This document shows, piece after piece, positions 1 to 64,000 of a stretch of DNA of 64,000 bases; position 1 is the stretch's first letter; each line of letters opens with the position of its first letter. The stretch comes from Pseudoalteromonas sp. Scap06 (GTDB lineage: Bacteria; Pseudomonadota; Gammaproteobacteria; Enterobacterales; Alteromonadaceae). The translations under genes were made by a program, and so were the position numbers. The stretch lies in NCBI RefSeq assembly GCF_013394165.1, contig NZ_CP041330.1, forward strand, positions 1,976,501 through 2,040,500, written 5' to 3'. A model generated the notes under the pieces. That model was not told the DNA's origin and ran no database searches. It saw nothing but the letters and a program-made list of their open reading frames with translations.

Positions 1-720
1 AAAGAAAATCTTAAAATTGCTGTTCCGGCCGCTATCCTTACTATTGCATTACTATTGTTTTTAACGCCTGCAGCACAAGTAGTTGATACCAAAGACTACG
101 ATATTTTATTAGTACTTCCTTATGCCTTTATTTTAGTACTGGCAGTAATGGGCTTTAATGTATTTGTAGTACTGTTAAGCGGTATTGTTTTCGCCGCATT
201 GATGGGCTTTACTGGAAGCTATGAAGGCGCCAGCTTTGTAAAAGATGTTTACCAAGGTTTTAGCGACATGCAGGAAATATTTTTGCTCTCTATGTTTATT
301 GGTGGCCTCTCTGAGTTTATTCGTATTAATGGCGGCCTCGACTACATCGCGCAAAAAATTCAAGCAATCACTAAGGTCATTGCAAAATGGCATCGCAAGG
401 TAGCGGATCAGTTAGGGATAGCTGCATTAGTGCTAACCAGCAATATGTGTATTGCTAACAACACAGTGTCTATTATTGTGACTGGCCCTATTGCTAAAAA
501 GCTAGCTGACGATGGCGAAATTAGTGGTAAACGTTCTGCCAGTTTATTAGATATTTTTGCCTGTGTTACCCAAGGGTCTTTACCTTACGGCGCACAAGCA
601 CTTCTGCTTGGTGCTACATTTAAAATTAGCCCGTGGGAAGTATCAACCTCATCTTACTACTGCTTTATTTTAGCTTTTACCGCTATTGCGGTTATTTGTT
701 TACGTCGTAATAAAGCTTAA
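1..720 (+). CDS. NhaC-family Na+/H+ antiporter, C-terminal part (5' truncated by window)
   Basis: The reading frame is open from base 1, so the first in-frame TTG at 55 is not the true start and the gene begins outside the window. The product is a hydrophobic polytopic inner-membrane protein with at least five membrane segments. A conserved stretch reads TSNMCIANNTVSIIVTGPIA and is followed by an SLLDIFACVTQGSLPYGAQ segment, as in NhaC-type antiporters, which exchange Na+ for H+. The family call rests on these C-terminal motifs only. Other ion-transporter superfamily members (for example amino-acid/H+ antiporters of the same fold) cannot be fully excluded. Confidence 0.75.
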   Translation, partial: KENLKIAVPAAILTIALLLFLTPAAQVVDTKDYDILLVLPYAFILVLAVMGFNVFVVLLSGIVFAALMGFTGSYEGASFVKDVYQGFSDMQEIFLLSMFIGGLSEFIRINGGLDYIAQKIQAITKVIAKWHRKVADQLGIAALVLTSNMCIANNTVSIIVTGPIAKKLADDGEISGKRSASLLDIFACVTQGSLPYGAQALLLGATFKISPWEVSTSSYYCFILAFTAIAVICLRRNKA

Positions 721-729
721 ATCTTCTTT

Positions 730-764
730 AAACAGTGTATTAGCCACATGCTAGTACACTGTTT
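730..764 (+). terminator. Inverted repeat downstream of the antiporter gene
   Basis: AAACAGTGTA and TACACTGTTT form a 10-bp stem around a 15-nt loop just after the antiporter stop codon. There is no clear T-run after it, so it may be a weak or Rho-assisted terminator. Confidence 0.4.
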
Positions 765-838
765 ATGACAATAAATAATTAACAAATTAACCGTCTTTGC
801 TATAATGTGGTATTCAGCGTGTCACATAAAATATGGTT

Positions 839-1627
839 ATGAAAATTAAAAACTTACTTCCTCTCGTTGCACTTAGTGCGTGTGCCTTAAGTTCAACAGC
901 TACTGCTGCTAATTGGAGCAGTACTGCGCTTCATATTAACAACGGTAATCATAAAAACCCGTTCACTGAACAAAAATCAAGCACCACGGTTTATTCATTG
1001 CAACATGCTTCAGGCCATGACTATGGGGATAACTTTTTCTTTATTGATTACAGCACTGATGGCAATGACGATAACTACCAAGATCAAGACTTTTACTTTG
1101 AAGGTTATTCTACGCTTAGCTTATCGGCCGTTATGGACGAAAAAGTAGCGTCAGGTGCGCTCGTTGATGTTGGCCTAACCATGGGTATTAATGCCGCAGG
1201 CGATGCTAAAGTTGTTAAATACTTACCGGGTGTAAAATTAAGCTGGGATGTACCTGGTTTTAATTTCTTCTCAACCCTTGTGACTGCCTACATTGATGAT
1301 AGTGAAGGTGTTGCGAAAGGCGGTGCGCCAATTGAAACCAACAGCTGGATGTTTGACGTTGCTTTTGAATATCCATTTATGATTGGCTCACAAAAATTTA
1401 GTGTTAAGGGTCATGCGGAATATATTGCTGAGCGTGAAGATGAGTTTGGTAATGACGTACGCGCTTGGTTTTTAGCTCAACCTATTATTGTATGGGATAT
1501 GGGGCATGCGCTAGAAATGAAAGAAAACACCTTACTGTTAGGTATGGAGTGGCAGTACTGGCATAACAAACTTGGTACAGATGTTACAGAGTCAGTTCCA
1601 CAAGTACACATAGAGTGGACTTTTTAA
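839..1627 (+). CDS. Tsx/OmpK-like nucleoside-specific outer membrane channel
   Basis: A 262-aa outer-membrane beta-barrel. The N-terminus has a clear Sec signal peptide (MKIKNLLPLVALSACALSSTATA). The mature part starts with ANWSSTALHINNG and contains the FFFIDYSTDG-type strand seen in the Tsx/OmpK channel family, which lets nucleosides diffuse across the outer membrane. It ends in an aromatic residue (...HIEWTF), as outer-membrane barrels usually do. An ATG at 833 is also in frame; 839 is preferred because it begins directly with the basic n-region of the signal peptide. No good ribosome binding site is visible for either. Substrate specificity is inferred from the family. Confidence 0.8.
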   Translation: MKIKNLLPLVALSACALSSTATAANWSSTALHINNGNHKNPFTEQKSSTTVYSLQHASGHDYGDNFFFIDYSTDGNDDNYQDQDFYFEGYSTLSLSAVMDEKVASGALVDVGLTMGINAAGDAKVVKYLPGVKLSWDVPGFNFFSTLVTAYIDDSEGVAKGGAPIETNSWMFDVAFEYPFMIGSQKFSVKGHAEYIAEREDEFGNDVRAWFLAQPIIVWDMGHALEMKENTLLLGMEWQYWHNKLGTDVTESVPQVHIEWTF

Positions 1628-1654
1628 TAATTAAATACTTAACTATTAAAAAAT

Positions 1655-1681
1655 AAAACCTGTCATTAGACAGGTTTTTTT
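1655..1681 (+). terminator. Intrinsic terminator of the Tsx-like gene
   Basis: AAACCTGTC and GACAGGTTT pair around the loop ATTA and are followed by a T-run. It lies between two convergent genes and can serve both. Confidence 0.85.
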
Positions 1682-1689
1682 ATGGTTGA

Positions 1690-2487
1690 TTACAACTTAC
1701 ACTGCGGATTTTTACCTTGTGCTTTAGCTGTTTTTTGCTCACTAAGCGCTTTACTCATTTGCGATTGTAAATTTGCAATACGGCTTGTTGGTGCTGGGTG
1801 AGTTGATAAAAACTCTGGCGTTGCCCCACTGCCCGCTTGACTCATATTTTGCCAGAGCGTAACAGACTCTTTAGGGTTGAAACCTGCTTGCGCCATTAAA
1901 TCTAAACCAATAACGTCAGCTTCTGTCTCATGTGAACGACTAAACGGTAAAACCACACCATATTGAGCGCCAAGACCAAGCCCTTGCATAATTTCATTGC
2001 GGTATTGCACGTTACCCATTTCAAGCGCCGCACTGCCCACTTTCATTCCGGTTTGTAAAATAGAGCTTTGTGAAACACGTTCATTTGAGTGCTCTGCAAT
2101 CACATGACCGACTTCATGACCTAAAACAGTTGCAAGCTGATCTTGATTTGTAGCAATTTTTAATAATCCAGTGTGCACGCCAATATAACCACCTGGCAAT
2201 GCAAAAGCGTTTGCAGATTCATCTTCAAAGACCACCACTTCCCAATTTTGAGATGCATAATCTGTAGGAAGCACGGCTACTACTTTGTCAGCAATACAAT
2301 TGACGTAACTGTTAACTTTTGGGTCTTTATTTACCGGCTGCGTTTTTTTCATTTGGGCAAAACTCGCAGTGCCCATTTGACTCATTTGTTGATCTGAGTA
2401 AAGCGCAATCTGTGTGCGTCCAGTTGGTGATGTTTTACAACCTACTAATACTGCACTGGCAAGTACTGCCAAAACCAATTTCTTCAT
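1690..2487 (-). CDS. M48-family periplasmic metalloprotease, lipoprotein (LoiP/YcaL-like)
   Basis: A 265-aa predicted lipoprotein with lipobox LVGC (Cys17) after a short signal peptide. The zinc site HEVGH lies at residues 124-128, and a downstream HETEAD at about 186-191 supplies the third ligand, as in M48 peptidases. Size and layout match the E. coli LoiP/YcaL group, which acts on envelope proteins from the periplasmic face of a membrane, but which paralogue it corresponds to is not decided here. BepA is longer and carries TPRs, which are absent. It is convergent with the Tsx-like gene and appears monocistronic. Confidence 0.85.
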   Translation of the reverse strand: MKKLVLAVLASAVLVGCKTSPTGRTQIALYSDQQMSQMGTASFAQMKKTQPVNKDPKVNSYVNCIADKVVAVLPTDYASQNWEVVVFEDESANAFALPGGYIGVHTGLLKIATNQDQLATVLGHEVGHVIAEHSNERVSQSSILQTGMKVGSAALEMGNVQYRNEIMQGLGLGAQYGVVLPFSRSHETEADVIGLDLMAQAGFNPKESVTLWQNMSQAGSGATPEFLSTHPAPTSRIANLQSQMSKALSEQKTAKAQGKNPQCKL

Positions 2488-2657
2488 TATAATGCCCTAA
2501 AAAAGTTTGTTACTGAGTATAGAATACCAAACGCAGTGTTAGTTTAAAATCTTTGCTTTTTGCGATTAAACAATTAAGTTAGCAGGCAAACTAAGTTTAT
2601 CCAACGCCATTGCCCTGCTATACTGCCCAACCTATATTCGTTGTTTTGAGTTTTTAA

Positions 2658-3857
2658 ATGAGCGCTTCGGCTTCTTCTTTTAATACCCGTATTTTATTGC
2701 CTTTATTAGCCAGTATTGTAGCAATCACGCCTTTAGCCATTGATATGTATTTACCGGCTATGCTGGTAATTGCCAACGATCTCAATACTAGCATGCCAAA
2801 TGTTCAAATCTCGTTGAGTATCTATTTAGCAGGTTATGCATTGGGCATGTTATTTTTTGGCCCCATAGCCGATCAAATTGGCAGGCGTAAACTGGCACGA
2901 ATAGGGCTCAGTTTATTTGGCTTGAGTTCACTCGCTTTAGCATTTACCACTGAAGTGCATACTTTTTGGCTGTTAAGAGCAGTACAGGCATTTACAGGGG
3001 CGGCAGCTACGGTTGTGGTTCCAGGGATTATTAGACACATATATCAAAAAAATACTGCTAAGGGTATGTCGTACGTGTCTATGATTATGATGATAGCGCC
3101 TTTACTTGCCCCCTCTATCGGCTCAGTTATTTTAGGCTTTTCGCTTTGGTCGACTATTTTTATTGTTTTAGCGGCTTATAGCTTTGTAATTTTACTTTTT
3201 GTGCAGCGTTATTTAATCGATATCCCGATATTTAAAAATGATCGAAAAGGGTTATCGCTATTCTTTTCGAGTTACAAAGTGGTATTAAGCAACCCGCACG
3301 CCCGCGCTGATATTTTAAGCTCGATGTTTGTGTCGTTTGGCTTTTTTTGCTTTTTAACCTCGGTTCCATATATTTACCTCGACTTTTTTAAAGTATCGGA
3401 ACAATTGTTTGGCCTGCTATTCGCTTTTAATGTAATGGCGCTGATGTTTGGTAACTTTTTAAATACTCGCGTAGTGCCACGTATTGGCTCACGAAAAATG
3501 CTTTATTACGGGCTAATGTGTGGTTTTTTATCTGGCACAGCATTACTCAGCTTTAGTGTGTTGCATTTATCGCTTTACTTTATTGTTGCGGCTATTGCCC
3601 CGTTAATGATGAGCTTAGGCATAATAGCAAGTAATGCAGATTCATTAATTTTGATGAAGTTTGAACAAAATACCGGAACTGCTACGGCGGTTATCGGCAC
3701 CTTGCGTTTTGGTAGTGGCGCATTAGTAGGCCCTATATTAGCGGTAATGCATGCACAAAGTGCGGTTCCATTTTCTAGTTTAATGTTTAGTGCGGTGGTA
3801 CTGACAATACTGGTGCAGTTAATACATTATTTGAAAGACAAAAAATATGCCTCATAA
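2658..3857 (+). CDS. Bcr/CflA-family MFS drug efflux transporter
   Basis: A 399-aa polytopic inner-membrane protein with about 12 hydrophobic segments. The N-terminus carries TPLAIDMYLPAM, typical of the Bcr/CflA subfamily. The motif-A loop GPIADQIGRRK lies between TM2 and TM3, and a motif-C-like segment follows near residue 140. Members export drugs such as bicyclomycin, or sulfonamides, by H+ antiport. The real substrate is unknown. It stands alone. Its stop codon lies in the loop of the downstream terminator hairpin. Confidence 0.85.
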   Translation: MSASASSFNTRILLPLLASIVAITPLAIDMYLPAMLVIANDLNTSMPNVQISLSIYLAGYALGMLFFGPIADQIGRRKLARIGLSLFGLSSLALAFTTEVHTFWLLRAVQAFTGAAATVVVPGIIRHIYQKNTAKGMSYVSMIMMIAPLLAPSIGSVILGFSLWSTIFIVLAAYSFVILLFVQRYLIDIPIFKNDRKGLSLFFSSYKVVLSNPHARADILSSMFVSFGFFCFLTSVPYIYLDFFKVSEQLFGLLFAFNVMALMFGNFLNTRVVPRIGSRKMLYYGLMCGFLSGTALLSFSVLHLSLYFIVAAIAPLMMSLGIIASNADSLILMKFEQNTGTATAVIGTLRFGSGALVGPILAVMHAQSAVPFSSLMFSAVVLTILVQLIHYLKDKKYAS

Positions 3858-3870
3858 TGAGGCATTTTTA
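3847..3870 (+). terminator. Terminator overlapping the end of the MFS gene
   Basis: ATGCCTCA and TGAGGCAT pair, with TAA (the stop codon of the MFS gene) as the three-base loop, followed by TTTTT. It lies between convergent MFS and grpE genes. Confidence 0.8.
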
Positions 3871-3884
3871 AATTGTATACTTAA

Positions 3885-4496
3885 TTAAGCGTCAGCGGCT
3901 TTAGATACCATGACCATTGCAGGGCGTAATAAACGACCGTTTAATGTGTAGCCTTTTTGCATTACTGCTAAAACAGTATTTGGGGTTACATCGTTGCTTG
4001 GTTGGATTGACATTGCTTGATGAAAGTCTGGGTTAAACTGCTCACCTTGAGGGTTTACAATTTCAACACCAAATTTAGCTACCGCGTCGTTAAAGCTTTT
4101 CACTGTCATATCAATGCCTTCAAGTAAAGGCTTAAGCGTTTCATTTTCTTTATCAGAAAACTCAATAGCACGCTCTAAGTTATCTATAACAGGGAGTAAT
4201 TCATTAGCAAACTTTTCTAGTGCAAATTTGTGTGCTTTTTCTACATCTTGTGCAGCGCGACGACGCATATTGTCCACATCTGCAGCAGCGCGAACTACGC
4301 TATCTTTTTGATCTGCAATAGTTTGCTTTGCAGTTTCAAGCTCGGCATATAACATAGCAATTTCTGCTTCAGGGCTTTGCTCTTGCTCGGCATGTTGCTC
4401 AGCTGCTTCAACTGCCGCCTCAACATCGGCTTCGATTTGCGTCACTTCTTCGTTCAGTTCTACTTCTTGCTCTGGGTTTTGTGTCTGCTCAGACAT
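3885..4496 (-). CDS. grpE: GrpE, nucleotide exchange factor of DnaK
   Basis: A 203-aa cytosolic protein. An acidic, Glu-rich N-terminal tail (residues 1-45) leads into a long coiled coil (about 46-135) containing the family segment [19 protein letters not shown]. The C-terminal beta domain ends with [21 protein letters not shown] sequence ([20 protein letters not shown]). GrpE releases ADP from DnaK in the DnaK-DnaJ-GrpE refolding cycle. A GGAG ribosome binding site and a sigma-32-type promoter lie directly upstream, inside the gap after the HrcA-like gene. Confidence 0.97.
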
Positions 4497-4531
4497 AAAA
4501 TATACGCTCCAATTCTTTACAACTGCGGTAA

Positions 4532-4559
4532 TTATGGGGATTGAATAAAAAGATTCAAG
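4532..4559 (-). promoter_or_regulatory. Sigma-32 (RpoH) promoter of grpE
   Basis: On the minus strand CTTGAA (4559-4554) and CCCCATAA (4539-4532) are separated by 14 bp, close to the RpoH consensus CTTGAAA-N(11-16)-CCCCATnT. The predicted transcript starts about 30 nt before the grpE ATG. The -35 element overlaps the last codons of the HrcA-like gene. Confidence 0.8.
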
Positions 4560-5499
4560 AGCTCAATGGCTCTAATAATTTAAATTCTTGGATTATTTTC
4601 TCTAATTGCGCTGATTTTGGACAAATAACACAAAAGCGACTCTGATATTCTTGATTTTGAAAATACGGCACACTAATCACAATGAGTTCATCGCAGCTAC
4701 TGAACGGTAAGTTTTCAGTATTGAGAATAGAGACCCCATTTTTAAAAGCGAGTTTATCTTCAACAAAATTTAAAAATGATACACCAATATTAAGGCTTTG
4801 CTCACAATCTATTTTTTTATAAAGGTAGTTTTCGCCAACAACGATACTGTTATCTGAGCCTAATTTTTGGCTTAGCTCACGGGTCCATTGAGTTAAAGAG
4901 TCATGACAATTACGCGGAGCCGTATTGGCCATTGCCTGCATTCGGTAGAGGCCTTCAATTAAAGATTGTTGACTAAAAACCGTATTGAGCCAAGTAGCAA
5001 ATTCATAGCGTTGGCTATCGCTAGGGTCATTAGGCTTATTAATACAAATATTGTGGCTCTGCCCTGCTCTATCTAAGAGTAAAATAAGCCAGTTGTTTGC
5101 ATCAAAGTCGAGCACTTCTACCCTAAATACCTGCTGTGTTCTAACCTGCGGTAGCCCCACACAACAGCATACTTGGTAACGTTGACTCAAGCCATGCGCT
5201 AGCTCAACCAATTGTGCCTGCTCAGGTTGCCAATAATTAGCAATATCATTGAGCGTAAAAAACTCATCAAACCAATAGTCAAACCCATCATTGGTTGGCA
5301 CTCGGCCAGCCGATGTATGTGGTGAATACAACAAGCCTATTTTTTCAAGGCGCGCCATCGCGTTACGCACAGTGGCAGAGCATACCGCCATACCTTTTTG
5401 CTTTGCAATTTTTGTTGACGGCACAGGTAAGCCATCGCCATTACAGTACATACTCATAACAGCGGCAAATATTTGCTGATCTCGTGGGTTTAGTTTCAT
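4555..5499 (-). CDS. HrcA-like heat-shock transcription repressor
   Basis: A 314-aa protein. Residues 1-85 resemble the HrcA winged helix: [11 protein letters not shown] at the start, then [18 protein letters not shown] and [11 protein letters not shown], a near match to the HrcA signature. The rest is a divergent effector domain with the general HrcA layout (a late hydrophobic VISVPYF segment, then a C-terminal [12 protein letters not shown] segment). HrcA represses chaperone genes at CIRCE operators, but no CIRCE is visible next to this gene, grpE or htpG. An ATG at 5520 is also in frame; 5499 is preferred because the sigma-32 -10 box would place the transcript start at about 5520. Its position beside grpE supports a stress role. 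Its target sites are unknown. Confidence 0.75.
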
Positions 5500-5527
5500 G
5501 TTATCTACATCTTTATGCATAGCTGTT

Positions 5528-5556
5528 ATATCGGGGCTAAGTATTATTATTTCAAG
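5528..5556 (-). promoter_or_regulatory. Sigma-32 (RpoH) promoter of the HrcA-like gene
   Basis: On the minus strand CTTGAAA (5556-5550) and CCCCGATAT (5536-5528) have the same 14-bp gap between CTTGAA and CCCC as at grpE and htpG. This suggests that the repressor is itself heat-induced. Confidence 0.7.
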
Positions 5557-5687
5557 TATAAAAAATACAATAAATCTAAATTTTACAGTGAATTAATTAA
5601 ATCCGCTGGTTATTACTAAGATCTGTGTTTTCAAACACTTCTGTTTTAGGTTACTCTACAAATATTAGAACTCTCAGTGTATTTATT

Positions 5688-6572
5688 ATGGACTCTCCCT
5701 TTAACACTATCGGCTTGATTGGTAAGCCAAATCATCCTAATGCTGCCGCTACTTTACAACGATTACATACGTTTTTATTAGCTTTAGGCTTTGAGGTGAT
5801 TGTTGAAAAACGTACAGGGAGTCAACTTAGTGATGTACCGAGTGACAAACTCGTAAAGCTCGTTGATTTAGGCGAGCGTGCCGACTTGGCGATTGTGGTT
5901 GGAGGCGATGGCAACATGCTGGGTGCTGCACGGGTACTTGCTCGCTTTGATATAGCCGTAATTGGTGTAAATAGAGGTAATTTAGGCTTTTTAACTGATT
6001 TGAATCCAGAAGGGTTTGAGGGTAGCTTAGAACAGGTACTCAGCGGTGATTACATTGAAGAAAAACGTTTTTTATTAGAAGTTGAAGTGTATCGTCATAA
6101 CGAACTTAAAAGCGCTAATTCTGCAGTAAACGAAGCAGTGCTTCATGCTGATAAAGTAGCACATATGATTGAGTTTGAAGCCTTTATAAACGATGACTTT
6201 GTATTTTCTCAACGCTCCGATGGTTTGATTGTGTCGACTCCAACAGGCTCAACGGCATACTCTTTATCGGGCGGTGGGCCTATTTTAACACCAGAGCTTA
6301 ATGCAATGTCACTGGTTCCGATGTTTCCACATACTTTATCAAGTCGCCCTTTAGTGGTGGATGCTGATAATGAAGTGCGTTTAAAGCTTAGTTTAGAAAA
6401 TACTGATAGCTTACAAGTAAGCTGTGACAGCCATGTTGTACTCGCCGTATTACCGGGTGATGAGGTAGTTATACGTAAAGCTGACAAAAAATTACGCTTA
6501 ATCCACCCAAAAAATTATTCTTATTATAATGTGCTACGTAAAAAGCTTAATTGGGGTAGTCGTCTATACTAG
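5688..6572 (+). CDS. nadK: NAD kinase
   Basis: A 294-aa enzyme that phosphorylates NAD to NADP with ATP. The diagnostic GGDGNML motif is at residues 72-78, followed by the conserved [11 protein letters not shown] and the [15 protein letters not shown] segment of the substrate pocket. The start is set at 5688 ([14 protein letters not shown]) because this matches the usual ~292-aa family length. The in-frame ATG at 5625 would add 21 residues unlike the family. It is divergent from the HrcA-like gene and upstream of recN, as nadK-recN are neighbours in E. coli. Confidence 0.95.
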
Positions 6573-6687
6573 TTTGAACGAATTTTAATCTGAAAAAATC
6601 ATTAGCCCCTAATTTTATTGCCAAAGATGCAACTTTAGCGCAAAATATTGGACTAGAAATTTTAAATATCATCAGGAAAAAGTAGTA

Positions 6688-7245
6688 ATGAATTATGTAG
6701 TATTTCTTGCTTTATTATTATTAATTACCCTACTTGGCAGTTACATGCTAATTGAGAGTAATCGAAAAAAAACCATTGAAGCAAAGAAAAAGCTGTTTAA
6801 CGAGCGCGTAGCAAGTACTCAATCACGTTTAAAAATAAAACTAAACGAGTTACTTGATGCAAAAGTAATCAGTGCTAAGCACCTTCCTAGAATTCAAGCC
6901 GTTGTTAGTAACTTTTTTGTGGTACAGCCTCACACCGATGAAAATTTAGTTAAGTTGGAATCGTTATGTAACCAACTTATTAATATACTTAATGAAGAAC
7001 TTATAAAAACCTATAAAAGTAACAATAGCCAAGCATTTGCCGACAGCACTCAATATTTTATAGCAGAGTTGCCAGCTCAAGGTATTTTATACAATAAAAA
7101 TTTTTACCAAGAAGTCCTTCCTACGTTAATCTTAAAGTTGAAAACTGAAGAAAACATACAACCAGTTGATAATATTGATCTTAACGATGAAACCCTCCCT
7201 ATTGATGAAGAAAAAAAAACACTAATTGAGCCCAGCCTTGCTTAA
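6688..7245 (+). CDS. Hypothetical single-pass membrane protein between nadK and recN
   Basis: A 185-aa protein that I do not recognise. Residues 3-22 form one N-terminal transmembrane segment with a short periplasmic start. A basic KKKTIEAKKK stretch and a helical, probably coiled-coil region follow (about 25-120). The tail is acidic (DNIDLNDETLPIDEEK). A cytosolic, peripheral scaffold-like role is possible but not shown. An AGGAAAAAG ribosome binding site precedes the ATG. It sits between nadK and recN on the same strand, upstream of the SOS box, so it is probably transcribed separately from recN. Confidence 0.6.
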   Translation: MNYVVFLALLLLITLLGSYMLIESNRKKTIEAKKKLFNERVASTQSRLKIKLNELLDAKVISAKHLPRIQAVVSNFFVVQPHTDENLVKLESLCNQLINILNEELIKTYKSNNSQAFADSTQYFIAELPAQGILYNKNFYQEVLPTLILKLKTEENIQPVDNIDLNDETLPIDEEKKTLIEPSLA

Positions 7246-7279
7246 AATATAGAAATTTAATTTGCAATAAACCAAAACA

Positions 7280-7295
7280 CTGTATAAATTAACAG
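7280..7295 (+). promoter_or_regulatory. LexA (SOS) box upstream of recN
   Basis: CTGTATAAATTAACAG has the full CTGT-N8-ACAG core of the gammaproteobacterial LexA operator. It is about 25 bp before the recN start. recN is a classic SOS gene, which supports the call. Confidence 0.92.
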
Positions 7296-7320
7296 TTAAT
7301 TCACTGGATGGATGAACAGT

Positions 7321-8994
7321 ATGTTAATTGGTTTAGAAATTAAAAATTTTGCAATTGTAAGTAATTTAAGCACTGAATGGCATTCGGGCATGACCGCTAT
7401 TACCGGTGAAACGGGTGCGGGTAAATCAATCGCTATTGATGCGTTATCACTGTGCCTTGGAGAAAGAGCAGAAGCATCTGCTGTGCGCCCGGGCACTGAT
7501 AAAGCCGAGGTAAGTGCGCAATTTGATTTAAGCAATTTGCCACACGCCCATGCATTTCTAGAAGAGAACATGCTTAATAATGACGATAACGAATGTCTAC
7601 TTCGTAGAGTTGTTTGCAAGAATGGCCGCAGCAAAAGCTACATTAATGGTAGCCCTGTCACCGCTGCACAGCTAAAAGAGCTAGGCCAATATTTAATTTC
7701 TATACATGGTCAACATGCACACCAGCATCTATTAAAAGCAGAGCATCAATTACAGCTACTGGATGCTTACGCCGGGCACCAAAATCTAGTTAATGCTGTA
7801 AGCCAACGCTATAAACGTTATGCTGATTTACAAAAAGAATTTAAACAACTAGAACATCAACAGCAACAACAAGCTGCGCAGAAACAGTTATTAGAATACC
7901 AAGTAGCTGAACTTGATGAATTTGCCTTGCAAACAGGTGAATTTGAACAAATAGAAGCAGAGCATTATAAGCTCAGTAATAGCCAAACTATTTTGCAATC
8001 TTGTCAGCGCGAGCTACAACACTTATACGAAAGTGATGAGCAAAATGCGTGCTCTCTTATACAACATAGCGCGCAACAATTTAATGAACTTGCACATTAT
8101 GATGAAACCCTGGCCAATGTAGCAGCATTACTGACAGAAGCGGCGGTTCAAGTTGAAGAAGCAAGCAGAGAAATACGCAATTATACTGAACAAGCTGACT
8201 TAGATCCTACTCGCTTAACGGAAGTAGAAAACAGGCTCAGCGGCGCTATGGATTTAGCAAGAAAACACCATATAAAGCCACAAGAGCTCGTTGAGTTTCA
8301 TCAAAATGTAACACAAGAGCTAGACTCTATAAGCAGTAATAGTTCGCGCCTCGAACAGCTTGAAGGTGAAATTACAGCAGCTCTTGAAGATTATCAAACG
8401 GCTAGTGAGGAATTAAGTGCTAGCCGTCATCAATACGCTAATACACTTAATGGCTTGATCAGCGAAAGCATGGCTAATTTATCTATGGAAAATGGCGTTT
8501 TTGAAATAGCCCTTACAGCACATACCGATCGCTCTCCAAACAGCTTAGGTTTTGATAATGTATCGTTTTTAGTATCAACAAACCCAGGGCAACCATTGCA
8601 ACCTTTAGCAAAAGTAGCCTCTGGTGGTGAGCTATCACGCATTAGTTTGGCTATTCAGGTTATTATTGCCCAAAAAGTCACGACTCCTACGCTTATATTT
8701 GATGAAGTTGATGTCGGTATTTCTGGCCCAACGGCTGCTGCCGTTGGTAAACTGCTGCGCCAATTAGGTAAATCGACACAAGTAATTTGTGTAACTCATT
8801 TACCGCAAGTGGCCAGTAGTGCTCATCAGCAATTTTTTGTTGCCAAAGAAATCGCTAATGGTGAAACATTTACGCATATGCTGGCATTGAATAAAGATGG
8901 CAGGGTTAATGAAATTGCGCGCTTGCTGGGTGGTGATAACATTAGCAAAACAGCTAAAGCAAATGCGAAAGAGCTTATAAAAGCGCACGGATAA
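7321..8994 (+). CDS. recN: DNA repair protein RecN (SMC-like ATPase)
   Basis: A 557-aa SMC-like protein that acts in double-strand break repair by recombination. The N-terminal Walker A motif GETGAGKS is at residues 29-36. Two coiled-coil arms (about 150-370) follow, then the C-terminal ABC signature ASGGELSR and Walker B LIFDEVDVGI. The start MLIGLEIKNFAIV aligns with E. coli RecN and has GGATG upstream; an ATG at 7312 is the alternative. The LexA box just upstream indicates DNA-damage induction. Confidence 0.97.
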   Translation: MLIGLEIKNFAIVSNLSTEWHSGMTAITGETGAGKSIAIDALSLCLGERAEASAVRPGTDKAEVSAQFDLSNLPHAHAFLEENMLNNDDNECLLRRVVCKNGRSKSYINGSPVTAAQLKELGQYLISIHGQHAHQHLLKAEHQLQLLDAYAGHQNLVNAVSQRYKRYADLQKEFKQLEHQQQQQAAQKQLLEYQVAELDEFALQTGEFEQIEAEHYKLSNSQTILQSCQRELQHLYESDEQNACSLIQHSAQQFNELAHYDETLANVAALLTEAAVQVEEASREIRNYTEQADLDPTRLTEVENRLSGAMDLARKHHIKPQELVEFHQNVTQELDSISSNSSRLEQLEGEITAALEDYQTASEELSASRHQYANTLNGLISESMANLSMENGVFEIALTAHTDRSPNSLGFDNVSFLVSTNPGQPLQPLAKVASGGELSRISLAIQVIIAQKVTTPTLIFDEVDVGISGPTAAAVGKLLRQLGKSTQVICVTHLPQVASSAHQQFFVAKEIANGETFTHMLALNKDGRVNEIARLLGGDNISKTAKANAKELIKAHG

Positions 8995-9041
8995 AATTAT
9001 ACATTTATAGTGCGTTACCTTGATACGGTGAGGATACCTTG

Positions 9042-9359
9042 ATGCAAACAACGGTCATTTATTTTGGCTTAGCAATTAACTGGCTACTACTTATAGTTAG
9101 TGTACTTTTAGCCATGTTTAGCAAGTTTAAACATACACAATTTAAACAAGGCTTATATCGTTTTTTAAATATGGCATTGATTGTACATATTGTTATTGCT
9201 GTTATGTTAGTTTTTAGCAGCACAACTATTAGTGGCTTAATAACACTTAGTTGGTTGGTTATTAGCCTACAGCTTGTTTGTAACATTATCTGCTATAAAA
9301 GTGTGAAACGTCGACAAGCCAGAGTGAAATCGAGCCTTGATCACTTCTCGATGGATTAA
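9042..9359 (+). CDS. Small hypothetical membrane protein downstream of recN
   Basis: A 105-aa protein with three predicted membrane helices (about residues 6-28, 44-62 and 66-90) and a short basic C-terminal tail (KSVKRRQARVKS). I do not recognise the family. The start at ATG 9042 has a good ribosome binding site (GTGAGGA); a TTG just before it is not needed. It lies 47 bp after recN and before a strong terminator, so it is probably co-transcribed with recN and SOS-induced, which is an inference from spacing. Confidence 0.6.
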   Translation: MQTTVIYFGLAINWLLLIVSVLLAMFSKFKHTQFKQGLYRFLNMALIVHIVIAVMLVFSSTTISGLITLSWLVISLQLVCNIICYKSVKRRQARVKSSLDHFSMD

Positions 9360-9373
9360 CTAACATAGCGTTT

Positions 9374-9410
9374 AAAAATGCCCGCAACCTGTGTATTGCG
9401 GGCATTTTTA
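9374..9410 (+). terminator. Intrinsic terminator of the recN unit
   Basis: AAAAATGCCCGCAA and TTGCGGGCATTTTT form a long perfect stem with an 8-nt loop and a T-rich end. Confidence 0.92.
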
Positions 9411-9430
9411 TTTGTAAAACTGAGGGAATA

Positions 9431-9457
9431 AAAAAGCAAACCCGAAGGTTTGCTTTT
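9431..9457 (-). terminator. Intrinsic terminator of gltBD
   Basis: On the minus strand AAAAGCAAACC, loop TTCG and GGTTTGCTTTTT form a stable tetraloop hairpin with a T-run, just downstream of the gltD stop. Confidence 0.9.
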
Positions 9458-9482
9458 GACTCCATTCTAACAAAAGAATTAT

Positions 9483-10907
<1,425 letters not shown>

Positions 10908-13900
10908 TTATTGCGCCTGAACACGAAGTTCGGCGCTACTGCGAGCACGATGCCCGAGTAAACTTTTTACGTCACTTGATTTAGGTTTTACTAATTTGAA
11001 CATCGGTAAATAAAGTTCAAAATTAGCTAAAATAGTTTCTGCTCTACATGAGCCTGTTAGTTCTAAATGATCAGCAATTAAGCCGCGTAAATGCTCTTGA
11101 TGTGAACTCAAATCATCTAAAGTAACCACTTCAACCAACTCTGGGTTAATGCGTTTCTCAAAATCACCTCGTTCATCTAAAATATAAGCAAAACCACCGG
11201 TCATACCTGCACCAAAGTTAACCCCTACATTACCAAGTACACATACCACACCACCGGTCATATATTCACAACCATTATCACCAACACCTTCAACAACAGC
11301 TTGCACACCCGAATTACGCACAGCAAAACGCTCACCAGCACATCCGGCTGCAAACAATTTACCGCCAGTGGCACCATATAAACAGGTATTACCTACGATG
11401 GTTGCTTTGTGACTTTCAAATGACGAACCCAGTGGTGGGCGAACGACTAGCTTACCGCCCGCCATTCCTTTACCAACGTAATCGTTGGCATCACCAACTA
11501 AAGTCATTTCAAGGCCGCCAGCGTTCCATACCCCGAATGACTGGCCAGCGGTACCATGAAGCTCAATCACTACGGGATCTGCTGCCATACCTTGATTACC
11601 GTGCTTATCAGCAATATAACCAGAAAGCATTGCGCCAACAGATCTATCGGTATTACATATACGGCTCACTAATGAAATGCCGCTTGAGTTATCAATTGCC
11701 TCTTGTGCCTTGCCGAGTAAGCTCTCATTTAACTCACCTAAATAGTGCGAGCTATTTGGTGTACTGCAAAACAATGTTTCACCCGTAGGGTTGTTTGGCT
11801 GAGCGATAACCGCTGATAAATCTATTTTTTGCTGCTTGGCTGTTTTGCCTTCAATGGCTTCGAGTAAATCTAAGCGACCAATCAAATCGGTTAGGTTTGC
11901 AACACCTAAACTTGCCATAATTTCACGCGCTTCTTGAGCTATAAACTTAAAGTAGTTCATCGCCATTTCTGGTAAGCCATGATAGTGCTTTTGACGCAAT
12001 GTATCGTCTTGAGTTGCTACACCGGTAGCACAGTTATTTAAGTGACAAATTCGTAAGTATTTACAGCCTAACGCCACCATAGGCCCGGTACCAAAACCAA
12101 AACTTTCAGCGCCTAAAATGGCTGCTTTGATGATATCAAGCCCGGTTTTTAACCCCCCATCTGTTTGCAGGCGAATACGATGACGAAGGCCATTTTCGAC
12201 AAGTGCTTGTTGCGTTTCTGCAAGGCCAAGCTCCCATGGGCTGCCTGCATATTTAACCGAGGTTAAGGGACTTGCACCTGTGCCACCATCGTAGCCTGAG
12301 ATAGTAATTAGATCGGCATACGCTTTTGCAACACCGGTTGCAATTGTTCCTACGCCCGGTTCAGACACCAGTTTTACCGAAATCAGTGCCTTTGGATTTA
12401 CTTGCTTTAAATCAAAAATAAGCTGGGCTAAATCTTCAATAGAGTAAATATCGTGATGCGGCGGCGGTGAAATTAGTGTCACGCCTGGTACAGAGTAACG
12501 AAGCTTAGCAATATAAGGCGTTACTTTTTCACCCGGTAACTGCCCGCCTTCTCCTGGCTTAGCGCCTTGAGCCACTTTTATTTGAATGACATCCGCACTG
12601 CGTAAATAATGAGGTGTTACACCAAATCGACCTGAGGCCACTTGTTTAATCCGTGAATTTTTTTCTGTACCGTAACGAAGTTTATCTTCGCCACCTTCGC
12701 CAGAATTTGAGCAACCACCTAAACGATTCATGGCAATGGCTAGTGCTTCATGCGCCTCTGGTGATAATGCACCAATACTCATCGCTGCAGAATCAAAACG
12801 TTTATAAAGCTCAGTGGCAGGCTCTACCTCATCAATGCTTATACCCTTTTCTGGCAGTTTTAAAGCCAACATATCGCGCAAAGTCGCGACTGGACGGTGA
12901 TTAACTAGCTTTGCGTATTCGCTGTAATCACTGTACTGACCGCTTCGTACTGCTTTTTGTAACGTTTGAATCACATCAGGGTTGTAAGCATGATACTCGC
13001 CGCCGTGTACGTACTTAAATAAGCCACCATGGCTTAGTAATTTACGTTTACTAAGCGCTAGTTTGTGCAAGCTTTGCTGATCGTCATCAAAGTCGCTAAA
13101 ACACGCCCCTTTTATGCGACTTGCAACGCCCTTAAAACACATCTCAACAATCGCGTCAGATAGACCAACCGCTTCAAACAACATCGAACAACGATATGAA
13201 GCCACGGTGCTAATACCCATTTTCGACATGATTTTGTACAAGCCTTTATTAATTGCTTGACGATAAGCCAGTGTCACTTCGCAGTATGACTTATTAATTA
13301 CCTTGCTATCGCTCATGGCCACAAGTGACTCATACGCTAAATACGGGTAGATTGCGGTTGCACCGAAGCCAAGTAGAACAGCAAATTGATGCGCGTCACG
13401 AACGCTACCGGTTTCAATAATGATGTTAGACTCACAGCGTAAGTTATTATCTACCAAGCGTTTTTGTACCGCACCCACCGCCATAGCTGCAGGAATAGGT
13501 AATTGATTGTCATCAAAGTTACGATCCGTTAATACCAGCATAATGCAGCCTGATGCTGCTTTTTCTTGTGCTTCATCACAAACACGCTTAACGGCGTTTT
13601 CAAGTCCTTCTTCTATGGTGTAAGTAATGTCAATCTTACAGTAACTGTAGTGTGCTTCATCGGCATTGAGTAGCTGCTGCATGTCAGCATACATTAAAAT
13701 AGGGGTATCAAATTGCAGGCGTTTAGCATGCCCTGTCGTTTCATTAAATACGTTTTGTTCACTGCCAATACACGTTGCCAACGACATTACATGGTTTTCA
13801 CGTAACGGATCGATTGGCGGATTAGTCACTTGGGCAAACTTCTGGCGGAAATAATCGTAAAGTGAACGATGCCCTTCGCTTAGGACGGCAAACGGCGTAT

Positions 13901-15365
13901 CGTCACCCATTGAACCGGTAGCTTCTTGACCATTTTCACCCATAACACGAATAACACTGTCTAGCTCTTCATTAGTATAGCCAAACATCTTTTGATATTT
14001 GGCTAGAGTTGCATCATCGAATGAGCGATTACCTGCATCTTGCTCAGTCAGTGCTTCAAAAGGTGTTAAGCGTTTAACGTTTTCTTCTAACCACGATTTA
14101 TAAGGGTGGCGTGATTTTAAATCTTGGTCAATTTCATCTGAATGCCAAATTTTTCCGAGTTTGGTATCAATAACCAGTAGCTCGCCTGGGCCAACACGTC
14201 CTTTTTCTACCACCTCATCAGCGGTGTAATCCCAAATTCCCACCTCAGAAGCTAAAGTAATAAAGCCATCTTGAGTAATAATATAACGCGCAGGGCGCAG
14301 ACCATTACGGTCTAGGTTACAGGCTGCAAAGCGCCCATCAGACATAACGATGCCTGCAGGGCCATCCCACGGTTCCATATGCATAGAGTTAAAATCATAG
14401 AACGCACGTAAGTCGTCATCCATAGCTCGATTTTTTTGCCATGCTGGCGGCACTAGCATGCGCATCGCACGGAATAAATCCATACCACCAGCTAAAAATA
14501 GCTCCAGCATATTATCGAGGCTAGATGAGTCAGACCCTGTCTCATTAACAAACGGCGCTGCGCTTTGTAAATCAGGAATAAGTGGCGAAGCAAATTTATA
14601 AGAACGGGCACGTGCCCATTGGCGGTTACCTTCAATAGTATTAATTTCACCATTATGTGCTAAATAACGAAATGGTTGCGCTAAAGGCCAGCGAGGCTGT
14701 GTGTTTGTAGAGAAGCGTTGATGAAAAACACAAATAGCACTGGTCATGCGAATATCCGCAAGATCAAGGTAAAAATTAGGCAAGTCAGCAGGCATCATTA
14801 AGCCTTTATATATTGTGACTAACCCAGATAAGCTCGCAATATAAAATGATTCATCGTCCATTAGACGCTTTTCTGCACGACGACGTGCAACATACAAGCG
14901 GCGTTCTAAATCTTTAGAACGCCAACCTTCTGGCGCACTAATAAAAATTTGTTCAAAACCTGGCAATTGTTTTAGAGCAATAGGTCCTAACATTGATGGA
15001 TCAGTTGGAACCACACGCCAGCCCAAAATATTTAGCGTTTCTTTTTCTAGTTCTTCGCTTAAAACATCTTTGGCTGCTTGTGCTAGTACCGGATCAGCAT
15101 TGAGGAAAATCATCCCAACGGCGTAATTTTTACCTAAATGCCAATTATTCTCGGCAGCAATAGCCCGAAAGAAGCTGTCTGGTTTTTGTAATAACAAGCC
15201 ACAACCATCACCCGTTTTACCATCAGCAGAAATACCACCGCGGTGCTGCATGCGATCTAAACCGGTGATCGCCGTACGAATGAGTCGGTGACTCGCTTGG
15301 TTATTAACTTGGGCTATTAAGCCAAAGCCACAATTATCTTTTTCTAGTTTTGAGTCATATAACAT
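10908..15365 (-). CDS. gltB: Glutamate synthase large subunit GltB
   Basis: A 1485-aa enzyme that makes two glutamates from glutamine and 2-oxoglutarate. A short propeptide precedes Cys12 (KDNCGFG), the nucleophile of the class-II glutamine amidotransferase domain (about 12-410). The central domain and FMN-binding synthase barrel follow (about 780-1150; [11 protein letters not shown], then [12 protein letters not shown]). Cysteines in [17 protein letters not shown] bind the 3Fe-4S cluster. The C-terminal GXGXG domain has [22 protein letters not shown] very strong ribosome binding site (GGGGAGGGG) precedes ATG 15365. ArgR-like boxes lie upstream. Confidence 0.97.
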
Positions 15366-15466
15366 GGACCCCTCCCCTTGCTGCGCTGTTAACGTGGATG
15401 AACGGCTCGACGATTTGCTAACAGACGAACAAAATTAGCGTTATTCCACCCTTGAGTCAATATTTT

Positions 15467-15502
15467 TATGAATACATATTCATTATATTGAATATATTTC
15501 AA
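15467..15502. promoter_or_regulatory. ArgR-type operator upstream of gltB
   Basis: TGAATACATATTCA (15469-15482) is an exact fit to the ARG-box core TGAAT-N4-ATTCA. Five bases further on, TTGAATATATTTCAA (15488-15502) is a second, imperfect dyad. Paired boxes about 3 bp apart are typical of ArgR operators. The site is about 100 bp before the gltB start. gltBD is an ArgR target in E. coli, which supports the call. Confidence 0.6.
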
Positions 15503-15644
15503 CTTAATTAAAAATCATAAAATAATGCCACCCATTAACATTTGCATAGATATCGAATCGAAAAATAGATTGACACCGGTGTTATTTTTAAAAACTTGTA
15601 AACAAAAAGCATGTGCGACTAGCAGTTTACGTAAACGTAAGGTG

Positions 15645-15676
15645 AGCCCAAAATGAATAACTATTCATTATGGGCT
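15645..15676. promoter_or_regulatory. Hairpin containing a second ARG-box-like dyad
   Basis: AGCCCA-A-AATGAATA and TATTCATT-A-TGGGCT form a 14-bp stem with one mismatch. Its core TGAATAACTATTCA (15654-15667) again fits TGAAT-N4-ATTCA. It could be an upstream ArgR site, a hairpin in a transcript, or both. Confidence 0.35.
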
Positions 15677-15852
15677 ATTTCCTCTTTTGTGCTGTATTAG
15701 TAATTCATCTGAACACGACATTTAATTACAGCGGCTTCTATTAGCGCATAGTTTATTCAATAGATTTAAACGCTCCCCTCATGTTATGCATTAATTAACA
15801 ACTTGCTTTGCTTTACGTTGAGATAACCTCATCCCATAGACAAATCAAAAAA

Positions 15853-15888
15853 GTGCCCGCAGCGGACACTTTTTATGTCCGCGGACAT
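15853..15888. promoter_or_regulatory. Two dyads, candidate binding sites for the NtrC-type regulator
   Basis: GTGCCCGCAGCGGACAC (15853-15869) and ATGTCCGCGGACAT (15875-15888) share a GTCCGC/GCGGAC arm and have centres about 20 bp apart, two helical turns. They lie roughly 85-105 bp upstream of the transcript start expected from the candidate -24/-12 promoter, a usual position for enhancer sites of sigma-54 activators. The link to the regulator encoded at 20712-22040 is inference. The first dyad, flanked by A5/T5 runs, could also act as a terminator. Confidence 0.5.
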
Positions 15889-15941
15889 GTAAAACAACAA
15901 GGGTAAAGTTAAAAACCGAATAAATTCAATAAGATAAAAAA

Positions 15942-15957
15942 TGGCATGCTATTCGAA
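15942..15957 (+). promoter_or_regulatory. Candidate sigma-54 (-24/-12) promoter of the efflux operon
   Basis: TGGCATG-CTAT-TCGAA keeps a good -24 element (TGGCAYG) and the right spacing, but the -12 element is TCGA instead of TTGC. It lies about 50 bp upstream of the first small ORF. The presence of a sigma-54-type activator in the same cluster supports it. Confidence 0.4.
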
Positions 15958-15992
15958 TACAGCATAACTATATAAATTTTGAGGATGTTCGA

Positions 15993-16076
15993 ATGTTTAC
16001 TATTGGCTTATTTTTAATTTCACCAATTATTCTATTTATTGCCTCGCTAATGATTACTGTGTTTGAAAAACACTAA
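15993..16076 (+). CDS. 27-aa small membrane peptide leading the efflux operon
   Basis: A short ORF, ATG to TAA, preceded by a good ribosome binding site (GAGGATG, 5-nt spacing). The product starts MFTIGLFLISPIILF and ends in a charged VFEKH tail, so it is one hydrophobic helix plus a small polar end. It stops 11 bp before the membrane fusion protein gene. Candidate roles are a small subunit or regulator of the transporter, or a leader ORF for translational coupling. None is shown. Similarity searches with 27 residues would be weak, so conservation of the ORF in relatives is the decisive test. Confidence 0.55.
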   Translation: MFTIGLFLISPIILFIASLMITVFEKH

Positions 16077-16087
16077 GAGAATGAATA

Positions 16088-17344
16088 ATGATTAAAGACA
16101 CTAGCGGGCAAGACACGCAAATCTCACGACCTATAAATTTTAAAAAATACATCAGGCTGTTTATATTTATTGTGGGCCTAGTTGCTCTATGTGTATATGC
16201 ACTATTAAATGCTGATCAAGAAGGTACTATCTCGGTTGATAGAGTAAGCCTACAAATAGCCACGGTGGTGCGCCAATCGCTAATACGCGATGTTGCAGCC
16301 AGCGGTAAAATTGTGGCCGCCAGAGCACCAAAAGTTTACAGCCCTGAACGAGGCTTTGTTTCATTGAAGGTTAATGCTGGTGACTCAGTAAAACTGCATG
16401 ATGTAATAGCCATGGTTGATAGTCCTGAGCTCACAAACGAATTAAAGCAGCAACAGTCTGTTTTAGCTCGTCTTGAGGGCGAGCTACAACGTAAACACCT
16501 TGAGGCACGCCGCCAATCATTAAGCTTAAATAAAGCACTTGATCTAGCACAAGTAGAGTTAAACGCTGCCGATAGAGAAAATCGCAGAGCGGCCTTATCA
16601 ATGCAAAAAAATGTGATCAGTCAAATTGATCACGAAAAAGCCATTGATGAGCTTGCCCGTGCAAAACTCTCTTATAAACATGCAGAGCAAGAAGTTGAAT
16701 TGTCCAAAGATACACTTGCTTTTGAACTACAGGCCGCTAAACGAGATGTCACTCGTCAACAACTGATTGTCGATGATCTACTTCGTAAAGTTAATAACTT
16801 AACAATTAAAGCCACTGTGTCAGGGATTGTAGGTAACTTACTAGTTCAACAAAGAGAAGCGGTAACACAAAGCCAACCATTAATGACTTTAGTTGATTTG
16901 AGTAATTTTGAAGCAGAGCTACAAGTCCCTGAAAGTTATGCAAATGAGCTTGGTTTAGGTATGGACGTAGAGATAACAATGGGCGCTAGCAAAGTGATGG
17001 GCGCCCTCTCTGCCATTTCACCAGAAGTAAATAATAGAGAAGTCACAACGCGTGTACGTTTTGACAAAGACATGACGGGTATCAGACAAAACCAACGATT
17101 AACAGCCCGTATTTTATTAGAAAATCGTGACGATGTTTTACAAGTTAAGCGTGGGGCATTTTTACAACAAGGCGGTACACAGGTTTATAAAATTACCGGT
17201 GATACAGCTCAGCTCATTGATATTTCAATTGGTGCAACCAGCATTGATGCGGTTGAGTTAATTTCAGGGGTTCAAGCTGGCGATGAATTGATTATTTCAA
17301 GCTATAACAGTTTCAAACACACACACACATTATTACTTCGCTAA
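16088..17344 (+). CDS. HlyD/MacA-type periplasmic adaptor (membrane fusion protein)
   Basis: A 418-aa protein. One N-terminal transmembrane helix (about residues 19-38, FIVGLVALCVYALL) anchors it in the inner membrane. A lipoyl-like half (SPERGFVSLKVNAGDSV), a long coiled-coil hairpin rich in Gln/Lys/Arg (about 118-240), the second lipoyl half (TIKATVSGIVGNLL) and beta-barrel domains follow. Such adaptors connect an inner-membrane pump to an outer-membrane TolC-type channel. The next genes encode a MacB-like ABC pump split over several polypeptides. No TolC-type gene is in the cluster. Substrate unknown. Confidence 0.85.
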   Translation: MIKDTSGQDTQISRPINFKKYIRLFIFIVGLVALCVYALLNADQEGTISVDRVSLQIATVVRQSLIRDVAASGKIVAARAPKVYSPERGFVSLKVNAGDSVKLHDVIAMVDSPELTNELKQQQSVLARLEGELQRKHLEARRQSLSLNKALDLAQVELNAADRENRRAALSMQKNVISQIDHEKAIDELARAKLSYKHAEQEVELSKDTLAFELQAAKRDVTRQQLIVDDLLRKVNNLTIKATVSGIVGNLLVQQREAVTQSQPLMTLVDLSNFEAELQVPESYANELGLGMDVEITMGASKVMGALSAISPEVNNREVTTRVRFDKDMTGIRQNQRLTARILLENRDDVLQVKRGAFLQQGGTQVYKITGDTAQLIDISIGATSIDAVELISGVQAGDELIISSYNSFKHTHTLLLR

Positions 17345-17379
17345 CAATCGCGTAGAACCAAACAACAAAAGGAAAAAGC

Positions 17380-18090
17380 ATGTTAAAGATGAATAATATA
17401 AGTAAAGTATATCAAACAGAAATGGTTCAAACCCATGCATTACGTGATTTTAATCTACACGTTGATGAAGGCGAATTTATTGCTGTTACAGGCCCTAGCG
17501 GGTCAGGAAAAACGACCTTTTTAAATATAGCTGGAATGTTAGAACCCTTCTCTGCAGGTGAATATTTACTTGATGGAATTGATGTAGGTAAGTTAAACGA
17601 TAACCAGCGCGCAGATTGTCGAAATCAAAAAATAGGCTTTATCTTCCAAGGGTTCAATTTAATACCTGACTTAAACTTATATGAAAATATTGAAGTACCG
17701 CTACGTTATAGAGGTATTAAAGCCGCAGAGCGTAAACGTCGCATTGAAAAATGTTTAGAACAAGTTGGTCTTGCCTCTCGGGCAAAACATTTGCCACAGC
17801 AACTCTCTGGCGGACAGCAACAACGAGTGGCCATAGCACGCGCGCTTGCTGGCGAGCCACGATTTTTATTAGCCGATGAACCTACCGGTAATCTCGACAG
17901 CCTTATGGCTCGTCAAGTAATGGAGCTGCTTGAACAAATCAATCGCGATGGCGCAACCATTGTCATGGTCACCCATGATGCAGAACTTGCTCGGCGTGCC
18001 CCTCGAAACATTCAAGTTGTCGACGGTCAACTTGCTGATTTCACCTTGTACCAAGGTGCACAAAACCTTAAAAATGTTGCTGGAGCGTAA
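17380..18090 (+). CDS. ABC transporter ATP-binding protein (MacB/LolD type)
   Basis: A 236-aa cytosolic ATPase of the MacB/LolD/FtsE group. Walker [10 protein letters not shown] is at residues 38-46, the signature LSGGQ at 142-146 and Walker [13 protein letters not shown] at about 162-173, followed by the H-loop VMVTHD. An AAGGAAAAAG ribosome binding site precedes the ATG. It is a stand-alone ATPase. In E. coli MacB the ATPase and permease are fused, whereas here two separate permeases follow. Confidence 0.92.
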
Positions 18091-18093
18091 GCC

Positions 18094-19407
18094 ATGCTAT
18101 TACATTACCTAGATTTAAGTTGGCGTAGCTTTAAGCGCACTCCTCTGGTGAGTTTCTTAATGGTGCTGGCGATTGCCATTGGGATTGGTGTAACCATGAC
18201 CAGTTTAAGCGTTTATCATATGATGTCGGCAGACCCTATCCCACATAAGAGCAGTCAATTGTATAACGTACAATTACAAACCATGGATGAAGGTCACACG
18301 TGGTGGACGGGTGACGATATCCCCATGCAATTGACTTATCAAGATGCCGTAAATTTACATAATGCGCCTACTCCAGATAAAAAAGTGGCCATGATGCGCA
18401 CTGGCTTCTCGGTGTATTTAGACTCAGATAAAGTTAAGCCGTTTACTGGTGAAGCACGCATGACCACACCCGATTTTTTTAGCATGTTTGATGTGCCATT
18501 TATTTATGGCGGTGTGTGGAGTGTACAACAAGAGCAATCTGCAGCCCCTGTTTTGGTGATTTCAAAAGAGCTGAACGATAAGTTGTTTGCGGGTGAAAAC
18601 TCCATCGGCAAACTAGTCTATTTGGATGACGATAGCTACCAAATTGTCGGTGTTATTGATGACTGGCCCCTCAACCTTAAATATTACGATTTAAATAACG
18701 GCGCTTTTGATAAAATAGCAGACCTATTTTTACCCTTTAGTTTAATTAAAGCAAAAGAGCTCACCAGCTGGGGCAATAGCAATGGCTGGAAACATGAAAA
18801 TATAAATACCTATGCCGATAGATTGCAATCGGAAATAGTGTGGATCCAATTTTGGGCTCAGCTTGATACACCAGAGCAAAAAACCGCTTACGGTGATTAC
18901 CTCACCTCTTACATTGAAGAGCAAAAAAAACGTGGCCGCTTCACGCGAGAGAAACCTGAATATAGCCTACGTGATGTAAACCAATGGATGGAATACAACA
19001 ATGTCGTTAGTGAAGATAACAAAATACTGGTTAGTTTAAGCTTTATGTTTTTAGCGGTGTGTTTAGCTAATATTTTAGGATTATTACTAGCAAAGTTTTT
19101 ACGCCGTGCTCCAGAAGTCGGCGTGCGTCGAGCACTCGGGGCAAGTAAGCGACAAGTCTTTCTACAGCATTTAGTAGAAGTAGCCATGCTTGGTTTTATC
19201 GGCGGGTTGCTCGGTATTGTACTTGCACAAATTGGCCTTCTCGGGGTAAGGCAAAGTTACGAATATTACAAAAACATAGCCACGATGGATTTAGCCATGT
19301 TATTAAGTGCCCCAGTTATCGCAATAACTACTTGCATTATTGCTGGGCTTTACCCTGCTTGGCTAGTGTGTAAAACCAACCCTGCCATTTACCTGAAGAG
19401 CCAATGA
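18094..19407 (+). CDS. ABC transporter permease 1 (MacB/FtsX type)
   Basis: A 437-aa permease with the MacB/FtsX layout: one N-terminal membrane helix (about 17-40), a large periplasmic domain (about 45-310), then three C-terminal helices. The stretch APEVGVRRALGASKRQV between helices is the hallmark of the family. Its start is 3 bp after the ATPase stop, so they are translationally linked. MacB-type mechanotransmission pumps work with the adaptor to extrude peptides, lipids or drugs from the periplasm. Confidence 0.88.
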   Translation: MLLHYLDLSWRSFKRTPLVSFLMVLAIAIGIGVTMTSLSVYHMMSADPIPHKSSQLYNVQLQTMDEGHTWWTGDDIPMQLTYQDAVNLHNAPTPDKKVAMMRTGFSVYLDSDKVKPFTGEARMTTPDFFSMFDVPFIYGGVWSVQQEQSAAPVLVISKELNDKLFAGENSIGKLVYLDDDSYQIVGVIDDWPLNLKYYDLNNGAFDKIADLFLPFSLIKAKELTSWGNSNGWKHENINTYADRLQSEIVWIQFWAQLDTPEQKTAYGDYLTSYIEEQKKRGRFTREKPEYSLRDVNQWMEYNNVVSEDNKILVSLSFMFLAVCLANILGLLLAKFLRRAPEVGVRRALGASKRQVFLQHLVEVAMLGFIGGLLGIVLAQIGLLGVRQSYEYYKNIATMDLAMLLSAPVIAITTCIIAGLYPAWLVCKTNPAIYLKSQ

Positions 19408-19417
19408 GGAGCTAATC

Positions 19418-20626
19418 ATGTTAGAAATAAAACCGATATTTCATGCCCTTTGCCGCTCAAAGGTAGGCGCAATATTACTTTTAATTCAAATTGCAATTAC
19501 GACAGCCATTGTCAGCAATGCGGCGTTTATCATTCAAGATAGAATCGCTTTTTTAAACCAAGAAACCGGCTATCCAGAGCAAGACTTGTTTAAGTTCAAT
19601 GTGATGACCTTTGGGAAAGACGTTGATGCTAGCCAGCAGTTTGAACTAGATGAAGCCATGTTAAGAGCCCTACCAGGGGTTGAGAGTGCAGCGCAAAGTA
19701 GCAGTATTCCGTTATCTGGTAGTGGCAGCGCTTCCGGCTTTAATTTAAAACCTGCACCACAAGAAAGCAAAAATGTGCGCACTGCTTACTTTTTTATTGA
19801 TGAGCACGGCCTAGACACATATGGCGTAAAATTAATTGCTGGGCGTAATTTTACTGAGGCTGAAGTACTCATTACAAATTCACCGACAGATAGAACAACT
19901 AATGTCACTGTCGTTACTGAGGCGTTAGCCAATGAGCTTTTCCCTGAGGGCAATGGCCTTGGTAAGACCGTTTATTTTGGTGACTTACCCCTACAAATTA
20001 TTGGGATCACAGCGCCAATGAAAGGCCCTTGGCTAAAAGATAGTCACCCCAATAATGTCGCGCTTATTCCGTATATTCAAGGCAAAACTTACGCACAATT
20101 TGCTGTAAGAACAAAGCCAGGACAACGCGCAGCTGTAATGAAACAAATCGAAAATGCGATGCTAAATAATTATAGCAAGCGGGTGATCAACAATATTAAA
20201 GGTCTTGATGAACTTAAAGATCAATATATGGCTGCAGATAAACTTATGATGCGTATGTTAATTGTGCTCATAACCATACTGGTATTGGTAACCGCACTGG
20301 GCATTTTTGGTTTGACGCTATTTAATATAAACAAACGTACCAAGCAAATTGGAACCCGTCGTGCTTTAGGCGCTCGTAAATCTGCAATTGTTAATTATTT
20401 TTTAGTTGAAAATGCGCTGATTTGCATTGCTGGCTTATTTTTAGGTGCTATTTCAGCACTTTTACTCGGTCAGTTATTAATGCAACATTTTTCAATAGCG
20501 GCATTACCATCAAGTTATATTGCTGTCACGGCAGTCATGGTGTTTACAATGAGTCTTTTGGCTGTATTTGGCCCAGCTAAACGCGCGGCAAATATTTCGC
20601 CGAGTATCGCAACCCGAACCATATAG
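19418..20626 (+). CDS. ABC transporter permease 2 (MacB/FtsX type)
   Basis: A 402-aa paralogue of the preceding permease: an N-terminal helix (about 15-37), a periplasmic domain, and three C-terminal helices with the loop TKQIGTRRALGARKSAIV. The pair probably forms a heterodimeric transmembrane core for the single ATPase. It starts 10 bp after the previous gene, with GAGGAG as its ribosome binding site. A hairpin follows before the regulator gene. Confidence 0.88.
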   Translation: MLEIKPIFHALCRSKVGAILLLIQIAITTAIVSNAAFIIQDRIAFLNQETGYPEQDLFKFNVMTFGKDVDASQQFELDEAMLRALPGVESAAQSSSIPLSGSGSASGFNLKPAPQESKNVRTAYFFIDEHGLDTYGVKLIAGRNFTEAEVLITNSPTDRTTNVTVVTEALANELFPEGNGLGKTVYFGDLPLQIIGITAPMKGPWLKDSHPNNVALIPYIQGKTYAQFAVRTKPGQRAAVMKQIENAMLNNYSKRVINNIKGLDELKDQYMAADKLMMRMLIVLITILVLVTALGIFGLTLFNINKRTKQIGTRRALGARKSAIVNYFLVENALICIAGLFLGAISALLLGQLLMQHFSIAALPSSYIAVTAVMVFTMSLLAVFGPAKRAANISPSIATRTI

Positions 20627-20641
20627 CACAGCTCCCAACCT

Positions 20642-20675
20642 ATGCTACACTGGCTAAACGCGGTGTAGCATTTTC
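20642..20675 (+). terminator. Hairpin between the permease and regulator genes
   Basis: ATGCTACAC and GTGTAGCAT form a 9-bp stem with a short T-run (TTTT). It may reduce transcription into the two-component genes. Confidence 0.55.
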
Positions 20676-20711
20676 AATATTTAAATAATAATAAACAGCG
20701 ATTAAATTAAC

Positions 20712-22040
20712 ATGGAAAAAATACTTATCGTTGATGATAATCCTGCAATTTTAGATGCTTTGTCATTATTGCTAGAGATTCACGACTATAAAGTGGTTAC
20801 TGCAAATAGCCCATTTGAAGCTATTCAAATTGTGCAATACCAGCGTATTGCACTTGTACTTCAAGATATGAACTTTAGTAACGACACAACTTCAGGAGAA
20901 GAGGGAAAGTTACTCTTTTATCAACTTAGAGAGCTAAATCCCCATCTGCCCATTATTCTGATCACTGCATGGACTGAGCTTGAAACAGCCGTTGAACTTG
21001 TCAAAGCCGGTGCGGCTGATTATTTACCAAAACCATGGGATGATGCCAAGCTTCTTACCTGTGTTAATAACCTAATTGAACTAGGAAAGACAAAAAAACA
21101 AAATCAAACCTTATTGCGCCACCAGCAAGAGCGTGAGGCATCTATAGAAAATGCTAATTTAGTAGGTTTAATTTATCGCAGTACGGCGATGGAGCAATTA
21201 GTTAAAATGGCATTACAAGTCGCCAAATCTGATGTCTCTGTATTAATAACAGGCCCAAATGGCAGTGGTAAAGAGCGCATAGCACAAATTATTCAAGCAA
21301 ACTCACCTCGCCAAAATGCTGCGTTTATTACGGTCAATGCAGGTGCCCTTCCCCATCAACTAATAGAAGCAGAATTATTTGGTGCAGAAGCAGGTGCTTT
21401 TACAGGGATCACAAAACAAAGGATTGGTCGATTTGAAGCGGCTGATGGTGGCACATTATTTTTAGATGAAATAGGTAATCTCCCTTTATCAGGACAAATG
21501 AAGCTCCTACGGATTTTACAAACGGGAGAATTCGAGCGCTTAGGTTCAACCCAGACCCGAAAAGTTAATGTCCGTGTAATATCAGCGACCAATGAAAACC
21601 TAACAGATGCAATCAGCAAAGGGCTGTTTAGAGAAGACTTATACTACCGCTTAAATGTAATTGAACTTAACCTGCCAAGTCTTAATCAGCGACCGGATGA
21701 CATACTTCCTCTTATTCATCATTTTTTAGTAGAACGTGAGCTGGACTTACAATGCGAAAACCTACTTTTAGCCCATTCATGGCCCGGTAATGTTCGTGAA
21801 CTTGAAAATGCATGTAAACGTGTCAGTGTGCTCAAACCCAGCGGTGAGATAAGCATCGACGACTTTGGTTTAACTCCTATTACGCCTCAAACACACACTC
21901 AAAAAGTAGAGCCTAACAAACAACAAATTGAGGATGCCATGCGTTTACATAAAGGGGTGATTGCCAAAGTAGCACGTGAGTTTGGCCTCAGCCGACAAGC
22001 ACTCTACCGTCGTCTTGATAAGTTTGAGATTGCCTACTGA
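20712..22040 (+). CDS. NtrC-family sigma-54-type response regulator
   Basis: A 442-aa DNA-binding regulator. The receiver domain (1-125) has the acidic pair DD at 8-9 and phosphoacceptor Asp52. The AAA+ domain (about 148-370) has a Walker A variant GPNGSGKE (181-188) and Walker B GGTLFLDEIG (246-255). The sigma-54 contact loop reads GAFTGI (228-233) instead of the usual GAFTGA. A Fis-type HTH ends the protein (AKVAREFGLSRQALYRRLDKF). It overlaps the kinase gene and probably controls the upstream efflux operon. The altered loop leaves open whether it uses sigma-54 in the usual way. Confidence 0.92.
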   Translation: MEKILIVDDNPAILDALSLLLEIHDYKVVTANSPFEAIQIVQYQRIALVLQDMNFSNDTTSGEEGKLLFYQLRELNPHLPIILITAWTELETAVELVKAGAADYLPKPWDDAKLLTCVNNLIELGKTKKQNQTLLRHQQEREASIENANLVGLIYRSTAMEQLVKMALQVAKSDVSVLITGPNGSGKERIAQIIQANSPRQNAAFITVNAGALPHQLIEAELFGAEAGAFTGITKQRIGRFEAADGGTLFLDEIGNLPLSGQMKLLRILQTGEFERLGSTQTRKVNVRVISATNENLTDAISKGLFREDLYYRLNVIELNLPSLNQRPDDILPLIHHFLVERELDLQCENLLLAHSWPGNVRELENACKRVSVLKPSGEISIDDFGLTPITPQTHTQKVEPNKQQIEDAMRLHKGVIAKVAREFGLSRQALYRRLDKFEIAY

Positions 22041-23344
22041 TGAAAAAATCAAGATACCGCTTCTCTTTAACTTCTAAAGTGATTTTAGTATGTGTATTTT
22101 CCTCTGTGATCCCTGTTTTTATCTGTTGTTGGCTGCTGGGTGTTGACGCTATAAAAACAACAGTAAGTGTCATTTTCACAGCCGCGCTAAGTAGCTTATT
22201 GGCTCATCGACTCAGCGGTAAACTGGTCCAAGGTATTACTTCATTAGAAACTGGCTTATTAAATTTTAAAGATGGGGAACTATCGACTTTACTGGCCTAT
22301 AACCATAATGATGAATTAGGTCATTTGTGCCAGCTTTACAACAAAACTGCAAAGCAATTAAGACAAGAAAAACAATGGGTTTACCAACGAGAGTTGATGC
22401 TTGATAAGGTATTACAAAACGCCCCTCAAGCTGTATTATTGGTAAATGACAATGATTTTATTGTTTATAGTAACCATAGTGCGAGAGATTTTTTTAATGC
22501 AAGTACAGCCCTAGAAGGCGAAAAAATATCACCATTATTGTCTAAAGCCCCACAGCAAATAATTAATGCCGTTAATAAAGGCGTAGATGGTTTATTTATT
22601 CTCGATAAAGCAGAACAAGAACCGCAAACATGGCATCTTTCAATGGGTCGCTTATTGCTTAACAACCAACACCACAGGTTGTTTGTATTTAAACAATTGA
22701 CCCGCGAATTGAGCCGCCAAGAAGTTGAAGTTTGGAAAAAGGTTATTAGGATCATTAGCCATGAACTCAATAACTCACTAGGTCCAATGTCATCCATGTT
22801 ACATAGTGCACAGCTGTTAACGCAAAAAGTGGATGAACCTCGTTTACAACGCGTTTTCACTACCATTGAAGAGCGAATAAAGCATTTAAACGAGTTCGTT
22901 CAAGGCTATGGAAAGTTTGCTAAACTACCACCACCTAAAATAACAACGGTTGATTGGCATTCATTACTCGATCAATTACAAAGCCAATGGCAATTTAATT
23001 TCGACCTTCAAAAAGATATCATCACACGAGCCGATCAAACCCAAATAGAACAATTGCTCATTAACCTGTTGAAAAACGCACATGAATCAGAGTCGCTAGC
23101 AGAGCATATTAGTTTAAAAATAACACAAGATAACCTCGGCACTCATATTAATGTGAGCGATCAAGGAAAAGGCATGAGTGAAACGGTTATGGCCAGTGCT
23201 CTCATCCCTTTTTATTCTACCAAGGCAGCTGGAAGTGGATTAGGGTTGGCACTGTGTCGAGAAATTGTTGAAGCCCATCATGGGCAAATTAGCCTGCATA
23301 ATCGTGAAATCGGCGGGATCAGTGTTTTTGTAAGTTTACCCTGA
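22040..23344 (+). CDS. Sensor histidine kinase paired with the NtrC-type regulator
   Basis: A 434-aa inner-membrane kinase. Two close hydrophobic segments (about 14-34 and 39-56) leave almost no periplasmic loop, so it probably senses a membrane or cytosolic cue. A HAMP-like/linker region (about 57-110), a PAS-like region (about 120-225), the phosphoacceptor His241 in SHELNNSLGPM, and an ATPase domain with NLLKNAHES (N box), DQGKGM and GSGLGLAL follow. The ATG overlaps the regulator stop codon (TGATG). Confidence 0.92.
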   Translation: MKKSRYRFSLTSKVILVCVFSSVIPVFICCWLLGVDAIKTTVSVIFTAALSSLLAHRLSGKLVQGITSLETGLLNFKDGELSTLLAYNHNDELGHLCQLYNKTAKQLRQEKQWVYQRELMLDKVLQNAPQAVLLVNDNDFIVYSNHSARDFFNASTALEGEKISPLLSKAPQQIINAVNKGVDGLFILDKAEQEPQTWHLSMGRLLLNNQHHRLFVFKQLTRELSRQEVEVWKKVIRIISHELNNSLGPMSSMLHSAQLLTQKVDEPRLQRVFTTIEERIKHLNEFVQGYGKFAKLPPPKITTVDWHSLLDQLQSQWQFNFDLQKDIITRADQTQIEQLLINLLKNAHESESLAEHISLKITQDNLGTHINVSDQGKGMSETVMASALIPFYSTKAAGSGLGLALCREIVEAHHGQISLHNREIGGISVFVSLP

Positions 23345-23455
23345 TAACTGCTTATTTAAGAATGAAAACTTGTCCAATTTATGGGCGATTAAATCGCGCT
23401 CTGAAGTTTGCGGCTTTGTAAGCTACGAAAAAACGAGTAACTTGTCTATAGATAT

Positions 23456-23485
23456 AAAAAAAGCTGCAAATTGCAGCTTTTTTTT
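23456..23485. terminator. Bidirectional terminator between the kinase gene and grxD
   Basis: AAAAAAAGCTGCAA and TTGCAGCTTTTTTT form a near-perfect hairpin with A and T runs on both sides, suited to both convergent genes. Confidence 0.9.
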
Positions 23486-23495
23486 ACCTAAACAC

Positions 23496-23834
23496 TTATT
23501 CAGCGTCTGCAGGTTTATGCTTTGCAGCTGTTTCAGTGATCAGTGGTTGTAATTCACCACGTTGAAACATTTCAATGATAATGTCACAGCCACCAATTAA
23601 CTCACCTTCAACCCAAAGTTGTGGGAAAGTAGGCCAGTTAGCATACGCAGGAAGCTCTGCACGAATGTCTGGATTAAGTAAAATATCTACATAAGCAAAC
23701 GGTTCACCACACGACATTAACGCTTGTGATGCTTGTGAAGAAAAACCACAATTAGGCAGTTTTGGTGATCCTTTCATGTATAAGATGATTGGGTTTTCAG
23801 CAATTTGCTGTTTAATTTTATCGATGGTTTCCAT
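23496..23834 (-). CDS. grxD: Monothiol glutaredoxin Grx4
   Basis: A 112-aa cytosolic protein. The monothiol active site CGFS is at about residues 29-32 (LPNCGFSSQA). Conserved WPTFPQLWVEGELIGGCDI forms the glutathione site. Grx4-type proteins bind a glutathione-coordinated 2Fe-2S cluster with BolA partners and serve Fe-S trafficking. Length agrees with the family. It is divergent from sodB across 264 bp. Confidence 0.95.
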   Translation of the reverse strand: METIDKIKQQIAENPIILYMKGSPKLPNCGFSSQASQALMSCGEPFAYVDILLNPDIRAELPAYANWPTFPQLWVEGELIGGCDIIIEMFQRGELQPLITETAAKHKPADAE

Positions 23835-24098
23835 TTACAACCTCAAAATGACGATAGCGAACACATTAGGCCTTGAAAAAGTTTCACTGTGGCCTCAGAT
23901 ATATAGATTAAAATAGGCAATTAAAGCCTCAATCTTAATTAGCTTTAGCAAGAGCATTGCTGTTTGCTAAAACTTGAGTAAAATACTCAACAATTATAGT
24001 AACACTATATTCCTGTTTGGTATAGATAAGTGCCCTGTTTGCGCAGGCATTACGTATTACTAAATAGACTATCAACCAAAAGAAGATGGAGATAAAAA

Positions 24099-24680
24099 AT
24101 GGCATTTGAACTACCGTCACTACCGTATGCAATTGATGCACTTGAGCCACATATTTCACAAGAAACGCTAGAGTTTCACCATGGTAAACACCACAACACT
24201 TATGTGACTAAACTTAACGGTTTAATCCCAGGCACTGAGTTTGAAGGTAAGTCACTTGAAGAAATCGTATGTTCTTCAGAAGGCGGTGTATTTAATAACG
24301 CTGCTCAAATCTGGAACCACACTTTCTACTGGAACAGCCTATCTCCAAATGGCGGTGGCGCTCCAACAGGTGCAATTGCTGATGCAATTAACGCGAAATG
24401 GGGCTCATTTGACGCATTTAAAGACGCGTTAAACGACAAAGCAGTAAATAACTTTGGTTCAAGCTGGACTTGGTTAGTTAAACTAGCTGATGGTTCACTA
24501 GACATCGTTAATACATCTAACGCTGCTACACCACTAACAGATGCAGGTGTTACTCCAATCCTAACTGTGGATTTATGGGAACACGCATACTACATTGATT
24601 ACCGTAACGTGCGTCCAGATTACCTTAAAGGTTTCTGGTCACTAGTTAACTGGGAATTCGCGAACGCTAACTTCGCATAA
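24099..24680 (+). CDS. sodB: Iron superoxide dismutase
   Basis: A 193-aa cytosolic enzyme that dismutates superoxide. Metal ligands are in [13 protein letters not shown] (first His near 27), in NHTFYW (about 73-78) and in [14 protein letters not shown] (Asp and His near 157-161). The Gly/Gln pattern of [14 protein letters not shown] and [10 protein letters not shown] resembles Fe-type enzymes such as E. coli SodB. AGATGGAG precedes the ATG as ribosome binding site. Confidence 0.96.
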
Positions 24681-24698
24681 TTAGTTTAATATTAGTTT

Positions 24699-24726
24699 TA
24701 AAAAGACGCTTAGGCGTCTTTTTTTA
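24699..24726 (+). terminator. Intrinsic terminator of sodB
   Basis: AAAAGACGC, loop TTA and GCGTCTTTTTTT form the hairpin. Confidence 0.88.
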
Positions 24727-24888
24727 TGCCCGCTACTTTATTTGATTATGGTTGTACGTAGGTTGTTTTATAAAAGCGCATCTTGATCATTTTTCATATA
24801 AATTTTTAATTTTATTGCACAAAAAATGAAATTCGTGACTAGACTTTAAATAGTGAATACATCTTCAAAGTAGGTTTCGGAGGTCATT

Positions 24889-26811
24889 ATGACTATTTTT
24901 GATCACTACCAAGCACGTTATGAATCAACACAAGAAGAAGAGTACAGTGTTGCTGAATTCCTCGAAATTTGTAAAACCGATAAGTCTGCTTATGCCAGTG
25001 CACCTGAAAGGTTACTGATGGCCATTGGCGAGCCTAAAATGGTAGATACTGCTACCGATACTCGCCTAAGTCGCTTATTTTCAAATCGTGTTGTTGCACG
25101 TTACCCAGCATTTGCTGACTTTTATGGCATGGAAGACGCTATTGAACAAATTGTGTCTTATCTAAAACATGCAGCACAAGGCTTAGAGGAGTGTAAACAA
25201 GTACTTTATTTACTCGGCCCTGTGGGTGGTGGTAAGTCATCAATTGCCGAAAAATTAAAGTATTTAATGCAACAAGTGCCTATCTACTCCATTAAAGGCT
25301 CACCAGTTAATGACCATCCGCTGGCATTATTTGACCCCATTGAAGATGCAAACCTGCTCGAAAAAGAATATGGAATTAAGTCACGCTACCTTAAAACAGT
25401 GATGTCGCCATGGGCCGCAAAACGCTTACAAGAATTTAATGGTGATATTAGCCAATTTAGAGTGGTTAAACGCTTCCCATCAATTTTAAATCAAGTAGCG
25501 ATTGCTAAAACAGAGCCCGGCGATGAAAACAACCAAGATATTTCGGCTCTTGTAGGTAAAGTAGATATCCGCCAGCTTGAACACTTTGCGCAAAATGATC
25601 CTGATGCGTACGCTTATTCAGGCGCATTATGTTTAGCTAACCAAGGCTTAATGGAGTTTGTGGAAATGTTCAAAGCACCGATAAAAGTGCTACACCCGCT
25701 TTTAACAGCCACACAAGAAGGCAACTATAACGGCACAGAAGGCATAAGCGCCCTGCCATTTAACGGTATGATACTCGCCCACTCCAACGAGTCAGAATGG
25801 CAAACCTTTAAAAACAATAAAAACAACGAAGCTTTTTTAGACCGTGTTTATATTGTTAAAGTCCCCTATTGCTTAAGAGTGACCGAAGAAATTAAAATTT
25901 ACGATAAGCTGATTGAACACAGTGAGCTTTATAATGCTCCATGTGCGCCAGGAACACTTAAAATTTTAGCTCAATTTACCACTCTCTCGCGCTTAAAAGA
26001 GCCAGAAAACTCTAGCATTTACTCTAAAATGCGGGTCTACGATGGTGAAACACTCAAAGATACCGATCCAAAAGCTAAGTCATACCAAGAATATCGTGAT
26101 TACGCTGGTGTCGATGAGGGCATGAACGGTCTTTCAACTCGTTTTGCGTTTAAAATTTTATCTCGCGTATTCAACTTTGATACCACCGAAGTGGCCGCCA
26201 ACCCAGTACATTTGTTTTATGTACTTGAGCAACAAATTGAACGAGAACAATTTAGTGCCGAGGTTGAAGAGCGTTATTTAAGCTTTTTAAAAGGCTATTT
26301 AATTCCACAATATGTTGAGTTTATAGGTAAAGAGCTGCAAACCGCCTATCTAGAATCGTACTCGGAATACGGACAAAATATTTTTGACCGCTACGTTATT
26401 TATGCTGATTTTTGGATTCAAGATCAAGAATATCGCGACCCTGATACAGGGCAATTGTTTGACCGTGATGCGCTTAATGCTGAGCTCGAAAAAATTGAGA
26501 AACCGGCAGGTATTTCAAATCCTAAAGATTTCAGAAATGAAATTGTTAACTTTGTACTACGTGCTCGCGCTCACAATAATGGCAAGAATCCGCTATGGAC
26601 GAGTTATGAGAAACTACGCACTGTTATTGAGAAAAAAATGTTCTCAAACACCGAAGACTTACTCCCTGTCATTTCATTCAATGCTAAAACATCGGCTGAG
26701 GATCAGCAAAAGCATGAGGACTTTGTTAACCGTATGGTTGAAAAAGGCTACACGAAAAAACAAGTGCGTTTGCTATCTGAGTGGTATTTACGGGTTAGAA
26801 AATCGCAATAA
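24889..26811 (+). CDS. PrkA-type serine protein kinase (YeaG-like)
   Basis: A 640-aa cytosolic AAA+/kinase protein. Walker A GPVGGGKS is at 110-117, and the PrkA N-terminal block (FYGMEDAIEQIVSY) precedes it. The C-terminal half carries the protein-kinase-like PrkA domain. Family members act in stationary-phase and nitrogen-starvation stress in enterics (YeaG). It heads a three-gene operon with a YeaH-type and a SpoVR-type protein, as in many proteobacteria. Its ribosome binding site block GGAGGTCATTATG is repeated exactly before the next gene. Confidence 0.93.
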   Translation: MTIFDHYQARYESTQEEEYSVAEFLEICKTDKSAYASAPERLLMAIGEPKMVDTATDTRLSRLFSNRVVARYPAFADFYGMEDAIEQIVSYLKHAAQGLEECKQVLYLLGPVGGGKSSIAEKLKYLMQQVPIYSIKGSPVNDHPLALFDPIEDANLLEKEYGIKSRYLKTVMSPWAAKRLQEFNGDISQFRVVKRFPSILNQVAIAKTEPGDENNQDISALVGKVDIRQLEHFAQNDPDAYAYSGALCLANQGLMEFVEMFKAPIKVLHPLLTATQEGNYNGTEGISALPFNGMILAHSNESEWQTFKNNKNNEAFLDRVYIVKVPYCLRVTEEIKIYDKLIEHSELYNAPCAPGTLKILAQFTTLSRLKEPENSSIYSKMRVYDGETLKDTDPKAKSYQEYRDYAGVDEGMNGLSTRFAFKILSRVFNFDTTEVAANPVHLFYVLEQQIEREQFSAEVEERYLSFLKGYLIPQYVEFIGKELQTAYLESYSEYGQNIFDRYVIYADFWIQDQEYRDPDTGQLFDRDALNAELEKIEKPAGISNPKDFRNEIVNFVLRARAHNNGKNPLWTSYEKLRTVIEKKMFSNTEDLLPVISFNAKTSAEDQQKHEDFVNRMVEKGYTKKQVRLLSEWYLRVRKSQ

Positions 26812-26842
26812 CCTTCATAATTGCAGTTTTTAGGAGGTCATT

Positions 26843-28126
26843 ATGGCGCATTTTATCGACAGGCGTTTAAATGGCAAAAACAAAAGCACAGTTAACCGCC
26901 AGCGTTTTATTAGGCGTTATAAAAAGCAGATAAAAGAAGCGGTGTCTGATGCGATAAATAAACGCAGCGTCACCGACTCTAGCTCTGGAGAGAGTATATC
27001 TATTCCACAGCGTGATATTAGTGAACCTACTTTTCATCAAGGTAGAGGCGGTAATAGAGAGCAAATACATCCAGGGAACGATCAGTTCTCTACTGGTGAT
27101 AAAATTGAGCGACCTAAAGGTGGACAAGGCGGTGGCGCGGGCGAAGGTAAAGCGAGTGATTCTGGCGAAGGCCAAGATGATTTTGTTTTCTCAATTTCTA
27201 AAGACGAATATCTTGATTTGTTATTTGAAGATTTAGAACTCCCTAATTTACAAGAAAACCAGCTCGATAAGCTCGTACAAATGAAAACCCATCGCGCTGG
27301 GTTTTGCAGCGACGGTATGCCCAGTAATATTGACGTAGTGCGCTCATTACAAGGCTCTTTAGCTCGTAGAATTGCAATGACCGCAGGAAAAAAGCGCCGC
27401 CTTAGTGAACTTGAGGGTCAACTCGCGCTACTGCTTGAACAACCACACTGCGACAAAGCCGCTGTGACATTGTTGCAACAAGAAATCGACATTCTAAAGC
27501 AGCAAATTAAATCGGTACCCTTTATTGATAACTACGATTTGCGTTTTCGTAACTACAATAAACAACCGCACCCAACCAGCAAAGCAGTAATGTTTTGTAT
27601 AATGGATGTATCCGGTTCAATGGATCAAGCCACCAAAGACATGGCAAAACGCTTTTATATTTTGCTTTATCAGTTTTTAACTCGCAGCTATAAAGACATT
27701 GAGGTTGTGTATATTCGTCATCATACTCAAGCTAAAGAAGTTGATGAACAAGAGTTTTTTTACTCCCAAGAAACGGGCGGTACTATCGTTTCAAGTGCGC
27801 TTAAGCTGATGAATGAAATAATAGCAGAGCGCTATAATGCTGATGAATGGAATATATACGCAGCACAAGCCTCTGATGGTGATAACTGGGCAGATGATAC
27901 CCCGCAATGTGGGCATATTTTACGTAACAAACTGTTAAGCGCAGTGCGATATTTTGCCTATATAGAAATTACTACCCGCGCCCACCAAAGTTTATGGCGC
28001 GAGTACCAAAGCATAAGCCAAACTCACAGTAATTTTGCCATCCAACATATTCAAGGTGTTGAAGACATTTACCCTATATTTAGGGAGCTATTTAAAAAAG
28101 GCCGTCAACAGCAAGGGGCTGCATAG
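26843..28126 (+). CDS. YeaH/YhbH family protein (DUF444)
   Basis: A 427-aa cytosolic protein. The N-terminus ([19 protein letters not shown]) and a Gly-rich region at about 85-110 ([10 protein letters not shown]) are typical of the family. The C-terminal half has a von Willebrand A-like fold starting [10 protein letters not shown] (metal-ion-dependent adhesion motif DxSxS). It is the usual partner of PrkA and its direct function is unknown. It is separated by 31 bp from prkA and 18 bp from the SpoVR-like gene. Confidence 0.93.
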
Positions 28127-28144
28127 CCAAAGCGAGGTAGCAAT

Positions 28145-29659
28145 ATGAATAACGAGCGAATCAGTGATGGGCCCGATTGGACCTTTGAGTTACTTCAGCA
28201 ATATCAAGATGAAATTGCACGTGTTGCTGAGCATTATAAACTAGACACATACCCTAACCAAATTGAAGTGATCACTGCTGAGCAAATGATGGATGCTTAC
28301 TCCAGTGTAGGCATGCCTATTGGCTATACTCACTGGTCTTACGGTAAAAAGTTTATCCAAACAGAACAAAATTATAAACGAGGTCAAATGGGCCTTGCAT
28401 ATGAAATTGTGATTAACTCCAATCCATGTATAGCTTATTTAATGGAAGAAAATACGCTGCCGATGCAGGCATTGGTTATGGCACATGCGTGTTACGGGCA
28501 TAACTCTTTTTTTAAGGGGAATTATTTATTTAAAACATGGACTGATGCCGGTTCTATAATTGACTATTTATTGTTTGCTAAAAATTATATTAGCCGCTGT
28601 GAAGAGAAATACGGTATTTCTGAAGTAGAAAGCATACTCGACTCTTGCCATGCGTTAATGAGTTATGGTGTTGACAGGTATAAACGTCCGCAGCGTATTT
28701 CGTTATTTGAAGAACAAAAACGCCAGCAAGAACGGGCTGAGTACTTACAATCACAAGTTAATGAACTATGGCGTACCATTCCCTCTCAGCAGCAAGAATC
28801 GAAAAAGCCTGAGCGCCACTTTCCGCAAGAGCCGCAGGAAAACATTCTGTATTTTATTGAAAAAAATGCTCCTTTACTTGAGCCATGGCAACGAGAAATC
28901 GTGCGTATTGTGCGAAAAATATCGCAGTACTTTTATCCGCAAAAACAAACACAGGTTATGAATGAAGGTTGGGCCACTTTTTGGCACTACACTATTTTGA
29001 ACCACTTATATGATGAGGGAAAACTAACCGACTCATTTATGTTAGAGTTTTTACAAAGCCATACAAATGTTGTGTATCAACCCCCTTATAATAGCGATTA
29101 TTACTCAGGTATTAACCCCTATGCGCTGGGTTTTAATATGATGGTAGATATACGCCGAATTTGTGAAAACCCGACAGAAGAAGATAAACGCTGGTTTCCT
29201 GAACATGCTGGTAGTGACTGGCTTGAAACTCTTCACTTTGCAATGCAAAACTTTAAAGATGAAAGTTTTATTAGCCAATTTTTATCACCTAAACTAATTA
29301 GAGACTTTAAATTGTTCACTATCGTCGACCACACCAGCAACCCACATTTAGAAATAGGCGCTATTCATGACGATAATGGCTACAAAGCGGTTAGAGAGGC
29401 ACTTTCTGCACAATATAACCTTAGTAATCATGAACCTAACATACAAGTTTACGATGTAGACTTACGTGGCGATCGCTCATTAACCTTGCGATATATTCCT
29501 CACAACGCCATTCCACTGGCCAACTCCCATGAGGAGGTATTAAAACACCTTTACAGACTATGGGGCTTTAGGGTAAAACTTGAACAGGAGTCAAATTCTG
29601 GTGATATTTCAACCATTGGTCAATGCCCAATGGATGATTCACGCCATACAACAGAGTAA
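28145..29659 (+). CDS. SpoVR family protein (YcgB-like)
   Basis: A 504-aa cytosolic protein of the SpoVR/YcgB family. Recognisable blocks are SVGMPIGYTHWSYGKKF, HACYGHNSFFKGNY, and MNEGWATFWHYTILN (an HExxH-free but His-rich core). The family is nearly always found with PrkA and YeaH; its biochemical role is not established. It is the last gene of the operon. A decayed UspE-like sequence follows directly. Confidence 0.93.
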   Translation: MNNERISDGPDWTFELLQQYQDEIARVAEHYKLDTYPNQIEVITAEQMMDAYSSVGMPIGYTHWSYGKKFIQTEQNYKRGQMGLAYEIVINSNPCIAYLMEENTLPMQALVMAHACYGHNSFFKGNYLFKTWTDAGSIIDYLLFAKNYISRCEEKYGISEVESILDSCHALMSYGVDRYKRPQRISLFEEQKRQQERAEYLQSQVNELWRTIPSQQQESKKPERHFPQEPQENILYFIEKNAPLLEPWQREIVRIVRKISQYFYPQKQTQVMNEGWATFWHYTILNHLYDEGKLTDSFMLEFLQSHTNVVYQPPYNSDYYSGINPYALGFNMMVDIRRICENPTEEDKRWFPEHAGSDWLETLHFAMQNFKDESFISQFLSPKLIRDFKLFTIVDHTSNPHLEIGAIHDDNGYKAVREALSAQYNLSNHEPNIQVYDVDLRGDRSLTLRYIPHNAIPLANSHEEVLKHLYRLWGFRVKLEQESNSGDISTIGQCPMDDSRHTTE

Positions 29660-29679
29660 AAAAATGCAGAGCGAACCGA

Positions 29680-30014
29680 TTGTGAGTTTTATGTAAGTTA
29701 CACTGTCTATATTTCTCCAATATTAAGAGATTTAGGCTTGGTTTTTTCTAAGGAACAGCTCGTTAATGCGTTTGAGAAACGACCACAATAGCAGCAGGCC
29801 CTTATAACTGATAATAACTTACGCGATAAGCTTCATATTAAAGCGGGGGTTACCCGAGGAGGTGATCTCAAGCTTAGCGGCTAAGATTAATGCTGATTTA
29901 GTGATTATAGGCTCTGTAGGAAATATAGGGATTAAAGCTAAGCTCATTGGTAATACTGCAGAAAAAATAATGCGTTTGTTCAACGTTGATTTAGTTATTT
30001 TAACTCCCAATTAA
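29680..30014 (+). pseudogene. Decayed universal stress protein (UspE-like), C-terminal remnant
   Basis: Translating + strand fragments gives ...SPILRDLGLVFSKEQLV, an in-frame TAG after FEKRPQ, then NNLRDKLHIKAG. A +1 shift follows in a G5 run at about 29857-29862, and then LPEEVISSLAAKINADLVII, GSVGNIGIKAKLIGNTAEKI and a VDLVILTPN end with TAA at 30012-30014. LPEEVI, the GSVG motif and GNTAE match the C-terminal Usp domain of UspE. At least one stop and one frameshift mark it as a pseudogene. The N-terminal domain is missing. Confidence 0.7.
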
Positions 30015-30040
30015 AAAATGATGCTTACGCATCATTTTTT
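30013..30040. terminator. Bidirectional terminator between the Usp remnant and the cyclase gene
   Basis: AAAAAATGATGC, loop TTAC and GCATCATTTTTT form the hairpin. Confidence 0.85.
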
Positions 30041-30996
30041 ATATCAGCATATACCGACACTTTATTTCGACCGGTTTCTTTTGAATGGTAAAGTGCTTTA
30101 TCGGCAGCTTCAATCCAACGCTCATGATCTTTAAATTCGTTGTCAAAGCAGGCAATACCCACACTAATGGCCATATGCATAGTGTGCTCTTTGTATTTCG
30201 CTGGTGAGGTTTCGATTAATTGGCGTAAGCGCTCAGCAAATACGATAGCCCCTTGTTTATCGGTATCTAATAAAGTAACAACAAACTCTTCACCGCCGTA
30301 TCGCCCAGCAATATCAGTTTCACGCAATGCAGTTTTAAGTAAACTCGCTATATGACGAAGAGCTTCATCTCCCGCACTATGACCAAAGTCATCGTTTACC
30401 TTTTTAAAGTGGTCGATATCAAAAATTAATAACGAGCAACAACCTTCACTACGCTTAGTGCGTAAAAATTCTTGATGTAGTAAATGCTCCCAATGTCCTC
30501 GGTTTGCAAGCTGGGTAAGGCTGTCAGTTTGGCTTACTTGCTCTAATTTTTTGTTTAACTCTTCAAGCTCTTTTTTGTTAACTGCAATATCTGTTACATC
30601 GTAGATAATAATACAAATATGCTCAACTTCGCCTCGTACATTCGTAAGTGGAATAAACGTGGCGTTTTGATACATATAATCAGCTTTACCTGTTATCGGC
30701 CGATAATTTTTAAAACGAAAAATATACGGCTGCTGTTCCCAGATAGTAAATGAGCGATTTTTTAATACAAACACTGACTCAGCTTTACTTCTAAACCATT
30801 TTTCATCTATGGCTGGGAATAGATCAAACAAGTCTTTATCTTTTACTGCACTAGGTAATAACCCAGAATGGTTTTCCATAAAACCATTCCAAACGCACAC
30901 CTTGTAGTCTCTATCAAGCACCACAAGGCCTACATCAACAGTATTGAACATGTCCATTAACCAATGGATTTCATTTAAATCTAAATCAGCTGGCAT
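30025..30996 (-). CDS. PAS-GGDEF diguanylate cyclase
   Basis: A 323-aa cytosolic protein with no membrane segment. A PAS domain fills about residues 10-140, a short coiled coil 140-155, and a GGDEF domain 158-318. The active site is GGEEF (234-238), expected to be catalytic. An RxxD inhibitory site (RETD, 225-228) lies five residues before it, so product inhibition by c-di-GMP is likely. It starts 6 bp downstream of the receiver-CheC gene and forms an operon with it. Confidence 0.92.
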   Translation of the reverse strand: MPADLDLNEIHWLMDMFNTVDVGLVVLDRDYKVCVWNGFMENHSGLLPSAVKDKDLFDLFPAIDEKWFRSKAESVFVLKNRSFTIWEQQPYIFRFKNYRPITGKADYMYQNATFIPLTNVRGEVEHICIIIYDVTDIAVNKKELEELNKKLEQVSQTDSLTQLANRGHWEHLLHQEFLRTKRSEGCCSLLIFDIDHFKKVNDDFGHSAGDEALRHIASLLKTALRETDIAGRYGGEEFVVTLLDTDKQGAIVFAERLRQLIETSPAKYKEHTMHMAISVGIACFDNEFKDHERWIEAADKALYHSKETGRNKVSVYADIKNDA

Positions 30997-31002
30997 AAAT
31001 AT

Positions 31003-32007
31003 TTAATCTTCCAGTAGATAAGCAACTTTATATTTCAAAGTTTTAAGTGAATCTTCAGTAAAGAGCAACATTAAATCACAACTAATATCATGATTTTCAA
31101 TACCGTAACTAATTTCTATGGCAAGTGTTCGTTGCCAACGCGACTTATTAGACTGAACAAGTTCAGAAACATCACGATGCTGGCCCAATACAATGGGGTG
31201 GCCTTGACTAAAGGTCATATCGAGCTGTTTGGACAAGCCTGTTAATATAGCGCCAATTAAGATGTTACTCACATCCATTAGCAACTCTAACTCCACCTTG
31301 TCGTTTAATTCACCTTCGTAATTCATTAGTGAGGCTATTTCTTTAAAACTAGAATCATTTAAAAGTAATAACGCCTCACCAGATACCCCGCCGCCTATAA
31401 AGCCTTGGCAAATACCTGATGTAGTGTCATTGGTATCAACAGAGCTTAAGGCCATGTTAAGCTCACTGACTTCTAAAACATTAACATTAGGAATGGGTAA
31501 CTTAACAAATACATTAAGCAGTCTTGCGAGTAGATCCCCAGCTTGGCCCATAGCGACATTAGTCAACTCTTGATATATATCACGAACATCAGGGTCAACT
31601 TGTTCACCTAAAGAATGAGATAAGCGTTCACGCAGTGCTCTATCTCGTATACCATGGTGTTCTATAATGGCAGCGAGCTTTTCGGGGGAACATGGTTTTT
31701 GAATAAAATCGATGGCGCCAAGCTCAAGTACACGCTGATGTGCGCTAGGTTGAATATCGCCCGATACCACCACAGTAAGTACGTCTAGCCCCTGATCTTT
31801 CATTGCTGCCAGTACGCCATAACCGTCCATCTCTGGCATATTTAAATCAAGAAAAAGAATTTCAGGTTGGGCTTTGGTTATTTGTTTTATGCAGTCTACA
31901 CCGTCACATGCAAATTCAATTTTAATATCCCAATCATCGGGCAAGGAGCGAGCTAACTGGCGTCGTGCTAATTTTGAATCATCACATATTAAAACCGATG
32001 TTGACAT
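31003..32007 (-). CDS. Response regulator with CheC/CheX-type phosphatase domain
   Basis: A 334-aa cytosolic protein. The receiver domain (1-125) has DD at 9-10, phosphoacceptor Asp54 and Lys104. The C-terminal CheC-like domain (about 140-330) has one exact D-x3-E-x2-N-x22-P site (Asp143, Glu147, Asn150, Pro173). A second, altered copy is E-x3-D-x2-N-x22-P (Glu241, Asp245, Asn248, Pro271). CheC proteins dephosphorylate CheY-P, so this may act on its own or another receiver. The following gene makes c-di-GMP, suggesting a link of chemotaxis-type signalling to second messenger output. Confidence 0.88.
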   Translation of the reverse strand: MSTSVLICDDSKLARRQLARSLPDDWDIKIEFACDGVDCIKQITKAQPEILFLDLNMPEMDGYGVLAAMKDQGLDVLTVVVSGDIQPSAHQRVLELGAIDFIQKPCSPEKLAAIIEHHGIRDRALRERLSHSLGEQVDPDVRDIYQELTNVAMGQAGDLLARLLNVFVKLPIPNVNVLEVSELNMALSSVDTNDTTSGICQGFIGGGVSGEALLLLNDSSFKEIASLMNYEGELNDKVELELLMDVSNILIGAILTGLSKQLDMTFSQGHPIVLGQHRDVSELVQSNKSRWQRTLAIEISYGIENHDISCDLMLLFTEDSLKTLKYKVAYLLED

Positions 32008-32227
32008 ACAATCTCACTATTTTAAAACGGGGTGCAATTTTAAGCGTTTAGAACAAGCCACAGGTACATAAAAAAACAATACCTATTTCCTATACGTATA
32101 TAGTAATCAATGTATCGCCTATTTACAATTTTAGGCAAAAATAAAGCTATGGATTATTCTGCTTGGTAACTTATCTACATTATAATACACTCACAATTAT
32201 TACGTTAATTTAAAAGGAAAAAATTCC

Positions 32228-32809
32228 ATGCGTCGTACATTAGCTTTTGCATTAAGCCTATTTTGCTGTGCAAGTTTTGCCGCAGATTTACCCGAAAACA
32301 AACTCGATGCAGGAAGAGTAACCGCACAAGGTAAGCCAGTGACCTTATTAGGGAAAGGCCTTACTGTCGGTGAAGATGCCCCTAATTTTAAAGTAGTTGA
32401 TGAGCGTTTCACTGCAGTTACATTAGAAAACTATAAAGGCCAAGCTGTATTAATTAGTGTTGTACCGAGCTTAGATACCGGTATTTGTAGCTTACAAACT
32501 AAGCACTTTAATGAAAAAGTCGCCCAACAATTTCCAGGCGTGGCCATGCTCACCATTAGTGCCGATTTACCGTTTGCGCAAAAACGTTTTTGCAAGGCCG
32601 AAAATATCGATAAAGTGACGACGCTTTCTGATTCTGTATGGCGTGATTTTGGCCAAAAGTATGGCTTAATAATTAAAGATATGGGCTTACTTACCCGCGC
32701 GGTATTTATTTTAGATAAAAGCCATAAAGTTATTTATAAGCAATTAGTTAGTAGTTTATCAACTGAGCCTGAATACGATAGCGTTATTGAAAAGCTTAAA
32801 ACGCTTTAA
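32228..32809 (+). CDS. tpx: Thiol peroxidase (Tpx-type peroxiredoxin) with signal peptide
   Basis: A 193-aa peroxiredoxin that reduces hydroperoxides. The peroxidatic Cys87 is in PSLDTGICSLQT and the resolving Cys122 in AQKRFCKAENI, the Tpx pattern. The family start TAQGKPVTLLGKGL is at about residue 32, preceded by a 19-residue Sec-type signal sequence (MRRTLAFALSLFCCASFAA). Ordinary Tpx proteins of about 167 aa lack this. A periplasmic location is therefore likely. AAAGGAAAAA is the ribosome binding site. Confidence 0.92.
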   Translation: MRRTLAFALSLFCCASFAADLPENKLDAGRVTAQGKPVTLLGKGLTVGEDAPNFKVVDERFTAVTLENYKGQAVLISVVPSLDTGICSLQTKHFNEKVAQQFPGVAMLTISADLPFAQKRFCKAENIDKVTTLSDSVWRDFGQKYGLIIKDMGLLTRAVFILDKSHKVIYKQLVSSLSTEPEYDSVIEKLKTL

Positions 32810-32827
32810 GGGTCGAATTTCAAATAA

Positions 32828-32858
32828 TAAAAAACCGCTATAAAGCGGTTTTTTTAAT
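32828..32858. terminator. Bidirectional terminator between tpx and adk
   Basis: AAAAAACCGCT, loop ATA and AGCGGTTTTTTT form the hairpin, followed by AATTA. Confidence 0.9.
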
Positions 32859-32882
32859 TATGCTTTTAGTTTTAGCTACAAG

Positions 32883-33551
<669 letters not shown>

Positions 33552-33630
33552 TTATTTTAAAGTCTGAATTCTTCCATAAGCGCTGCAGATACTCAAGTAA
33601 CTTATACTAATTGTCTATACAGCAGCGCAT

Positions 33631-33659
33631 AAAAAAGGGAACAAACGTTCCCTTTTGAC
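33631..33659 (-). terminator. Terminator of htpG
   Basis: On the minus strand AAAAGGGAACG, a short TTT loop and GTTCCCTTTTTT form a hairpin with T-run, upstream of adk. Confidence 0.85.
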
Positions 33660-33680
33660 TCAATCATTGATTTTTAATAC

Positions 33681-35594
33681 TTATTTGCTTAAATCAAGCA
33701 TAAGTTTATTTAAGCGAGTTACAAATCCAGTCGGATCTTTAAGCGTACCGCGCTCTGCAAGTAAGGCTTGGTCTAGTAGTACATGTGACCACTGTGCAAA
33801 CTTATCTTCGTCTTGCTCATCATTTAAGTGCTTAACCAGTTGGTGCTCTGGGTTTAATTCAAACACAGGCTTAGCCTCTGGAACAGCTTGACCTACTGAC
33901 TCCATTAGCTTTTGCATTTGCGAGCTCATGTCGTTGTCATCGCTCACTACACACGCTGGTGAGTCAGTTAAGCGGTGAGTGAAGCGTACATCTTTAACAT
34001 CATCACCTAATGAAGTTTTAATGCGCTCAACTAAACCTGCAACTTCTTTTTCAGACTCTTCTTGTGCTTTTTTAGTTTCTTCGTCATCTAATTTACCTAA
34101 GTCTAAATCACCACGGGTAATTGACTGAAATTGCTTTTCGCCAAATTCCGTTAAATGGCTCATCATCCACTCATCAACACGGTCACTTAGTAGTAAAACT
34201 TCAATGCCTTTTTTGCGGAAAATTTCTAAATGCGGTGAGTTTTTAGCTGCAATAAATGAGTCAGCAACAACATAGTAAATTTTATCTTGGCTGTCTTTCA
34301 TACGCTCAATGTATTGTTCAAGCGATACATCTTGAGTGTCTGAATCGGTATGCGTTGAAGCAAAACGTAATAGCTTAGCAATGCTCTCTTTGTTAGCCGC
34401 ATCTTCTGCTGGGCCTTCTTTCATTACTTGACCAAATTCATTCCAAAACGTTTGGTAATCATCGGCTTTGTTTTTCGCCATACGCTCAAGCATTTTAATA
34501 ATACGCGACGTACACCCCTTGCGGATAGCTTGGGTCACTTTGTTATCTTGAAGTATTTCACGCGATACGTTTAGTGGTAAATCATTTGAATCTAATAAAC
34601 CTTTAACGAAACGCAGGTAGCTTGGCATAAACTGTTCAGCGTCATCCATAATAAACACGCGTTGAACATAAAGTTTTAAACCACTTTGGCGCTCACGGTT
34701 CCATAAATCAAAGGGTGCTTTTTTAGGAATGTATAACAAACTGGTGTATTCAGTTTTACCTTCAACTTTATTGTGTCCCCAGCTAAGCGGATCTTCCCAG
34801 TCGTGGCTTACATGCTTATAAAACTCTTTGTATTCGTCCTCAGAGATTTCTGATTTGTCACGTGTCCACAATGCTGTTGCACGGTTAATGCTTTCCCATT
34901 CACCAGGAACAGCTGGAATTTTTTCACCATCTTCACCTTCAGACTCAGGTACTTCTGCCTTGTACATCTGTACTGGTGTAGAAATATGATCAGAGTATTT
35001 AGTTACGATACTGCGAAGACGCCACTCATCTGCATATTCACTTTCTTCTTCACGAAGATGTAAAATAATGTCTGTACCACGGCCTTCTTTTTCGATTTCT
35101 TGTAGCGTGTACTCGCCTTCACCTTTTGACTGCCATTCAACCGCTGTAGTCTCTCCTGCTTTACGAGTACGAACAGTCACTTCATCAGCAACAATAAATG
35201 CTGAGTAAAAACCAACACCAAATTGACCAATAAGCTGTGAGTCTTTACTTTGATCACCAGTTAAGTTTTTGAAAAATTCAGCCGTACCCGACTTAGCAAT
35301 TGTGCCTAATGAGCTGATCACTTCATCACGCCTCATACCAATACCATTATCAGAAATGGTCACTGTGTTAGCGTCTTTATCTGCGCTTATACGTACGCGT
35401 AAATCTGCATCACCTTGATAAAGGTCACCGTTTGAAAGGGCTAAAAAGCGTAGTTTATCGGCTGCGTCAGATGCATTTGATACAAGCTCGCGTAAAAAGA
35501 TTTCTTTATTTGAATAAAGCGAGTGAATCATTAAGTTTAATAGTTGTTTTACTTCTGTTTGAAAGCCTAATGTTTCTTTTTGTGCTGCAGTCAT
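33681..35594 (-). CDS. htpG: Chaperone HtpG (bacterial Hsp90)
   Basis: A 637-aa cytosolic ATP-dependent chaperone. The N-terminal GHKL ATPase has [23 protein letters not shown] and [11 protein letters not shown]. The middle-domain catalytic Arg is in the LNVSREILQ segment, and a C-terminal dimerisation domain follows. Length is the usual one. TTGGAG serves as ribosome binding site, and a sigma-32-type promoter is located 43-70 bp upstream, so it should be heat-induced. Confidence 0.98.
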
Positions 35595-35636
35595 TTATGT
35601 ATCTCCAATTTGCAAAGTGTCTGCGTTATGCACTTA

Positions 35637-35664
35637 ATATGGGGGGAGGTGTCAGAACTTCAAG
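35637..35664 (-). promoter_or_regulatory. Sigma-32 (RpoH) promoter of htpG
   Basis: On the minus strand CTTGAA (35664-35659), a 14-bp spacer and CCCCATAT (35644-35637) fit the RpoH consensus closely. The transcript would start about 35 nt before the htpG ATG. Confidence 0.88.
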
Positions 35665-35724
35665 GGAAAAAAGTAAAAAAAGCTGCCAGCAAAAAACAAC
35701 AATATTATAAAAAACAATATCTGT

Positions 35725-36468
35725 TCAAAATGGGCTAGCACAGTGTAAATGCATCGGCTTTTGAGTGCTTGGATGATGAAAGTATATATCGCTGGCATGT
35801 AACTGCAAACGCGACGCCATCTGCTCACTCTGTTCACTTTTATACAAATCGCAGCCTAAAATAGGATGCCCAATTGCATGACTATGAATACGTAATTGAT
35901 GCGTTCGACCAGTAACGGGGGTAAATTGCACTAACGTCTTTATTGGTTGAATAAAACGCTTAAGTACTGTGTAGTGTGTTAAGGCCGCTTTGCCTGTGGT
36001 GTTACATAACTTAACACGAGGAAAATAGAGTTTGTCTTTAGCAATCGGGTAATTTATTTGTCCGTGGTTATCGCACACTTTTCCTTGTAACATAGCGACA
36101 TAGCGTTTGCTTATGGTGTGACTTTGAAATTGTTGATTGAGGTTTTTTGCCGAGTCACTATTGAGTGCCACCAGCATAATCCCTGAGGTACCAAAATCTA
36201 ATCGATGAGGTAACTTTGCTTCTGCAAAGGCAGCTGTTTTACCCTGTTGACCATTGACTAAGCGATAATGAACGGAATCCCAATTTAGTGGGTTTTTACC
36301 CGACAAACTCAATAAACCGCTAGGTTTATTGATCACTAAAAGCGCCTCATCTTGATAAATAATTTTTATGTGTTCATGGCAAACAGGTGCGATAAAGTCA
36401 TCAACAATCACATTAGCACTTTGGGTTATTGCAGCCATACCATCCTTAAACTTTTGTTTATATTGCAA
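35725..36468 (-). CDS. RluA-family pseudouridine synthase
   Basis: A 247-aa protein that should isomerise uridine to pseudouridine in RNA. The catalytic motif is HRLDFGTSG (about residues 87-95). INKPSGLLSLSG precedes it and FTPVTGRTHQLRIHSHAIGHPILGCDLY follows. It has no S4 domain, like RluA. Specificity (23S rRNA 746/tRNA U32 versus other sites) is inferred from general resemblance only. The start could also be Met11 (MAAITQSANV). It lies between recR and htpG, which are adjacent in E. coli. Confidence 0.85.
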   Translation of the reverse strand: MQYKQKFKDGMAAITQSANVIVDDFIAPVCHEHIKIIYQDEALLVINKPSGLLSLSGKNPLNWDSVHYRLVNGQQGKTAAFAEAKLPHRLDFGTSGIMLVALNSDSAKNLNQQFQSHTISKRYVAMLQGKVCDNHGQINYPIAKDKLYFPRVKLCNTTGKAALTHYTVLKRFIQPIKTLVQFTPVTGRTHQLRIHSHAIGHPILGCDLYKSEQSEQMASRLQLHASDIYFHHPSTQKPMHLHCASPF

Positions 36469-36480
36469 TTAAAGCCAACA

Positions 36481-36511
36481 AAAAAGCCTACAGCATGTAT
36501 GTAGGCTTTTA
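36481..36511. terminator. Terminator between recR and the RluA-type gene
   Basis: AAAAGCCTACA and TGTAGGCTTTT pair around a 7-nt loop. T-runs are present in both directions. Confidence 0.8.
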
Positions 36512-36543
36512 AAGTAAGTTCAAATAGTTAAGCTTAAAATAAA

Positions 36544-37152
36544 CTATTCATGGCTGACTAAGCGCCTACCGCTAAATGCATGCATAAGCGTCATTCCATC
36601 GACTAAATCAAGCTCACCACCAACAGGAATACCATGAGCAATACGCGATGCACCCACATTGTTTTTGTGGCAAAGCTGAGCAATATAATGCGCCGTTGTT
36701 TCGCCTTCAACCGAAGGATTTGTGGCCAAAATGACTTCATTAATACCGCCTTGCGCGAGCTTTTGCTCGAGTACATCAAGGCCAATTTCTTTAGGCCCTA
36801 TGCCATCAATCGGTGATAAATGCCCCATTAATACAAAGTAAAGCCCTTTGTATTGACCTGTTTGCTCAATGGCCAGTACATCCGTTGGCGATTCAACAAC
36901 ACATAAAATACCACTGTCTTGGCGTTTAGTGCTTAAGCAAATATCACACTGCGCCTGCTCGGTAAATGTGCGGCACGATTGGCAATGACCTACAGCGCTC
37001 ATTGCTTTAGTCAAGGCATTACCAAGTTGAGCACCGCCTTTACGGTCGCGCTCTAATAAATGAAATGCAATACGCTGGGCAGACTTCGGGCCAATACCTG
37101 GCTGACAACGAAGTGCTTCTATCAGCGATGTTAAACTATCTGAAAGTTGCAT
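36544..37152 (-). CDS. recR: Recombination protein RecR
   Basis: A 202-aa protein of the RecFOR pathway that loads RecA on gapped DNA. The helix-hairpin-helix start [20 protein letters not shown] is at about 14-33. The zinc finger CQSC...CDIC (about 57-72) and a Toprim domain ([14 protein letters not shown]) follow, ending in the C-terminal Walker-B-like region. It lies 6 bp after ybaB and is part of the dnaX-ybaB-recR operon. Confidence 0.97.
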
Positions 37153-37158
37153 AGTTGC

Positions 37159-37485
37159 TTAGAACGGCATTTTCATACCAGGTGGTAACTGCATACCGCC
37201 TGTCACTTTACCCATGCGTTCTTGCGTTTCATCGGCAACACGGCGCACAGCATCGTTACATGCTGCAGCTAATAAATCTTCAATCATGTCTTTGTCGTCT
37301 TCCATTAAGCTTTCATCAAGCTCAACACGGCGCACGTTGTGGTTACCAAGCATGGTTACTTTAACTAAACCGGCACCAGCTTCACCAACGACTTCCATTG
37401 TTGCGATTTCTTCTTGGGCTTTTTGCATGCGCTCTTGCATTTGCTGCGCTTGCTTCATCATGTTACCCATTCCACCTTTAAACAT
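37159..37485 (-). CDS. ybaB: YbaB/EbfC family nucleoid-associated protein
   Basis: A 108-aa DNA-binding protein. The N-terminal helix is Met/Gln-rich ([20 protein letters not shown]), followed by [20 protein letters not shown] and [14 protein letters not shown] helices, ending [13 protein letters not shown]. Family members dimerise like tweezers and coat DNA. Its place between dnaX and recR is conserved. Confidence 0.95.
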
Positions 37486-37545
37486 AATCGTCTCTCTTTC
37501 TTTTAATACATTAACTGGAGTATAAATAAGGGCACTGGTCGTTAA

Positions 37546-39861
37546 TTACAATGCCTGAATACTGTTTTCGTCAATTTCAGCGCTAAATAGCTGTTGAAAT
37601 TGTACTATATTTTCATCGCTGGTGATCACATCAATCGCTTGCTGGTGACGACCTGCATCAATTTTTTGTTGAATCAAATAAGGTGAGTCAATCACCCCGC
37701 TAGCAAAATCAATATTAAGCTCAACGTTGTGTCCATAAATACTTGATAACGCCACATTTAACTTTTGACGTAACATTGGCGTATCTAAGTGCTTTTGCGA
37801 TTCATCCACTTCAATATGGAAATGATTGTCTTGTTTGGTAAAAATTGAATGCAATGCAAACTGGCGCATGCGTCCGCCAAGTCCCATACGCTTTATTAAA
37901 TAGGCCCACTCGTCTTGTTGATGAGCAAATCTAATTTCACTAATTGGGCTTTGAAAATCATCTGGTACGGGAATACTAGGCTCTTGCTCAACAACAGGTG
38001 CTGGTTTTTGCGGGTTAATTTGCTCTAATAGCTCCGGTGCTAAATTTTCAGTAATCGTTTGATGCTTTGCTTTAAAGTCAACTTTACTCGCTGGCTTATT
38101 TGCTACCTGAGCTCGGCTCCCCTGTGCTGGGAGCTGAGGCTTTTTTTGCAGGTCATCGCTCACCTCATTATCCCATGGCGGTGGCTGCTGCGATACAGTT
38201 TGCGCTTCATTGCTCACCGGGCGACTAAATTCGGATTTTGTCGGTACTGGTTTTTCTTCAGTTGGCTTTTCAATAGCGGCACTTGAAAGCTTACCGGCAC
38301 CCGAAATGTTTCTATCGCGTAAAATACGCGCTATTGCTGACTGTGCTCGCGCTTCTTGCTCACCCATTGATGACGCAGACTGTTCTGCGTTACTAGTGGC
38401 ATTTGCTAACTCAGGATTAAACCCTTGATCAACAGCGCTACTCATTACATCATCGTATTGTGCGGCAATGGTTTGTTCTACATCACTGTGCTGCATGTAA
38501 GCATCATCTTCGCTTTGACGCTGCGCTTGTTCATCACTTATTACGGGGGTATCGACAATTTGAGGCTGACTTTGTACCGAACTTTGCTCAAGTTGTGTTT
38601 GGCTATTATCAGGCTGTGAAACCTCAGGCTCAGCGGCTTTTGTTGGCTGCGTTTGAGGTGTATTACTCTGCGCTGGTTTATTTTTATTTAAAATATCACG
38701 CAGTGCATTAGCACGCCCAGCACTATTTTGCTCTGGCGCAGCTTGTGAGCTAGGTTCAGGTTGATTGGTTTGCAACTGCGTAGGTTCAAATGCCAATAAC
38801 CTGAGCATAATCATTTCGAACCCTAAACGAGGCTCAGGTGCCCATTGTAAATCTTTTTTGCCGTTAAGTAATAGCTGGTAATACACTTGCATTTGTTGAG
38901 CATGGGTATGCGCTGCAACATGCTCAATGTAATCGGCGTTATTGCTATCAAGCGCTGCTGCTTCAGGGACTAATTGACTCAATTGAATCACATGCGTTAG
39001 CGCAATTAAGTCATCAAGCAGCGCAATGTAATTTGGATTTCGGCTAGCGACTTGTGCAACTTCATTCATCAGTGCTGTGCCATCTTGCGCTAATAATGCC
39101 GCAAGTAAGCTCTGACTGTAATGGGTGTCCATTAAACCAAGCATGTCTTGTACAGCTTGATTTTTAATATCACCATTTGTTTGAGCAATCGCCTGATCGG
39201 TCAGACTTAATGCATCTCGCATACTACCATCGGCCGCTTTGGCAATAATACTTAGCGCATCATTATCGAAGTTAAGCTGCTCATGGGTAAGCACATGCTC
39301 AAGCTGTTGCTTAATCTCAGCTTGCGACAATGCGTTCAGATTAAACTGTAAACAGCGAGATAAAATAGTCACTGGTAATTTTTGAGGATCAGTGGTTGCG
39401 AGCAAAAATTTCACATGCTCAGGCGGCTCTTCAAGCGTTTTTAATAACGCATTAAAGCTGTGCTTTGACAACATGTGTACTTCATCGATTAGATATACTT
39501 TGTAACGTCCGCGCGTTGGCGCATATTGAACGTTATCAAGTATCTCACGCGTATCCTCAACCTTAGTGCGTGAGGCCGCATCTATTTCGAGTAAATCAAT
39601 GTAGCGCCCTGCCTCTATATCAACACAGCTACTACATTGACCACATGGTGTGGCAGATATACCTTCATCACAATTTAAGCTTTTAGCAAAAATACGGGCA
39701 ATGGTGGTTTTACCTACACCACGGGTTCCAGTGAATAAATAAGCGTGATGCAGTCTATTTTGAGTCAGCGCGTTTACCAACGCCTGTTTTACATGAGACT
39801 GCCCAACCAATTCATGAAAGGTTTGAGGACGCCATTTTCTCGCTAGAACCTGATAACTCAT
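37546..39861 (-). CDS. dnaX: DNA polymerase III subunits tau/gamma
   Basis: A 771-aa clamp-loader ATPase. Walker A GTRGVGKTT is at 45-53. The zinc cysteines start at Cys64 (then Cys73, Cys76, Cys79), and Walker B/DExx is in VYLIDEVHML. The sensor motif TILSRCLQFNL follows. A long low-complexity Gln/Ser/Pro linker (about 355-650) joins the C-terminal tau domain, which binds polymerase alpha and DnaB. An A-AAA-AAG slippery heptamer at codons 572-574, with an SD-like element before and a hairpin after, indicates a shorter gamma form of about 588 aa. Confidence 0.96.
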   Translation of the reverse strand: MSYQVLARKWRPQTFHELVGQSHVKQALVNALTQNRLHHAYLFTGTRGVGKTTIARIFAKSLNCDEGISATPCGQCSSCVDIEAGRYIDLLEIDAASRTKVEDTREILDNVQYAPTRGRYKVYLIDEVHMLSKHSFNALLKTLEEPPEHVKFLLATTDPQKLPVTILSRCLQFNLNALSQAEIKQQLEHVLTHEQLNFDNDALSIIAKAADGSMRDALSLTDQAIAQTNGDIKNQAVQDMLGLMDTHYSQSLLAALLAQDGTALMNEVAQVASRNPNYIALLDDLIALTHVIQLSQLVPEAAALDSNNADYIEHVAAHTHAQQMQVYYQLLLNGKKDLQWAPEPRLGFEMIMLRLLAFEPTQLQTNQPEPSSQAAPEQNSAGRANALRDILNKNKPAQSNTPQTQPTKAAEPEVSQPDNSQTQLEQSSVQSQPQIVDTPVISDEQAQRQSEDDAYMQHSDVEQTIAAQYDDVMSSAVDQGFNPELANATSNAEQSASSMGEQEARAQSAIARILRDRNISGAGKLSSAAIEKPTEEKPVPTKSEFSRPVSNEAQTVSQQPPPWDNEVSDDLQKKPQLPAQGSRAQVANKPASKVDFKAKHQTITENLAPELLEQINPQKPAPVVEQEPSIPVPDDFQSPISEIRFAHQQDEWAYLIKRMGLGGRMRQFALHSIFTKQDNHFHIEVDESQKHLDTPMLRQKLNVALSSIYGHNVELNIDFASGVIDSPYLIQQKIDAGRHQQAIDVITSDENIVQFQQLFSAEIDENSIQAL
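38096..38165 (-). promoter_or_regulatory. Programmed -1 ribosomal frameshift signal in dnaX
   Basis: On the minus strand the heptamer A AAA AAG (38146-38140) is in the correct phase, with Q572-K573-K574 in frame 0. GAGGTGA lies about 12 nt upstream as an SD-like stimulator. Downstream GCTCCC-agcaca-GGGGAGC can form a hairpin about 6 nt after the slip site. Shifting to -1 adds 14 residues (starting ASAPSTGEP) and ends at TAA 38098-38096. This mirrors the signal known in E. coli dnaX. Confidence 0.8.
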
Positions 39862-39864
39862 CGA

Positions 39865-40410
39865 TTATTCGCCTTCGAATTCAACCAATTTTAAAATATT
39901 GATGCCCATTTTCTCAATGCGTTGCTCACCACCAAGCTCTGGAAGTGATACAACAAAGGCAGCATCTGTGGCGTTTCCGCCTAATTTTGCAACCAACTTG
40001 GCTGTTGCTTCAATTGTACCACCGGTCGCCAACAAGTCGTCAACTAACAAGACTTTATCACCGGCTACAATCGCATCAGTATGAAGCTCTAATGTATCTT
40101 CGCCATATTCGAGTTGGTAATCTTGGCGAATAACTTCGCGCGGTAATTTACCTGGTTTACGAACAGGGATAAAAGGAATTCCCAAAGCATAAGATAGCGG
40201 AGCACCAAAAATAAAGCCACGCGATTCAGTGCCGATAATTTTAGTAAAACCTTGGTCTTTATAAGCGTCAATAAATGCATCTATGGTTGCTTTAAACGCT
40301 TCAGGGTTTGCCATTAGGGTTGTTACATCGCGAAACATAATGCCCGCTTTAGGATAATCAGCAATTGTAGTAATGCTGTTTTTGATAATTGCTGGTGTTA
40401 CTTGAGTCAT
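39865..40410 (-). CDS. apt: Adenine phosphoribosyltransferase
   Basis: A 181-aa cytosolic enzyme that makes AMP from adenine and PRPP. The PRPP-binding loop [16 protein letters not shown] is at about 121-136, with [20 protein letters not shown] and [11 protein letters not shown] as conserved blocks. Four bases separate it from dnaX, the same order as in E. coli. Confidence 0.97.
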
Positions 40411-40565
40411 AATTTTAACTGCTCAATGATTAATATTACAAAGCAGGTGATTATAACCTTAAGTGGTCGTAAATTGCGAGTTTGCGATAATTATAAAGTG
40501 TCGGGAGAGGGAAGTGATAAAAATGTAAGGCTGATGAAAAACAACAGCCTTAAAATAAAACCTGA

Positions 40566-40688
40566 TTAAGTTAAGCTGGTGATCCAACCTAAAATGGCAT
40601 TTAAACACCCTATTCCAGCAAATACGGCTAAGAATGCAAAAAAGTAAGCCGCATTGAACGGGTCTTTAAAGTCTTTATCATCTGACAT
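40566..40688 (-). CDS. 40-aa small membrane protein next to the MNIO locus
   Basis: A short ORF, ATG to TAA, with AAAGG as ribosome binding site 8 nt before the start. The N-terminus is charged (MSDDKDFKDPFN), followed by one hydrophobic helix (AAYFFAFLAVFAGIGCLNAI) and LGWITSLT. I do not recognise a family. It lies 72 bp downstream of the DUF2063 gene on the same strand, so it may belong to that operon or be an independent gene. Codon use looks normal, which supports coding. Confidence 0.6.
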   Translation of the reverse strand: MSDDKDFKDPFNAAYFFAFLAVFAGIGCLNAILGWITSLT

Positions 40689-40760
40689 GGGTACAACCTT
40701 TTATTAAGCACAACAAATAAAGGCGCTATAATAGACGATGTGAAATAATCAATAAAGAGC

Positions 40761-41513
40761 TTAGTCTTGATTTTTTGTCACTATAATTTGCCGCTGTGCC
40801 ATAGCTGTTAAGGTACTCAGTGCCCCTTGTGTTATTTGCTCAAGATTAAATTGTGGTGCATTTTCACTAACCTGTTGGCAAACCTGCTCAAACGTACTTC
40901 CCGCTTCATTTTCAATAATAGACAGTAGCATGGCGGTCATGGCATTTGTGGCCAAAAATTGCACCTCATCACTCTCATCGCGGTAAACAACAAAGAAATA
41001 CGGCTGCTCTGAAGGCTGTTGAGGTTGAAACTCTTCACTAATATGTTGCACTGGATAGTCGTAGCTTAAGTTACGCGCTGTTTTAGATAAATACAAAGGA
41101 GAGTGAGTAAGCTTATTAGCGCTTAGAGGGAGCTCACGGGGGTCAGCCTTCATTACAGACACGTCAAGCTCAATCCATTCATAATGGGCTAGCGCCAGCA
41201 TAAATATCGGATCAGACTCTCTAGGTACATAGCTTGTCATTAAATAGGTAATAAATTCTTCACCTATATCTAAAAAATAAGGAGATTGGCAATCATGCTC
41301 ACTAAAAAATTGACGAACCAGTAATAGCCACTGTTGATCACTATAGAGTGTTTTTAAAACTGGAAATGCCGATGAAACAAAGCCATTAATATTATTAAAA
41401 AACAGATCTCGGTAAATAGCCATTCGTCTGTCTTCAACATCGGTTGGACACGGCTGCTTATTAGGCTCTCGAATATGGGCCATAAACTCATTTTGCACAT
41501 CGATAAAACTCAT
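40761..41513 (-). CDS. HvfC/BufC-like DUF2063 protein (MNIO partner)
   Basis: A 250-aa cytosolic protein. The N-terminal DUF2063 region (FIDVQNEFMAHIREP, then RMAIYRDLFFNNINGFVSSAFPVL) matches the DNA-binding-like domain that is now seen as the precursor-recruiting partner of MNIO enzymes. The C-terminal half is a beta-rich domain (about 130-240). The gene is 54 bp downstream of the MNIO gene, in the fixed order precursor - MNIO - partner. Known partners form a heterodimer with the MNIO enzyme. Confidence 0.88.
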   Translation of the reverse strand: MSFIDVQNEFMAHIREPNKQPCPTDVEDRRMAIYRDLFFNNINGFVSSAFPVLKTLYSDQQWLLLVRQFFSEHDCQSPYFLDIGEEFITYLMTSYVPRESDPIFMLALAHYEWIELDVSVMKADPRELPLSANKLTHSPLYLSKTARNLSYDYPVQHISEEFQPQQPSEQPYFFVVYRDESDEVQFLATNAMTAMLLSIIENEAGSTFEQVCQQVSENAPQFNLEQITQGALSTLTAMAQRQIIVTKNQD

Positions 41514-41567
41514 AATAACGACTCTTATAAAACCCTAAAATAGCAAGTACTTATTAAATTCAAACAG

Positions 41568-42425
41568 CTAAGCACTTTGTGCTGTTGATAACAACTTAAG
41601 GTGCTTTGCCTGTAATTGATGGATTATATCCAGCTCTTTGGTTAACACATTAATAGGCGGAATATTAAAATCTCGCTCTAGCAGTGTGGGAAAAACACCA
41701 TGTGCTTGATATGCGCTATCGAGCAATTGCCAGACAGGGTCGATAACATCAGCACCATGAGTATCAATAATTAGGTCATCAGCTTCATTGTAGTGACCTG
41801 CAACATGGCAATAGGCAATTTTATTAGTTGGTAGCCCACTTAAAAACGCTTGTGCATCATAACCATGATTAATCGAGTTCACATAGATATTATTAACATC
41901 TAATAGCAGCTGGCAGTCTGCGTCTTCTAAAATAGCATTGGTAAATTCAAGCTCTGATAGCTGCTGACCAGGGGCACCATAATAAGACACATTTTCCAGC
42001 ACAAGTGGTCGCTCTAATATATCTTGTACCTGCTTAACCCGAGAAACGACATGTTTTATCGCTTCTTCAGTAAAAGGAATTGGCATTAAGTCATACATAT
42101 GGCCTTTACCTGAGCAATAGCTTAAATGTTCGCTATAAGCTTTAATATCGTGGTTATCAAAGAAAGATTTTAACGACTTTATAAATTCAATATCAAGCGG
42201 CTCAGGCGATCCAATAGAAAGTGACAAACCATGACAAACAAAGTGATTATTATTAGTTAACTGTTTAAATTGCTTTTCAAAGCGCCCACCTAGCTTTAAC
42301 CAGTTCTCTGGAGCCACTTCCATAAACTCAATTTGTTTTGGTATAGCATGCTCAAGCTCATCTAGCATTTCTCTTCGCAAGCCTAAACCGACCATGCCAA
42401 AGTTAGGCGTTTGATTTTGAGCCAT
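41568..42425 (-). CDS. MNIO-family (DUF692) multinuclear iron oxidase, HvfB/BufB-like
   Basis: A 285-aa TIM-barrel enzyme. It keeps the family start GLGLRREML, and metal-binding blocks VCHGLSLSIGS (about 69-79), YSEHLSYCSG (about 96-105), LENVSYYGAPG, LLLDVNNIYVNSINHGYDA (about 159-177) and YCHVAGH. MNIO enzymes use two or three iron ions to oxidise Cys residues of precursor peptides. Those with EGKCG-type precursors are reported to make thiooxazole or oxazolone-thioamide groups that bind copper. A Cys-rich EGKCG precursor lies directly upstream, so that reaction is likely but not shown. Confidence 0.92.
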   Translation of the reverse strand: MAQNQTPNFGMVGLGLRREMLDELEHAIPKQIEFMEVAPENWLKLGGRFEKQFKQLTNNNHFVCHGLSLSIGSPEPLDIEFIKSLKSFFDNHDIKAYSEHLSYCSGKGHMYDLMPIPFTEEAIKHVVSRVKQVQDILERPLVLENVSYYGAPGQQLSELEFTNAILEDADCQLLLDVNNIYVNSINHGYDAQAFLSGLPTNKIAYCHVAGHYNEADDLIIDTHGADVIDPVWQLLDSAYQAHGVFPTLLERDFNIPPINVLTKELDIIHQLQAKHLKLLSTAQSA

Positions 42426-42444
42426 AATAAAACCTCATATTAAA

Positions 42445-42466
42445 TAAAAAGGGCCTAATGGCCCTC
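42445..42466 (-). terminator. Terminator/attenuator between the precursor and MNIO genes
   Basis: On the minus strand AGGGCC, loop ATTA and GGCCCT are followed by TTTT. It lies between the precursor stop and the enzyme start and would let more precursor than enzyme be made. Confidence 0.7.
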
Positions 42467-42489
42467 TCGCTTATCTGAAAAAGAAAAGT

Positions 42490-42963
42490 TTAGTGGCTAC
42501 CACCACATTTACCTTCGCCGCACTTGCCTTCTTTTTTGGCCTTAGCATCACCACCACATTTACCTTCGCCGCACTTGCCTTCTTTTTTGGCCTTAGCATC
42601 ACCGCCGCATTTACCTTCGCCGCATTTGCCTTCTTTTTTGGCCTTAGCATCGCCACCACATTTACCTTCGCCGCACTTGCCTTCTTTTTTGGCCTTAGCA
42701 TCACCGCCGCATTTACCTTCGCCGCACTTGCCTTCTTTTTTCGCTTTAGCGTCGCCGCCACACTTGCCTTCTTTTTTCGCTTTAGCGTCGCCGCCACATT
42801 TTCCTTCGCCGCACTTGCCTTCACCAGCGTCTAATTGATAACCAGCTACCATTTGTTGAAACTCAAATGGATTAGCTTGAACATCAGTACTCGCCATACT
42901 TGCGCTGCCAACAACCACTGCGCCTAATGTTAATGCAATTGAGTTTTTCTTTATTGTATTCAT
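42490..42963 (-). CDS. HvfA/BufA-like Cys-rich RiPP precursor with EGKCG repeats
   Basis: A 157-aa exported precursor. The signal peptide (MNTIKKNSIALTLGAVVVGS... cut probably after DVQA, about residue 30) is followed by NPFEFQQMVAGYQLDAG. The rest is built from EGKCG(EGKCGG)DAKAKK repeats: 13 EGKCG motifs, hence 13 cysteines, and six DAKAKK spacers, ending in GSH. EGKCG is the modification motif of HvfA/bufferin-type peptides, whose Cys residues are oxidised by MNIO enzymes. Copper sequestration in the periplasm is the known role of relatives. The DNA repeat makes copy-number change likely. Confidence 0.9.
   Translation of the reverse strand: MNTIKKNSIALTLGAVVVGSASMASTDVQANPFEFQQMVAGYQLDAGEGKCGEGKCGGDAKAKKEGKCGGDAKAKKEGKCGEGKCGGDAKAKKEGKCGEGKCGGDAKAKKEGKCGEGKCGGDAKAKKEGKCGEGKCGGDAKAKKEGKCGEGKCGGSH
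42495..42837. repeat. Tandem 51-bp coding repeat in the RiPP precursor gene
   Basis: The core repeat encodes EGKCG-EGKCGG-DAKAKK (17 codons). Copies recur at 51-bp intervals, with one shortened 36-bp unit near 42740-42780 (towards the N-terminus) that lacks one EGKCG. Copies differ by a few synonymous changes (cac/gcc versus gcc/gcc for the spacer). Confidence 0.85.
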
Positions 42964-43153
42964 TTTTAATTACCTTTTAAACTTGTTGAACATCATTATA
43001 AAAGTAGACCGGTATTAAACTAAAAACTTTCAAATTTTCTATTTTTTTTGCAAATAAGTTATTTAACTCTCTATGAACGCTAATAAGCGTTTTATGAATT
43101 TATGATTTACAGGTAAACTGGCGCTCCTTTTTTAGTAATACATTAATCACACT

Positions 43154-44134
43154 ATGAAACTTATTTTAGCACCCATGGAAGGTGTCGTTGACTTTAAAAT
43201 GCGGCAACTCCTCACCGACATAGGCGGCTTCGATCTTTGTGTGACCGAATTTATCCGTGTTGTAGATACTTGCCTTCCAGATAAAGTATTCCACCGTTAT
43301 TGCCCTGAACTTAAAAATGCGGGACTCACTCGTAGCGGTACTCCGGTTCGTATTCAGTTATTAGGCCAAGTAGCCGACGTGTTAGCAGAAAATGCTGTAA
43401 AAGCAATTGGCTTAGGCTCTCATGGCGTTGATTTAAACTTTGGTTGCCCCGCAAAAACAGTCAATAAAAGCAAAGGCGGTGCTGTATTACTCAAAGATCC
43501 AGAACATATGTACTCGATTATAAAAACGGTAAGGGATGCCGTTGATGATGAGTATGAGGTAAGTGCTAAAATTCGCTTAGGTTTTGATGATGATAGTAAT
43601 AGCCAAGAAATTGTCGATGCCGTTGTTAGCGCTGGTGCTAACAGCATTGCAATACATGCAAGAACTAAACGCGATGGCTACAATCCACCCGCCTATTGGG
43701 AAAAAATTCCCCCTTTGGTCAAAGATAAAAAAATTGCAGTGGTCGCCAATGGCGAAATTTGGCAAATAGAAGATGCTCTTTTATGCCAAAAACGCAGTGG
43801 TTGTCGTGATTTGATGATTGGTCGTGGCGCCCTTTCACATCCTGATCTCGCAAGAAAAATTAAAGCGCAAGTTAATAACGAAAGCTACAACGAGCTCACT
43901 TGGGAGAATATTTTACACCATATTATTCATTCATCTATGCACCAAACAGCTAGCAAAGATAATAAATATTTTGCATCTCGAACAAAGCAATGGCTTGGTT
44001 ATTTAAAACGCCAATATCCACAAGCTGGGCTATTATTTGATGAAATTCGTCGTTTAAAAGCAAAGGATGAGGTAGCCGAAGTATTAAAGAAATATGCGAA
44101 AGCGCCACAATTTGATGCAAATCATAACACCTAA
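43154..44134 (+). CDS. dusC: tRNA-dihydrouridine(16) synthase DusC
   Basis: A 326-aa FMN enzyme that reduces uridine in tRNA. It starts LAPMEGVVDFKMRQLL (the family LAPMEGVxD), followed by CVTEFIRVVD and RIQLLGQ. The catalytic Cys is in NFGCPAKTVNKSKGG (about residue 98). FMN phosphate contacts are in ANGEIW and IGRGALSHPDL. The close match of the N-terminus with E. coli DusC (TEF(I/V)RVVD..LP.KVFHR) selects DusC over DusA and DusB. Confidence 0.93.
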   Translation: MKLILAPMEGVVDFKMRQLLTDIGGFDLCVTEFIRVVDTCLPDKVFHRYCPELKNAGLTRSGTPVRIQLLGQVADVLAENAVKAIGLGSHGVDLNFGCPAKTVNKSKGGAVLLKDPEHMYSIIKTVRDAVDDEYEVSAKIRLGFDDDSNSQEIVDAVVSAGANSIAIHARTKRDGYNPPAYWEKIPPLVKDKKIAVVANGEIWQIEDALLCQKRSGCRDLMIGRGALSHPDLARKIKAQVNNESYNELTWENILHHIIHSSMHQTASKDNKYFASRTKQWLGYLKRQYPQAGLLFDEIRRLKAKDEVAEVLKKYAKAPQFDANHNT

Positions 44135-44193
44135 ACAAATCTAAATAGATAATAGCAGTATCACTACAAATTAACTTAAGGGTTATACTGCTA

Positions 44194-44520
44194 ATGCATC
44201 ATCAGCAACGACTAAACGATGAAATAGAAAGTGTTAAAGCAACGATATTAGGTTTGTTGTCACAATCAACTCACCCTACACATCAAAACTTGTTCTGCAT
44301 CCTAACCCAAACATCTAATGAAGAGTGGCTTGATTTAGCAGCTCAACAATTAGGTAATGAGTATAATCCGTTAATTGAACGAATGAACAAGCTTGAAGCA
44401 GCAATTAGTCAAATAGATATTGGTCAATATGGCTACTGCTGTGACTGTGAAGAGAAAATATCAGAGCAGCGCTTAGAAAGAGACCCTGCTGCTCAGCGGT
44501 GTGATAAGTGCGCTAAGTAG
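44194..44520 (+). CDS. DksA/TraR-family zinc-finger protein
   Basis: A 108-aa cytosolic protein. An N-terminal helical region (1-75) precedes a C4 zinc finger, CCDCEEKIS...RCDKC (about 86-105), of the DksA/TraR type. It is shorter than DksA (about 150 aa) and lacks its full coiled-coil tip, so it probably belongs to the short TraR/YbiI-like group that may bind the RNA polymerase secondary channel. It lies 59 bp after dusC and converges on the lipoprotein gene with 14 bp between stops. Confidence 0.82.
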   Translation: MHHQQRLNDEIESVKATILGLLSQSTHPTHQNLFCILTQTSNEEWLDLAAQQLGNEYNPLIERMNKLEAAISQIDIGQYGYCCDCEEKISEQRLERDPAAQRCDKCAK

Positions 44521-44530
44521 TAGCGCACTT
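44506..44530. terminator. Hairpin overlapping the end of the DksA-like gene
   Basis: AAGTGCGCTA and TAGCGCACTT pair perfectly around a 5-nt loop that holds the TAG stop. It is flanked by AAGTTTAATT and separates two convergent genes. Confidence 0.65.
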
Positions 44531-44534
44531 AAGT

Positions 44535-45578
44535 TTAATTGAGTAATTGCGGTGCAAAACTAAATGATTGCCCTGGATAAAAAATAATATCCTCAACTAA
44601 TATCCTCGCATCTTCTTCACTAATATTTAAACGTTTTAGTAAATTTAAGCGCGCTTGCGATAATGTCCACGCGTGGTAATGCACCCCAAGATCAGTTTCC
44701 ATCATCGCTAAATAGAGCCGCTTATTTGCAGCCGTTAATTGCTTATTGTTAGCACGTTGAGGTAATAGCATGTAACCCGTTGACCAATCTAAACCTAATA
44801 CTTGCGTTTTTTTTAAAAATGTTTCGCTAAGCTGCGATACATCAGAGATACCCACCGTTATTAGCTCGGTTGAGCTTTGCATTGTTTTAAATTTACTATC
44901 TATAAGGCTTAGCCACTCAAGCGGCGAAAGTACATCATTTGCAAAATAATTTAGTTTACTTTGGTACCACTGGCTGCCATTTGCAAGACCAGACAACCCA
45001 ATGCTGCCTCTGGGCTTATACTGCGTTAAGTAATTATTTAATACACTCAGAGACTCATTAAGCTCAATAGGTGTGTCAGTACTATTAATTGCTTGCTGCA
45101 CATAGTGCTTTAAATAATTATGCTCTATTTTATTAAGCTTTAAGTTACTTTGCTCAGCGGCTTGTAGCTGTGATTTAACAAATATCAGCCACTGCTCAAT
45201 GTTTTTATACTGAGCATCATTTTTAACTATCGAAAGCATGTTTGATAACACATCAGTGTGTGCAGGCCATGCAAAATAACGCTCTGGAAACCGCTCAGCA
45301 ATCACCAAATAATTTACTTGATGGGTTTGCGCAGAAGATAACTTCATTTGCATTAGCTGCTGGTAAATAGCGTGGCGACGCGCTAAATATGAATCAGTAA
45401 AAGGCAGTTGTTCGTTACTGAGCCCTGTACTGTTTAAGTTCTTTTGTGCACTTAAAGCCGTATTAAGTGATATTAACGCGCTTTGTGCCTCTTCATAAGA
45501 TGAAAACAAATCAGCTGGCTTTGAGCATGATGCTAAAAGCAAACAAAAGAGCAATGAAATAATAGGCGTTCTGTTCAT
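44535..45578 (-). CDS. DUF885-like lipoprotein
   Basis: A 347-aa predicted lipoprotein with lipobox LASC (Cys18). The second half resembles DUF885 proteins: GSQWYQSKLNYFANDVLSPL, and the end RLYLAMMETDLGVHYHAWT followed by NISEEDARILVEDIIFYPGQ. Typical DUF885 members are about 550-600 aa and carry more of the putative peptidase core, so this one is short and divergent and may be inactive. It is alone between dusC and the TonB operon and has its own AT-rich upstream region. Function unknown. Confidence 0.6.
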   Translation of the reverse strand: MNRTPIISLLFCLLLASCSKPADLFSSYEEAQSALISLNTALSAQKNLNSTGLSNEQLPFTDSYLARRHAIYQQLMQMKLSSAQTHQVNYLVIAERFPERYFAWPAHTDVLSNMLSIVKNDAQYKNIEQWLIFVKSQLQAAEQSNLKLNKIEHNYLKHYVQQAINSTDTPIELNESLSVLNNYLTQYKPRGSIGLSGLANGSQWYQSKLNYFANDVLSPLEWLSLIDSKFKTMQSSTELITVGISDVSQLSETFLKKTQVLGLDWSTGYMLLPQRANNKQLTAANKRLYLAMMETDLGVHYHAWTLSQARLNLLKRLNISEEDARILVEDIIFYPGQSFSFAPQLLN

Positions 45579-45590
45579 GTTAATTCCAAT

Positions 45591-45616
45591 AAAAAAAGCC
45601 CCAATGGGGCTTTTTA
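45591..45616 (-). terminator. Terminator of the TonB operon
   Basis: On the minus strand AAAAAGCCCC, loop ATT and GGGGCTTTTTTT form the hairpin. It lies between the TPR gene and the DUF885-like gene. Confidence 0.88.
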
Positions 45617-45639
45617 AAAATACTAGAGTACATTAAATA

Positions 45640-46899
45640 TTAAATTTTAACACCGTTGCGAGCGGCTTTATCTTTAATATATGTAGCCCAACCTTTTGCA
45701 AATCTACGTGTGGTTGGATCGTCCATAGCTTTAGTAATAGCGGCATGTGCTTGCTTATACTTGCCTTGGTAGTAAAACGCTTCAGCTAGATCTGAATATA
45801 TAGTACCTTTTTTGTCAGAGCCAAGCTCTAACGCTTTGTTCAAACGAACAACGGCAGCACTAAATTTTTCAGATTGTAGAAGTAATGAACCGGCTTTGCG
45901 ATAAAGCTCAGCGTCATTATCAAATTTAGCAGCTTCTTCGTAGTACTTAGCAGCCTTCTCTATATCTTTCGAACGATGGTAGTTACTAGCAATCGCACTC
46001 ATGTTTTGCTTAGTGCGTTTAACTTTTTCTTCTTTAACGGCCTTTTCAAGCGTTACAGCTGCTTTATAAGGAATTTCATTTAAAGAATAGAAATTAGCTA
46101 GAACTTTGTATTCAACTTCGTTTTCAAAGTAACCGTTCTTGTAAGCAACTTCCATAGTTGCTAGGCCTTTTTTGTATTCTTCGGTTTGTAAATAATACTT
46201 ACCTAAGCCTACCCAAGACTTTTTGTCTTCAGGCCATACACGAACGATTTCTTCAGCGACTTTAACCATATTTTGATATTGCTTTTGCTCAAAATAGGCA
46301 GCTAATTTAAGTTGATAAGGAGCTTTATTAGGCTCTTTTGCTAACTTAATTGCTTTGTTTGCCGGCTCGAGAACCTCATTAAACTGTTTAAGCTCATAGC
46401 TTGCTTGCGCAATACGAGTGTAAACTTTTGGGTCTTCTTCGCCTGTAAAGTCCATCCAATCAGAATATGCTTGCTTTGCGGCATTGTACTGTTCAGTACC
46501 TGCATACATGTCACCTAAGGTTTTTAAACCTTGAGCCTGATCGGCAAAGTTTAATACATCTGGTGCAATCGCTGCTTTCATATACTTAATAGCGACTTTG
46601 TACTGCTCTTTTTGAGCATACATGCTGCCTAAGTAACGATTAACAGTTGCTTTGTCAAAGTCGTTAGACGGATCTAACTCTTTTAATAAAGCAATTGCAC
46701 CATCAACATCATCTTCATTATACAAATCAAACGCTTTAATTACTTTTTTACCAGTACGTTCGCCCATGATTTTAGTTTTTGCTTTCTTACGCTCTTCAAT
46801 TTTCGCGTAATCTGGCGCCGCTAAAACAGGTGCAGTTAATGCTGCACCTGACACAGACATAAGAATTGCAAGTGCAGTTACTTTAGAAAAATTTCTCAT
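45640..46899 (-). CDS. TPR-repeat protein of the TonB system
   Basis: A 419-aa exported protein with a Sec signal peptide (cut near residue 28, TAPVLAA). The rest is made of TPR-like helical repeats (YLGSMYAQKEQYKVAIKYM, TLGDMYAGTEQYNAAKQAY and similar, about 8-10 copies to residue 400). It is the last gene of the TonB operon, 11 bp downstream of tonB. Periplasmic TPR partners of this kind occur in TonB2-type systems and probably bind the receptor or TonB. Its exact role is unknown. Confidence 0.85.
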   Translation of the reverse strand: MRNFSKVTALAILMSVSGAALTAPVLAAPDYAKIEERKKAKTKIMGERTGKKVIKAFDLYNEDDVDGAIALLKELDPSNDFDKATVNRYLGSMYAQKEQYKVAIKYMKAAIAPDVLNFADQAQGLKTLGDMYAGTEQYNAAKQAYSDWMDFTGEEDPKVYTRIAQASYELKQFNEVLEPANKAIKLAKEPNKAPYQLKLAAYFEQKQYQNMVKVAEEIVRVWPEDKKSWVGLGKYYLQTEEYKKGLATMEVAYKNGYFENEVEYKVLANFYSLNEIPYKAAVTLEKAVKEEKVKRTKQNMSAIASNYHRSKDIEKAAKYYEEAAKFDNDAELYRKAGSLLLQSEKFSAAVVRLNKALELGSDKKGTIYSDLAEAFYYQGKYKQAHAAITKAMDDPTTRRFAKGWATYIKDKAARNGVKI

Positions 46900-46910
46900 T
46901 ACTCGCCTCC

Positions 46911-47525
46911 TTAGTTGCCTTGGTTAAGTTTAAAGTCTAGTTGAACTTGTAAACCAACTTGCTTTTGTGGTTTGCCGTCAATGATCTTAGGACGGTATTT
47001 CCACTTGCGCAATGCACGTTTAGCTTCACGGTCAAAGATACGTTTTGGATCTGCGTCGATTACATCAACGTCAGTCACACCACCTAACTCATCAATTGTG
47101 AATGAAAGTTGAACCCAACCTTCTTTACCATCACGTGCTGCTTGTGTTGGATATTTTGGTTCAATACGAACGATCGGTGTCGCATCACCATCTCGTCCAA
47201 ATGCACCTGGACCACTCAGTCCACCAGCCGTGCTTCCCACATCGATGCTTGGCATATTAAACGACAAACTCGTACTTGGGTTGCTATTTTCCGGCTGTGG
47301 CGGCTGCGGTTTAGGCGGCTGCTTTGGCGGTGGCGGAGGCGGAGGCGGTACACGCTTCCTCTCCTGCACCTTAGATTCAGGCGGATTCGTCATAATTTCG
47401 ACTATGATCTGCTCTTTTTGTTCCGTATTACGGTCAGCCCCACCAGAGATGAGGTATGCCATGAAGTAGAACAAGCCGAAAGTAACTGCCCCACCTGCAA
47501 TCAGTGAAAACAGAAAACGAATCAT
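46911..47525 (-). CDS. tonB: TonB-type energy transducer
   Basis: A 204-aa protein. One N-terminal transmembrane helix (about 3-28), a Pro-rich spacer (PPPPPPPPKQPPKPQPPQPE, about 62-81) and a C-terminal TonB domain with EPKYPTQAARDGKEGWVQLSF and KRALRKWKYRP. It transmits proton-motive energy from ExbB-ExbD to outer-membrane receptors. Its ATG overlaps the exbD stop (TAATG). It is of the short TonB2 type. Confidence 0.93.
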   Translation of the reverse strand: MIRFLFSLIAGGAVTFGLFYFMAYLISGGADRNTEQKEQIIVEIMTNPPESKVQERKRVPPPPPPPPKQPPKPQPPQPENSNPSTSLSFNMPSIDVGSTAGGLSGPGAFGRDGDATPIVRIEPKYPTQAARDGKEGWVQLSFTIDELGGVTDVDVIDADPKRIFDREAKRALRKWKYRPKIIDGKPQKQVGLQVQLDFKLNQGN

Positions 47526-47929
47526 TACTGATCTCCAGCTATTGAAATTCTCAGGTTATCACCTGTCGCTTTAATCTGGTCCATAACTTTAACCACTGTG
47601 CCATGTTTTGCTTCTTTGTCAGCTTGCAAAATTACAACATCTGTAGGTTGTTCTGCTAATAAACTTTCAATTTTTGCTGAAACACGTTCAACATCAACTT
47701 GCTGTTTATCAATCCAGATTGCACCGTCATTACGAATAGCAATAAAAATATTAGCATTTTTTTGCTTCGTAGCTTGGGCAGCTTTTGGTTTATTGACCTC
47801 GATACCAGCCTCTTTAACGAACGATGTAGTTACGATAAAGAAAATAAGCATGATAAATACGATGTCAAGCATTGGCGTCATATCTACCGCTGCTTCTTCT
47901 TCTTCACGAAAACGTTGTTTACGTGCCAT
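47525..47929 (-). CDS. exbD: ExbD-type biopolymer transport protein
   Basis: A 134-aa protein with one N-terminal membrane helix. The conserved proton-path Asp lies in DMTPMLDIVFIMLIFFIVTTSF (about residues 17-37), where DxVF is typical. A periplasmic domain (about 45-134) follows. It works in complex with the ExbB-type proteins upstream. It is 14 bp after the exbB gene and overlaps tonB. Confidence 0.94.
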   Translation of the reverse strand: MARKQRFREEEEAAVDMTPMLDIVFIMLIFFIVTTSFVKEAGIEVNKPKAAQATKQKNANIFIAIRNDGAIWIDKQQVDVERVSAKIESLLAEQPTDVVILQADKEAKHGTVVKVMDQIKATGDNLRISIAGDQ

Positions 47930-47943
47930 ATTTAATTCTCTCT

Positions 47944-48468
47944 CTAGTGATGAGGCATACTATCTACAAGTTTGGCTTTCACCATTCTCGCTCTTGCCTC
48001 AAGGCGTGAGCTAAAGAATACCCCAGATAGTGCCGCAACCATTCCAGCCATTGTTGGGATTGTTGCCATTGATATGCCTGATGCCATTAAACGTGCATTA
48101 CCTGTACCTTGGGTTGCCATGGTTTCAAAAACCGCGATCATACCCGTAACAGTGCCAAGTAAGCCTATTAAAGGACATACAGCTACTAATGTTTTAATCA
48201 ACAACATACGCTGATCTAATTTTTCAGACGCTTCAGAAATCCATGCTTCACGGATTCTGTGTGCGTACCAAGACGTAGTGTCTTGGCGGGCATCCCACTT
48301 GGCTACAATATCCTTCGTTAAACGAGGAAATTCAGCAAGTAGGAACCAATAGCGCTCAATCATTAAAACCCACATAAGAAAGAGTGCTATCGCGACCACG
48401 TATAAAACCTGGCCGCCTGTGCCAACAAAATCCCTGATAGATTCCCAGATCTCCATCAGGACTAGCAT
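47944..48468 (-). CDS. exbB: ExbB-type MotA/TolQ/ExbB proton channel protein
   Basis: A 174-aa inner-membrane protein with three helices. The conserved LLGTVTGMIAVFETMATQGTG block (about 109-129) and GISMATIPTMAGMVAAL form the channel part. Shorter than E. coli ExbB, as in ExbB2. Its ATG overlaps the stop of the longer paralogue upstream (TAATG), so both are made together. Confidence 0.93.
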   Translation of the reverse strand: MLVLMEIWESIRDFVGTGGQVLYVVAIALFLMWVLMIERYWFLLAEFPRLTKDIVAKWDARQDTTSWYAHRIREAWISEASEKLDQRMLLIKTLVAVCPLIGLLGTVTGMIAVFETMATQGTGNARLMASGISMATIPTMAGMVAALSGVFFSSRLEARARMVKAKLVDSMPHH

Positions 48469-49832
48469 TAGGCTTTCTCCTTCTCCGCGTGAGTCGCGAT
48501 GATACCCGCGCTTTGCTCATCAAGGATGTGTAATACCGACTTACTACGACCTGCAACAATAGAATGAAGTAGGATAAGTGGTAGAGCTGCAATTAGACCT
48601 AGCGCTGTAGTTACAAGTGCTAGAGAGATGTTACCAGCCATGATCTTCGGATCGCCCGTACCGAACAATGTGATTGTTTGGAACGTTAGGATCATACCGA
48701 TTACCGTACCTAGTAGACCTAGTAATGGTGCGATAGCAGCAAGGATCTTGATGATGTTAATACCCGCTTCGATGCGTGGCGTTTCACGAAGAATCGCTTC
48801 ATCCAGTTTAAGCTCAAGGTTTTCAACATCTTGGTTTTTGTTGTCAGAGTACACTTTAAGAATACGACCCAGTGGGTTATTTGTATTCGGTGTAGACAAG
48901 TTCTTAAGCTGACCTTTGATCTTAGAAGTAGTAAGCGCTAAATCAACGAAACGTACTAAGAAGATTAAAAGACCTACAACAAGTAATACTGTGATGATGT
49001 AACCAACTTCAGCACCTTGCTCGTAGTACTCCATAAGAGACTTTTTCTGAGTGTTAATACGTAAAATTGCACCACGTGTAGGATCCACGTACACGCCAGC
49101 ATAGTTATCAGCTGAAGTACCTTCTAAATCAGAAATACCTTTAAGGATATAGCTGTCAGGTTGCTTACCTAGAGGCTGAATAGATTTAGTCTCTGGTGAG
49201 TAGATTAAGTATCCGTCGTCTGTAACTAAGTTGAAGTTACCGATACGTGTTACTTTTTTCATAGACGGGTTACCGTCAAGACCAGCAACTTCAGTTTCAA
49301 ACGTTGAAACTTTTGCTGATTCAGTCATTTCTGTTTGAAGTGAAATCCAAAGTTCTTCTAGTTCACGAACAGTTGGAAGTTCTTTAGCTGCTGCTAATGA
49401 ACGAAGTACTTCAGCACGACCTGGTTTTTCAGCACTTACTAAAGATGCTTCAATTGAACCAATCGCGTCAGCTGCTGCACGACGAACAACACCAAACATT
49501 TCACCTAACGTACCTTGAGCGTTTTGAAGAGCTTGCTCTTTTTCCGCTAGAGTATTTTCGTTTTGTGCATATTCTTTGCTAAGACGATCACCACGTGCTT
49601 TTTCAGCAGCTAGTTGGCTTTTCGCTTTGTTAAGTAACGCTTGCTTATCAGCACGATCTGACAAGAACTCTTGTTCACGTTGCTTATTGATTTTTCCTTC
49701 AGAGATACGCTCTTGCTTTACTTGCTCAAGAATTTTATCTAAAGCGTCAGTATTTGCATGTGCATTAAGCGCGGTACCGGCAGAAACAGACAGTACTGCT
49801 GCAACAGCAAAACCTTTAAATAGTTTCTTCAT
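48468..49832 (-). CDS. TtpC-like long MotA/TolQ/ExbB protein
   Basis: A 454-aa protein. The signal peptide (residues 1-26) and a periplasmic coiled coil rich in Glu/Lys/Ala (about 27-125) precede a periplasmic beta region and then three membrane helices in the C-terminal third, with GLLGTVIGMILTFQTITLFG and ISLALVTTALGLIAALP. This matches TtpC of the Vibrio TonB2 system, which is needed for energy transfer there. It is the second gene of the operon. Confidence 0.9.
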   Translation of the reverse strand: MKKLFKGFAVAAVLSVSAGTALNAHANTDALDKILEQVKQERISEGKINKQREQEFLSDRADKQALLNKAKSQLAAEKARGDRLSKEYAQNENTLAEKEQALQNAQGTLGEMFGVVRRAAADAIGSIEASLVSAEKPGRAEVLRSLAAAKELPTVRELEELWISLQTEMTESAKVSTFETEVAGLDGNPSMKKVTRIGNFNLVTDDGYLIYSPETKSIQPLGKQPDSYILKGISDLEGTSADNYAGVYVDPTRGAILRINTQKKSLMEYYEQGAEVGYIITVLLVVGLLIFLVRFVDLALTTSKIKGQLKNLSTPNTNNPLGRILKVYSDNKNQDVENLELKLDEAILRETPRIEAGINIIKILAAIAPLLGLLGTVIGMILTFQTITLFGTGDPKIMAGNISLALVTTALGLIAALPLILLHSIVAGRSKSVLHILDEQSAGIIATHAEKEKA

Positions 49833-49838
49833 TATTGA

Positions 49839-50609
49839 TTACTCCGCGCCAAAAATTGGTAGTTTAACAAGTTCTAGTGTCGCTTGCTTACGTGCCATAC
49901 GGATCACTTCTTTAACAGGTTTTAGGTATTCTTCACCTAATTCTTTCCACTGTTTAGTGTTGTTATCCCACACCCAAGCGTGTTTTAGATCGAATGATTG
50001 CGCTACGTAAGTAATACGACCTAAACGACCGATATCTACGTTAATGCTACGACCATCAACATCTAAAGTACCTTGAGAAGCAGTTACAGCTGAGCTGTAT
50101 GCTGTTTCAACAGTGTACGCTTCAAGAACCTGACGGAACTTTTCAGACGTTGTTACAGATGCAGATGCCATGATCTCACGTAATCTTTCAACGCGTCCAA
50201 GACGAGTTTCAAGGTTAAATGGAACGTCCGCTTTGATGAATTGCTCAAGCGTATCGATCATGCGATACATCAAAGGCACAACGTTTTGTTTAGTGTTATC
50301 GATAGTCGCGATTTGACGATCGAACGATGCGATAGACGCGTTTTGGTCTGCGACCAAACGTGCTACGTGATCGTTGTACACTTTCATAAGTTCAGTCTCA
50401 TCAACGATGCTACGGTACTCAGCGATTAGCTCCTGAGTTTGACCATATACATTGTCAATTTTAGTTTGAGACTTAACCGCAGCCTTTTGAATTGTTTGAC
50501 CTGCTTTTTGCACGTCATTCAAAGGATCTGCAATCACATTGCTGCTTGCAAATGCAAAAGCGCCAACCAACGCAGTTGCTACAAGACTCTTTCTGATTTT
50601 AACAGACAT
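49839..50609 (-). CDS. DUF3450 periplasmic protein of the TonB operon
   Basis: A 256-aa exported protein. The signal peptide (MSVKIRKSLVATALVGAFAFA...) is followed by a long coiled coil (about 30-130) and conserved VPFNLETRLGRVERLREIM and AWVWDNNTKQWKEL segments of DUF3450. Members are encoded next to TtpC-type ExbB. The start is put at ATG 50609 because GGGA lies just upstream; a TTG nine bases earlier is not needed. It heads the operon. Confidence 0.9.
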   Translation of the reverse strand: MSVKIRKSLVATALVGAFAFASSNVIADPLNDVQKAGQTIQKAAVKSQTKIDNVYGQTQELIAEYRSIVDETELMKVYNDHVARLVADQNASIASFDRQIATIDNTKQNVVPLMYRMIDTLEQFIKADVPFNLETRLGRVERLREIMASASVTTSEKFRQVLEAYTVETAYSSAVTASQGTLDVDGRSINVDIGRLGRITYVAQSFDLKHAWVWDNNTKQWKELGEEYLKPVKEVIRMARKQATLELVKLPIFGAE

Positions 50610-51494
<885 letters not shown>

Positions 51495-51698
51495 TTATGC
51501 TACTTCTACGTTCTCAGCTTCTGGGCCTTTTTGACCTTGCTTGATGCTGAAAGTCACTGCTTGACCTTCGCTAAGAGTGCGAAAACCAGAACCAGTGATT
51601 GCGCTGAAATGTACAAACACGTCAGGACCATTTTCTTGTTCAATGAAACCAAAGCCTTTAGCTTCGTTGAAAAATTTTACTTTACCAGTAACCGACAT
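51495..51698 (-). CDS. Cold-shock protein (CspA family)
   Basis: A 67-aa single OB-fold nucleic-acid-binding protein. RNP1 is KGFGFIEQ and RNP2 is VFVHFSAI, both complete. It binds single-stranded nucleic acid and can act as RNA chaperone. AGGA is the ribosome binding site. About 370 bp without another gene lie upstream, enough for the long 5' leader typical of cold-induced csp mRNAs, but no cold-box was identified, so cold induction is not certain. Confidence 0.95.
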
Positions 51699-52066
51699 AC
51701 TAAATTTTCCTGTAAGTCAATAATTAAAATTCAGCCATATTATTATGGCAATATCCTCCCTGAGTCAATGCCCAAAAAACTGGAGGTGATAGTACAGGAA
51801 GAAGTAATAACCAAACCGGTAACCTTAAACGCAGCACAATACCGTAATTCAATACGCAAAAACTCAAAGCCAATTAAGGTTAACACATTAATATTTTTTT
51901 AGCTCTATTAATTGGGATTTATTTTTGAAGATTCATCGATTTATTACTTTCTTTGTAAGTTTCTAATTTTTAACGGGATAAACAGTTCATAATTTGTGTT
52001 TTTTATAAACAGAGTGTATTTTTTTAAAATATTGCCGATCTGCACAGCTTTTTGCTAACTTAAAAT
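51699..52066. other. Upstream region of the cold-shock gene, no gene seen
   Basis: About 370 bp, AT-rich, between csp and the pyrC terminator. It can hold the csp promoter and a long leader. ORFs in it are shadows or too short, and I cannot place a promoter with confidence. Confidence 0.4.
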
Positions 52067-52096
52067 AAAAAAACCACCTTAGTTTTAGGTGGTTTT
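52067..52096 (-). terminator. Terminator of pyrC
   Basis: On the minus strand AAAACCACCT, a loop of about 7 nt and AGGTGGTTTTTTT form a hairpin with T-run. Confidence 0.85.
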
Positions 52097-52105
52097 AAAT
52101 TCTAA

Positions 52106-53146
52106 TTATTTAACTTGCCAGTCAATAACACTATCTGCTTTGATTGGTACAACTTCTGAGTCCCCTAGCGAATAACTTGCTGGCACTGTCCAAGGTGCTT
52201 TCTCTAAGGTAATAGTGTCTTTATTACGCGCTAGACCATAAAAATCTGGGCCGAAGTGACTTGCAAAGCCCTCTAACTTATCAAGCGCCCCTGCCTCTTC
52301 AAAAGCTTCAGCATAAAGTTCAATAGCTGCGTGCGCAGTATAAGCACCCGCACAGCCACATGCTGCCTCTTTTTTGTCTTTGTAATGCGGGGCTGAATCC
52401 GTGCCTAAAAAGAATTTTTTACTACCACTTGTAGCTGCCGCCATGAGCGCTTGTTGATGAATATTACGCTTTAATATAGGTAAGCAATAATAATGTGGGC
52501 GTATACCCCCTGCTAGCATATGGTTGCGGTTATATAACAAATGATGAGCAGTAATTGTAGCTGCTACATTAGCCGAAGCATTTTCAACAAACTCTACCGC
52601 ATCTTTTGTTGTTATATGTTCAAGGACAATTTTAAGCTCAGGAAAATCTGCGACAACGTCGCCTAAAATAGTATCTAAAAACACTTTTTCACGATCGAAT
52701 ATATCAATAGAAGAGTCAGTAACTTCACCATGTACGAGTAAAAGCATGCCAACTTCTTGCATTGCTTTTAATACTGGATAAATATTTTTTACTGATGTTA
52801 CACCAGAATCTGAGTTAGTTGTTGCGCCCGCTGGGTAGAGTTTAGCTGCAAAAATTTTACCTGTCGCTTTTGCTTTTTTTATTTCATCAGGCGTCGTTTT
52901 GTCGGTAAGGTAAAGCACCATTAAAGGTTCAAACTGCCCTTGAGGTTTTGCAGCCATAATTCGCTCTCGATACGATAATGCGGTTTCTGTACACGTTGCT
53001 GGCGGAACTAAATTTGGCATAATAATCGCGCGGCCCATATAGCGGCTAATATCACGCACCGTATCTTTTAACTGATCTCCATCACGTAAATGAACATGCC
53101 AATCATCGGGTCTAGTAATCGTTAAAGTTGTCATTTTGCTCGTCAT
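52106..53146 (-). CDS. pyrC: Dihydroorotase (PyrC type)
   Basis: A 346-aa zinc enzyme that cyclises carbamoyl-aspartate to dihydroorotate in pyrimidine synthesis. [13 protein letters not shown] holds the first two His ligands; [15 protein letters not shown] contains the carboxylated Lys. Further His are in [10 protein letters not shown] and [13 protein letters not shown], and the catalytic Asp is in GTDSAPH. This is the class-II (E. coli-like) form. AGGA lies 7 nt before ATG 53146; Met5 is an alternative start. Confidence 0.96.
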
Positions 53147-53349
53147 CGTAAAGTCCTAATGCTTAAGTTAACTGATCATAGGCATATGGTGATTTCGAGT
53201 AAAGGGCTTATTAGAAATAATCCTTAGATACTACATTTAAAGTTAACTTTACACTTCATGATTCTCATTTAACGTTTTATTTTGTAGAAACGTTAATATT
53301 AGGTTAACGTATGTACCTTTAATAATTATAAGGCCTCCCAAAGCTGCCT

Positions 53350-55719
53350 ATGTCGAATACTATCGATACCACTAAAGCGCTCGAAACTAAAACGGATCAG
53401 TTGAGTATAATCAATCAGTTCTCATCAAGTTTATTGCAACTGAATACGTTAGAAGCGCTTTTTAGTTACGTCACCACACAAGTTGTTAATCGACTTGGGT
53501 TTGTAGATTGTGTTATCTACTTAGCAGATGACAGTCAGTCTTTGCTAAATCAAGTAGCTTCTATGGGTATTAAAAACGGGCATATCAGTTATCAATCTGA
53601 GCGAAAAATCATTCGCTTTAGCGAAGGCATTACAGGTTATGCAGCATCTACAGGCCAAGCTTTAATAATTGGCGATGTAACTAAAGACAACCGTTACATA
53701 GCTGATGAGCGCCCGGCTCAATCAGAAATATGCGTACCCTTGATATACAAAGATCGTGTCCTAGGGGTTATAGATTGTGAGCACCCAATAAAAAATTACT
53801 TTACTAGTTCACATTTAGAGATTTTAACCACCGTAGCTCACTTACTAAGTGCAAAAATCAATCAAGTGAATACCGTTAATAGCTTGCAAGACACTGTTAT
53901 GCAGCTAAACAATGCACAAAAATTAGAAAGCAGCCTATTGCAAATAGCTAATTTAACTTATAAAGCACAAAATTTAGACACCTTCTTTCAATCTTTGCAT
54001 GCGATTATTGACAGCTTATTGACTGCGAGTAACTTTTTTATTGCGCTGTACGACAAAAAAGAAGACGCGCTCGACTTTGTTTATACTGTTGAAGGCGGTG
54101 TACAAACAAATACCCACAAAGTTATTTCAAAAGAGCAACTAAAAGAAACAGCCTCTTACTATTTGCTGATTAATGAACGCCCACTGTTACTCAATAAACA
54201 GCAATACTTTGAACATATTGCACAAGGCCATTTTAAGCTAGTAGGTGAACAAGCGGATTCATGGCTAGGCGTGCCTTTTAAAGTTAATGAGCGCATGAGT
54301 GGCGTTATTGTCGTGCAAAGCTATGACAATCAACATTATTACAATGAACATGATAGCTCGTTGCTAACCTATGTAAGTCGACAAATAAGCATGGTTATAG
54401 ATCGGCATTTAGCTCGTCAAGAGCTTGAGCACAAAGCGCTGCACGATGAGCTAACTGGGCTTGCAAACCGGTCGCTATTAATAGAAAGGATGAAGCATGC
54501 AATTTTACGCCTAAATCGCGCAAAAAAAGGCACTTTTCATGCCCTGCTCTATCTGGATTTTGACCGCTTTAAAAGTATTAATGATTCATTAGGCCATGAA
54601 GTAGGCGATCACTTTTTAATTGCTATATGTAAGCTTATTACTAAAACCGTTCGCAATACCGATACTTTCTCTCGCTTAGGTGGCGATGAGTTTGCTATTT
54701 TCATGGAAAATCTTAGTCATCGTGATCAAGTAAACGTTGCCCTGACTCGTATTAAAACGGCACTATCTGAACCCGTTAATATTGATGGCCATTTACTGCA
54801 ACCGTCCACCAGCATTGGCGTAGCATTTAGTGACAACGTAAATGATGAAGCATTTGTATTATTACAACAATCCGATGCGGCTATGTATGAGGCAAAATCA
54901 TCAGGACGTGGTCAAGTTAAGTTTTTTAATAATGTGATGCGTAATAAGCTAAAAACGCGTGCAGATCTTGAAAACGACTTACAGCACGGTATTGAGCATA
55001 ATGAATTTGAACTGTATTTTCAGCCTATATTTACTATTAACAGTAGTGAAGTTATAGGGTTTGAAGCTCTTGTACGTTGGCATCATCCAAAGAAAGGGTT
55101 TGTATCACCGAGCGACTTTATTCCAATTGCAGAAAAGACCGGGCAAATTACTAACTTAGACTTGCATTTACTCGACCTCGCAGCGCAACATATTGCTTTG
55201 TGGCAACAACAAGGTCATCGCTTTTTACGTGTCACGGTTAATGTATCGTCTCGACACTTTGCCAGCTTAGAGTTTCTAGAGCAGCTCCATGAAATTTATA
55301 AAAAATACCAACTACCATTAGGCTCATTGTGTCTTGAAATAACAGAGTCGGGGTTAATTGAAAATTTAGAATTAGCGACGCAAATTATACAGGGATTATC
55401 GCCTTTAAAAGTATTGCTTTGCCTAGACGATTTTGGCACTGGCTACTCTGCCTTAGGTTACTTGCATCAACTGCCTATTCATGTGCTAAAAATTGATAAA
55501 AGCTTTATTGATAATTTAAAAGCTACTGCTAACCCGTTAATAGATGCTATTTTAACCTTGGCTATTTCTTTAGATCTTATTGTTATAGCCGAGGGAATAG
55601 AAACCGCTGAACAACTTACTATTTTACAAAAAACCCAATGTGATTATGGGCAAGGCTTTTTAAAATCAAAACCGGTTACAGCAAAAGAGGCTATTTCACT
55701 AATACACACCCCTCTTTAA
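53350..55719 (+). CDS. GAF-GAF-GGDEF-EAL c-di-GMP protein
   Basis: A 789-aa cytosolic protein. Two GAF-like sensor domains (about 20-170 and 190-350), a GGDEF domain (about 365-520) and an EAL domain (about 535-785). The cyclase site is RLGGDEF, intact, with an RxxD inhibitory site (RNTD) five residues before GGDEF. The EAL domain has EALVRWHHP, ITESGL, and DDFGTGYSAL, so phosphodiesterase activity is also plausible. It could make and break c-di-GMP depending on GAF ligands. It stands alone. Confidence 0.94.
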   Translation: MSNTIDTTKALETKTDQLSIINQFSSSLLQLNTLEALFSYVTTQVVNRLGFVDCVIYLADDSQSLLNQVASMGIKNGHISYQSERKIIRFSEGITGYAASTGQALIIGDVTKDNRYIADERPAQSEICVPLIYKDRVLGVIDCEHPIKNYFTSSHLEILTTVAHLLSAKINQVNTVNSLQDTVMQLNNAQKLESSLLQIANLTYKAQNLDTFFQSLHAIIDSLLTASNFFIALYDKKEDALDFVYTVEGGVQTNTHKVISKEQLKETASYYLLINERPLLLNKQQYFEHIAQGHFKLVGEQADSWLGVPFKVNERMSGVIVVQSYDNQHYYNEHDSSLLTYVSRQISMVIDRHLARQELEHKALHDELTGLANRSLLIERMKHAILRLNRAKKGTFHALLYLDFDRFKSINDSLGHEVGDHFLIAICKLITKTVRNTDTFSRLGGDEFAIFMENLSHRDQVNVALTRIKTALSEPVNIDGHLLQPSTSIGVAFSDNVNDEAFVLLQQSDAAMYEAKSSGRGQVKFFNNVMRNKLKTRADLENDLQHGIEHNEFELYFQPIFTINSSEVIGFEALVRWHHPKKGFVSPSDFIPIAEKTGQITNLDLHLLDLAAQHIALWQQQGHRFLRVTVNVSSRHFASLEFLEQLHEIYKKYQLPLGSLCLEITESGLIENLELATQIIQGLSPLKVLLCLDDFGTGYSALGYLHQLPIHVLKIDKSFIDNLKATANPLIDAILTLAISLDLIVIAEGIETAEQLTILQKTQCDYGQGFLKSKPVTAKEAISLIHTPL

Positions 55720-56260
55720 TAGGCTAAGCACAGCTGGAATTTACAATCTCAAGTATTCAGGATTAAACTGACCGCTGTGCTTACTCGCTCTAATACTCTT
55801 AAATAATTTAACCCGGTTTGTAAGAGCGTACCAATTAAGCCTTGATGCTAACCTTAACAAAATGTTTTACAACAACACAGTAATTGTTAAACACATAACT
55901 TATTCCATAACCAAACTCACCCTACTCTGTTTTTAATTTCTGTTTAACTATTCAACCTAATTTATATAATTCACCGATATAAAAATTCATTACAAATTTT
56001 TAGATAATATTAGGGCCTATTGATTTCACAATCATCGACAAGCACCCATTTAACACCTTAATTTAACATGAGCTAAATTCAACAACAAACAAATAACAAA
56101 ACATCATCTGACTGTGTAAAGTTAATAAATTTAATGTTTGCAGTAAAAAACACACCAAATCTAATTGTTATAGCCATCTAGACGTTGAAACGATTTTTAG
56201 ATAGGCGTAGTATGTAGTTAATCTAAGCAATACTCACCACAGCCATGAGATTTATTAAAG
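55720..56260. other. Intergenic region upstream of metR, no gene seen
   Basis: About 540 bp, AT-rich and full of stops in all frames. A CATCTA/TAGATA inverted pair near 56173-56203 lies about 60 bp before metR and may be part of its control region. I see nothing else to report. Confidence 0.4.
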
Positions 56261-57148
56261 ATGATTGACATTAAACACCTAAAAACTATAGCGACCCTCA
56301 AAGAAACGGGATCGTTAGTTAATACAGCCCGCGAGCTATTTTTAACTCAGTCAGCTTTATCGCATCAGATTAAAGATTTAGAAAATAAATTAGATTGCCA
56401 GTTGTTCGAACGAAAAACTCAACCAGTCCGATTTACACCTCAAGGTATGTTATTACTTGAATTGGCACACGAAATATTACCTAAGTTAGAAGCAACTAAA
56501 TGCCGATTAAAGGAAAGTTTAAATCAGCCAATCTCACAACTGCGTCTAAGTGTTGAATGCCATGCATGCTTTCACTGGTTATTGCCTACTATTAAAGAAT
56601 TTAATAATTTCTGGCCTGACATAAAGATTGATTACGAGCGTGGTTTTAGTTACGACGCCATCCCAGATTTATTAAATGATGAATTAGACCTAGTGCTTAC
56701 ATCAGATGTGCGTGAACCCGACAAACTAGAATACGCCCACCTATTTGACTTTAAACTTAAGCTAATAGTGGCGCCGGATCATGACTTAGCTAAAAAAGCC
56801 TACGTAACTGCGCTTGATTTAAAAAACGAAACTATTATTTCTTACCCTATTCCGCGTGAGCGCCAAGATATATTTAAGCATTTTATTCAAAATGCACGTT
56901 TTGACGGCACGCTTAAAACAGTTGATCAAGGCTTACTTATATTTCAATTAGTCAGTGCAGGTATGGGGGTAGCGGCCCTACCCGACTGGCTAGTTACCCC
57001 TTATGAAAGCCAGGGGTTAATTAAGTCAATTCCATTGGGCGCACTGGGTTTAACCCGCCCGATGTACTTAGCGATGAAAAAAGAGATGAAAGACAATCCA
57101 GTTTACCGTCACTTTTTAAACACCTGTAAATTAAATAACGGTCGATAA
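56261..57148 (+). CDS. metR: LysR-family regulator MetR
   Basis: A 295-aa transcription regulator. The HTH (about 1-60) reads MIDIKHLKTIATLKETGSLV...TQSALSHQIKDLE, and the effector domain has LRLSVECHACFHWLLPTI, DELDLVLTSD, and VSAGMGVAALPDW. This follows E. coli MetR closely along its whole length. MetR activates methionine genes such as metE with homocysteine as co-effector. Neither metE nor metF is next to it here, so its targets lie elsewhere. Confidence 0.88.
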   Translation: MIDIKHLKTIATLKETGSLVNTARELFLTQSALSHQIKDLENKLDCQLFERKTQPVRFTPQGMLLLELAHEILPKLEATKCRLKESLNQPISQLRLSVECHACFHWLLPTIKEFNNFWPDIKIDYERGFSYDAIPDLLNDELDLVLTSDVREPDKLEYAHLFDFKLKLIVAPDHDLAKKAYVTALDLKNETIISYPIPRERQDIFKHFIQNARFDGTLKTVDQGLLIFQLVSAGMGVAALPDWLVTPYESQGLIKSIPLGALGLTRPMYLAMKKEMKDNPVYRHFLNTCKLNNGR

Positions 57149-57202
57149 ATCTTAAGCTTATGAGTAACATATTGGTAAATATATTCAACTGTGTTACTCA
57201 TT

Positions 57203-57967
57203 ATGTTTGAACTTAAAAAAATACTGGGCGGCTTACTTATGCCGTTACCTTTACTGGGCTTGCTTAGTCTGATACTACTTATTTTTGCACTCAAACAACG
57301 AAAGCGTGTTATTACCTTATCTTTTTTGAGTCTCGCAACCTTATTACTTGCCAGCACGCCTTGGTTTGCCAACTTATTGATTAAACATAATCAACCTACT
57401 TCATTGGCTTTTAATTTCCTTAAGCACCCCAAAATAGACAAAATTGTGGTGCTTGGCTGTGATATAAACCCTAACCCGGCACTCAGCGCTAACAGTCAGC
57501 TAGGAAATTGTGCATTAACACGTTTAGTGGAAGGCATTAGGCTCGCAAATATATATCCGCGAGCTCAGCTAATTGTATCGGGTGGGGGTTATGAAAAAAT
57601 CACCAACAGCGCACTCATGTATAAAACGGCAATTAGCTTGGGTATTAATAAAAATCGTATTGTACAAAATCCAAACGCAATGGACACAGCGCAAGAAGCC
57701 GCATTTTTAGCCTCAAAACTTGTCGACTATAATACCGCTTTAGTTACCTCTGTAAGTCATATGCCCAGAGCAATAAATTTATTCAATGCACAAGGTGTCG
57801 CAGCAATCCCAGCAGCAACTGACTACCACAACTTTGCCGCTTACCCGCGGTACAAGCAACTCATACCCAACGCAAAAGCATTATTAGTGGTAACTCAATT
57901 TGCCCATGAAGTTGTCGGTGATGCATGGATAAAAATACGTCGTACAATAAATCCGGAAGCTCTTTGA
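57203..57967 (+). CDS. elyC: ElyC/YdcF-like envelope protein (DUF218)
   Basis: A 254-aa inner-membrane protein. Two N-terminal membrane helices (about 10-30 and 38-57) precede a DUF218 domain with KIVVLGCDINPNP, LTRLVEGIRLAN, LIVSGGG, and LVTSVSHMPRAINLF. The start MFELKKILGGLLMPLPL fits E. coli ElyC, which acts in lipid carrier use for envelope polymers. ATG 57203 is preferred over GTG 57191 for this reason. It follows metR by 54 bp. Confidence 0.88.
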   Translation: MFELKKILGGLLMPLPLLGLLSLILLIFALKQRKRVITLSFLSLATLLLASTPWFANLLIKHNQPTSLAFNFLKHPKIDKIVVLGCDINPNPALSANSQLGNCALTRLVEGIRLANIYPRAQLIVSGGGYEKITNSALMYKTAISLGINKNRIVQNPNAMDTAQEAAFLASKLVDYNTALVTSVSHMPRAINLFNAQGVAAIPAATDYHNFAAYPRYKQLIPNAKALLVVTQFAHEVVGDAWIKIRRTINPEAL

Positions 57968-58000
57968 TTTATTAAATCTTTATTTAGCTAAATATATTAT

Positions 58001-58046
58001 CCCCCTGAAAAACTGCGGTAATTAGTTTATTAACAGGGGGTATTAA
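58001..58046 (+). terminator. Possible terminator after elyC
   Basis: CCCCCTG (58001-58007) and CAGGGGG (58034-58040) pair with a long 26-nt loop, followed by TATT and an A-rich stretch. It has no T-run, so termination would be weak. Confidence 0.35.
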
Positions 58047-58087
58047 AAAATAAAAAACACGATTAGCTATAAACAAGCCTATATTTG

Positions 58088-58663
58088 TTATTGTTGATGG
58101 GTTTTAACCTCTGCAGCCTGGTTCCAAAGACGATACAGTGTGAGCAAGAATACACAAAGAAATAATAAACTGAGGGCTGTTAGGTTCTCAACCCCTAAAG
58201 AATCAAAGGTAGCGCCAAAAGTAAAGCCTCCACCAACTAAAACAACGACCCAAACCAGTGCAGAGCATGCGTTTAATAGGCTAAAACGGCGCCAACTAAT
58301 CGAGGTGAGCCCAATCGGTAGAGCACCAATAGTACGAAGCCCTTTTGGATACCGATATAAAAAAATGTAGGCAGTGCCATAACGATTTGCAAGCTCAGTG
58401 GCTCTTTTAAATAACCGACCTAGTCGGTTTGGCTTTTCAAGCCATGTAGTGCCATATGTTCTTGCGAGAGCAAATCGTAATTCATCCCCCAAATATCCGC
58501 CCGTAAAAGCTACCAGAGCAACATAACCAACATCAAGTGCACCGGTATGTGCAGCATAGCCTGCAAATAAGGGTAACCACCCACTTTTTAAAGCACAATA
58601 ACCAAAAAGTAACAAATAAACCAACAACCCATATTGCTGTATTAAATCCAACATGCCTTCCAT
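58088..58663 (-). CDS. DedA-family membrane protein
   Basis: A 191-aa polytopic inner-membrane protein with about five hydrophobic segments. The DedA motif is GYLGDELRFALARTYG, then YRYPKGLRTIGALPIGLTSISWRRF, where F/YRxxxGxR is characteristic. DedA proteins are thought to flip lipid carriers or polyamines; the substrate here is unknown. ElyC (convergent neighbour) also concerns lipid-linked envelope building, but this may be chance. Confidence 0.85.
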   Translation of the reverse strand: MEGMLDLIQQYGLLVYLLLFGYCALKSGWLPLFAGYAAHTGALDVGYVALVAFTGGYLGDELRFALARTYGTTWLEKPNRLGRLFKRATELANRYGTAYIFLYRYPKGLRTIGALPIGLTSISWRRFSLLNACSALVWVVVLVGGGFTFGATFDSLGVENLTALSLLFLCVFLLTLYRLWNQAAEVKTHQQ

Positions 58664-58812
58664 TTTATACCTTTATGTTGAATTGCCTGGCGGCGAGAAA
58701 ATAACATTTTAATTTAAACGGGATAATTGCAGCGAAAGATCTGTTATGTACCAATGCAATAGAAGCTTCCTTTGGCTTGATAAAGTAGTTAGTTTTTTTT
58801 GAATATTTTAAA

Positions 58813-58844
58813 TAACCTACTCAGGATAAATGATGAGTAGGTTA
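58813..58844 (-). terminator. Hairpin downstream of the Nif3-like gene
   Basis: TAACCTACTCA and TGAGTAGGTTA make an 11-bp perfect stem around a 10-nt loop. On the minus strand it is followed by TTTAAAATATTC, so a T-run is short. Confidence 0.6.
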
Positions 58845-58874
58845 TATTAATGACATTGCTTTTACAGCAAGCGT

Positions 58875-59627
58875 TTACACTGGGTTATCTATATCAATAA
58901 ATGTTACGTCAAAACTATATTGCTCTGCGAGAAGCTCTCCCAGCGCTTTAATACCGTATCGCTCAGTGGCATGGTGGCCTGCAGCAAAAAAGTCGATATT
59001 TTGTTCACGTGAACTGTGAATAGTTTGCTCTGATGCCTCACCGGTTAAGTAAGCATCTAACCCCTGCTCGGCTGCTAAGTCAATATACCCTTGCCCACCA
59101 CCAGTGCACAGCGCAATGGTTTCAATTTTATCATTACGCACTAAACTTGTCAGTGGCTCGCGATTGAGTACTTGGCCTATTTTTTTAGCAAATTCGCACC
59201 CCGTTATCGGCGTTTTTAACCGTCCTCTCATTGCGACACTGTTGTTAATTGGCTCTAAACCCACCTCAATTTCAATATCCAGTAATTGCGCTAGTTGAGC
59301 GTTATTGCCAATTTCAGGGTGAATATCTAATGGCAAATGATAAGCAAATAAATTAATGTCGTTAGCTAAAAGCGCAGCCACACGACGTTTTTTCATGCCA
59401 GTAATTGGTTGCGACTCACCTTTCCAAAAATAGCCATGGTGTACCAAAATAGCATCGGCATTTTTTTCAATGGCGGCATCAATAAGTGCTTGGCTTGCTG
59501 TAACACCGGTTACTATGGTGCGTATCTCATCTTTACCTTCTACCTGAAGCCCGTTTGGACAAAAATCGTTAATGGTTTCTGGTTTCAATAACGTGTTTAA
59601 CAGTTGATTAAATTCTCTACGTTGCAT
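58875..59627 (-). CDS. Nif3-like dinuclear metal-centre protein (YbgI)
   Basis: A 250-aa cytosolic protein. INDFCPNGLQVEG, then IVTGVTASQALIDAAIEK, HHGYFWKGE (metal ligands), HLPLDIHPEIGNNAQLA, LCTGGGQGYIDLA and GHHATERYGI are all family motifs. E. coli YbgI forms a hexameric ring, with a GTP cyclohydrolase-I type-2-like fold. Role uncertain; DNA repair or tRNA links have been proposed. The start at 59627 has AAGG upstream; an ATG at 59648 is possible. Confidence 0.92.
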   Translation of the reverse strand: MQRREFNQLLNTLLKPETINDFCPNGLQVEGKDEIRTIVTGVTASQALIDAAIEKNADAILVHHGYFWKGESQPITGMKKRRVAALLANDINLFAYHLPLDIHPEIGNNAQLAQLLDIEIEVGLEPINNSVAMRGRLKTPITGCEFAKKIGQVLNREPLTSLVRNDKIETIALCTGGGQGYIDLAAEQGLDAYLTGEASEQTIHSSREQNIDFFAAGHHATERYGIKALGELLAEQYSFDVTFIDIDNPV

Positions 59628-59777
59628 ACTACTTACCTTACTTTGCACTGAATTTTGTACAAATTTTGGCGGTTATGCGCTAAAAATGAAAGGAAAATCG
59701 CAAAAAATTGAAAAACAGTTCTAAAATAGGTATAAATACCTCTTCTTTATCTGTGAAAACAACGTATAGGGTCTCTG

Positions 59778-60140
59778 ATGAGCAAACTAGACAAAACAGA
59801 AGTGTTATCTGCCTTTGAAGCTGCATATGAAGCTGCCAACGGTAAAAAACCTGAAATAACAACTAAACCTGGCTGGTACAGCGTTGATGGTGGCAAGAAT
59901 ATGCGCCTAGCTGATGTAGCAGAGCTGACTAAAGAATTAAGCTCTGGAAAGTCTACAAAAAAAGCTGCAGTAAAAGCACCCGCTAAAAAAACTAAAAAAG
60001 CTGCTCCTGTAAAAGCACAGAAAAAAGCGCCTTTCACCGTGATCACTGAGAACGAAGAAGGTTACACAGCAGAAGAGCTTTGGATAGTAGAGCTTGCTCG
60101 TAAAGATCACGACTGTCGCCTACCGCGCGGTGTAGTGTAA
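59778..60140 (+). CDS. Small basic protein with Lys/Ala-rich linker, unknown function
   Basis: A 120-aa protein. The N-terminal part (1-55) carries KPGWYSVDGGKNMRLADVAEL and looks folded. A Lys/Ala-rich, histone-like linker (about 56-86, KKAAVKAPAKKTKKAAPVKA) joins a C-terminal part (about 87-120) with TAEELWIVELARKDHDCRLP. The linker resembles H1-like tails and suggests nucleic-acid binding, but no family is recognised. It is monocistronic with its own terminator. Confidence 0.65.
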   Translation: MSKLDKTEVLSAFEAAYEAANGKKPEITTKPGWYSVDGGKNMRLADVAELTKELSSGKSTKKAAVKAPAKKTKKAAPVKAQKKAPFTVITENEEGYTAEELWIVELARKDHDCRLPRGVV

Positions 60141-60164
60141 TTTACTGAGTGCTCAGTTTAAAAG

Positions 60165-60188
60165 AAACCGCGTTAAGCGGTTTTTTTT
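60165..60188 (+). terminator. Terminator of the Lys/Ala-rich protein gene
   Basis: AAACCGC, loop GTTAA and GCGGTTTTTTTT form the hairpin. Confidence 0.88.
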
Positions 60189-60257
60189 ATGCCCGTCACT
60201 TGTTATTAACTACATAATAATTAATCTGAGCTCTAGCTGTTTAGATAAATACAGCAT

Positions 60258-60286
60258 AAAAAAAGCGACCGACTAGCCGCTTTTTT
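60258..60286 (-). terminator. Terminator of the amidohydrolase gene
   Basis: On the minus strand AAAAAAGCGG and CGCTTTTTTT pair (one mismatch) around CTAGTCGGT-type loop, followed by a T-run. Confidence 0.85.
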
Positions 60287-60303
60287 ATCAGTAAGCCTAT
60301 ACA

Positions 60304-63300
60304 TTATTCAAAAAATAATGGGGCACGTTGTTTTTTACCAACTTCGTTCATCGTTGCTGCGTCGAACAAGCGGCCGTTGATCATGGTGTAATCAATTTTG
60401 TCTGAATCGCGGATGTTTTTCAGTGGGTCGCCATCAATAACCATTAAATCTGCCAGTTTACCGACTTCTAATGAGCCTACGTTTTTATCTAAACCTAGGT
60501 ATTTAGCAGGATCGAGCGTTGATGCTCGAATAGCCTCAAGCGGCGTCATACCACCTTGAGCAAACATCCACATTTCCCAGTGCGCACCTAAACCTTCACG
60601 CTGACCATGTGCACCTAAATTAACCAGTACACCTAAATCTTGTAGTTCAGCTGCCACACGTGCATTGTTAAAGTGGTTATAGTGATGATCAGGCGCTTTA
60701 ACACGACGCATTGAACGTGGTAATAATTGATTTTTTGGCACAAACTTGCTCAATCGAGGATGATTCCACACATCAGTTTTATCGTACCAGTAGTTTTCAC
60801 CCCAAATACCGCCATAGGCAACCACCAATGTAGGCGTATAACCTACATCACTTTGTGACCACAACTGCTTAATATCATCATAAATATGTTCAACCGGAAT
60901 GGAATGCTCAATCCCTGTATGCCCATCAACCACCATACTCAAGTTATGTTGTAATAATGAGCCCCCTTCTGGCACTACCATCATTTCAAGTTCACGACCA
61001 GCCTCAATCACTTGCTGACGCTGCTCTCTGCGAGGTTGGTTATAAGACTTAACACTAAACGCCCCTACTTTTTTCAAGCGTTCTAAATGAAATTTAGCAT
61101 CATCTAATGAATCAATATGCGAAGTATAACCAGGCATATTCGCGCCATATAAAATAGTACCAGTAGAAAAAATACGCGGGCCGACAATCATACCGGCTTT
61201 TTGCATTTCACTGGCAGTGAATATTTCAGTGGTGTCGTTTGATGGATCGTGGATGGTGGTAACACCTAGCGCAAGGCCTGCAAAGTTTTTCCAGTTTTGT
61301 TGTGGGATAATTTCATCGCTTGCTTGTGAGCCATGTGCATGTGCATCAACCATACCAGGCATAATTGTTTTGCCTGTTACATCAACAATCTCAGCATTTT
61401 TTGGAATGCTAATATCTGCAGCAGAGCCAATAGCTTTAATATGTTTACCATCGGTAACAATAACGCCATTTTCAATGACTTTTTCGCCGTCCATGGTAAT
61501 AATTTTTGCGCCAGTTAAGGCAATCATGCCTTCTGGTTCAGCCATTTTTTTGCTAAAACCAATGTTAGTCCCGCTTTTGACTTTAACCCCTTGGTCATCG
61601 GCTTTATTAATAGCAAACATTCCCTCTAAACTGGCATGGTATAGCTCAGGGCCAAGTGTCCAATAGAGTTTATTGCTGTTGGCACTCCAGCTAATATTTT
61701 CACCAGCACGAACAGATAATTGCTCAATTGGAAATTGGCTGTCTTTAGGCCCAATATTAATGGTCTTACCACGCTCAACAAACGGTGTTACAAACACTTT
61801 AAAGCGCTCTGCAAATGCTAAGTACTCACCATCAGGCGATACCCTAAATTCAGTGGCATGCTCTGATTCATAGAGTTTGCGCACTTTTTTACTTTCAAGC
61901 TCAACCACACTTAACGTTGGTTTAGGCCATGGGCTCATAATATAAACACGGTCATTGGCACTACCAAACTGCGGTTGATAACCACTTTTAGAAATTAGTT
62001 CACTCTTACCGCCTTTAGCACTGACACTGTAAACCCCAGGGTGCAGTGACCATTTAGGATTTAAAATACTGCCACCACTGGCTTTACGATAAACTACAGT
62101 TTTGCCATCAGGGCTAAAGGTAGGCTCTACATATTTACCCGGTTCATCGGTAATCGTATCGCCGCGACCACTTCGTGCAGAGACAACGCGCACTGTGCCT
62201 TGTTCGTTATCGTCCCACGTGGTGTAGACAATTTTTTTACCATCACGCGAGTACTGTGGAAATAACTCATAATGATCGGTTTGCTTGGTTAAACGTTTGA
62301 TTTTTCCTGAGTCTAAATCGCGTTTATAAATATGACCCAGTGCTTCAAACAATGCCGTTTCACCATCTGGGCTAATTTGTACATTTCGCAGCATTTTTAC
62401 ATCAAATTCTTCAGTATCGATATTTTGAGTAAAGCGCACCGCTTTTTGAATTTTTTTCGTGGTGTCTATTTTGAATGCAATATCGCTGACAGATTTATCA
62501 TCGACATTGAGTTTATGAATGGTGCCACCAGCCCAAAATACTAACTCTTCATTATCTGGTGTCCACGCAATTGTTGGGTATACCCCATGAATAGCCCATG
62601 TTTCTTGCATATCGCGCTCTAGCTTGTCATATAGCTTGGTATGCTCACCGCTGGTTAAATCGTATAAGTACAAGCTAGTTTGAAAGTCATCACGCTTTAC
62701 ATAGGCAAGTTTTTTACCATCAGGTGACGGAGTTGGTCTGATTGCCCCACCCATACCACTAATAATCGTTTCTATTTCACCGGTTTCACGATCATAGCGC
62801 TTAATTTTATAAATACCCGCAACCGAATCTTTTGAGTAATGAAAGGTTTTACCTGGGGTGGCATCATGAGAAAAATAAACATAACGGCCATCAGGTGAAA
62901 ACATCGGCTCACCTAAATCTTTTTGATCGTTTTCACGTTTAGTCAGTTGTACCCCTTTACCACCCGCTTTGTGATAAAGCCAAACTTCACCCGCGCCCAA
63001 AGAACGACTGGCGGTAAAGTGCTTACGTGCAACTAAATAATCGCCATCAGGGCTCCATGCCGGGCTATTAAGTAAACGAAACGTTTCGTCCGTTACTGCA
63101 GTTTGATTCTCGCCATTAACGTCCATAACCCAAATATTATCACCGCCCCCCTGATCTGAGGTAAATGCGATATGTTTACCATCTGGGCTAAAACGCGGCT
63201 GCATTTGCCATGCGATATCTGAGGTTATTTGAGTGGCTTTACCACCACTCATTGGCATAGTGTAAATATCGCCCAGTAAGTCAAATACTAAGGTTTCTCC

Positions 63301-63477
63301 ATCAGGGCTTATATCTACATTCATCCATGTGCCTTGCTCTACACTAATAGAAGCATCTACAAATTGCCCTTTTGGTGAATCAACTTGCCATTTTTTTTCA
63401 TCTGTTTGCTCTGCGTGTACTTGACCCAATGCCAATGAAACTGATAACGCAAGCGCTGTTTGCAGCATTTTCTTCAT
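60304..63477 (-). CDS. TolB-propeller/amidohydrolase fusion, exported
   Basis: A 1057-aa exported protein. The signal peptide is MKKMLQTALALSVSLALGQVHA. Residues about 40-640 form TolB/PD40-type beta-propeller blades, with many SPDGKxxxxxS repeats. About 650-1050 is an amidohydrolase domain: EVIDVTGKTIMPGMVDAHAHGS holds the HxH metal site near residue 710. NLGAHGQREGLGAHWEMWM and ADLMVIDGDPLKNI end the barrel. Related proteins are annotated as imidazolonepropionase- or dipeptidase-like periplasmic hydrolases. The substrate is unknown; peptide metabolism is plausible. Confidence 0.88.
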   Translation of the reverse strand: MKKMLQTALALSVSLALGQVHAEQTDEKKWQVDSPKGQFVDASISVEQGTWMNVDISPDGETLVFDLLGDIYTMPMSGGKATQITSDIAWQMQPRFSPDGKHIAFTSDQGGGDNIWVMDVNGENQTAVTDETFRLLNSPAWSPDGDYLVARKHFTASRSLGAGEVWLYHKAGGKGVQLTKRENDQKDLGEPMFSPDGRYVYFSHDATPGKTFHYSKDSVAGIYKIKRYDRETGEIETIISGMGGAIRPTPSPDGKKLAYVKRDDFQTSLYLYDLTSGEHTKLYDKLERDMQETWAIHGVYPTIAWTPDNEELVFWAGGTIHKLNVDDKSVSDIAFKIDTTKKIQKAVRFTQNIDTEEFDVKMLRNVQISPDGETALFEALGHIYKRDLDSGKIKRLTKQTDHYELFPQYSRDGKKIVYTTWDDNEQGTVRVVSARSGRGDTITDEPGKYVEPTFSPDGKTVVYRKASGGSILNPKWSLHPGVYSVSAKGGKSELISKSGYQPQFGSANDRVYIMSPWPKPTLSVVELESKKVRKLYESEHATEFRVSPDGEYLAFAERFKVFVTPFVERGKTINIGPKDSQFPIEQLSVRAGENISWSANSNKLYWTLGPELYHASLEGMFAINKADDQGVKVKSGTNIGFSKKMAEPEGMIALTGAKIITMDGEKVIENGVIVTDGKHIKAIGSAADISIPKNAEIVDVTGKTIMPGMVDAHAHGSQASDEIIPQQNWKNFAGLALGVTTIHDPSNDTTEIFTASEMQKAGMIVGPRIFSTGTILYGANMPGYTSHIDSLDDAKFHLERLKKVGAFSVKSYNQPRREQRQQVIEAGRELEMMVVPEGGSLLQHNLSMVVDGHTGIEHSIPVEHIYDDIKQLWSQSDVGYTPTLVVAYGGIWGENYWYDKTDVWNHPRLSKFVPKNQLLPRSMRRVKAPDHHYNHFNNARVAAELQDLGVLVNLGAHGQREGLGAHWEMWMFAQGGMTPLEAIRASTLDPAKYLGLDKNVGSLEVGKLADLMVIDGDPLKNIRDSDKIDYTMINGRLFDAATMNEVGKKQRAPLFFE

Positions 63478-63576
63478 GCTTATCTCACTTATTATTGTTG
63501 CTGTGTGTTGCTCTATTACATGATTGCAACAAAAACGCTAGCAAGTTACCAGCGTAATAGGATGAAGTGCATAAAA

Positions 63577-64000
63577 TTAATGCCAAACAATAGGATCAAA
63601 TTGATAAAAATCTACCAGCAAACGGTAAATTTCAGGGTCATCGCGGCGTAAATCTGCGGGTTTTTCTAAGAACGTTTCGGTGATCACCGCAAAAAATTCT
63701 GCCTCATTTGTGGCTCCGTAGCTATGAATAACATGCGGCATGTTATAAGCAACGTGTGTTTTTAACTGCGAAAACGCTCGGCTAAATACCTTGCCCCATT
63801 GTTGATAGTGAGTCTGTGATGTAAGTAATGGCGTGCCGGTGGTTTTACCGGTCTCTTGATCAAGTTGATGCGCAAACTCATGAAACACTAAATTATGCCC
63901 GTCACTGGGTAAGCGGTTACCCTCAAGCACATCATGCCAGCTCAGCACCAGTGTGCCTCCTGGCCATGACTCACCTTGCCTTACGGTATTATGAAAACTA
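63577..64000 (-). CDS. MtfA-like M90 zinc peptidase, C-terminal part (5' truncated by window)
   Basis: The reading frame is open to the window edge, so the GTG at 63948 is not the start. The visible part has LVLSWHDVLEG, the zinc motif HEFAHQLDQ, and NEAEFFAVITETFLEKPADLR, which supplies the third ligand (Glu), as in MtfA. In E. coli, MtfA is a cytosolic aminopeptidase that binds the Mlc repressor and so affects glucose uptake genes. The C-terminal end (YQFDPIVWH) is complete. Confidence 0.88.
   Translation of the reverse strand, partial: SFHNTVRQGESWPGGTLVLSWHDVLEGNRLPSDGHNLVFHEFAHQLDQETGKTTGTPLLTSQTHYQQWGKVFSRAFSQLKTHVAYNMPHVIHSYGATNEAEFFAVITETFLEKPADLRRDDPEIYRLLVDFYQFDPIVWH

Follow-up and report, generated by a model that had tools for sequence, protein, structure and literature searches.

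The 64,000-nucleotide stretch of Pseudoalteromonas sp. Scap06 DNA analysed here (the window) carries a three-gene locus for a repeat-rich peptide, raising the question as to whether its product is new and which stress switches it on. The gene order claimed in the original prediction, precursor-MNIO-DUF2063 (A-B-C), was borne out by the open reading frames and their profile matches (Table 1). NCBIfam profile searches gave 441.7 bits for HvfB with NF003818 (cut-off 360), 305.6 bits for HvfC with NF050145 (cut-off 142) and 131.5 bits for the precursor repeat domain with NF050137, the 'HvfA family' model (cut-off 19.5); with all three over their cut-offs, the family and likely chemistry had been called correctly. 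Furthermore, hvfB is alignable with PDB 3bww (E 1.6e-74), the His, Asp, Glu and Asn positions of HvfB are retained across an alignment of 81 sequences, and hvfC matches PDB 3dee (E 1.5e-9). Since the precursor reached 79.4 bits with the equivalog HvfA model NF050188, below its cut-off of 95, it is termed 'HvfA family' and not an equivalog. Neither the bufferin BufB-type model NF050167 (267.8 bits, below the cut-off of 310) nor the methanobactin MbnB-type model TIGR04159 (37.8 bits, far under the cut-off of 325) claims the MNIO, and the precursor has no Pfam match, hence no DUF2282 to indicate bufferin (Buf1) membership. The locus is a standard marine-bacterial HvfABC operon, encoding a Cys-rich and probably copper-binding peptide of the periplasm whose family is already in the literature.

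Table 1. Features of the hvfABC locus, in window coordinates
Feature	Position	Strand	Assignment
hvfA: precursor, signal-like N-terminus, 13 EGKCG, six GDAKAKK spacers, 157 aa	42490..42963	-	NF050137
hvfB: MNIO maturase	41568..42425	-	PF05114 (E 4.2e-105); NF003818; PDB 3bww
hvfC: DUF2063 / NGO1945_C partner, HvfC family	40761..41513	-	NF050145; PDB 3dee
ECF-type promoter-like element TGAAAG-N15-CGGTCTA, end 41 nt upstream of the hvfA ATG	43005..43032	-	predicted
Terminator-like hairpin GAGAGGGCCATTAGGCCCTTTT, then TATTTAATAT, between hvfA and hvfB	42447..42468	-	
40-aa ORF, one hydrophobic stretch, downstream of hvfC	40566..40688	-	conserved, apt-linked, not hvf-specific

Counting in the translated 157-aa ORF confirmed the motif and spacer numbers claimed for the precursor, the 13 EGKCG motifs forming six adjacent pairs and one single. 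At the DNA level, 5.4 tandem copies of a 51-bp unit (92% matches) make up the array, which shows that it is not due to chance. Read by eye, the N-terminus (KK, a hydrophobic stretch, then VQA/NPFEF) resembles a Sec signal. The median EGKCG count is 13 in 24 Pseudoalteromonas loci, window included, where it ranges from 11 to 24; it is 3-14 in 49 further loci, and 58 and 34 in two more genomes. This spread, together with the near-identity of the tandem units, is what would be seen if the units grew and shrank by slippage and copy number were functionally meaningless drift, a reading that we hold to be possible, if short of probable. Against it, EGKCG is kept amid variable spacers, and 70 of 73 loci have paired EGKCGEGKCG units; the sites thus look selected, even if their number is loose.

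Precursors of 17-residue units with two EGKCG motifs each, and up to 58 Cys in Pseudoalteromonas (the number cited for P. piscicida), are already described (PMC12452194), and the beta-helix model published for a Pseudoalteromonas member is adopted here unchanged. Given this architecture, a motif count at the genus median and a DoxX neighbour in only 3 of 80 loci (one DoxX query), the suggestion that the product was 'not described before' fails. Of the layout that had been called distinct, the motif pairs, the basic spacers and the lack of an adjacent DoxX gene stand, whereas the layout as such is published and its 13 motifs are ordinary for the genus. Indeed, the operon joins a large known class, of which more than 20,000 examples are reported (PMC13097082).

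EGKCG peptides are reported to carry 5-thiooxazoles and to bind copper (PMC13097082, PMC12538549); by analogy, the present peptide would carry 5-thiooxazole on Cys and bind Cu(I). Oxazolin, the product of HvfABC in Haemophilus influenzae, shares the precursor with repeated EGKCG, the HvfB MNIO and the HvfC partner, its signal peptide having a signal-like N-terminus as counterpart here, but is described with 6 sites against 13 here and with a DoxX-like HvfX inside the operon, where doxX is unlinked in our case (PMC13419390, PMC13097082); it also differs in that the present precursor lies under the equivalog HvfA cut-off (79.4 of 95). No essential difference is apparent from the Buf_EGKCG/oxazolin type 1 precursors as reported, one of the 13 motifs being unpaired here (PMC12452194). 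Fontiphorin and the captophorins are alike in their minimal three-gene operon (precursor, MNIO, PME1), EGKCG repeats and 5-thiooxazole class, with 7 sites and another host lineage (PMC13097082). The bulbicupramide operon mmrABC of Microbulbifer shares a marine host, three genes, EGKCG cassettes, Lys-rich flanks and genus-wide conservation, with 5-8 Cys compared with 13 EGKCG motifs here (PMC12538549). Finally, the Caulobacter sigma-F bufferins likewise come from an MNIO operon under an ECF sigma factor, with DUF2063 and DoxX genes, whereas their DUF2282 precursor and their promoter, GTAACC-N16-CGAA, are unlike ours (PMC3511200).

Within the genus, hvfC exceeds its cut-off in 107 of 108 genomes and the hvfA repeat is found in 106 of 108. 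The expected co-occurrence of precursor and MNIO genes in related genomes holds, the precursor ORF adjoining hvfB in 72 of the 80 named loci. Six of the eight exceptions are contigs that break off 132-285 nt before hvfB, and a cut-off EGKCG array is still visible in three of these; the remaining two (L083 and L087) are without explanation. Of these 80 loci, six of which are short contigs, 76 have apt downstream, 59 have dusC upstream and 58 have both. The chromosomal hvfABC, beside apt-dnaX, appears to have been inherited mostly vertically in Pseudoalteromonas and its neighbours.

While the operon family is already published, the newer point of our analysis is an ECF-type promoter-like element that is conserved upstream of hvfA (TGAAAT-N15/16-GGGTCTACT). 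A strict pattern gave 76 matches in six whole genomes (56 for a reversed control) and 13 in the Scap06 genome (11 for the control); as these counts barely exceed the control, the motif is meaningful by position only, and position tests were used instead. For these, a matrix was trained on 63 hvfA sites, with 15 nt between the blocks in 13 and 16 nt in 50 (10 of 73 hvfA regions yielded no training site), and its threshold was set at the 99% level of Markov-resampled sequence. Upstream of an unlinked doxX the matrix was positive in 26 of 26 loci, and upstream of one particular ECF sigma gene (NF009170) in 16 of 20, while the control genes apt, dnaX and dusC exceeded the threshold in 4 of 70, 0 of 77 and 0 of 60 cases, respectively. 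It detected the element in none of ten other ECF loci, three loci of another DoxX paralogue and four other ECF genes tried in the Scap06 genome. The doxX site of Scap06 is degenerate (two mismatches, 11.8 bits), and the element runs into annotated N-terminal codons at 8 or more of the 20 NF009170 loci, so that coding constraint could mimic it at the sigma gene.

Eight of the 14 PF08281 matches in the Scap06 genome were inspected as candidate regulators. The ChrR-type ECF gene (L190) and L189 and L192 were rejected, with no element near their starts, as was the ECF gene L191, where a match with two mismatches, 10 nt before the ORF, scores 4.0 bits against a threshold of 7.4. A sigma-70 promoter scan was uninformative (12 sites compared with 8.2 ± 3.0 in shuffles).

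Which genes share the element bears on what induces the operon. Among 25 non-coding strict-pattern matches in the six genomes, 11 precede DoxX, MsrA, MsrAB or catalase genes. The other 14 precede genes for TonB receptors (3), CutA1 (6) and five unrelated products: an FlgO-like protein, a DUF4879 protein, a pyridine-nucleotide disulphide oxidoreductase, a protein without family and a chemotaxis receptor. The CutA1 match, 76-174 nt upstream, recurs in all six genomes and may overlap the promoter of a divergent gene, which we take to be fxsA-like. Recurrence at doxX and oxidative-damage repair genes suggests that oxidative envelope stress, not copper alone, switches the operon on; this promoter evidence, drawn from sequence, favours first of all an ECF-type input responsive to oxidative envelope stress.

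A primarily copper-induced periplasmic Cu(I) buffer, bufferin-like, with the shared element secondary, seems unlikely to us. It would suit the copper binding of EGKCG products (PMC13097082, PMC12538549) and the CutA1 matches; however, no copper exporter was found among the genes identified behind the 25 non-coding matches, nearly half of which belong to the Msr, DoxX and catalase group, and the Microbulbifer operon is reported as not expressed under the conditions tried and not copper-induced, with slight protection in E. coli (PMC12538549). The lack of expression there also counts against the oxidative-stress reading, for which H. influenzae sets a precedent: its doxX/UPF0276/DUF2063 operon is described as RpoE2-dependent and HOCl-induced (PMC7907618). 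The Caulobacter sigma-F bufferins are reported to respond to metals but not to ROS generators (PMC3511200).

There is also a small chance that the TGAAA-N17/18-GGTCTW element, instead of being an ECF promoter, is the binding site of some other regulator, such as a response regulator. It is, after all, a predicted promoter whose spacing shifts by one base and whose sigma-gene match lies partly within annotated coding sequence. Its layout of two blocks spaced 15 or 16 nt apart and its position just upstream of start codons nevertheless argue for an ECF promoter, as do its occurrence before one ECF sigma gene and not before 10 other ECF loci, and the resemblance of the GTCTA block to the neisserial sigma-E -10 consensus CGTCTAAH (PMC2893595). 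The sigma-E operon of Neisseria offers a precedent (PMC2893595), and the H. influenzae HvfABC operon, under the ECF sigma RpoE2 (PMC7907618), is a counterpart to the ECF-type element predicted here.

The regulon prediction also hints at the whereabouts of the 'missing' DoxX. A DoxX-like HvfX occurs in many, not all, operons of this kind; as had been claimed, none adjoins hvfABC here, the window being without a DoxX match. The Scap06 genome has two DoxX matches outside the window, and an unlinked doxX preceded by the promoter-like element lies ~415 kb from hvfABC. Such a gene was found in 26 of 30 genomes searched, the four left out (G037, G100, G101 and G006) having no strong doxX match and no element at their weak ones; the G101 contig begins past the doxX site. 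G037 retains hvfABC with doxX cleanly deleted, which, together with G100 and G101, indicates that doxX is not obligatory. G006 has a mere hvfC remnant, with no hvfA repeat and no hvfB in the 8-kb region, and also lacks the unlinked doxX in otherwise intact synteny; this co-loss is a single event among the 30 genomes.

The gap between hvfA and hvfB carries terminator-like hairpins in 61 of 71 loci (two gaps shorter than 20 nt were dropped), compared with 8.9 expected from resampled sequence. Such conservation would fit a partial terminator that yields more precursor than enzyme.

A shared ECF-type promoter-like element and a predicted periplasmic Cu(I)-binding chain lead us to see the hvfABC peptide as an arm of the envelope oxidative-stress response, combining EGKCG thiooxazoles, multivalent Cu(I) binding, a promoter shared with the unlinked doxX and some Msr and catalase genes, and the partial terminator (probability roughly 0.7). 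HvfC would recruit the leader and HvfB would oxidise each EGKCG Cys to 5-thiooxazole, as is known for relatives; the Sec signal would then carry the modified chain to the periplasm, to bind Cu(I) at many sites. Transcription would start from the common ECF-type promoter, as judged from sequence, and precursor would outweigh enzyme through the hairpin. The peptide may thereby sequester copper in its redox-active state, while in most strains DoxX would be provided in trans. More tentatively, and with the odds slightly against it, Pseudoalteromonas and its Shewanella-type relatives may have a split system, in which a sigma factor of the NF009170 family, whose gene has a DUF3379 partner, co-induces hvfABC, the unlinked doxX, and catalase-type and periplasmic Msr genes, and in which the operon and doxX are open to joint loss. 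If true, the peptide would belong to an envelope defence triggered by oxidants, parallel to H. influenzae RpoE2, perhaps via a different sigma factor. The regulon prediction could matter to the question of whether EGKCG peptides serve in copper defence or in oxidative defence.

The stretch delimited in the original prediction also encloses a 40-aa ORF that was not mentioned there and for which Pfam and PDB searches returned nothing useful. As an hvf-specific component this ORF is refuted, being present without hvf genes, although co-transcription could still exist. That it is a membrane-protein gene acting as a fourth operon member in place of DoxX is highly improbable: it does lie 37-214 nt after hvfC in 73 of the 80 named loci and is missing from all three with a DoxX neighbour, but it is present in 108 of 108 genus genomes, G006 (without hvfA and hvfB) included, and in 20 genomes of an order-level family (f21), none with hvfC over the cut-off; the 11 of these that were examined all have it upstream of apt.

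ORF layout and NCBIfam matches bear out the original prediction in its recognition of the window operon as HvfABC. The precursor repeat matches the 'HvfA family' model NF050137 at 131.5 bits (cut-off 19.5), while the MNIO enzyme is assigned to HvfB by NF003818 (441.7 bits, cut-off 360) and its DUF2063 partner to HvfC by NF050145 (305.6 bits, cut-off 142). The precursor scores 79.4 bits against the HvfA equivalog model NF050188, under the cut-off of 95, and the MNIO lies below the NCBIfam cut-offs of both the bufferin and the methanobactin enzyme models. HvfB and HvfC can be aligned with PDB entries 3bww and 3dee, respectively, and across 81 sequences 27 Asp, Glu, His, Asn or Cys positions of HvfB are conserved at 99% or more.

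Genes of the hvf operon in the window and the small ORF that follows them
Feature	Coordinates	Strand	Remark
Precursor ORF (hvfA)	42490-42963	-	157 aa, 13 EGKCG motifs
MNIO (hvfB)	41568-42425	-	
DUF2063 protein (hvfC)	40761-41513	-	
40-aa ORF	40566-40688	-	last of the four in order

Twelve of the EGKCG motifs in the window precursor are arranged as six adjacent pairs and one stands alone; the array contains six GDAKAKK spacers and is encoded by a 51-bp tandem repeat (5.4 copies, 92% match). Two long alternative-frame ORFs over these repeats, 42471-42824 (-) and 42493-42838 (+), are regarded as by-products of the 51-bp repeat and not as genes. Between hvfA and hvfB, a hairpin with a T-rich tail is found in 61 of 71 loci (8.9 expected from resampled sequence; gaps of at least 20 nt only, two shorter gaps being dropped), and it is likely that the precursor is thereby made in excess over the enzyme. 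The same genome carries a second MNIO (PF05114; G000:C1:613721-614515), accompanied by a DUF2063-type partner and preceded by a 464-aa ORF; the EGKCG repeat has no match at this locus, whose substrate is possibly a different one.

The repeat is present in 106 of 108 genus genomes, and HvfC exceeds its cut-off in 107. The two genomes lacking the repeat are G006, a real loss, and G084, in which the contig stops ~180 nt upstream of hvfB. Named loci were compared as the best 80 of 580, to which all counts out of 80 refer; the closest named relatives are from Pseudoalteromonas, which is taken as the genus of the window, and Shewanella, Paraglaciecola, Rheinheimera, Marinobacter, Ferrimonas and others are included. 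An ORF search placed a precursor next to hvfB in 72 of the 80. Six of the eight exceptions (L010, L028, L031, L045, L046 and L063) lie on contigs ending 132-285 nt upstream of hvfB, three of them visibly within the EGKCG array; draft assemblies may break inside the array, and repeat counts from drafts may be unreliable. At L083 and L087, hvfB and hvfC are present, but the upstream ORF search gave no recognisable EGKCG precursor. The motif count is 11-24 (median 13) in 24 Pseudoalteromonas loci, the window among them, and 3-14 in 49 other loci, while two additional genus genomes have 34 and 58. Since apt lies downstream in 76/80 loci and dusC upstream in 59/80 (both in 58/80), inheritance appears to be largely vertical. 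DoxX adjoins hvf in 3/80 (single query).

The window operon is an ordinary, near-universal HvfABC of a described type. The suggestion that its product might be previously undescribed is unsupported because an architecture of 17-residue units with two EGKCG motifs each, reaching 58 Cys in Pseudoalteromonas, is already published (PMC12452194), fontiphorin and oxazolin repeats are reported to carry 5-thiooxazole and to bind copper, the class being named captophorins (PMC13097082), a Microbulbifer EGKCG peptide is reported to bind Cu(I), its genes showing no expression, no copper induction and no more than slight protection (PMC12538549), and HvfBC cofactor chemistry is covered (PMC13419390).

The added, testable point is an ECF-type promoter-like element that, judging from sequence, appears to be common to hvfA, the doxX gene located away from the operon, and oxidative-repair genes. 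Alignment of hvfA upstream regions revealed two blocks, TGAAAT followed by GGTCTACT, and a broad pattern matches 59 of 73 regions (-350 to +60 nt around the first ATG). A matrix was trained on 63 of these, the remaining ten yielding no training site, and was applied to loci outside the training set with a threshold at the 99% level of Markov-resampled sequence. All 26 unlinked doxX upstream regions exceeded it, as did 16/20 of those of an ECF sigma gene of family NF009170, the proposed regulator, compared with 4/70 for apt, 0/77 for dnaX and 0/60 for dusC, although the tested loci are related to one another and their matches are not independent events. The hvfA regions scored 72/73, but constitute the training set. 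Other ECF loci (0/10) and loci of another DoxX paralogue (0/3) remained below threshold, and only the NF009170 gene passed among five ECF genes of the window's genome, where a DUF3379 gene follows it. The sigma-gene part of this evidence is weaker because the element overlaps annotated N-terminal codons in at least eight of the 20 loci. The most distant support for the doxX element comes from three loci (G112, G300 and G350) of another family of the order; the window genome's own doxX site has two mismatches. A second ECF sigma gene of this genome has a two-mismatch match just 5' of its ORF (L191 1051-1079, +), below the matrix threshold. In G103, the hvfA pattern occurs twice with identical letters ~2.2 kb apart (C26:90544 and 92728), as if the upstream region had been duplicated.

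A strict pattern gave 76 matches in six genomes versus 56 for the reversed control. Seven are hvfA sites, and 25 of the other 69 are non-coding and immediately 5' of a correctly oriented gene: DoxX (three), a weak DoxX-family 137-aa gene (two), a TonB receptor divergent from it (three; those of L185 and L186 assigned by resemblance to that of L174), MsrA (two), MsrAB (three), a catalase-family gene followed by cytochrome b561 (one), CutA1 (six) and other genes (five). The CutA1 matches, found in all six genomes (L175, L215, L218, L228, L243 and L251), may be real or may overlap another promoter. In the window's genome (L174 2845-5840, G000:C2), the 137-aa gene and TonB receptor diverge with a match on each side, a layout repeated at L185.

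Whichever ECF group the proposed sigma gene may belong to, these gene sets closely parallel two published regulons. In Haemophilus influenzae, a four-gene operon of a periplasmic protein, UPF0276, DUF2063 and a DoxX-like protein, which is hvf, is reported to be HOCl-induced and to need RpoE2, which also controls msrAB (PMC7907618). The Neisseria sigma-E operon is described as including homologues, with msrA/msrB under sigma-E and a -10 consensus of CGTCTAAH (PMC2893595). Among the open-licence matches listed, no paper is titled on this promoter/regulon link; the same literature gave nothing on DUF3379 together with a sigma factor.

The hvf locus and unlinked doxX lie ~415 kb apart in the window's genome, and their joint loss is seen once, in G006. 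This genome lacks the hvfA repeat, its 8-kb region contains nothing that matches hvfB, and all that is left of hvfC is a remnant with dusC on one side and the 40-aa ORF and apt on the other; its doxX is a 43-residue remnant with flanking genes in place. Loss of doxX does not force out hvf: doxX is cleanly deleted in G037, which retains hvfABC, and neither G100 nor G101 has a strong doxX match.

Finally, the 40-aa ORF, annotated at most as 'hypothetical protein' where sources name it, lies 37-214 nt after hvfC in 73/80 named loci and shares an FK[DE]PFN start (FKDPFN in the window), a Trp and one hydrophobic stretch. It occurs in all 108 genus genomes, G006 included, and order-wide in 112/295 genomes versus 79/295 with hvfC over cut-off. 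In 54 inspected loci, some of which share a genome, it precedes apt 48 times, and in many genomes of the order this holds whether or not hvf genes are present; it is an apt-linked micropeptide.
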